NCBI GenBank assembly: GCA_015660815.1
Contig: JACSDF010000011.1
Coordinates: 1 to 33,948 of the forward strand
Source of the DNA: Actinomycetota bacterium
GTDB lineage: Bacteria; Actinomycetota; Actinomycetes; Nanopelagicales; Nanopelagicaceae
Direction of reading: 5' to 3'
Length of the DNA stretch: 33,948 bases
The position numbers and the translations under genes are program-made. The first letter of the stretch is position 1. Each line of letters opens with the position of its first letter. The notes under the pieces were generated by a model. That model did no database searches, was not told the DNA's origin, and was given only the letters and a program-made list of their open reading frames with translations. This document shows, in pieces, positions 1 through 33,948 of the stretch.

Positions 1-2264
1 AGCTTTGATACCAATCCCGCCTCGACCTTGTAGTCGATACTCATCAATCGGAGTTTTCTTACCAAAACCACCATCGGTTGCAGTAAAGACAAATGAGTGT
101 GCTGCTAAATCACTATCAATGCGGGCCATAGTTAACAATGAGTCCCCACTGCGAAACTTCATACCGATAACACCACTAGTTGATCTACCCATTGGGCGCA
201 ATGATCCATCGTCTGCGGTAAATCGAAGTGACATTCCCTTTGTTGATACTAAGAGAAGTTCGTCCTCTGTATTAATAAGTGACGCGCTAACAACTTCATC
301 ATGTGGTTTTAATGAGATTGCAATTAAACCACCAGTGCGAGGAGAGTCAAATTCAACTAGTGGTGTTTTCTTAACAAGTCCACCTTTAGTTGCCAGCACT
401 AAGAATGGTGAGACTGTGTAATCTTTAACCGCTAAAACTTGTGCAATTTTCTCTTCGGGTTTGAAGGCCATTAAATTCGCTACGTGCTGGCCGCGTGCAT
501 CGCGTCCTGCATCTGGAAGTTCATGAACTTTTGCTCTATAAACTCGACCTTGGTTGGTAAAGAACAACAACCAATCATGAGTTGATGCGACAAAGAAATG
601 ATCAACAACATCATCTTCTTTTAATGCAGCTCCTTTTACGCCGCGGCCTCCACGACGTTGAGATCGGTAGAGATCTGCCATTGTGCGCTTGGAATAACCT
701 CCGCGAGTAATCGTTACGACCACATCTTGATCTGGAATTAAATCTTCAGCGCTAAAGTCACCTTCGCTGGCTACAATCTGAGTACGGCGCTCATCTCCAT
801 ATTTAGTAACAAGCTCTACAAGCTCATTTTTGACTATTCCGCGCTGCTTATCGCTACTCGCCAAGATCGCATTTAATTCAACAATGTCGGACATTAAAGT
901 GTCATATTCATCATTAATTTTTTGTCGTTCAAGAGCTGCAATGCGACGAAGTTGCATGTCCAAAATCGCGTTAGCTTGAATCTCATCAACATCCAACAAC
1001 TTCATTAAACCTGTACGTGCTTCTTCAGGAGTTGTTGAGGCCCGGATTAATGCGATTACAGCATCGAGGGCATCAAGGGCTTTTAGATAGCCCTGCAAGA
1101 TATGAGCTCGACGCTCTTTTTCAGCTAAACGGAATTTAGTGCGGCGAACAATTACTTCGACCTGGTGTTCAATGTAATAACGAATAAATTCATCAAGGCG
1201 CAAGGTGCGAGGAACACCATCGACAAGGGCCAACATGTTAGCGCCGAAAGTATCCTGCAATTGTGTGTGTTTATATAAGTTGTTAAGAATCACTTTAGGT
1301 ATTGCACTGTTTTGCAAAACAACAACGAGGCGTTGCCCTAAACGCTCATTACCTTCGTCTCGAACATCGGCGATGCCTTTGATTTTTCCATCTTTAACTA
1401 GCTCAGCAATCTTGAGTGCAAGGTTGTCCGGGTTAACTTGATACGGTAATTCACTAATAACCAAACATGTACGTTTATTAATCTCTTCAACTTGCACGAC
1501 TGCGCGCATTGTGATCGATCCTCGACCTGTGCGATATGCATCTTCTATTCCACCACGGCCAACTATGAGTGCTTTTGTTGGAAAATCTGGGCCTTTAACA
1601 ATTTTGAGAAGTTCATTGAGTAGTTCTTCCTGTTTTAACTCTGGGTGTTCAAGTGTGTAAACAACCGCTTCGCCGATTTCGCGTAAGTTGTGTGGGGGAA
1701 TATTTGTAGCCATTCCCACGGCGATTCCCGCGCTTCCGTTAACTAAGAGGTTTGGGAACCGTGAAGGCAAGACAGTTGGCTCTTGTGATCGACCATCGTA
1801 GTTAGGTACGAAGTTGACGGTATCTTCATCGATATCGCGCATCATCTCCATAGCAATGTGAGATAAGCGCGCTTCGGTATAACGCATTGCCGCTGCGGGA
1901 TCGTTACCCGGCGAGCCAAAGTTTCCATTGCCATCGATTAATAAGTATCGAAGCGACCAATGCTGGGCCAAGCGGACAACTGAGTCATAAATAGCAGTGT
2001 CCCCATGTGGGTGGTAATTACCCATAACATCACCGACGATGCGTGATGATTTGTAATAACCCTTATCTGGGCGATAACCCGCGTCATACATTGCATACAA
2101 GACGCGGCGATGAACAGGTTTTAATCCATCGCGCACATCGGGAAGTGCTCGACCAACAATGACCGACATCGCATAGTCAAGATATGAACGCGCCATCTCT
2201 ACTTGTAGGTCAACGGTCTCAATCTTGTCGAAAGACTCTAAGTTCTTTGGGTTTAACTCATCCA

Positions 2265-2265
<1 letters not shown>
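1..2265 (-). CDS. gyrA: DNA gyrase subunit A (C-terminal end cut by window edge)
   Basis: Gyrase A cuts and rejoins DNA in the A2B2 type II topoisomerase that adds negative supercoils. 755 codons are present from an ATG at 2265; the stop lies beyond base 1. Visible: catalytic Tyr129 in the RYT motif, the quinolone-region motif [10 protein letters not shown] (Thr90, Ala91, Asp94 in mycobacterial numbering), the GyrA-box QRRGGRG at residues 536-542 and a second box-like motif QGRGGIG at 746-752 near the window edge. The second box resembles the extra GyrA-box-1 described in mycobacterial GyrA. The ATG overlaps the gyrB stop by one base (TAATG), which implies translational coupling in a gyrB-gyrA operon. 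Family length is about 820-860 residues, so roughly 70-100 residues are missing outside the window. Confidence 0.98.
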
Positions 2266-4253
<1,988 letters not shown>

Positions 4254-4296
4254 CTATAAAGGCGTCTGGAGGGGATAATCCCAATTGCAAGGCTCT

Positions 4297-4302
4297 ATCA
4301 TA
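4297..4302 (-). promoter_or_regulatory. possible -10 element of gyrBA
   Basis: Reading the minus strand, TATGAT lies about 77 bases upstream of the gyrB start, downstream of a terminator-like hairpin. No convincing -35 hexamer is seen at the expected distance, so this is a weak call based on position and hexamer only. Confidence 0.25.
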
Positions 4303-4329
4303 TACGCAAAACTGTGGAAGAAATACCCG

Positions 4330-4356
4330 AAAAAAGGGCTGTATGTGGGTATAGCC
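4330..4356 (-). terminator. probable intrinsic terminator after dciA
   Basis: On the minus strand, GGCTATA and TACAGCC form a stem (one A-C mismatch) around CCCACA, followed directly by CTTTTTT. It lies about 30 bases downstream of the dciA stop and separates the dnaN-recF-dciA group from gyrBA. Confidence 0.55.
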
Positions 4357-4386
4357 GAACGAAGAGCGCTTTGGTGAGGGTGCCTA

Positions 4387-4845
4387 TTAGCCGTAGGTGT
4401 CTCTTGGGCCTCTAGCGTTGCGGATTGTTCGAATCCCTTTTTTCCAGGTGGGTCCATGAGGGCCTATAAATATCAGTTTTTCAACCGTTGCCCCTGAAGG
4501 GTCCTTTTGGATTGTGGCCAGTAACTGTGTCGCTACTAAAGAGAGTTGAACGGCCCAGGCTGTGGATGAGCTTTGAATAGTTAGCACCCCGTTTGAAATT
4601 GAGATGGGTGTTGCGTGTTGGCTGATTTCAACTCCAACAATCTGGGGCCATGTAATAAATAAATTTCCCTCAGCTAATCCACTGTCCCACTCGCGCTCTG
4701 CGATGAGATTGTTTAGAACTCCACCAATTAACTCTGGATCACCCGGTTGTCCAACGCGTTGAGTCGGCGCAGGTTTATTTTTCTTTCGGATTACACCCGT
4801 TTTAAAACTATTAAACAAATCTAGAGCTAAATCTCGTTTAGCCAT
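4387..4845 (-). CDS. dciA: DciA-like protein (DUF721), probable DnaB helicase loader/partner
   Basis: 152 residues. The family (DUF721) is the widespread bacterial DciA, which helps place the replicative helicase DnaB where no DnaC/DnaI loader exists. The middle (about residues 45-115) has the KH-like DUF721 core with the pattern FITWPQIVG followed by the HATP region; the C-terminal tail ends in RGPRDTYG, typical of actinobacterial members located between recF and gyrB. The N-terminal 40 residues are basic and probably unstructured. The ATG overlaps the recF stop by one base (TAATG), so translation is coupled. The assignment rests on tail motif and position; the helicase role comes from family knowledge. 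Confidence 0.88.
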   Translation of the reverse strand: MAKRDLALDLFNSFKTGVIRKKNKPAPTQRVGQPGDPELIGGVLNNLIAEREWDSGLAEGNLFITWPQIVGVEISQHATPISISNGVLTIQSSSTAWAVQLSLVATQLLATIQKDPSGATVEKLIFIGPHGPTWKKGIRTIRNARGPRDTYG

Positions 4846-5939
4846 TAACTTTTACCTTTCCTTACTAAACCTGGCGTTACATAAAAGCGATGGGTCAACA
4901 ATTCAGGTGGTAGATCGTTCTCAACTGCCGCGGTAATTATTGTTTGTTCTGCAATTGTGGTTGCTGACATTAGTTGCGCCCTTCTTGAAGTATCAAGTTC
5001 AGCAAAAACATCGTCTAAAATCAAAATAGGTTCTGCGCCTTCGCTTTTAAGTAAGTTGAATGAGCCAATTCGTAAAGATATTGCTATCGACCATGATTCT
5101 CCATGGCTTGCATATCCTTTTGCTGGAAAGTCTCCGAGTTGTAAATGTAAATCATCGCGGTGTGGGCCAATCAAAGAAACCCCGCGCTCTATCTCTTGGT
5201 AAGCAACCTCTTCTAAACGTTGAGATAAAAGTGAGATATTGTGCTCAATATTATTACTAACACCCTCGGTGCCACTTTTGTAGGAAATTGAGGCGAGTTT
5301 GACTTCATTTAAATTTGCGTAGTTTTTGGCAACCCAAGGATTAAGAGCTTCAATAAGAGCGATTCTTTCGGCTGTTAACTGCGCGCCGAGTTTAATTAAT
5401 TGTTCATTCCAAGGAACAAGAGCATTTGTCGAGGCTCGGGTCTTTAATAACGCGTTTCTTTGTTTAACCACCCGTTCGTAATCTGAAATGACACCAGCTA
5501 AACGAGGTGAGCGGGTTATTAATAATCGATCTAGAAAATCACGTCTTATTCCTGGTTCACCTCGAACTAAATCCAAATCTTCAGGTGAAAAATAAACAAC
5601 TTGGCAAGCGCCTAAAATCTCCCTTTGACTTCGGGTTGGATTTGAATTTATCTGCGCGCGATTGGCTTTACCTGCATTTATTTCTAAATCAACCTGCAAA
5701 GTTCTTTCATCTCTTTCGATCTCAGCGCGAATAATCGCTTGTGAAGCGCCTAAAGTGATTAGGGGTGTGTTGCTTGAAACTCTGTGCGAGGATAAAAATG
5801 AGAGGTAAATCAAGGCCTCTGCAATATTAGTTTTTCCAGAACCATTGTCTCCAATAAAGGTTGTAACCCCTGACGGGAGCTCCAACTCTAATAAAGGGTA
5901 TGAACGGAAGTTGGTTAACGCCAACTTGTTTATGCGCAT
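4845..5939 (-). CDS. recF: DNA replication/repair protein RecF
   Basis: SMC-like ATPase that helps load RecA at single-strand gaps. 364 residues, typical length. Walker A is GDNGSGKTNI (from residue 30), the ABC signature region is SHGESWSIA, and Walker B is ILILDDVFAELD near residue 305. The N-terminal MRINKLALTNFRSY is a classic RecF start, supporting the ATG at 5939. It follows dnaN by 14 bases and overlaps dciA by one base, forming the conserved dnaN-recF-dciA group. Confidence 0.97.
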   Translation of the reverse strand: MRINKLALTNFRSYPLLELELPSGVTTFIGDNGSGKTNIAEALIYLSFLSSHRVSSNTPLITLGASQAIIRAEIERDERTLQVDLEINAGKANRAQINSNPTRSQREILGACQVVYFSPEDLDLVRGEPGIRRDFLDRLLITRSPRLAGVISDYERVVKQRNALLKTRASTNALVPWNEQLIKLGAQLTAERIALIEALNPWVAKNYANLNEVKLASISYKSGTEGVSNNIEHNISLLSQRLEEVAYQEIERGVSLIGPHRDDLHLQLGDFPAKGYASHGESWSIAISLRIGSFNLLKSEGAEPILILDDVFAELDTSRRAQLMSATTIAEQTIITAAVENDLPPELLTHRFYVTPGLVRKGKS

Positions 5940-5953
5940 ATGAAACTCTGTGT

Positions 5954-7084
5954 TTAAGAGGCGTAGCGCATAGGCATTAACAAATATCGGTAATTTTCAA
6001 TCAGTGCACCATCTTTGTCGCTCTTGCCCATTAAAATCGCTGGTTTGTTCGGTCCGGTAAATGAGATTTGAACAAATTTTGTCCCTACCGCTGTTAAACC
6101 GTCGGCTAGAAATGTTGGGTTGAAGGCGATGGATATCGCTTCTCCAGTTAAGAGGATTTCAATAACTTCGGTGGCTTGAGCTTCTTCACCCGCACCGGCC
6201 TCTAATGAGAGCGAGTTGTTATTAAAATCTAGGCGAAGTGGAACGGTTTTGTCTGTTACCAGCGCTACTCGTTTAACGGAATCTAGAAGAGTTGCTACGT
6301 CTATAAGTGCCGTAGTTGTAACTTCTTGTGGGAGTAAATGGCGATAAGGAGGGAAGGTTCCATCTAACATGCGAGATGTCATTGTTTTACCGTCGCTAGC
6401 AAAGCCTGCTAATCGATCATTGCTTGTGTTTGGAGCGAATGAAACTGAAACGTTTTTAGTTCCAGTTAAAGATTTTGCTGCATCGGCGATTGTTCGTGCT
6501 CGTAGAAGCGCAGTTGTGGAAAAATTAGGAGTTGTTGGCTCCCATTGAATCTCTCTAACTGCTAATCGATATCTATCGGTGGCAGCTAATGTGACGGTTT
6601 CAGCATTAACTTCAATGTGTACACCCGTCAGGGTTGGAAGCGAATCATCTCGGCCTGCCGCAATAGCCACTTGAGCAACTGCGGTCGCAAATGCTTCGCT
6701 GGTTATAACCCCGGTTGTATCAGGTAGCTCTGGAAGGTTTGGATACTCATCCACCGACAATGTTGGAAGTGTAAATTTTGCACTGCCGCTGGTTACTAAA
6801 ACGCGTGTTCCCTCAAGCTCGAAGGTGATTGGTTTATTAGGCAAAGAGCGCGAAATCTCCGCAAGTAACCTTCCTGGCACTAATACCTTCCCACTCTCTT
6901 TAATCTCTGCATGAAAGTGCGATTTACTAGCGGTCTCTAAATCCGACGCCGACAAATAAACTTGATCGCCCGTTGCATCAATAACAATGCCTAATAACTC
7001 TGTTTTTATAGGTCGTGTTGAAAGGCTCCTTGATACCCAGTTAACCCCATCAACTAAAACAGCCTGCTCAACGGTGAACTTCAT
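5954..7084 (-). CDS. dnaN: DNA polymerase III beta subunit (sliding clamp)
   Basis: Ring clamp that tethers the replicative polymerase, 376 residues, family-normal. The start is placed at the ATG at 7084 (MKFTVEQAVL) because GGAG lies six bases upstream. A longer reading from a TTG at 7096 is possible but that codon sits in front of the same Shine-Dalgarno sequence and adds only four residues. The C-terminal end YRYLLMPMR matches the conserved clamp terminus (family LMPMR). Its leader is the oriC region; a TATATA-rich stretch at 7121-7140 may hold the promoter. Confidence 0.98.
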   Translation of the reverse strand: MKFTVEQAVLVDGVNWVSRSLSTRPIKTELLGIVIDATGDQVYLSASDLETASKSHFHAEIKESGKVLVPGRLLAEISRSLPNKPITFELEGTRVLVTSGSAKFTLPTLSVDEYPNLPELPDTTGVITSEAFATAVAQVAIAAGRDDSLPTLTGVHIEVNAETVTLAATDRYRLAVREIQWEPTTPNFSTTALLRARTIADAAKSLTGTKNVSVSFAPNTSNDRLAGFASDGKTMTSRMLDGTFPPYRHLLPQEVTTTALIDVATLLDSVKRVALVTDKTVPLRLDFNNNSLSLEAGAGEEAQATEVIEILLTGEAISIAFNPTFLADGLTAVGTKFVQISFTGPNKPAILMGKSDKDGALIENYRYLLMPMRYAS

Positions 7085-7396
7085 AACGCTCTCCAATTCA
7101 GTGAAAGGTTCGTTTCACATCTAGATCTATATATATAAAGGTAGTCGTAGTAACCACAGGGATTTACTGTGGAGAAAACATAAACCCCCTGCTCAAAGCG
7201 GAGTGTGGGGAGGGATAACATGTGGAGAAAAACAGAAAAATTGTGGATAACTCGTGTAAACATCGACCTAAACACTCTCCCCCCACATAAAACCAGCCCT
7301 GTTACCCACATAATCAACGAAAAACTCCACTGTTGTCCACAACTTATCCACAGTTGGGGGCAAGTTCACAAAAGATAAGGATGGCCTCCACAGCGA
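7085..7396. other. likely oriC (dnaN-dnaA spacer with DnaA boxes)
   Basis: This 312-base spacer is the only long gene-free stretch. DnaA-box-like 9-mers (consensus TTATCCACA): 7344-7352 perfect; 7333-7341 TTGTCCACA; 7302-7310 TTACCCACA; on the other strand 7242-7250 perfect, 7221-7229 and 7168-7176 (TGTGGAGAA). The pair at 7333 and 7344 is spaced 11 bases start to start. An AT-rich run at 7119-7142 near dnaN could be the unwinding element or the dnaN promoter. In most Actinobacteria the origin lies in this same spacer. Nothing else is seen apart from an inverted repeat GTGAAA-N6-TTTCAC at 7101-7118. Confidence 0.85.
7119..7142 (-). promoter_or_regulatory. AT-rich element: dnaN promoter and/or origin unwinding site
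   Basis: The stretch includes AGATCTATATATATAA. On the minus strand it reads as TATATATAGATCT upstream of dnaN. The 12-mer AGATCTATATAT recurs in front of trxA. Its position next to the DnaA boxes also fits a DNA unwinding element; sequence alone cannot separate the two. Confidence 0.4.
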
Positions 7397-8803
7397 TCAT
7401 CTCGCCTGCTGCTTAATCCTGTTAGTGAGCTCAGTGACCTGGTTGTAGATCGATCTCCGCTCAGCCATCAATTGACGGATTTTGCGGTCGGCATGCATAA
7501 CCGTCGTATGGTCACGCCCGCCAAATGTTTGGCCAATCTTTGGCAGCGAGAGCTCGGTCAACTCGCGACATAAATACATCGCAATCTGCCGGGCGTTAAC
7601 CAATACTCGAGAGCGAGAGGTCCCACACAAATCATCAATAGTGAGGGAGAAATAAACAGCGGTCTGAGCCATGATGGTCGCCCCAGTTATTTCTGGGTTT
7701 CCCTCGTTGGGGATTAAATCCTTTAAAACAATCTCAGCCAAAGAGAGATCAACGCTTTGACGGTTGAGGGAGGCAAAAGCCGTCACACGAATAAGCGCAC
7801 CCTCTAACTCACGGATATTCGTAGAAATCTTACTTGCGATGTACTCCAAAACATCATCAGGGGCGTTTAATTTATCTTGCGCAGCTTTTTTACGAAGAAT
7901 AGCGATACGCGTTTCAAGCTCAGGCGGTTGAATGTCGGTGATTAAACCCCACTCAAACCTACTTCTCAAACGATCTTCTAAAGTAGTTAATTGTTTCGGA
8001 GGACGATCACTCGATATAACTATCTGTTTATTAGCATTGTATAAAGTGTTAAAAGTATGAAAAAACTCTTCTTGCGTCCGCTCTTTATTTTCCAAAAATT
8101 GAATATCATCAACAATTAAAACATCAAGATCACGATACCGGCGTTGGAACGCCGACGCTTTATCATCTCGAATAGAGTTAATAAAGTCATTTGTAAACTC
8201 CTCAGATGATACGTAACGAACACGAACATTTCCATATAACTCTTTGGCATATGCCCCAATAGCGTGCAGGAGGTGGGTTTTACCTAACCCTGACTCCCCA
8301 TAAATAAATAATGGGTTGTAAGCTTTAGCTGGCGCCTCAGCAACTGCAACTGCTGCAGCATGTGCAAAACGGTTGGAAGAACCAACAACAAATTTTTCAA
8401 ATGTGTAACGTGGATTGAGTTGAGATATCTCACCACTTTGTATTTTTTGCCCCGGCGCATCATCGCGACCAGTACCAATTTTCGGTGTTAGAAATTCAAT
8501 ATCAACTTCAGGCGTGGAGACAGATAATGTTTCAAGAGTTTCATCAACAGTTACAGCAATGTTGATTTTTTCACCAAGTTCACGGGTTAGGACGTCACTC
8601 ACAGCTCCACGCAAACGACTCTCTAAGACGTCTTTAGCAAAGAGATTAGGGGTGGCGACCAGGAGGGTTGTTTGATCACTGTTATGGAGCAGACCTAACG
8701 GCTTTGATAGTTGAAGAAAGGCGCGGTGTTGAGGTGCATCTAAGGCGACCTCTTCAATAACCCGCCCCCACAAAGCGGTGAGCTCTATCCCTTTAACGTC
8801 CAC
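7397..8803 (-). CDS. dnaA: chromosomal replication initiator DnaA
   Basis: Initiator ATPase that binds DnaA boxes and opens oriC. 468 residues from a GTG at 8803, chosen because GAGAGG lies six bases upstream. The open frame continues to a TTG at 8839, but those extra codons are made of DnaA-box sequence and are unlikely to be translated. Domain I covers about residues 1-90; a linker follows; the AAA+ domain has Walker [10 protein letters not shown] (Lys175) and Walker [11 protein letters not shown]; the C-terminal box-binding helix-turn-helix carries [11 protein letters not shown]. As in other Actinobacteria dnaA points the opposite way to the right-hand rpmH operon. DnaA boxes right at its start suggest autoregulation. 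Confidence 0.98.
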
Positions 8804-9073
8804 GCGAGACCTCTCTGATATCCACAGGGTTATCCACAACCTGTGGTCTAAACCTCAGGTTGAGCCCTAAAAACTCCCTAAACCAGGAAAACCTGTGGAG
8901 AGAGAGGAAAAGTAGAGCGAAAAGGTAAAAATAGCAACTAGTTATCCACAGCACAAGAGGCGGGTAAAGGGTGGAGTTGAGTTTGACCCGCTTATCCCCA
9001 GACCTCTACCGTTACACCCTCGCTTCCCCCGTATTTCTGACCGCACGAATTTTATAGTTCTTAGGAGCCTCAC
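8804..9073. promoter_or_regulatory. dnaA/rpmH divergent promoter region with DnaA boxes
   Basis: 270 bases between the divergent dnaA and rpmH. DnaA-box-like sites: 8830-8838 TTATCCACA, 8818-8826 ATATCCACA, 8942-8950 TTATCCACA, 8992-9000 TTATCCCCA. The first two end 15-35 bases before the dnaA GTG. A weak rpmH promoter is TTGACC (8983-8988) with TACCGT (9007-9012), spacer 18. The region may belong to a bipartite origin or serve dnaA autoregulation. Confidence 0.65.
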
Positions 9074-9211
9074 ATGACAAAACGTACTTTCCAACCTAAT
9101 ACTCGGCGTCGAGCCAAGAAGCATGGCTTCCGCGCTCGCATGGCAACTCGCGCAGGTCGCGCAGTTCTCGCCGCACGCCGCGTCAAAGGTCGCGCTCGAC
9201 TTTCGGCATAA
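9074..9211 (+). CDS. rpmH: 50S ribosomal protein L34
   Basis: 45-residue basic protein of the large ribosomal subunit. It begins [20 protein letters not shown] and continues with the family-typical [15 protein letters not shown] and KGRARLSA end. AGGAG at 9063-9067 precedes the ATG. It is first in the rpmH-rnpA-yidD-yidC group, in the order known in nearly all bacteria. Actinobacterial L34 usually begins with the same MxKRTFQPN pattern. Confidence 0.97.
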
Positions 9212-9232
9212 GGCTCTTTAAGACAGATCCTG

Positions 9233-9589
9233 GTGCTAGCTAAAACTGCACGGCTTACTGAGAGCGGAGATTTCGCCCGCGCAACAAAATCCGGCCTTCG
9301 ATATTCTTCAGCCAATTTTGTCGGCTACTTGTATATCAACACGACCTCTACCGAACCTGCCAGAGCAGGTTTGATTATTAGTAAATCTGTGGGCGGCTCA
9401 GTTATACGACACCGATTAGCAAGAAAAATTCGACATTGTTTGCATGATAACTATGCACAACTCCCTTTAGGAAGCTTGTTAGTTATTAGAGGCTTAAACA
9501 AGTCGTCGACTGCAAACTGCCAAGTTGAAATTAGTGAAGTTGTTAGTTATTTAGTAAAAAAAACACATGAGCGAGCGAGTAAGAAGTGA
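9233..9589 (+). CDS. rnpA: ribonuclease P protein component
   Basis: Protein cofactor of RNase P, which trims the 5' end of tRNA precursors; 118 residues from a GTG. The conserved basic helix reads [16 protein letters not shown], the RNR-type motif in the His/Ala form common in Actinobacteria. It follows rpmH by 21 bases and overlaps yidD by four bases (GTGA). No strong Shine-Dalgarno sequence is seen before the GTG. Confidence 0.95.
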
Positions 9590-9810
9590 GAGTTTTTTTC
9601 ATCGCTCCGATTAAGTTTTATCAAAAATGGATTTCTCCAATGTTTGCTCCAAGATGCAAGTATTACCCATCGTGTTCAAGTTACGCAGTATCAGCAGTAG
9701 AAGCTTATGGAATCAAAGGAGTTGCAATGAGCGCGTGGCGTTTAGTGCGGTGTAATCCCTGGTCTCACGGCGGTGTTGATTACGCAGTTAAAGAAAAGGC
9801 TGGAGTTTAA
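9586..9810 (+). CDS. yidD: membrane protein insertion efficiency factor YidD
   Basis: 74 residues, family-normal. The core [15 protein letters not shown] and the downstream [12 protein letters not shown] are the hallmark YidD motifs. The family is a small amphipathic inner-face membrane protein that helps YidC-dependent insertion. The GTG start lies in the four-base overlap with the end of rnpA, so it is translationally coupled. Confidence 0.95.
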
Positions 9811-9813
9811 TTA

Positions 9814-10719
9814 ATGGATAGCATCCTAAAACCCTTATATATCGCTGTTTCTTGGGTGATTGTCACGCTTCACGACTTACTATCTCCAATATTTGGTACA
9901 AACAGCGGTGTCTCATGGACTCTGGCGATTGTCGGCCTTGTTATTATAATTCGAATTATTTTGATTCCTCTTTTTGTTAAGCAGATTAAAAGCCAGCGAG
10001 CACTAACTGCACTTCAACCACATATGAAAGAGATTCAAAAGAAATACAAAGATGATCGCCAAAAACAATCTGAAGAGATGATGAAGCTTTACAAGGAGCA
10101 CAAAACCAATCCACTAGCATCGTGTTTTCCTATCCTTGCCCAAGCACCAATCTTTTTTGCCTTATTCACAGTTCTAAATGGAATTGGAAAGAATCCGCCA
10201 GTAAAACACGGTGTACTCACACAAGAGGACGTCGTGAGTATGGCGGCCGCTAAATTCTTTGGCGCTCCAATCTCACAAACTTTTCTTGGCACCGATATCA
10301 CAACAGTTAAAGTTGTTACAGTTATTTTGATTGCATTCATGTCGGCAACAACTTTCACCACCCAACGACAGTTGATGTTAAAAGGCATGCCAAAAATGGA
10401 CTCCAGTAATAATATGATGCTGCAACAACAAAAAATTATGTTGTATGCATTCCCAGTAATTTTTGCAATCTCAGGAGTGAACTTTCCTATTGGAGTTTTA
10501 ATTTATTGGTCGACAACAAATCTTTGGACATGGGGACAACAGTTCTATGTCATTAAAAGAAACCCAACACCAGGATCTCCAGCCTATGAGGAGCTCCAAA
10601 AGAAGAAGGTTAAAAAAAGCGGAGTTATCCCGAGCCCTGAGGCTGAAGTAATTGAGCCAACTGAAGAGCTCAAAGGCCAAAGAAACCAACCAAAAAAGAA
10701 GAAAAAGAAGAATAAATAG
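9814..10719 (+). CDS. yidC: membrane protein insertase YidC/Oxa1 family
   Basis: Inserts and folds membrane proteins, alone or with SecYEG. 301 residues with five likely membrane segments (about residues 8-25, 33-55, 104-123, 165-184 and 210-240), no large periplasmic domain, as in Gram-positive types. Arg47 in the second segment is the conserved hydrophilic-groove charge. The C-terminal tail from about residue 275 is strongly Lys-rich (ends KKKKKKNK), as expected for ribosome contact. It starts three bases after yidD. Confidence 0.97.
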   Translation: MDSILKPLYIAVSWVIVTLHDLLSPIFGTNSGVSWTLAIVGLVIIIRIILIPLFVKQIKSQRALTALQPHMKEIQKKYKDDRQKQSEEMMKLYKEHKTNPLASCFPILAQAPIFFALFTVLNGIGKNPPVKHGVLTQEDVVSMAAAKFFGAPISQTFLGTDITTVKVVTVILIAFMSATTFTTQRQLMLKGMPKMDSSNNMMLQQQKIMLYAFPVIFAISGVNFPIGVLIYWSTTNLWTWGQQFYVIKRNPTPGSPAYEELQKKKVKKSGVIPSPEAEVIEPTEELKGQRNQPKKKKKKNK

Positions 10720-10789
10720 ATATCTGTCTAATTAGGACAAATCACCCCAATACATACTAATTTACAACAAACCCGACAGGGAGAGCACA

Positions 10790-11350
10790 ATGGCAAAGGT
10801 AAAGAAGAGCGACGAGAGCACAATTGAGGTTAATGCCGAGAGAGTTGAACAACCAGAGGCAGTTGAATCTCCGGAGGGTAAGAGCTCCAAAGGCGTTGCA
10901 CGGTTAGAGGAAGAGGGCGACATCGCCGCCGACTATTTGGAGGCTCTCCTAGATATAGCTGATCTTGATGGCGATATTGATATCGATGTCGAAAATGATC
11001 GCGCCTCACTAGCTATCGTTGGTGGAAAACTACGCCATCTGGTTGGCGCAGACGGCGAGGTTCTAGACGCGATTCAAGAGCTCACCCGATTAGCGGTGCA
11101 GACTTCAACGGGAGATCGATCCCGCTTAATGCTAGATATCGATAATTTCCGTGGAAACAAGCGCACTGAGCTCAAGAAATTGGCACATGAGATGGCGGAT
11201 GAGGCAAAATCATCTGGAAAAGCAGTCAAATTAGCGCCTATGAACGCCTTTGAGCGTAAAATTATCCATGACACCATCCAGGAGCTAGGTCTCACCAGCG
11301 AGTCTGACGGAGAAGATCCCAACCGCTTTGTAACCATCTATAGCGCATAA
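10790..11350 (+). CDS. jag: Jag/KhpB-type RNA-binding protein (KH and R3H)
   Basis: 186 residues. The first 40 residues are acidic and low-complexity and lack the Jag_N domain found in Firmicutes. A KH-like segment covers about 45-120 (including VGADGEVLDAIQELTRLA) and an R3H domain about 120-186 (LAPMNAFERKIIHDTIQ). Family members bind RNA and affect cell wall growth and division. The ATG follows GGGAG. Its stop is immediately followed by the rsmG GTG. Confidence 0.92.
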   Translation: MAKVKKSDESTIEVNAERVEQPEAVESPEGKSSKGVARLEEEGDIAADYLEALLDIADLDGDIDIDVENDRASLAIVGGKLRHLVGADGEVLDAIQELTRLAVQTSTGDRSRLMLDIDNFRGNKRTELKKLAHEMADEAKSSGKAVKLAPMNAFERKIIHDTIQELGLTSESDGEDPNRFVTIYSA

Positions 11351-11929
11351 GTGGATGTTTCACGTGAAACCCTCATCGAACGGTACTTTCCAGATACAGT
11401 TCGAATAAAGGCCTACGCTGATTTTCTCGCGGGGCCAGGGATTGAGCGTGGTTTAATCGGTCCCCGTGAGGCTGAACGGATCTGGGAGCGTCATATCTTC
11501 AACTGTTTACCCATCACACAACTGCTAAAAGAGGGCTCCATACTCTTTGATGTGGGATCCGGGGCCGGTCTACCAGGAATAGTCATTGCTCTTGCCCGGC
11601 CCGATCTGCATGTAACCCTCATTGAGCCGCTTGAACGGCGCGTTGAGTTTTTGAAGGAGGCCGTTGAAGGTCTCGATATTGAGGTTATTAGGGGACAGGC
11701 ACAAGATGTCCGAAGCACCGCTCACTATGTCACTGCCCGAGCTGTCGCTCCATTAGAAAAACTTAAGAAAATTACCTGGCATTTACTGAAAACCGGCGGC
11801 TCACTCATGGCAATTAAGGGCCAATCCGCCGAGGAAGAGATGAAAACCGTCGCTAAATCCATTCTTCATGAGGTAGTTCTCGAAGGAATTGAGCTTGGAC
11901 GTATCGTTGAAGTACGTAAAGGTGCTTAA
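11351..11929 (+). CDS. rsmG: 16S rRNA (guanine-527-N7) methyltransferase RsmG/GidB
   Basis: S-adenosylmethionine-dependent methylation of G527 of 16S rRNA; loss gives low-level streptomycin resistance in known bacteria. 192 residues. The SAM motif is FDVGSGAGLPGIVIALARPD; the following acidic strand LIEPLERRVEFL is typical. The GTG start abuts the jag stop, and its first codons encode MDVSRET, which overlap a parS site. No Shine-Dalgarno sequence is visible apart from upstream coding sequence. Confidence 0.95.
   Translation: MDVSRETLIERYFPDTVRIKAYADFLAGPGIERGLIGPREAERIWERHIFNCLPITQLLKEGSILFDVGSGAGLPGIVIALARPDLHVTLIEPLERRVEFLKEAVEGLDIEVIRGQAQDVRSTAHYVTARAVAPLEKLKKITWHLLKTGGSLMAIKGQSAEEEMKTVAKSILHEVVLEGIELGRIVEVRKGA
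11356..11371. promoter_or_regulatory. parS: parS site inside rsmG start
   Basis: TGTTTCACGTGAAACC matches the near-universal ParB site TGTTTCACGTGAAACA at 15 of 16 bases and keeps the palindromic core. It lies in codons 2-7 of rsmG, 1.5 kb from parB. Confidence 0.9.
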
Positions 11930-11938
11930 CTAAGCCCT

Positions 11939-12850
11939 GTGGATGATTCACGTGAAACAAAGCCAGTTGTCGGCGTTCGCCGCCTCAAAGAGGCGATGGA
12001 TAAGCCCTCCGCGCTACGAATTATTACCGTCGCCAACCAAAAAGGCGGAGTAGGTAAGACCACAACAACGGTAAATCTGGCGGCAGCGCTCTCCATGGGA
12101 GGCCTGAGAGTTCTAGTTATTGATCTAGATCCTCAAGGAAACGCCTCCACAGCCCTTGGGGTAGAACACCTTGATAACACTGGGATCTATGAAGTTCTCA
12201 TGGGCGAGGCAACTATGCAGACCTGCGCTCAGAAAGTTAGGGCCTTCCCATCCCTTGAATGCATCTCTTCGAATACATCTTTGGCCCAAGCTGAAATTGA
12301 ATTAGTACCAATGGTTGCTAGAGAGACTCGACTCAAAGAGGCGATTGAAGATTTAATTGCAGTGCGCGCAGCTCAGGGAACGGCGTTGGATTATATTTTT
12401 ATCGATTGCCCTCCAAGTTTAGGTTTATTAACAATAAATGCATTAACTGCGGCGAAAGAGTTGTTAATTCCAATTCAATGCGAGTACTACGCGTTAGAAG
12501 GTTTGTCACAACTTCTAAAAACTTTTGAACTTGTAAAGAAACGTCTAAATGCAGATTTAAAACTCTCTACATTTGTTTTAACTATGTTTGATGGACGAAC
12601 ACGTTTAGCAAATGATGTTGCAGATGAAATACGCAAACACTATCCAGCAGAACTCATTGACATTCCAATTCCTCGAGCAGTGCGCGTTTCTGAAGCACCA
12701 GGATTTCGACAGACCGTCATGACGTATGACGCATCGTCACCAGGTGCGATTGCATATATGGCAGTAGCCAGAGAGTTAGCTTCTCGCGCTAAAGCATTTG
12801 ATTCTAATGTTGTTTCAATACATTACAAACGTGAAGGTGAGATCGCATAA
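11939..12850 (+). CDS. parA: chromosome partitioning ATPase ParA (Soj)
   Basis: Dynamic ATPase that moves ParB-parS complexes to segregate new origins. 303 residues from a GTG at 11939. Deviant Walker A NQKGGVGKTTT (Lys35, Lys40) and the DCPPSLGLL segment are standard for ParA. The start choice is supported because the first codons (MDDSRET) mirror those of rsmG. No strong Shine-Dalgarno sequence is present; AAAGGTG lies 15 bases upstream. A parS site overlaps codons 2-7. The stop overlaps the parB start by one base. Confidence 0.96.
   Translation: MDDSRETKPVVGVRRLKEAMDKPSALRIITVANQKGGVGKTTTTVNLAAALSMGGLRVLVIDLDPQGNASTALGVEHLDNTGIYEVLMGEATMQTCAQKVRAFPSLECISSNTSLAQAEIELVPMVARETRLKEAIEDLIAVRAAQGTALDYIFIDCPPSLGLLTINALTAAKELLIPIQCEYYALEGLSQLLKTFELVKKRLNADLKLSTFVLTMFDGRTRLANDVADEIRKHYPAELIDIPIPRAVRVSEAPGFRQTVMTYDASSPGAIAYMAVARELASRAKAFDSNVVSIHYKREGEIA
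11944..11959. promoter_or_regulatory. parS: parS site inside parA start
   Basis: TGATTCACGTGAAACA matches the parS consensus at 15 of 16 bases (position 3 changed). It lies 588 bases from the first site, in the parA reading frame. Confidence 0.87.
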
Positions 12851-13707
12851 TGGCTCGTCGAGGTGGACTTGGAACAAATCTGGATGCACTAATTCCAACA
12901 TCGTTAACCGTTGCAGGTCAAGAGGTTGCGACACAGGATGAAGTAGATATTAATTTAGTCTCTCCAAACCCTCGCCAACCCCGTAAATTCTTTGACGAAG
13001 AAGCACTCAACGAATTAATAGCTTCAATAAAAGAGATTGGCATATTGCAACCGCCAGTAGTTCGCCAAACAGCTAATGGCAGATTTGAATTAATTATGGG
13101 CGAGCGCCGTTTGCGCGCCGCTAAAGCAGCAGGGCTTACAAAAATTCCTGTGATCATCCGCCAAACATCAGATAATGAACTTCTCCGAGAAGCACTTATT
13201 GAAAATATTCATCGTAGTCAATTGAATGCAATTGAAGAAGCTGCCGCATATTCGCAACTCCTTAATGATTTTGAATGTACCCACGACGAACTTGCGCAAA
13301 AACTTGGTCGCTCGCGTCCATTAATTTCCAACACAATTCGCTTATTAAATCTTCCTATTTCAGTACAAAGCAAAGTCGCGGCGGGGTTAATCAGCGCGGG
13401 CCACGCACGCGCATTGCTGGGGCTGAGCGATATACATAGTATTGAAAACCTTGCTAAACGCATCATTAATGAAGGGTTAAGCGTGCGGGCAGTCGAAGAG
13501 ATTATTTCTAAAGCCGCACCAAAAGAGCGAAAGAAGTTAAAGAACACTAAATCAAGTGTGGTTGAATTTAATGAAATCGCAGAGAGAATCGGCGATGCTT
13601 TAGATACAAGAGTTTCAATACAAGGTAGTGTTCAAAAAGGAGTTATTATGATTGAGTTTGCTGGAGCCGAAGATTTAAAAAGGATTGTGCAGGAAATTGA
13701 AAGTTAA
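12850..13707 (+). CDS. parB: chromosome partitioning protein ParB
   Basis: CTP-dependent DNA clamp that loads at parS and spreads. 285 residues. N-terminal ParB/Srx domain includes NPRQPRKFFDEEAL and the nucleotide-binding GERRLRAAKAAG; the helix-turn-helix is THDELAQKLGRSRPLISNTI; the C-terminal dimer domain covers about the last 50 residues. The TAATG overlap couples it to parA. Its stop shares the palindrome TTAA with the stop of the convergent aminotransferase gene. Confidence 0.97.
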   Translation: MARRGGLGTNLDALIPTSLTVAGQEVATQDEVDINLVSPNPRQPRKFFDEEALNELIASIKEIGILQPPVVRQTANGRFELIMGERRLRAAKAAGLTKIPVIIRQTSDNELLREALIENIHRSQLNAIEEAAAYSQLLNDFECTHDELAQKLGRSRPLISNTIRLLNLPISVQSKVAAGLISAGHARALLGLSDIHSIENLAKRIINEGLSVRAVEEIISKAAPKERKKLKNTKSSVVEFNEIAERIGDALDTRVSIQGSVQKGVIMIEFAGAEDLKRIVQEIES

Positions 13708-14966
13708 GTCAGTTCACCACTACCGCGGCGTGACATCTCAGTCTTTATAACCCCTCCCAAAGCTTTCACGCCAACACGGATGCGTTCTGGAGTTGGATAA
13801 CAGTACGAAAGCCGCAACGACCACGAACCAAAACCATCGGCGTAAAAAGCGGTACCCGGTACATATGCAACTTTTGCAACGATAGCTTTTGGCATCAATG
13901 CACTTGTGTCGATTTCCGGCGGCAATGTGACCCACACATAAAAACCACCACCAGGTTTCGTCCATTTTGCCGAGGCCGGAAAGTATTCATCTAAGGATTC
14001 AAGCATTGCATCACGTCGAGTTTTGTATAAATCACAAAAGGAAGCGATCTGATCTCGCCAAGGTTGCTCAGCTAAATAACTAGAAATAGTTAATTGAGCA
14101 AAATTCGAAGGACACAAAATTGAGGACTCGCTGGCAATTACTAATTTCTCTTTCAACGATGGCGGAACTAGCGCCCAACCTACTCGAAGGCCAGGTGCTA
14201 TTGTTTTAGAAAAAGTTCCGAGATAAATCACATTCTCTGAATCCTCAGCCCGCATCGCGTTCGGTGAAGGTTTATCAAAACCAAGAAGACCATAAGGATT
14301 ATCTTCAACAACAAAAATCCCAGCTTCACGACAGATATTTAAAATCTCCGTACGGCGTTCGGCAGGCAATAAAACCCCTGAAGGGTTTTGATAATTAGGT
14401 ATCATGTATAGAAATTTAATTTTGCGTCCAGCCTCTCGGACGCTGACAATCGCCTCACGAAGACCTTGAGGCACTAAACCTGATTCGTCGGTTTCAACAT
14501 GGACTACTGAGGCTTCGTATTGATGAAAGGTGCCTAAAGCACCAACGTATGAAGGTGCCTCAACCAAAACAACATCGCCTGGGTCGATGAAAATTCGCGA
14601 GATTAAATCAAGGGCCTGTTGGGAGCCGGTGGTAACTAAAACGTCATCAGGGTTTGCGCGGATTCCCTCTAACGCCATTACTTCGCAGATCTGCTCGCGT
14701 AGTTTTGGATGACCCTGCCCGCTTCCATACTGCAAAGCCTCAGCACCATTTGTGAGGACTAATTTTTGAACAACATCTGCCATCATCCCCATTGGAAAGG
14801 CCGAGAGATTGGGCATACCACCAGCCAAAGAGACAATTTCTGGGCGCGAGGCAACGGCAAAAAGCGAGCGGATTTCACTGGGCTTCATATGTGCGGCCCG
14901 GCTTGCAAAGCGCTCCTCTAAATTCTGAGGTGCACCGGTTGCGAAGCGATTGGTGATTTCGGACAT
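13704..14966 (-). CDS. PLP-dependent aminotransferase (class I/II, 2-aminoadipate type)
   Basis: Fold type I aminotransferase, 420 residues from the ATG at 14966; an ATG at 14993 would add nine residues. Neither has a clear Shine-Dalgarno sequence, so the message may be leaderless. The PLP lysine is Lys254 in TFSKTIAPGL; PNYQNPSG (190-197) and VEDNPYG (220-226) are cofactor-ring motifs; a carboxylate-binding arginine is expected in RLSYCYP near the C-terminus. The sequence resembles LysN/ARO8-type enzymes and the catalytic half of MocR regulators but has no DNA-binding domain. Substrate cannot be read from sequence. Genes of this kind are often found beside parB in Actinobacteria. Confidence 0.9.
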   Translation of the reverse strand: MSEITNRFATGAPQNLEERFASRAAHMKPSEIRSLFAVASRPEIVSLAGGMPNLSAFPMGMMADVVQKLVLTNGAEALQYGSGQGHPKLREQICEVMALEGIRANPDDVLVTTGSQQALDLISRIFIDPGDVVLVEAPSYVGALGTFHQYEASVVHVETDESGLVPQGLREAIVSVREAGRKIKFLYMIPNYQNPSGVLLPAERRTEILNICREAGIFVVEDNPYGLLGFDKPSPNAMRAEDSENVIYLGTFSKTIAPGLRVGWALVPPSLKEKLVIASESSILCPSNFAQLTISSYLAEQPWRDQIASFCDLYKTRRDAMLESLDEYFPASAKWTKPGGGFYVWVTLPPEIDTSALMPKAIVAKVAYVPGTAFYADGFGSWSLRLSYCYPTPERIRVGVKALGGVIKTEMSRRGSGELT

Positions 14967-15007
14967 GGTGCAAGTCTGCCACATGCCAAGCACGCGCCGA
15001 ACACTAT

Positions 15008-16000
15008 TTAACGGCGAATGCCCGCCTTACGTAAATCAGAGATGCGCAATGTTCCCGTTTTTGCATCATCCTCAGATGCCAGATACAACCGCTGAATTGC
15101 GATTACTAAAGCTTCGGCGATTACATCGCGAAAATCCGAGCGAGAAATTCGCTCAACATCAATCGGGCTGCTCGCATAACCAAGATCAATCTGAACTGAG
15201 GGTGCTCGTGTTAATCGCAATAAATCCCAAGCCATCGCATGAGTGCGGCAATTAACTAAATCTGTCCTTGCACAAATTTCGCGCTGAACCAATGAGGCAA
15301 ATCGCTCTCCGACAATTGAATGAATGCCATGCGCATCACTTCCATAAAAATATGTGGCAACTCCATGTGCCACCTCATTAACGTAACTGTCTCGACTAAA
15401 TGAGATCATGAGATCGGCATTACTTTGATTTGTGAAGGCAATGCGTTCAGTTTCAGTTGGATTATTTGAAATACCACGAGTTAAAAAAACCGAAGCACCA
15501 AGTGCAAGTAATCTACCTTCAGTTCTTAGAGCAACATCATAAATAAGGGAGTCATCTTCAGCGGGATTCAAAACAATAACTTTATTGGCAAGAGCAGGAC
15601 CACGATTTCGTTGTGTTGCACTCTCACGCATCGCAGTTGGTGCACCCCCCGAAACAATTCGAGTTAGTCGCAGTAAAGCAATTATTGTTCCAGGGCCACA
15701 TTTTCCATCGCCGACGATACCTACAGATTGCTGAAACTCTTTAACCGCAGCCTCAGTGCGCTGCCCATAGATTCCATCTACTCGCCCACAATCAAAACCC
15801 ATCTCGGTCAATCGTGATTGCAGTGCAGCTACATCGTCACCCCGCATTAAAGGAGGTACTTGCAAATTTAGAGAACGATCACCAAGTTTCCATCGCGCCT
15901 CTTCAAATGCTCGTTCGGTGACAGCATCAACGACGCCGGTGACATTTAATCCTCGGCTCTGTTGAAAACTTCGAATCTGAGCTTCATTTAACTCTGACAT
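15008..16000 (-). CDS. cwlM: CwlM-like peptidoglycan pseudo-amidase (probable cytoplasmic regulator)
   Basis: 330 residues with no signal peptide or membrane segment. Two peptidoglycan-binding-1 repeats (about 4-45 and 50-112) precede an Amidase_3 fold (about 139-308). The usual DPGHGG is NPAEDD (His to Glu148), the second zinc Glu is Asp149, SIHANA is SFSRDS (His to Ser202) and the catalytic Glu is Asp272. It is therefore unlikely to cut peptidoglycan. Mycobacterial CwlM, in the same place next to trxA/trxB, is a phosphorylated cytoplasmic activator of MurA; the same role is inferred. The C-terminal TGTLRI has a Thr with Ile at +3, a possible FHA-binding phosphosite. No Shine-Dalgarno sequence is seen. 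Confidence 0.87.
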   Translation of the reverse strand: MSELNEAQIRSFQQSRGLNVTGVVDAVTERAFEEARWKLGDRSLNLQVPPLMRGDDVAALQSRLTEMGFDCGRVDGIYGQRTEAAVKEFQQSVGIVGDGKCGPGTIIALLRLTRIVSGGAPTAMRESATQRNRGPALANKVIVLNPAEDDSLIYDVALRTEGRLLALGASVFLTRGISNNPTETERIAFTNQSNADLMISFSRDSYVNEVAHGVATYFYGSDAHGIHSIVGERFASLVQREICARTDLVNCRTHAMAWDLLRLTRAPSVQIDLGYASSPIDVERISRSDFRDVIAEALVIAIQRLYLASEDDAKTGTLRISDLRKAGIRR

Positions 16001-16014
16001 GTGTTAAGACCTGT

Positions 16015-16338
16015 TTATGAAATAAAACTTTCAAGCTCTTTTAGCATGGCAGGTTTTGGTCGTGCGCCAACAATTGTCTTTACGACTTCACCATTAACAA
16101 AGACGTACATGGCTGGAATGGAAGTTATCCCATACTTAATCGCAATTGCTGACTCATCGTCTGTATTGAGTTTTACAATTTTCAATTTTGCGCCATGCTC
16201 ATTTGAGATCTCTTCAAGAATTGGACCGACTGCCCTGCATGGGCCACACCACTCTGCCCAGAAATCAACCAAAACAGGGGTAGAGCTCTTCAATACCTCT
16301 GCATCAAAGTTCGCGGTCGTAACATTTGTCGTTGCCAT
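16015..16338 (-). CDS. trxA: thioredoxin
   Basis: Cytoplasmic disulfide reductase, 107 residues, normal length. The active site is WCGPC (Cys31, Cys34) after VDFWAE; the cis-proline loop is TSIPAM. GGAG seven bases before the ATG sets the start. It sits between trxB (upstream) and the cwlM-like gene, with its own possible promoter in the 37-base spacer (TATATAGATCT on the minus strand). Confidence 0.97.
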   Translation of the reverse strand: MATTNVTTANFDAEVLKSSTPVLVDFWAEWCGPCRAVGPILEEISNEHGAKLKIVKLNTDDESAIAIKYGITSIPAMYVFVNGEVVKTIVGARPKPAMLKELESFIS

Positions 16339-16348
16339 TCTTAATCTC

Positions 16349-16362
16349 CAGATCTATATATG
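16349..16362 (-). promoter_or_regulatory. possible trxA promoter (TATATAGATCT)
   Basis: Contains AGATCTATATAT, the same 12-mer as in the dnaN leader. On the minus strand the TATATA lies about 20 bases before the trxA ATG and just before the Shine-Dalgarno sequence, which fits a -10 element with a very short leader. Confidence 0.35.
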
Positions 16363-16375
16363 TAGTGAGTTAACT

Positions 16376-17305
16376 TTAGTGGTCAGCGAGAAACTTTTCA
16401 GCATCAAGTGCTGCTTGGCAGCCTGAGCCTGCGGCAGTAATCGCCTGGCGATATGTGTGATCTACAAGGTCACCACAGGCGAAAACCCCAGGAATATTAG
16501 TCCTTGTAGAGCGAGCATCTACTTCAACGTAACCCTCATTATTAAGAGTTACTTGATTGACGATTAGCTCGCTTCGTGGGATGTGGCCGATAGCAACAAA
16601 CAATCCAGTGAAGGAACGTTCGGTTTCGGTTCCATCAATCGTATTACGCAGTTTTAATCCGGAAACCTTTGAATCACCGAGTACATCCACAACCTCAGTG
16701 TTCCAAAGAAATTCTATTTTTGGATTCGCTACAGCACGATCAACCATAATTTTGGATGCTCGTAGAGAATCTCTGCGATGAATCATTACAACCTTACTCG
16801 CAAATCTTGTTAAAAATGTTGCCTCTTCAACAGCGGAATCTCCTCCGCCGACTACAGCTATCTCTTGATCTCGAAAGAAAAAACCATCGCATGTTGCACA
16901 CCAAGAGACACCATGACCTGACAAGCGTTTTTCATTTGTTAAACCAATTTCACGATAGGCAGAACCCATAGCAAGAATAACCGACCGCGCCTTAACAATA
17001 TTCCCAGATCCATCCACCAATGTCTTTATTGCACCAGACAAATCCATCTTTACAATATCATCGGTAATTAATTGAGTACCAAAACGTTTAGCCTGTTTTC
17101 GCATATTATCCATTAAGTCAGGACCCATAATTCCATCTACAAAACCTGGAAAGTTTTCAACTTCAGTCGTGTTCATTAAAGCACCACCAGCGGTAACAGC
17201 GCCTTCATAAATAATTGGATTTAACTGGGCGCGTGAAGCATAAATCGCAGCCGTATATCCAGCCGGGCCAGAACCAACTATGACAACATCTCTCACTTCA
17301 TCCAC
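16376..17305 (-). CDS. trxB: thioredoxin-disulfide reductase
   Basis: NADPH-dependent FAD enzyme that reduces thioredoxin. 309 residues. FAD-binding [16 protein letters not shown] at 11-26, redox-active CATC (Cys136, Cys139), NADPH-binding [10 protein letters not shown] near 153-162 and the C-terminal FACGDLVD motif are all present. GTG start at 17305 has AAAGGAG six bases upstream. It pairs with trxA downstream, and no sigM-type sigma factor gene is found between it and murJ, unlike in mycobacteria and streptomycetes. Confidence 0.97.
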
Positions 17306-17337
17306 GGGCGCTCCTTTGGGTTACTAATCAAACTAAT

Positions 17338-18975
17338 TTAACCATTACTAGATGAACGACGTATGACAGATTTTCGAAGATGGCCAATCATGGATATTTC
17401 CTCTACCCCGGCAGCTTTGCCGGCAATTAAATAACCAAAAAAGGCCATCGCCATGACGATAGCTAATTCACCAGCGCGGGCAATGGGGGTTAACTCAACC
17501 CCAACCCAAGCAATGTATTGGGTAAGTCCAAACAATGGAGCCATTACGGCAACGGAGGCTCCAATTAATCGTAAGTGTTGCCCAAAGAAATCTCTGATCT
17601 TGATGGGACCAGTATGTTTTTTCAAAAGCGAGAGAGTAATCAACAGACCTGCGATGTAACTAATAGAAAAAGCGACTCCAAGACCGATCGTGACCCATTG
17701 ATTCTTGAGAATATTCAGGAAGAGATATGAGAGAGCCACAGAGATCACATTAATTATAAATATAGAAATCACTTGTGTACGGGTGTCCTCAAAGGCATTA
17801 AAGCCTCGAATTAGAATTAAATTGATAGAAAATGCCACGAGCCCAAAACTCAACGCTGACAAAACATAACCGATGTAACGCGAATCCTCTATCGGAACCC
17901 CAACAAAAATCACCTGTGTAATTAATGGACCAAAAAATAAAAAGGCAACGGCGCTAGGGATCGTGATAACTCCAACTAATTTAATAGCGCGTATCAACTG
18001 AAGGCGAACCTCTTCACGATCTTTAGCAAGGGCTAAACGAGACAGGTGCGGCAATATCGCCGTGATAATAGAGATGGTGACGATTGAATAAGGCAACAAC
18101 ATCACGTAATAAGCGTATGTATAAGGTGTATATCCAACTCCTCGCGCTACACCTTCTTGCGCGCTTCTAACTGCAGCACTTGTAGCAACATTTACTGTTA
18201 CGAGATAACCAAGTTGTGAAATCAAAACATAGATCAGAGTCCATCCAGCCAGACCAAAGGATTTACCAAGTCCGGCTAATCCCCACTGCGGACGCAACTT
18301 GACACCTAAGCGTTTAATGACCGGCACTAAGACCAGTGCTTGAACTACAACACTAATAGTTGTACCCCAACCTAAAATTAGGATCTGATTTGAGGTAATT
18401 GTTGAAACTGCAATGTCGGAGGAGAAAAATAAGAAACTTCCAAATAAAATTATTCCAACAATATTATTTGCAATCGGTGCCCACATAAGTGGGCCAAAAG
18501 AGCCTCGAGCATTTGCTACCTGTCCAAGCATGGTGAAGAGACCAAGGAAAAAAATTTGCGGTAGACAATAACGGGTGAATGCAATCGCAATTTCTTTTTC
18601 ACTTTCAAAGCCCGGAGTAAAAAATTCCGGGGCATACAAACGCACTAGAGCCGGCGCAAAATAAACTCCAACTACAACCAAGACCATTAAAATAAGTGAA
18701 ATAGTAGTAATTAAGCGAGAAGCAAAACCGTCTCCACCATCTTCTTGATCAAATGAACGAACTAACTGAGGAATAAATATCGCCGTAAGTGCTCCACCGA
18801 CAAGTAAGTTGTAAAGAATATTTGGCATGGTATTTGCCACGTTGTACGTGTCAGCCAACAATGCCGTGCCTAGTACAGCCACAATTAATATTCCTCTGAT
18901 GAAACCTGTAATTCGAGAAATAATTGTTCCAAGCGCCATGATTCCAGAGGCTCGGAATAGCTCGTTAGATTTCAT
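17338..18975 (-). CDS. murJ: MurJ-type lipid II flippase (MviN)
   Basis: Moves lipid II across the membrane for peptidoglycan synthesis. 545 residues with about 14 hydrophobic segments and the family start FRASGIMALGTIISRITGFIR cut short here to its key part GTIISRITGF. The ATG at 18975 is chosen because AGGGGG lies eight bases upstream; a reading from 19014 would add 13 residues. The start overlaps the end of the DUF6049-like gene by 11 bases. It lacks the long C-terminal pseudokinase and extracellular domains of mycobacterial MurJ (Rv3910), ending soon after the last membrane segment. Confidence 0.93.
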   Translation of the reverse strand: MKSNELFRASGIMALGTIISRITGFIRGILIVAVLGTALLADTYNVANTMPNILYNLLVGGALTAIFIPQLVRSFDQEDGGDGFASRLITTISLILMVLVVVGVYFAPALVRLYAPEFFTPGFESEKEIAIAFTRYCLPQIFFLGLFTMLGQVANARGSFGPLMWAPIANNIVGIILFGSFLFFSSDIAVSTITSNQILILGWGTTISVVVQALVLVPVIKRLGVKLRPQWGLAGLGKSFGLAGWTLIYVLISQLGYLVTVNVATSAAVRSAQEGVARGVGYTPYTYAYYVMLLPYSIVTISIITAILPHLSRLALAKDREEVRLQLIRAIKLVGVITIPSAVAFLFFGPLITQVIFVGVPIEDSRYIGYVLSALSFGLVAFSINLILIRGFNAFEDTRTQVISIFIINVISVALSYLFLNILKNQWVTIGLGVAFSISYIAGLLITLSLLKKHTGPIKIRDFFGQHLRLIGASVAVMAPLFGLTQYIAWVGVELTPIARAGELAIVMAMAFFGYLIAGKAAGVEEISMIGHLRKSVIRRSSSNG

Positions 18976-20080
18976 CCTGTCGCCCCCTCTTGATTCGGCG
19001 CATACTTTGAACAATTGCAGCTAATAAGAGAAGTATTGCCGCTCCAGTCGTGAACCAGGTTACCCGCGAATCAATCACCGTCGCATTAAGCGCTAAAACC
19101 GCTGAAGGCACCACACTCTTTCCTAGGGCATCTGTGATTTGGGCGAGAACAACGGTTTGGCCGGGTGCAATTACAAAGGCGTTAAGTTCTAGTTGGAGCT
19201 TTGAAAGCGCAGGCAGTACCACTTCCGTGAAGCTATCGACAATGATTCGGGCATTTCCTGCCACCATGCGTATATTCACCGTGACCTCAACTGGAAAATC
19301 ATTGATCACCGTTACTGGAAGAGAGCTCGCCTCAGTCGTGAGCTGGTATTTACCCGGAACTACCCGAAGTTTTTGAACCTGCGCATTAACTGCAGAGCGC
19401 GCGTTAAGCGATAACGCAGTGCGGTCTTCAAAATTGAGCACTGGAGATAATAATCGCGCTAAACCCATACGCAATTGTTCGAGTTCGGGTGAGGTGACGA
19501 CCTTTGATAAACGTGTTAAATCCTTACGTGCATCACCATAGCTTCTACTCAAATCACCGTTCAGTTTTGCCGTTCCTTTACTCCAGAGTTGGTTTGGCTC
19601 ACTGCGGACAGCGCGTCCTAAACTCAATTCCAGAGCAGTTTTCCCATAGGCAAAGTAAGCCCGTAACTCACTCGGGGCTAGGCGTTTAGCAAGTGCTACA
19701 TCTGGATTTCCATATGCTAAAGCAACGACATCATTATCAGTTGTGATAGTTTTTAATTGAGTTAGCCACGAGAGGGCAATTTCCTTACCACTTGGGGTAG
19801 CGCCTCCAACAATAATGTAATCACCCGTCATTGCTACGATCTCATCGATTAAAGCAGGATCAATCGCCCAGATTTTTGATTTCTCAAAAGGTGTAAATAC
19901 CAACTGACCCAACGTCCCAGATGGAGTTAGTTCTTGAGCTAAGTCATCATTTAAGAATTCGCCAGTGAAATTTTGATGCACGGTACTCGTAATACGAACA
20001 ACAGAATCTTCAGCGGATGCGAAAGGTAAAGTTATAAACAAAAAGAAAAGTGAAAGAAATACAGATATTAATCTCCTCAT
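18965..20080 (-). CDS. DUF6049-like secreted membrane-anchored protein (short)
   Basis: 371 residues. Signal peptide at 1-23 (ending ASA before EDS), an extracytoplasmic body, and a single C-terminal membrane segment about 343-362 followed by a basic tail. Located between a NUDIX gene and murJ, as is mycobacterial Rv3909 and the DUF6049 proteins of other Actinobacteria, to which the C-terminal part (PVTVINDFPVEVTV, a beta-sandwich-like region) is similar in pattern. Known members are roughly twice as long, so this is a trimmed version. Function unknown; its coupling to murJ suggests a cell envelope role. It starts in a four-base ATGA overlap with the NUDIX stop. Confidence 0.75.
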   Translation of the reverse strand: MRRLISVFLSLFFLFITLPFASAEDSVVRITSTVHQNFTGEFLNDDLAQELTPSGTLGQLVFTPFEKSKIWAIDPALIDEIVAMTGDYIIVGGATPSGKEIALSWLTQLKTITTDNDVVALAYGNPDVALAKRLAPSELRAYFAYGKTALELSLGRAVRSEPNQLWSKGTAKLNGDLSRSYGDARKDLTRLSKVVTSPELEQLRMGLARLLSPVLNFEDRTALSLNARSAVNAQVQKLRVVPGKYQLTTEASSLPVTVINDFPVEVTVNIRMVAGNARIIVDSFTEVVLPALSKLQLELNAFVIAPGQTVVLAQITDALGKSVVPSAVLALNATVIDSRVTWFTTGAAILLLLAAIVQSMRRIKRGRQDEI

Positions 20081-20646
20081 ATTTTTAACTCGCCACTGCG
20101 GGCTATTAATTTCTTTTCATCAGGATAAGCGAGGCGTTCAATGATTTCTCCTAATGGAAACCATGAGACTTCATCAACTTCACTCTCTTGTGGCATTAAC
20201 ACACCACCAACTTCTGTAAATAAGAAGTGGTGAACTGTTTTATGAATTCTCTTACCACCAGCCATAAACCAAAAATCAATAACTCCTAAAGGTCTAGAAA
20301 TTGATGAGGTTATTCCCGTTTCCTCTGCCACCTCACGGATCGCAGCCTGCTCAGGGGTTTCACCTTCTTCGATATGTCCCTTAGGCAGAGACCACAGCAG
20401 TCGAGTACCACTGGCATCTTTATGATCAATTCGACCTATGAGAAGTCCTTGCTCTCCAGTTGAATCGATTACTAATCCACCTGCACTGACTTCATCTACA
20501 CGTTTGGCGTAATGGCGTTTAACGGCAGGCTTTACTGAAGTAGAGGCAGCAGAATTTTGAGGAGTTTGGGGGCCGCGGTTAGCGGAGCGCTTGCGCTTCC
20601 GCTTCTTCTTAATGCCTTCGCTGCCCGCACCAGGTGCCGGGTTCAT
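20077..20646 (-). CDS. NUDIX hydrolase
   Basis: 189 residues. The NUDIX box spans Gly90 to Ile112, with Glu96, Arg104, Glu105, Glu108 and Glu109 in the expected places, so metal-dependent cleavage of a nucleoside diphosphate derivative is likely. The substrate is unknown. The first 50 residues are a disordered tail rich in Lys and Arg (KKKRKRKR at 13-20). It is divergent from the CCA-adding enzyme gene and is first in a NUDIX-DUF6049-murJ set, the same order as mycobacterial Rv3908-Rv3910. Mycobacterial MutT4 is the positional counterpart. Confidence 0.9.
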   Translation of the reverse strand: MNPAPGAGSEGIKKKRKRKRSANRGPQTPQNSAASTSVKPAVKRHYAKRVDEVSAGGLVIDSTGEQGLLIGRIDHKDASGTRLLWSLPKGHIEEGETPEQAAIREVAEETGITSSISRPLGVIDFWFMAGGKRIHKTVHHFLFTEVGGVLMPQESEVDEVSWFPLGEIIERLAYPDEKKLIARSGELKI

Positions 20647-22118
20647 GGAGCAAGAGTACTGCTCTAACCTTACTTATTGTGACTAGTGCATTGGGGGCCG
20701 CAGGCGAATTAGCGATCCGTTCTCTCGTGGAACGCGCGCCACTAGCAAGTTCTTTAGCTCAAGCCTTTAAAGATAAAGGCTTCACGTTGGCACTGGTCGG
20801 TGGCCCAGTACGAGATGCGATTCTAGGGCGGCTAGGAAATGATTTAGATTTTACAACAAATGCACTACCGCAACAATCAAAAAAGATTTTGCAAGGATGG
20901 GCAGAAAACGTTTGGGAAACAGGAATCGCTTTTGGAACTGTGGCTGGAAAACGAGCAGATACAACAGTTGAAGTCACGACATATCGCAGCGAAAACTACG
21001 ACCTAGATTCTCGTAATCCCGATGTCGAATACGGTAAAGATATTCTTGGAGATTTATCTCGACGTGATTTCACTGTTAACTCAATGGCGTTAGAACTAAC
21101 TGGCATTACCCCACAATTCCTTGATCCATTTAATGGTTTACAAGATTTAGCAAAAAAATTATTACGGACACCAGGCAAAGCAAGTGACTCATTCAACGAT
21201 GACCCATTGCGCATGATGCGCGCAGCGCGATTTGCAAGCCAATTAGATTTCGACATCGACTCCGAAGTCATAACAGCGATGAAAAATCTGGCCCCTCGGA
21301 TTTCAATAGTTTCTGCCGAGCGAGTACGTGATGAATTCATAAAGATTTTAATGTCTGAAAAACCGCGAATCGGAATTACAATTTTAGTAGATACAGGATT
21401 AGCTGATCTAGTGATACCTGAAATTCCGAAATTACGTTTGGAAATTGATGAGCACCACCACCACAAAGATGTGTACGAGCACTCCATTACGGTATTGGAG
21501 CAGGCCATCATGCAAGAGGATCGCCTTCAGGGACCTAACTTAGTAATTCGCTTAGCGGCACTCTTACATGACATTGGTAAACCTAAGACACGGAGTTTTA
21601 TAAACGGAGGTGGCGTCTCATTTCACCACCATGAAGTTGTGGGTGCGCGATTAGCCAAAAAACGATTGCAAGAGCTTCGATTTGATCGCAACACTATCGA
21701 AGCCGTTGAAACATTAACCGCACTCCATTTACGTTTTCATGGCTACGGAGATGGAGAGTGGACCGATTCAGCGGTACGCAGATATATACGCGATGCCGGA
21801 GATCTATTAATACATCTGCACGTACTTACCCGTGCAGATTGCACGACTCGAAATAGAGCTAAAGCAATTCGACTATCAGACATATATGACTCACTTGAGG
21901 CGCGCATCGGTATTTTGATGGAGCAAGAAGAGTTGTCAAAGATTCGCCCGGATCTAGACGGTGCTCAAGTAATGGAGATTCTCAACCTAAAACCTTCGCG
22001 AGAAGTTGGTGCGGCAATGGATTTCTTAATGGAACTACGACTCGATCAAGGTTCAATTGGAGAAGAAAAAGCCACTGCCGAACTACTTAATTGGTGGAAA
22101 AACCGAGCTTCTAAGTAA
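20634..22118 (+). CDS. pcnB: CCA tRNA nucleotidyltransferase / poly(A) polymerase family with HD domain
   Basis: Adds or repairs the 3' CCA of tRNAs. 494 residues from the first possible GTG. Nucleotidyltransferase motifs LVGGPVRDAILG and DLDFTT (Asp70, Asp72), RRDFTVNSMAL and DDPLRMMRAARFA are present; an HD phosphohydrolase domain follows with HD at 312-313 (LLHDIGKPKTR). The true start is uncertain: GTG 20679, TTG 20691 or GTG 20727 would avoid overlapping the divergent NUDIX gene and better match family length. Positions here count from 20634. The 3' end overlaps the convergent MFS gene by 36 bases. Confidence 0.93.
   Translation: MPGSWSKSTALTLLIVTSALGAAGELAIRSLVERAPLASSLAQAFKDKGFTLALVGGPVRDAILGRLGNDLDFTTNALPQQSKKILQGWAENVWETGIAFGTVAGKRADTTVEVTTYRSENYDLDSRNPDVEYGKDILGDLSRRDFTVNSMALELTGITPQFLDPFNGLQDLAKKLLRTPGKASDSFNDDPLRMMRAARFASQLDFDIDSEVITAMKNLAPRISIVSAERVRDEFIKILMSEKPRIGITILVDTGLADLVIPEIPKLRLEIDEHHHHKDVYEHSITVLEQAIMQEDRLQGPNLVIRLAALLHDIGKPKTRSFINGGGVSFHHHEVVGARLAKKRLQELRFDRNTIEAVETLTALHLRFHGYGDGEWTDSAVRRYIRDAGDLLIHLHVLTRADCTTRNRAKAIRLSDIYDSLEARIGILMEQEELSKIRPDLDGAQVMEILNLKPSREVGAAMDFLMELRLDQGSIGEEKATAELLNWWKNRASK
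20648..20664. promoter_or_regulatory. inverted repeat at NUDIX/pcnB divergent start
   Basis: GAGCA-N7-TGCTC sits right at the NUDIX start codon, in the overlap of the two divergent genes. It may be an operator, but no binding family is recognised; chance is possible. Confidence 0.25.
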
Positions 22119-23354
22119 ACGCAAAGCCACGAGCAGATAGGCCGCACTTACACACAATGGGACGACGGCAGATATTCCGGACTGAGGCAGTAAAAGCGCA
22201 GCGATTAAACCACCAGAAACAATTGCGCCATTGACCACAACATCATAAACAGCGAAAACGCGTCCTCGGAAATAATCATCGATCTTTGATTGAACTAAGG
22301 CATCATTTGTAACCTTTAAATTTTGGCCGAAGAATGCAGTAAAAAAAGCGGTCAGAGCTAATGCAATTTGAGTCTGCCACGTAGCTAGGATTAAAGGAGC
22401 GGCTGCACTTGCAAACATTGCATACTTAATCCATAAATGCCGGCCGACCTTAGAAACGCCAAAAGGCGCAAGAAATGCTCCGCAAAAAAGCCCAACGCCA
22501 GCAATCGTAAGTGCTATACCGAAACCTGCTAAACCATCTTCGGGTTTATTTGGGTCGTGAAAAGTATTTCTCTCGAGTAAGAGTGCAGTTAATGTCAGTG
22601 CAGTTAAACCACCTCGATGAACTGCGGTCGCCAGAATTCCACGAGCTGCATCAGAGTGAGTAGCTAAAAACTGGAAACCCTCACGCATATCTCTTAAACC
22701 TTGGAAAAAACTCGATGCCTCTTTTTCATGCTTTAGAGGGCCGATTTCATATTTCTTTAATCGCCCAGTCAATATCGCTGCAATTAAATATCCACAACTT
22801 GCAATTAAAACGAGCAACGCATCGGCGTGATTGGCAAGAACTTTAGTATCAACCAAAGCTCGAAGACCAACACCAATCCCTCCACCAAGTACAACGAGAA
22901 GTGAACCACCCGTGACAGCAATGGCATTGGCCGTAATCAGCGACTTAGTATCAATTAGTAGAGGTAATCCAGCCGAAAGCGCGGCGAGTATCAATCGATT
23001 AATTCCAAAAGCAATTAGAACCGCAACGGTTAAAGCAGCACCAGTAGTGTCACTAAAGATAAAGAGAGCAACTACTAAGAGATTAATAGAGCGCAAAAGA
23101 TTAGAAAACAGAAGTGCGCGCTGTCTTGAAATTCGATCTAGAAGAGTTCCAACAAAAGGTCCGACTATTGAATATGGCAATAGCACCACCGCAAAACCTA
23201 GCGCCGCATTCAGTGCATTTGCCTGTCTATTGGGGGAAAAGAGAATGAATGAGGCTAGAGCGCTTTGAAAAACTCCATCAGTGGTCTGTCCTGACCAACG
23301 AATGGCAAGCAAACGGGAGAACCTAGGATGTTTAATCAACTCCTTAAAACCCAT
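22083..23354 (-). CDS. MFS transporter
   Basis: 423 residues from ATG 23354 (MGFKELIKHPRFSR), with about 11-12 hydrophobic segments and the loop motif GTLLDRISRQRALL between segments 2 and 3, typical of the major facilitator family. A start at 23420 adds 22 hydrophilic residues and would overlap the DUF5318 gene, so it is less likely. Substrate unknown. The TAAGAAT before the start on the minus strand may be a -10 element of a leaderless or near-leaderless message. Its 3' end overlaps pcnB. Confidence 0.87.
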   Translation of the reverse strand: MGFKELIKHPRFSRLLAIRWSGQTTDGVFQSALASFILFSPNRQANALNAALGFAVVLLPYSIVGPFVGTLLDRISRQRALLFSNLLRSINLLVVALFIFSDTTGAALTVAVLIAFGINRLILAALSAGLPLLIDTKSLITANAIAVTGGSLLVVLGGGIGVGLRALVDTKVLANHADALLVLIASCGYLIAAILTGRLKKYEIGPLKHEKEASSFFQGLRDMREGFQFLATHSDAARGILATAVHRGGLTALTLTALLLERNTFHDPNKPEDGLAGFGIALTIAGVGLFCGAFLAPFGVSKVGRHLWIKYAMFASAAAPLILATWQTQIALALTAFFTAFFGQNLKVTNDALVQSKIDDYFRGRVFAVYDVVVNGAIVSGGLIAALLLPQSGISAVVPLCVSAAYLLVALRLLRSSVFPPIK

Positions 23355-23397
23355 AAGAAAGAGCGTAGTCGCAGAACTTGGTTTATTCTTAGCATCT

Positions 23398-23811
23398 ATG
23401 AAATCGCAACGTTCGTACATCGATTATTCACTTGATAAGCGAGCCACTCTCCTGGCGCTCTTTCGAGGAGCTGTTGATGCATGCGATGCCGACCCTTATT
23501 TAGTAAGGGCAGCGAAATGGCATGGTGAAAAGGTTGCCCGTAACTGCCCGGTCTGCAAGAAAAACTCACTTGTGGAGCTTGGATACACCTTTGGCGAACA
23601 ACTCGGCCAATACTCAGGACGCATTAAGTCACCAAAAGAACTTCGTGACATGGAGAGCGAGTATGGCGAATTTCGGGTCTATGTGGTTGAAGTGTGTAAA
23701 GAGTGTTTATGGAACCACCTGTGTGTCTCTTTTATCTTGGGAGATGGCAGAGAGCGTAAAGCGCCTCGAAAGGTACGCACGCTAGAGGACGAAGATTACG
23801 CAGCACGATAG
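23398..23811 (+). CDS. DUF5318 family protein (zinc-ribbon-like)
   Basis: 137 residues from ATG 23398, which starts like other family members (YIDYSLDKRATLL, then CDADPYLVRAAKWHGE). The pair CPVC and CKEC suggests a metal-binding ribbon. Function is not known; the mycobacterial counterpart sits just before ponA1 as here. TATTCT lies eight bases before the ATG and no Shine-Dalgarno sequence exists, which suggests leaderless transcription. A longer frame from 23281 exists but overlaps the MFS gene fully. Confidence 0.87.
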   Translation: MKSQRSYIDYSLDKRATLLALFRGAVDACDADPYLVRAAKWHGEKVARNCPVCKKNSLVELGYTFGEQLGQYSGRIKSPKELRDMESEYGEFRVYVVEVCKECLWNHLCVSFILGDGRERKAPRKVRTLEDEDYAAR

Positions 23812-23820
23812 CCTTAACTA

Positions 23821-25770
23821 ATGCTACGCAAACTGATTATTAGAACCACGGTCTTTCTGGCCGGCTTTGGTTTTATTGCTGGCGCAGTTCTCTTCGCACT
23901 CGCCTATTTTACCGTCGAGATCCCAGACCCGAATGCCTATGTCAATAGTCAATCAACAATCATTCAGTATTCAAATGGCGTTGAAATAGGTCGAGTTGGC
24001 ACGCAAAATCGGCAGATCATTCCATTGGCGAAAATTCCTCTGAATGTACGTCACGCGGTTCTAGCGGCAGAAGATCGCAACTTTTATTCAAATCGAGCTT
24101 TTAGTATTACAGGCATTGCACGAGCGCTTATAAATAATTTAAAAGGTGGCTCCTTACAAGGCGGATCAACAATCACGCAGCAATATGCAAAGACTGCATT
24201 CCTAACACCAAGCCGCACGATTCAACGCAAAATAAAAGAGCTTGTAATTTCAATTAAGTTAGAGAACCAGCTATCAAAAGATCAAATATTTGAGAGCTAC
24301 TTAAATACAATCTATTTTGGCCGCGGTTCATACGGTGTCATGACTGCGGCTCAGCAGTATTTCAATCGAAATGTGGGTCAATTAACCGATGCCCAAGCGG
24401 CAGTGATTGCATCTATTTTGCGCTCGCCAGGTTTGTACGATCCAGCATTTAAAGAGGGCAACGAAGCACGACTAATCGCGCGATTCGAGTACGTAAAGAA
24501 CGGGATGCTCGAAGAGGGTTGGGTGGATCAAAAATCATTTGACTCTATGAAATTGCCGGCAGTCGCACCCCGATCTACCTCAGGGCAGTTAAGTGGACCT
24601 AAAGGTCACATTATTGAGGCAGTGCAAAAGGAGTTAGCTAAACTTGGATTCACACAGGATCAACTCTTAGTTGGTGGGCTTGTAATCAAAACAACTCTCG
24701 AACAAAGAGCCCAGCAATCTGCAGTCGATGCAGTGAATAAGTTTTATCCAACAAAAGCCCCCGAAAATTTGCGTATAGGTCTTGTCGCCATCAGACCTGG
24801 TACCGGCGAAATTGTGGCCTTATATGGCGGTCGAGATTACTTAGCGCGCCAATTAAGTGATGCGACTCAATCAATTGCTTTGGCAGGATCGACTTTTAAA
24901 CCCTTTGCAATTATTGCCGCACTTGAACAAGGGATTCCTCTAACTTCTATGTGGAATGGGGACTCACCACAAACATTTGATGATCTCGGAAAACCGTATG
25001 TAGTGTCGAATTATGGAAATGAGGGTTGGGGTCAAGTAAATCTGCTCTTTGCAACAAAACACTCAGTTAATACGATCTTTGTTCCACTTGGAATTAAAGT
25101 TGGTCCAAACGCCTTTATCGATGTCGCCCGACGTGCTGGAATTCCAGACTCTGTTGCAATGATGCCAACCCCATCTGTGGTGTTAGGCGTGGCAAGCCCA
25201 CACGTTATTGATGTTGCTAATGCATATGCAACCTTTGCGGCCGAAGGCATAAAATCGAAACCATATTTAGTTGCCCAAATCAAAGGACCGAATAAAGGCG
25301 TTCTCTATGAGGCAAAACCTGAAACGCAAGAAGTATTTTCAAAAGAGGTCATGGCCGATTTAACATATGCCCTTAAAGCGGTAGTAACGAGTGGAACTGG
25401 TGGGGCAGCACGTGCTTTAGGGCGCCCTGCTGCCGGCAAAACCGGAACATCTCAGTCAAATGCATCAGCGTGGTTTAGTGCTTACACGCCTCAGCTGTCG
25501 GCATCGGTTGCACTGTTTAGAGATAGCGCATCAGAATCTCTCAACGGAATCGGCGGGCTCACCTCCGTTACTGGCGGAACTTTTCCGGCAAAAATCTGGA
25601 CTGCATTTATGAAGGGTGCATTAAAAGGGCAACCAGTATTAAATTTTCCAGCCCCATCAAATATTGGTGGACTTGAACCGATTGTCATGACGACTGGTGA
25701 AACACCAACGCCAACACCGACACCATTAATCACACCGACTCAGACGCCGACTCAAACTCCAATACCCTAA
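23821..25770 (+). CDS. ponA: class A penicillin-binding protein (bifunctional transglycosylase/transpeptidase)
   Basis: Polymerises and cross-links peptidoglycan outside the membrane. 649 residues: short cytoplasmic tail, membrane segment about 8-30, GT51 domain about 60-240 with catalytic Glu84 (EDRNF), GGSTITQQYAKT, RKIKELVISIKLE and YLNTIYFGRG; transpeptidase domain with Ser357-TFK, SVN at 415-417 and KTGT at 540-543. The tail (about 625-649) is Pro/Thr-rich repeats. No PASTA domain is present. It begins nine bases after DUF5318, and a GT87-like gene follows by two bases. Confidence 0.96.
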   Translation: MLRKLIIRTTVFLAGFGFIAGAVLFALAYFTVEIPDPNAYVNSQSTIIQYSNGVEIGRVGTQNRQIIPLAKIPLNVRHAVLAAEDRNFYSNRAFSITGIARALINNLKGGSLQGGSTITQQYAKTAFLTPSRTIQRKIKELVISIKLENQLSKDQIFESYLNTIYFGRGSYGVMTAAQQYFNRNVGQLTDAQAAVIASILRSPGLYDPAFKEGNEARLIARFEYVKNGMLEEGWVDQKSFDSMKLPAVAPRSTSGQLSGPKGHIIEAVQKELAKLGFTQDQLLVGGLVIKTTLEQRAQQSAVDAVNKFYPTKAPENLRIGLVAIRPGTGEIVALYGGRDYLARQLSDATQSIALAGSTFKPFAIIAALEQGIPLTSMWNGDSPQTFDDLGKPYVVSNYGNEGWGQVNLLFATKHSVNTIFVPLGIKVGPNAFIDVARRAGIPDSVAMMPTPSVVLGVASPHVIDVANAYATFAAEGIKSKPYLVAQIKGPNKGVLYEAKPETQEVFSKEVMADLTYALKAVVTSGTGGAARALGRPAAGKTGTSQSNASAWFSAYTPQLSASVALFRDSASESLNGIGGLTSVTGGTFPAKIWTAFMKGALKGQPVLNFPAPSNIGGLEPIVMTTGETPTPTPTPLITPTQTPTQTPIP

Positions 25771-25772
25771 CA

Positions 25773-26963
25773 GTGTTGCGTTTTAGAGCAGTCCTTGTCT
25801 TAGCAGTTTTAGCCTCACTCATCTCTTTTGCAAAGTTCTCCCCTTGCGAGAGCACGTCGTGGGCAACACCAGATCAATATATCCACGCCTGTTACAGTGA
25901 TTTACCTTCACTTTTTGGTGCTCGCGGTTTAGATAAAAATGATTGGCCCTATACAAGCGAATTGAATTCAGTTGAGTATCCAGTTTTAACGGGCATGGTC
26001 ATGTTCCTAACGGCTAAATTTGTTGATTCGCCAATCGCTTACTTCAACCTGAACGTAATTTTCCTTGTGCTTTTATTTATTGGATTAGTTTTACTAATTA
26101 GGAAAATGAAACCCGAATTTAGTTATCTATTACCGTTGGCACCAGCGATGATCGCTTCCTTATTCATTAACTGGGATTTATGGGCGATTATTACAATGAT
26201 GTTGGCGATTTATTGGTTTGATAGAAAATCATATTTATTTAGCGCTTTGGCTATCGGTATTTCTATATCTACTAAGTTTCTACCCATTTTTTTACTTTTG
26301 CCAATTGCATTTATTTTGTGGCGCCAAGATCGCATCAAGGATTTGTTGAAATATTTGATAACAACGGCAGTAGTCTGGCTAGCAATAAATCTCCCCTTCG
26401 CATTAACCACACCGACTGGCTGGTGGCGTTTTTATAAACTCAACTTGGAGCGCGCAGCAGATTGGGGTTCTTTATGGTTAGCTTTCAATCAACTCGGTTT
26501 AAACCTTACTAATTTAAATTATCTCTCATTACTTCTCTTGTTAATCGGGATAACGTCAATTGCAATCTTTCTCTTCGAAATTAAATCCACTCCAACCCTT
26601 GCATCCGTCGCCTTTATCGTGCTCGCCACTGTGATGGTCGCCAGCAAGGTTTATTCACCACAGTATGTTTTATGGTTGACCCCCCTTGCTGTAATTGCGT
26701 TAACGAGTACGAAAGATCTCCCGGCCTTTTGGATTTGGCAGGGTGGTGAAGTTATTTACCACATTGCCATCTGGCAACATCTAGCTAGTGTCACTGGTGC
26801 CACTTTTGGTCTACCTGCCGCGGGATATGCAGGACTTACTCTCCTTCGAATCGCTACGACCCTGTATCTGATCTGGATCCTTGCTAAACGCGCGTTAAAA
26901 GCGCGTAATCCACAGGGCTCCCTCTTCGATTTACTCTTTGAGGCCTCCAAGCCGTACCCTTAG
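25773..26963 (+). CDS. GT87-like polyprenol-dependent glycosyltransferase membrane protein (DUF2029)
   Basis: 396 residues from a GTG, with about ten hydrophobic segments. The N-terminal loop (ACYSDLPSLFGARGLDKNDW then YPVLTGMVMF) resembles the acidic first extracellular loop of GT87 mannosyltransferases, which use polyprenyl-phosphate sugars. Mycobacterial Rv0051 is its positional counterpart, also between ponA1 and rpsF. It is likely to add a sugar to a wall or membrane glycan, substrate unknown. Two bases from the PBP stop imply one transcript. Confidence 0.8.
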   Translation: MLRFRAVLVLAVLASLISFAKFSPCESTSWATPDQYIHACYSDLPSLFGARGLDKNDWPYTSELNSVEYPVLTGMVMFLTAKFVDSPIAYFNLNVIFLVLLFIGLVLLIRKMKPEFSYLLPLAPAMIASLFINWDLWAIITMMLAIYWFDRKSYLFSALAIGISISTKFLPIFLLLPIAFILWRQDRIKDLLKYLITTAVVWLAINLPFALTTPTGWWRFYKLNLERAADWGSLWLAFNQLGLNLTNLNYLSLLLLLIGITSIAIFLFEIKSTPTLASVAFIVLATVMVASKVYSPQYVLWLTPLAVIALTSTKDLPAFWIWQGGEVIYHIAIWQHLASVTGATFGLPAAGYAGLTLLRIATTLYLIWILAKRALKARNPQGSLFDLLFEASKPYP

Positions 26964-27006
26964 CCCTCTTGAACCAGCATCTAATGTCGGTCCAAGAAGC
27001 ACTAAC

Positions 27007-27050
27007 CCTCCTGTCACGGAAATACCGTGGCCGTCTTAGTCCAGAGGAGG
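27007..27050 (+). promoter_or_regulatory. candidate S6:S18 autoregulatory leader of rpsF
   Basis: CCTCCT (27007-27012) can pair with AGGAGG (27045-27050), the rpsF Shine-Dalgarno sequence. Between them CACGG-AAATA-CCGTG (27015-27029) forms a hairpin, followed at once by GCCG. A hairpin with an adjacent CCG is the known S6:S18-binding element in rpsF leaders. Confidence 0.45.
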
Positions 27051-27062
27051 TCGGGTTAACGC

Positions 27063-27350
27063 ATGCGTCACTACGAACTTATGGTCATTCTTGATCCAGA
27101 ACTTGAAGAACGTACAGTCACACCAAGCCTAGAAACATACTTAAAGATTATTAAAGACTCCGGCGGAACCGTCAACAAGCTCGACTTGTGGGGCCGTCGC
27201 CGTATGTCATTTGAAATCATGAAAAAAGGCGAAGGTATTTACGCAGTTATTGATATGAACTGCGAACCAGCTGCAATCAAAGAGTTAGATCGTCAACTCA
27301 ATTTGAATGAAGCGATTCTGCGCACCAAAGTTATACGCCCAGAAAAATAA
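27063..27350 (+). CDS. rpsF: 30S ribosomal protein S6
   Basis: 95 residues, beginning [16 protein letters not shown] with the conserved GRRRMSFEI and the C-terminal RTKVIRPEK. It is the first gene of the rpsF-ssb-rpsR-rplI operon, the usual bacterial order. AGGAGG lies 12 bases before the ATG, within a possible base-paired leader. S6 pairs with S18 in the small subunit platform. Confidence 0.97.
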
Positions 27351-27397
27351 GCACGGACTCCACCAGTAGATAATCGAGAAAGAGATTGGAATAAAAA

Positions 27398-27904
27398 ATG
27401 GCAGCAGGAGATACAACAATCACAATGATTGGCAACTTAGTTGACGATCCGGAGCTACGTTTCACACCATCAGGTGCGGCCGTTGCAAAATTTCGCGTTG
27501 CGTCAACACCTCGCTATTTAGATAAGCAAACTAATGAGTGGAAAGATGGCGAGAGTCTTTTTCTACAGTGTCAGATCTGGCGTCAAGCAGCTGAAAATGT
27601 TGCTGAGTCACTGACAAAGGGAATGCGTGTCATCCTCTCTGGTCGATTGAAGCAACGTTCTTATGAAACTAAAGAGGGCGAAAAGCGCACAGTTTTTGAG
27701 GTTGAAGTAGATGAAGTCGGTCCATCATTGCGTAACGCAACCGCCAAGGTCACTAAGACCCAACGCGCTGCCGGAACAAGTGGCGGATTCTCAGCACCAG
27801 CTGCGAGCGATTCATTTACCGAAGATCCATGGGCTGCAGCATCATCAACGCCAGCAGCTGGCGGTGGTTGGGGAAGCTCAACAACCGACGAGCCACCGTT
27901 TTAA
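27398..27904 (+). CDS. ssb: single-stranded DNA-binding protein
   Basis: 168 residues. OB-fold at about 4-108 ([14 protein letters not shown], then [14 protein letters not shown]), then a Gly/Ala/Pro-rich linker and the acidic tail TTDEPPF, which binds partner proteins. Expressed between rpsF and rpsR. Protects single-stranded DNA during replication and repair. GAGAT is a weak Shine-Dalgarno match upstream of the ATG. Confidence 0.97.
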
Positions 27905-27929
27905 ATCCACCTATCCATCCATTCCTAGT

Positions 27930-27952
27930 GCTAATTAAAAAAAACAATTAGC
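27930..27952. other. AT-rich hairpin with poly-A loop between ssb and rpsR
   Basis: GCTAATT and AATTAGC form a perfect 7-bp stem around an A-rich loop. No T-run follows on the plus strand, so a simple terminator is not supported. It may be a processing or regulatory element, or part of the rpsR promoter. Confidence 0.35.
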
Positions 27953-27988
27953 TAAATAAACTAGGGCATCTGAACAAGGAGCACCACA

Positions 27989-28276
27989 ATGGGAGCAAGA
28001 AATAATAAGGCTCTACGCGAGCCGAAGAATAAGGGCGCAAAAGCCGCTGCCCTGAACAAAAAGTTTAAAAAGAAGCCGTGCAGCTTCTGTCAGCAGAAGG
28101 TTACTTATATCGATTACAAAGATATTGCGACTCTTCGTAAGTACATCTCAGATCGCGGCAAAATCCGCGCTCGCCGAGTTACAGGTGCATGCACACAGCA
28201 CCAGCGCTCAATCGCAACTGCAGTTAAAAACAGCCGCGAAGTAGCTCTACTTCCTTACACATCTTCAGCGAAATAA
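27989..28276 (+). CDS. rpsR: 30S ribosomal protein S18, zinc-binding (C+) type
   Basis: 95 residues with a basic N-terminal extension of about 25 residues. The core [20 protein letters not shown] is family-typical. CSFC and CTQH make the four-ligand set of zinc-containing S18; Actinobacteria often also carry a zinc-free copy elsewhere. AAGGAG before the ATG gives a strong start. Confidence 0.96.
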
Positions 28277-28289
28277 GGGGGAATCACTT

Positions 28290-28736
28290 ATGAAACTCAT
28301 CCTTACTCGTGAAGTTGCAGGCCTTGGCGCTGCAGGCGATGTTGTAACTGTTAAAGATGGCTTTGCGCGCAACTTTTTAGTTCCAAATGGAAATGCAATT
28401 GCATGGTCACTTGGTGGAGAAAAGCAGATCCAAAGCATTCGCCGCGCGCGATCTGCTCGTGAGGTCCGCGATATCGACCACGCTAAAGAGATCAAAACAA
28501 AGCTTGAATCGGCAACAATTACTGCAAAGGTAAAAGTTGGCGCTAAAGGCGTTCTCTTTGGTTCAGTTACAGATAAAGACGTAGCTACAGCCATTAAGGC
28601 AGCAGTTGGTTTAGATGTCGATCGTCATGCAATCAAGCTCCCTGGCCACATCAAGAAGGTTGGCAATCACACTGTCAAAATCTCGCTTGGCCACAGCATT
28701 GTTGCGACTGCAACAGTTATCGTTGCCGCAGAATAA
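28290..28736 (+). CDS. rplI: 50S ribosomal protein L9
   Basis: 148 residues. N-terminal L9 domain MKLILTREVAGLGAAGDVV, GFARNFLVP, a central helix, then a C-terminal L9 domain from about 78. AGGGGG precedes the ATG. Last gene of the rpsF operon. Confidence 0.97.
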   Translation: MKLILTREVAGLGAAGDVVTVKDGFARNFLVPNGNAIAWSLGGEKQIQSIRRARSAREVRDIDHAKEIKTKLESATITAKVKVGAKGVLFGSVTDKDVATAIKAAVGLDVDRHAIKLPGHIKKVGNHTVKISLGHSIVATATVIVAAE

Positions 28737-28748
28737 TATATATTTACA

Positions 28749-28792
28749 ACTGAACCCGGCCCTCCTATTGGAGCGCTGGGTTCGGTGTTTCT
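28749..28792 (+). terminator. probable terminator after rplI
   Basis: ACTGAACCC (28749-28757) can pair with GGGTTCGGT (28778-28786), nine bases with one T-G wobble. An inner CTCC-TATT-GGAG stem stabilises the loop. GTTTCT follows. It ends the rpsF operon and separates it from the toxin-antitoxin pair. Confidence 0.6.
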
Positions 28793-28855
28793 GTGCAAAG
28801 TGAGTCATATGCCACGCTTACTCCGCACACCCACATAGAGTTATACTTTTTACAC

Positions 28856-28883
28856 TTGCAATCTATACAGAATCCTGTACAGT
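28856..28883 (+). promoter_or_regulatory. toxin-antitoxin promoter and YefM-type operator
   Basis: TTGCAA (28856-28861) and TACAGT (28878-28883) form a -35/-10 pair with a 16-base spacer; the antitoxin ATG comes seven bases later, so the transcript may be leaderless. TGTACA (28876-28881) and TATACA (28864-28869) lie 12 bases apart, and CTGTACAG is a perfect 8-base palindrome; TACAG-N4-CTGTA also overlaps. TGTACA hexamers are the known core of the YefM-YoeB operator. Confidence 0.55.
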
Positions 28884-28890
28884 ATTGGAC

Positions 28891-29220
28891 ATGTCCACCC
28901 TACTCCCACACGCCGAGACCTTCTCTGTGACCGAGGCCGCCGAACGTGGTTTGCCCTCTGTTATACGCAGCGCTAACGCTGGCACAGATTTTGTCATTGA
29001 GCGATACGGCAAGCCACAAGCTGTCATAGTTGGAATTGAGCGCATCACAAAACTTGAGGAACTTGAGCGCGATCTCCAGAGTGCAGCATTAGTCCTAAGT
29101 CGTGTTGCCACTGACAACGGCAACCGCACCGACATTGATGCGGTCATCAAGCATTTTGGATTTGATCCAGCGGAACTTCGCGCAGAAGCGGCTACTGAGT
29201 TCGTAACCTCTCAAAATTAA
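28891..29220 (+). CDS. Phd/YefM-family antitoxin
   Basis: 109 residues from ATG 28891; a TTG two codons earlier is less likely. The N-terminal half (FSVTEAAERGLPSVIRSAN, then FVIERYGKPQAVIVGIERI) is the Phd/YefM DNA-binding fold. The C-terminal half, from about residue 60, is the predicted toxin-binding part and is long for the family. It is followed 36 bases later by a RelE-like toxin, the usual antitoxin-first order. A palindromic operator sits in its promoter. Not part of the conserved origin block. Confidence 0.85.
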   Translation: MSTLLPHAETFSVTEAAERGLPSVIRSANAGTDFVIERYGKPQAVIVGIERITKLEELERDLQSAALVLSRVATDNGNRTDIDAVIKHFGFDPAELRAEAATEFVTSQN

Positions 29221-29256
29221 ACCAACCAACCCTACTGAGACCCAGATACTTAAGCC

Positions 29257-29796
29257 GTGGCCTACATTCGGCTTACCGATCCTGCAATTGATGATCTGAA
29301 CCAGTTATATCGTCTTGACCCTTCAGTCATGCGGAAGGTCATAACCAAAATGTTAATTTTGGAACTTAATACCGAGGCAGGCGAGCCTTTACTCGGTGAT
29401 CTAATGGGATGGCGCAAACTTTCAGTGGGAGATCGAAACTGGCGCATTATTTGGAGAGCAAAGAAGGATGAATCTGGCGACGAGATGATTGAAATAGCTC
29501 AGGTCTGGGCCATTGGCGCTCGTAGCGACTCCGAAATCTATATTGAGATGAAGGAAAGAGTTGCATCCGCTCCGCCCTCACCTGAGACCACGGCATTGTT
29601 CGATGTTCTCGAACTATTCGGTGACAAAGCTGGCGACGTTGTTGCAACACCCGAGCCAATGGACTCACCCGCTCCCAAATGGTTACTACACAGACTCGAG
29701 CACAGTGTCGGTTTGCACCAGGATCAGATACGTGGGCTTTCTATTGAACAAGCAATGGAGAAATGGGAAGAGTACATACGTAAGCCGAAGCAGTAA
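29257..29796 (+). CDS. RelE/ParE-superfamily toxin with C-terminal extension
   Basis: 179 residues from a GTG at 29257. Residues 1-100 match RelE/ParE folds: IDDLNQLYRLD helix, GDLMGWRKLSVGDRNWRII and VWAIGARSDSEIY at the end. Known toxins are about 85-100 residues long, so residues 101-179, Pro-rich then helical (including LHRLEHSVGLHQDQIRGLSI), are extra. Mechanism (mRNA cutting or gyrase poisoning) cannot be told. No Shine-Dalgarno sequence is seen in the 36-base spacer. Confidence 0.82.
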   Translation: MAYIRLTDPAIDDLNQLYRLDPSVMRKVITKMLILELNTEAGEPLLGDLMGWRKLSVGDRNWRIIWRAKKDESGDEMIEIAQVWAIGARSDSEIYIEMKERVASAPPSPETTALFDVLELFGDKAGDVVATPEPMDSPAPKWLLHRLEHSVGLHQDQIRGLSIEQAMEKWEEYIRKPKQ

Positions 29797-29827
29797 CAGC
29801 GCGAACAGGTTTTATACGGCGGCTTTT

Positions 29828-30757
29828 TTATTTTCTCGTTACTTGAACTAATGCATCTCGAAAATAATTACTCGTAAATTCACTTCGCGCGAGATCGTAT
29901 TTAGCCATTCCCCACTCCCAGAAATCAAAGTCGAGCTCTGAGACGGAGCTTTGAATCGATGCCCACAAACTCCACCCATATTTTGCCACTAATGCCCACA
30001 GCCAAGCGCGTGCGACTTTATCGGGACGATATTGCCCGTAATAGGCTGTTACTAAATCTTCAAGGGCTTCTAAAGGTAAAAATGCTTCAGCCCAGACATT
30101 GCCAATCTCAAAACAGGCATCATTATTTCCTGAGTATTCGTAATCGATTAACCAAATTTTTTCACCATCATCAATGAAATTGCCCGGAAGCAAGTCATTG
30201 TTACATGGAACAAGACCGTCAAATAAAACTGTAAAGGCTTTTTTTATTTCATCAACCTGAGGTGCAAAGTTTAAGTATCCATCAGGCATTTTAAATCCCT
30301 GCGATTGCACAATACCTAAGTAGTTCTTTTGGGTGGTGAACATATTGAATTCATGATCAAAGGGATCAAGTGAATGCAAAGCACGTAAACTTTGAGCAAT
30401 ACGGCTCAGGTTTGATGCGACATCATCAGGGCCAAATGTCTTGCCTTTAATGTAGGAGATAAGCAAAAGCCCTTCACCCGGTAGATAATCCAAAACTTCG
30501 GCTCCAACTCTGCCTTTTCCGGCAATCGTTGAGTTAACGAACTCAGAGCCTCGATCAATTGATAAAAGTGAGGATGAGTTGCTAGAAATTCGGGCCACGT
30601 AGTTACCCTCTGGAGTATCTATACGGAAGTTCCTATTAGTTAATCCACCAGAGAGTTCGGAGATAGAGGTACGAGATTTCAACCGTTCTACTTTATTAAA
30701 GAGTTCAGCAAACTCACTTTCCAAAGCGCTGGCATCACTCACCTGTTCAGGATACAT
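29828..30757 (-). CDS. choline kinase-like phosphotransferase (APH/LicA family)
   Basis: 309 residues from ATG 30757; a frame from 30805 exists but would overlap the dehydrogenase start. The fold is the APH/choline kinase type: GGLTNRNFRI (37-46), the catalytic-loop CNNDLLPGNF with Asp188 and Asn193, and LIDYEYSGNNDACFEIGN with Asp205. IDYEYSG followed by a D/N-rich stretch is the choline kinase motif. The usual His before the catalytic loop Asn-Asp is Asn186. Choline or a related amino alcohol is the likely substrate. It is divergent from a methylated-amine dehydrogenase gene, which fits a choline-linked role. Confidence 0.8.
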   Translation of the reverse strand: MYPEQVSDASALESEFAELFNKVERLKSRTSISELSGGLTNRNFRIDTPEGNYVARISSNSSSLLSIDRGSEFVNSTIAGKGRVGAEVLDYLPGEGLLLISYIKGKTFGPDDVASNLSRIAQSLRALHSLDPFDHEFNMFTTQKNYLGIVQSQGFKMPDGYLNFAPQVDEIKKAFTVLFDGLVPCNNDLLPGNFIDDGEKIWLIDYEYSGNNDACFEIGNVWAEAFLPLEALEDLVTAYYGQYRPDKVARAWLWALVAKYGWSLWASIQSSVSELDFDFWEWGMAKYDLARSEFTSNYFRDALVQVTRK

Positions 30758-30770
30758 TTCAGGCGTGTCA

Positions 30771-33215
30771 ATGTCAGCAGTGCCAAGCAGAGCAAAAATC
30801 GTCATTATCGGCGGCGGCGTTGGCGGAACCTCTGTTGCGTATCATTTAGCCGAACTTGGCGAGAAAGATGTAGTTCTCCTAGATCGAAATGAATTAACTA
30901 GCGGCTCTACTTTTCATAGCGCCGGTCTAGTGGGTCAACTGCGTGCCGATCCAACCCTGACGTTAATGAATATGCACTCCGTAGATTTATATCGAAAGCT
31001 CCAAGCCACCGACACTCCACCAAGCTGGCGCGAGTGCGGCAGCATTAAATTGGCATCTACACCCGAGCGCATGCAAGAGATTCGCCGCCAAATTGGCTGG
31101 GCCAAGACTTTTGGTCTGGATTTACAAGAGATCTCACCTCAAGAGGCCCAGAATTTATTTCCACTTATCGATTTAGATGGTGTTGTTGGTGCTTGTTACA
31201 TGGCCTCTGATGGTCAAGTAGATCCTTCGCAGTTAGCGATGGCGCTAGCAGCAGGTGCACGCAAAAACGGAGTGCAGATATTTACCCATACGCGCGTGTT
31301 AGAAATTAAAACAATGAAGGGTCGAGTCAGTAGTGTCGTCACCGATAAAGGTGAGATTGAATGCGAGATAGTCGTTAACTGTGGCGGGATGTACGCACCA
31401 CAGATTGGCCGAATGGTTGACGTACGAATCCCCATTGTTCCAATGAGTCATCAATATTTAATTACCGATAACTTTTTGGCCGACGATGCACCATTCTTGC
31501 CATCACTGCGTGACCCAGACAACCTTATCTACTTCCGTCAAGAGGTATCGGGCTTGCTAATGGGTGGGTATGAGAGAAACTCAAAGGCTTGGTCGGCTGA
31601 TTACAATAATGTGGATGATATTCCAGCAAACTTCAACAATACCTTGCTGCCAGAAGACTGGGATCGTTTTTACGATATCGCCGAGGCTTCGCAAAAACGC
31701 GTACCGAAAATGGCCGAAGTGGGCATTAAAAACTTTATTAACGGTCCCGAAGGATTTACTCCCGACAATGAGTTCTGCTTAGGTGAAACTTCGGTCGGTG
31801 GATTTTTCGTTGCAGCTGGTTTCTGTGCCCATGGGATCGCTGGCGCTGGTGGAATTGGAAAAGTCGTTGCTGAATGGATCGTTGCCGGCGAACCAACCAT
31901 GGATTTATGGCACATGGATATTAAACGCTTTGGTGCATCCTATGAATCACCTGATTTTACTTTGCAACGCATCACTGAAAACTATGAAGAGTATTACGAC
32001 ATTCATTACCCTGGTGAAGAACGAAAGAGCGCACGACCAAAATTCACATCCCCTGTCTATGACTGGCACAGCGTTAATGGCGCGGTTTTTGGTGAAAAAG
32101 CCTCGTGGGAGCGCGTTAATTACTACTCAACTAATAGCGGCGATGAAGCCCTACGCCCTATTGGGTGGCTCGGAAAAAACTGGTCACCTGCTGTCCAGGT
32201 AGAGCACCATGCAACACGAAACGCTGCAGGTTTATTTGATGAGTCGAGTTTTGCTAAAGCGCGCATTAGCGGAGCCAGAGCCGCTGAATTTCTAAATTTT
32301 GTATGTGCCAATAACGTAGTTAAAGGGGTTGGTAAAACGGTTTACACCCAAGCACTTAATTCAAAGGGCGGAATCGAATCTGATTACACCGTTACACAAA
32401 CTGGAGACGACGAGTTCATGATTGTGACGGGCACGGCATTTGCAACTCATGATTTTGGATGGCTAGAAAAAATCCGTCGTGAATTTAATTTTGATGGAGT
32501 TGAGATTACAAATATCACTCGCGAATTAGCCTGCTTTGGAATCATGGGACCAAATTCCCGTGCGATTTTGCAATCGCTGACGGTTTCCGATTTGAACCAC
32601 ACAGCTTTTCCATTCATGACTTCTCAAGAAATTACTCTTGCTGGCATAAATGTTCGCGCAACGCGGATTACATATGTTGGCGAACTCGGCTGGGAAATTT
32701 ACGCACCCGTTGCAGATGGACTAAATCTGTGGAAAGAGATAATCAATGCTGGAAAAGATTTGGGTTTAATCCCCTGCGGTTATCGCGCAATTGAATCTTT
32801 ACGCTTAGAAAAAGGTTATCGGGCGTGGGCGGGTGAGATTAATACTGAAACTAATCCTTACGAAGCGGGCCTTGGCTTCGCAGTTTCACTCAAGAAGGAA
32901 AACTTTCACGGAAAAGCCGCAGCGGTAGCAGCTAAGGAAAATCAAAGAAGAAAACTGGTTGCAATTACTTTCGATGACATAACGTCGGTTCCCTTTGGTT
33001 CTGAACCGATTCGAATTGATAATAAAATAGTTGGACGTATTAAATCTGGTGGCCAGGGATACACAATCAAGAAAGCCATTGCCTATGCCTACCTCCCAGT
33101 TGAAAACTCTGAGCCAGGCACGGCCGTTGATGTTGAGCTCTTCGGTATGTGGTCTGCCGGAGTAATCGCCGCGGAGCCCCTTTTTGATCCAGACAATGCT
33201 CGAATTCGTGCGTAA
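30771..33215 (+). CDS. dimethylglycine/sarcosine dehydrogenase-family flavoprotein with GcvT domain
   Basis: 814 residues from ATG 30771; GTG 30765 and 30780 are alternatives. Oxidises an N-methyl group and, by family analogy, passes the methylene unit to tetrahydrofolate. DAO FAD domain about 8-380: GGGVGGTSVAYHL, then TSGSTFHSAGL with His49 at the place of covalent flavin attachment. A linker domain follows to about 435; GcvT domain about 475-700 (GGIESDYTVT near 533) and GcvT C-terminal barrel about 725-810. The exact methylated amine is not decided by sequence. Only 13 bases from the divergent choline kinase start, so its promoter may lie within that gene. Confidence 0.87.
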   Translation: MSAVPSRAKIVIIGGGVGGTSVAYHLAELGEKDVVLLDRNELTSGSTFHSAGLVGQLRADPTLTLMNMHSVDLYRKLQATDTPPSWRECGSIKLASTPERMQEIRRQIGWAKTFGLDLQEISPQEAQNLFPLIDLDGVVGACYMASDGQVDPSQLAMALAAGARKNGVQIFTHTRVLEIKTMKGRVSSVVTDKGEIECEIVVNCGGMYAPQIGRMVDVRIPIVPMSHQYLITDNFLADDAPFLPSLRDPDNLIYFRQEVSGLLMGGYERNSKAWSADYNNVDDIPANFNNTLLPEDWDRFYDIAEASQKRVPKMAEVGIKNFINGPEGFTPDNEFCLGETSVGGFFVAAGFCAHGIAGAGGIGKVVAEWIVAGEPTMDLWHMDIKRFGASYESPDFTLQRITENYEEYYDIHYPGEERKSARPKFTSPVYDWHSVNGAVFGEKASWERVNYYSTNSGDEALRPIGWLGKNWSPAVQVEHHATRNAAGLFDESSFAKARISGARAAEFLNFVCANNVVKGVGKTVYTQALNSKGGIESDYTVTQTGDDEFMIVTGTAFATHDFGWLEKIRREFNFDGVEITNITRELACFGIMGPNSRAILQSLTVSDLNHTAFPFMTSQEITLAGINVRATRITYVGELGWEIYAPVADGLNLWKEIINAGKDLGLIPCGYRAIESLRLEKGYRAWAGEINTETNPYEAGLGFAVSLKKENFHGKAAAVAAKENQRRKLVAITFDDITSVPFGSEPIRIDNKIVGRIKSGGQGYTIKKAIAYAYLPVENSEPGTAVDVELFGMWSAGVIAAEPLFDPDNARIRA

Positions 33216-33487
33216 TCTCAGATTGTAAGATTTACAAATATTCTTTACTCCACAGGTCTGTGTGTATAGAAATCGCCTCTGACCTGCACCTTTGCAGAAA
33301 AGAGCGCTACATTGATGGCTTATCCACAGTCCATCCACCGATTCCTGCACAGAAATTTAGGCTTATCCACCCCCTTGTCCACACCTTATCCCCATGGCCT
33401 CGAAGAGATTCTCGCGTGCGATAGGGGCTCACATCTAGGTTGAGCACCGTAAGTCAGGACGTCAGTGGTTAATGGGAGGGTATACGT
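33216..33487. promoter_or_regulatory. dnaB leader with DnaA-box cluster
   Basis: 272 bases without genes. DnaA-box-like sites all in one orientation: 33320-33328 TTATCCACA, 33363-33371 TTATCCACC, 33375-33383 TTGTCCACA, 33386-33394 TTATCCCCA. The last three are spaced 12 and 11 bases, and TTGTCCACA-N2-TTATCC is the same arrangement as in oriC (7333-7352). GGGAGGG at 33474-33480 is the dnaB Shine-Dalgarno sequence. Confidence 0.7.
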
Positions 33488-33948
33488 GTGAGCATCGCAG
33501 AACTTCCCAACAATCGGACATCGCGCGATCTGAGTATCTCATCCATTGGTACCGAATTCGAACGCACGCCACCTCAAGATTTAATCGCAGAGCAATCAGT
33601 TCTTGGCGGAATGTTGTTATCGAAAGATGCAATCGCCGATGTAATTGAAATTATTCGCGATCGTGATTTTTATCGTCCGGCGCATGAGTTAATTTATGAT
33701 GCGATTATCGATTTGTATGGCCGCGGCGAGCCCGCAGATGCAGTTACGGTTTCAGCAGAGCTAACTAAGCGCGGAGATATCGCTCGTGCAGGTGGCGCGC
33801 CATATCTACATACACTCATCTCATCGGTACCCACGGCGGCCAATGCGGGTTACTACGCAAAGATTGTTCGCGAGCATGCAATCATGCGCCGATTAGTTGA
33901 AGCTGGCACAAAGATTGTGCAGCTCGGTTATACATCCGAAGGTGAAGT
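33488..33948 (+). CDS. dnaB: replicative DNA helicase DnaB (N-terminal part, cut by window edge)
   Basis: Hexameric fork helicase; 153 residues are present from a GTG at 33488 with GGGAGGG seven bases upstream. The N-terminal DnaB domain is clear: PPQDLIAEQSVLGGMLLS, then FYRPAHELIYDAII and GGAPYLHTLISSVPTAAN. The ATPase half lies beyond the window. DciA, encoded in the same window, is its likely loader. Its spacer carries DnaA boxes, hinting at control by DnaA. Confidence 0.96.
   Translation, partial: MSIAELPNNRTSRDLSISSIGTEFERTPPQDLIAEQSVLGGMLLSKDAIADVIEIIRDRDFYRPAHELIYDAIIDLYGRGEPADAVTVSAELTKRGDIARAGGAPYLHTLISSVPTAANAGYYAKIVREHAIMRRLVEAGTKIVQLGYTSEGE

Follow-up and report, generated by a model that had tools for sequence, protein, structure and literature searches.

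A conserved, helically phased array of DnaA boxes upstream of dnaB in Nanopelagicales, a probable DnaA-responsive control region of the helicase gene

Introduction

How the supply of helicase is matched to initiation in bacteria is, to our knowledge, not well understood. A locus in a 33,948-nucleotide stretch of actinobacterial DNA (hereafter the window) raises the question of whether the initiator DnaA itself may govern that supply. A first-pass annotation, made from the letters of the window alone, had pointed to a cluster of DnaA-box-like 9-mers in front of dnaB, had titled it a copy of the box pair at oriC, and had offered three functions for it, namely DnaA control of the helicase gene, titration of DnaA, or an auxiliary origin element. 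Here we describe the array in the window, its conservation among relatives, across the class and outside it, and its likeness to other DnaA-box clusters, and weigh these functions against one another.

Results

As contig C27, the window belongs to a genome of 1.585 Mb in 64 contigs. Its DnaB is closest to records of uncultured actinobacterium, Planktophila and Nanopelagicaceae, and the host is a Planktophila-like freshwater actinobacterium. Along with the genes of Table 1, the window holds, by profile, a RecF/SMC-type gene and the genes for single-strand-binding protein and L9. The dnaB leader is a 272-bp spacer following a same-strand FAD oxidoreductase/GcvT-like gene that ends at 33215. Between rplI and dnaB lies a Phd/YefM-like antitoxin-type ORF (28885-29220) whose profile score is under the curated cut-offs. 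At 33214-33231, an inverted repeat, ATCTCA...TGAGA, is followed by an A-rich stretch; six of the 26 aligned leaders have a perfect copy of the repeat, the window an imperfect one.

Table 1. Features of the window, with their state in the 26 aligned leaders where applicable
Feature	Position	Strand	Remark
DciA-family gene	4387-4845		by profile
dnaN	5954-7096	-	by profile
oriC boxes in the dnaN-dnaA spacer (comparison)	7168-7352		
dnaA	7397-8839	-	by profile; helix-turn-helix domain present
Boxes at the dnaA 5' end and in the adjoining spacer (comparison)	8818-9000	+	
Upstream box-like site, TACTCCACA	33246-33254	+	2 mismatches; TCATCCACA similarly placed in L001, L013 and L020
DnaA box, slot 1, TTATCCACA	33320-33328	+	exact; at most 1 mismatch in 19/26
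Degenerate slot 2, CCATCCACC	33331-33339	+	3 mismatches; 11 bp after slot 1; 2-3 mismatches in 21/26
Degenerate slot 3, TCCTGCACA	33343-33351	+	3 mismatches; TTGTGCACA or TTGTACACA in 9/26
DnaA box, slot 4, TTATCCACC	33363-33371	+	1 mismatch; identical sub-consensus box in 17/26
DnaA box, slot 5, TTGTCCACA	33375-33383	+	1 mismatch; 3-bp gap after slot 4 in 26/26
DnaA box, slot 6, TTATCCCCA	33386-33394	+	1 mismatch; 2-bp gap after slot 5; TTATCCCCA in 13/26
Candidate -10 element, TAGGTT	33436-33441	+	TA(A/G)(A/G)TT hexamer after the array in 18/26
Element before the ribosome site, CGTCAGTG	33460-33467	+	TGTCAGTG in most aligned relatives
Probable ribosome-binding site of dnaB, GGGAGG	33474-33479	+	
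dnaB, replicative helicase, 5' part (runs beyond the window)	33488-33948	+	by profile; GTG start at 33488

The four co-oriented boxes at 33320-33394 were confirmed; all are on the + strand, 94-168 bp before the dnaB start. In an alignment of 26 leaders, they belong to a ladder whose six slots start at 0, 11, 23, 43, 55 and 66-67 bp, of which those at 33331 and 33343 are degenerate, slot 2 being possibly a weak or vestigial box. The alignment was hand-picked and comprises the window and 25 of 42 Nanopelagicales-like loci (L001-L029 minus L004, L016, L023 and L027, with L030-L042 also left out); in the left-out loci L016 and L023, a pair of boxes at a distance of 33 bp takes the place of the ladder. 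The 54 slot columns, out of 272, contain 18 of the 38 invariant columns of the leader.

Sites with at most one mismatch number 23 across the window versus 7.48 expected (sd 2.35), with 14 as the highest of 100 shuffles. Among 20,000 first-order Markov sequences derived from the 272-bp spacer, none had at least four co-oriented sites and one had at least three. Genome-wide, single boxes show no excess (361 versus 340 for the reversed motif at up to one mismatch, and 18 versus 10 for exact boxes), and the signal is therefore the clustering.

All 41 usable Nanopelagicales-like leaders (L001-L042; the counts among relatives leave out L035 and L068, whose leaders are short) carry at least two sites, and in 41 of 41 the leader contains the densest 100-bp stretch of its locus. 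Taken as 300 bp each, these leaders contain 146 sites (11.9 per kb), 145 of them on the dnaB strand; the flanks have 33 sites over 210 kb, and the reversed motif occurs 3 times within the leaders. The array is thus kept before dnaB in close relatives, a check named in the first pass that did not refute its proposal. At least two sites by the TTATCCACA rule are also present in 20 of 37 other leaders (L043-L080). Several record titles in this collection look wrong: seven loci titled Bifidobacterium breve (L008, L010, L013, L017, L018, L019 and L024) group with the Nanopelagicales-like loci, and L065, titled Vibrio cholerae, has a box pattern equal to that of the Arthrobacter locus L059.

The array stays with dnaB as its upstream neighbours change. 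For 39 loci (L018, L019 and L035 were skipped), the longest ORF close to the leader falls into one of four groups (11, 20, 6 and 2 loci) with no mutual BLAST matches. The groups comprise an FAD oxidoreductase/GcvT-like gene, as in the window, an L9-like gene, a divergent CorA-type-transporter-like gene and a fourth gene, the three names being assigned by eye, among six of the frames, rather than by profile.

Clusters before dnaB extend across the class. In a draw of 100 leaders with 29 family codes (from 114 further genomes of the class that gave a DnaB hit, 115 including the window's), TTRTCCACA-like sites number at least two in 87 leaders, at least three in 65 and at least four in 38, compared with at least two in 4 and at least three in none for the reversed motif. 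At least one leader with two or more sites was found in 25 of the 29 families, and the 13 leaders with fewer include five of the six f14 leaders and the sole leaders of f10, f2, f7 and f23. In total, 309 sites fall in 40 kb of class leaders (31 for the reversed motif) versus 48 in 231 kb of flanks; 244 of the 309 are on the dnaB strand, and 90 are exact versus 219 with one mismatch. Outside the class, the enrichment is weaker, with at least two sites in 6 of 40 leaders, at least three in 3 of 40, and 23 sites versus 1 reversed in 16 kb; this sample covers 40 of 107 genomes with a hit and 37 family codes, and some of its DnaB matches are weak. The dnaB starts in the class and out-of-class leaders were estimated from the protein match and may be off by tens of bases.

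Pooled once per family, same-strand spacings between boxes gather at 11-13, 20-24, 31-34, 42-45, 53-58 and 64-68 bp, with peaks that hold below 70 bp and scatter beyond. Phasing at 10.95 bp gives a mean cosine of 0.73 (range 0.62-0.83 over 500 draws of one leader per family, 24 families) versus a null maximum of 0.39. Shared ancestry of the slots contributes to this phasing, which therefore speaks for a kept geometry and not for 24 independent inventions. The sub-consensus boxes of slots 4 and 6 are themselves kept (Table 1), a pattern that may be read as selection for weak, cooperative sites.

The likeness to oriC is more limited than first proposed. The starts of slots 5 and 6 are 11 bases apart, as are those of TTGTCCACA (7333-7341) and TTATCCACA (7344-7352) at oriC, but as a kept trait this spacing is mostly local: 23 of the 26 aligned leaders separate the two slots by 3 bp, and the remaining 3, the window among them, by 2 bp. 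Because the 2-bp gap occurs in only these 3 leaders, we reject the notion that the dnaB cluster copies the oriC pair; the flanks, too, are unlike by eye.

Close head-to-tail pairs are nevertheless distributed in a telling way. Four genomes were scanned (those of the window, L015 and L022, and the scaffold genome of L002), with dnaA placed by profile. All 16 pairs with a gap of 2 or 3 bp and up to two mismatches are located at oriC or the dnaA 5' end (8) or in the dnaB leader (8). With up to three mismatches, pairs are found elsewhere too, and their numbers are 16 versus 14 reversed for the 3-bp gap and 11 versus 0 for the 2-bp gap. Six complete genomes of the same genus, one of which is the L022 record again, have 18 of 18 3-bp-gap pairs at oriC/dnaA or in the dnaB leader, versus 7 for the reversed pattern. 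A wider search of 61 genomes of the genus, many of them incomplete, gave pairs in 53 and 103 pairs versus 9 reversed, many of the 103 repeating dnaA-end and dnaB-leader sequences. The pair counts alone are unimpressive, and the evidence is in the location of the pairs. Similar pairs are rare in the genomes of close relatives outside oriC/dnaA and the dnaB leader, which leaves the first-pass proposal standing on this point.

Other pairs exist in more distant genomes; across 27 genomes, 80 pairs (10 reversed) divide into 29 at dnaA/oriC, 19 in the dnaB leader (which has a pair in 13 of the 27), 17 elsewhere up to 150 kb from dnaA, and 15 farther off. Eight of these 17 pairs, from 7 genomes, were placed by hand no more than 200 bp from the 3' end of the match to the cell-division gene crgA. 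Four other close pairs up to 150 kb from dnaA and away from oriC, dnaB and crgA (G037:7466067, G118:3415748, G085:4432084 and G015:1793672) are possibly further DnaA clusters.

The host itself has such a site. On its contig C60 (L230:1637-1668), two exact TTATCCACA boxes 13 bp apart and a weaker, inverted CTCTCCACA (2 mismatches) are located 3' of crgA, in the spacer that separates it from a rhomboid gene. The contig encodes cyclophilin, rhomboid, CrgA, glutamine amidotransferase, PASTA kinase and PP2C, a neighbourhood that presumably matches that of the M. tuberculosis site Rv0010c-Rv0011c. Across the class, crgA spacers were examined in 22 of 28 genomes; in these 22, the 350 bp 3' of crgA contain 51 sites versus 8 reversed, and 15 of the 22 have at least two (1 for the reversed motif), whereas crgA itself, over up to 251 bp per genome, contains none. 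Boxes are absent 3' of crgA in 5 of the 22, and four of these five are in the window's own genus. The cluster downstream of crgA matches a second published mycobacterial DnaA site, Rv0010c-Rv0011c.

Between the array and dnaB, TAGGTT was assigned as a candidate -10 element on the TANNNT rule. Eight of the 26 aligned leaders keep boxes but lack the hexamer. Among leaders, the interval between the last box and the dnaB start differs by more than 100 bp, which fits badly with a rigidly placed activator. A simple scan for sigma-70-type promoters gave none on the dnaB strand and one on the minus strand, no terminator was found, and in a search for structured RNA leaders no Rfam family matched 33100-33948 at E values up to 1.

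The element at 33460-33467 resembles a DNA-damage (PafBC/RecA-NDp) promoter element, though no TANNNT follows at 8 bp. For a PafBC-type promoter in Nanopelagicales the signs are mixed: TGTCAGTG is kept, but TGTCRGTG-N8-TANNNT occurs in 0 of 8 family-f1 leaders scanned. Elsewhere in the class, the PafBC/RecA-NDp-like TGTCRGTG-N8-TANNNT precedes dnaB in L136, L137, L139 and L148, and LexA-like CGAAC-N4-GTTCG palindromes precede it in L107, L166, L167 and L172; both are motif counts made without a chance control. In M. tuberculosis, dnaB is reported to be induced by DNA damage, partly in a PafBC-dependent manner, and to have a putative SOS box (PMC8151990).

Discussion

We consider it likely that the stretch at 33320-33394 is a DnaA-responsive control region of dnaB. 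Its conservation with dnaB, constant orientation, changing neighbours and helical phasing, together with published mycobacterial binding and expression data, argue for DnaA control of the helicase gene, the best supported of the three functions proposed in the first pass. Geometry, motifs, conservation and linkage to dnaB are direct observations, and we infer from mycobacteria that DnaA binding upstream of dnaB and the response of dnaB carry over to the host. The one-sided, head-to-tail ladder has four good boxes (up to six in relatives, weak slots included), mostly sub-consensus, and its spacing at multiples of about 11 bp would set DnaA molecules on one face of the helix, where they could bind cooperatively. 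Since most boxes are weak, occupancy should climb steeply with active (ATP-bound) DnaA, and the ladder may thus sense ATP-DnaA. Transcription of dnaB would then track initiator activity, so that the supply of helicase would be matched to the moment of initiation. By analogy with M. tuberculosis, the effect of DnaA on dnaB is probably activation.

That DnaA bound to the array instead represses dnaB, as a brake, is possible but doubtful. Several bacteria have a dnaA gene under the control of its own product, and DnaA can be an activator or a repressor (review PMC8203912), and in the window a TANNNT-like hexamer at 33239-33244 adjoins the box-like site at 33246-33254; the result with the I282T mutant of M. 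tuberculosis, however, points to activation (PMC7738170). Titration, the second of the proposed functions, is kept as a rival, although we hold it to be unlikely. Here the array would be a datA- or DARS-like site near oriC that sequesters most of all DnaA, or else resets the nucleotide state of the protein, and its placement at dnaB would be incidental. In all 27 genomes measured, dnaB is 20.5-145 kb from dnaA, so that the array is copied early after initiation, and the cluster 3' of crgA, between convergent genes and outside a promoter, would suit titration; in E. coli, the datA and DARS sites have IHF and Fis as partners. An incidental placement agrees poorly with the kept dnaB strand (145 of 146 sites in close relatives, 244 of 309 class-wide), with an array that stays with dnaB as neighbours change, and with boxes that are mostly sub-consensus (90 exact versus 219 one-mismatch in class leaders), and in M. 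tuberculosis weaker binding accompanies a lower dnaB transcript (PMC7738170).

It is very unlikely that a DNA-binding protein other than DnaA recognises the repeats or that they arose by chance. TTATCCACC and TTATCCCCA are off-consensus, but TTACCCACA, TTATCCCCA and TTGTCCACA occur also at oriC/dnaA of the same genome, TTGTCCACA, frequent in high-GC leaders, is listed as the high-affinity box for both M. tuberculosis and S. coelicolor (PMC4285127), and DnaA binds upstream of dnaB in mycobacteria (PMC7738170). Chance is excluded by the random-spacer test (0 of 20,000) and the class-wide leader counts. The third proposed function, an auxiliary origin element at dnaB, we regard as highly improbable. 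The box pair is of the type found at oriC, and the cumulative G-C skew of the window has its minimum at 31,169, near dnaB; yet this measure is uninformative, the minimum in the relative G056 being at 171,988, away from both oriC and dnaB. The cumulative A-T skew, in contrast, has its minimum at 6,938 in the window, beside oriC, with no switch of strand asymmetry at dnaB, and at 204,756 in the 180-kb stretch of G056, inside dnaA, with none at dnaB at 227 kb. The distance between dnaA and dnaB, moreover, varies from 20.5 to 145 kb in the 27 genomes.

Returning to control of dnaB by DnaA, a broader proposal can be made, to which we give even weight for and against: Actinomycetes may have inherited a small, fixed DnaA circuit consisting of oriC, the dnaA 5' end, a weak, phased dnaB ladder that would act as an ATP-DnaA gauge timing helicase synthesis, and a crgA 3' cluster that would act as a promoter-free DnaA sink or switch. 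If so, two of the extra DnaA sites published for mycobacteria would be ancestral features of the class.

Control of dnaB by DnaA is a known kind of site. Its class-wide depth and phased ladder geometry were the subject of no report found in the open-licence papers searched, and a class-wide phased ladder makes the question of helicase supply testable in standard laboratory actinomycetes. Among known clusters outside oriC but near it, those of Streptomyces coelicolor (H69, H24 and D78), of the same class as the host, were reportedly described as titration sites by Smulczyk-Krawczyszyn in 2006.

In Caulobacter crescentus, dnaB belongs to the DnaA regulon, with predicted boxes upstream and DnaA-dependent expression (Hottes 2005, via review PMC8203912). 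The likeness to the window is in the DnaA boxes before dnaB; the phylum is another, the portion of the review consulted describes no ladder, and the high-affinity box of C. crescentus is listed as TGATCCACA. In E. coli, DnaA favours boxes separated by 2-3 bp, and 15 of 16 DnaA-bound regions closely match such a double box (PMC11317965); the ladder of the window has the same gaps. The E. coli double boxes (nrdA, mioC, purH and others) are head-to-tail and control replication-linked genes, as proposed here, but are pairs and not a longer ladder, and dnaB is not named as a target in the part of the study consulted (PMC11317965).

The closest known system is mycobacterial. A DnaA pull-down in M. 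tuberculosis yielded five highly enriched regions, namely oriC, rpmH-dnaA, Rv0057 upstream of dnaB, Rv0010c-Rv0011c and Rv3843c-RVnc0040, homologs of which were found by ChIP-seq in M. smegmatis, and the DnaA mutant I282T, less bound upstream of dnaB, uniquely under-expresses dnaB, a correlative result (PMC7738170). The Rv0057 region and its M. smegmatis homolog share with the window the gene, the protein family, the class and a DnaA site before dnaB; binding was measured there and is predicted here, and the six-slot arrangement is that of Nanopelagicales. Neither class-wide conservation nor helical spacing is described for the mycobacterial dnaB region in the sections of that study consulted, and its authors see no obvious correspondence of the crgA-side region in other bacterial species (PMC7738170). 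The boxes 3' of crgA reported here suggest an ancestry for that region, as the class-wide ladder does for DnaA-bound regions listed in the M. tuberculosis study.
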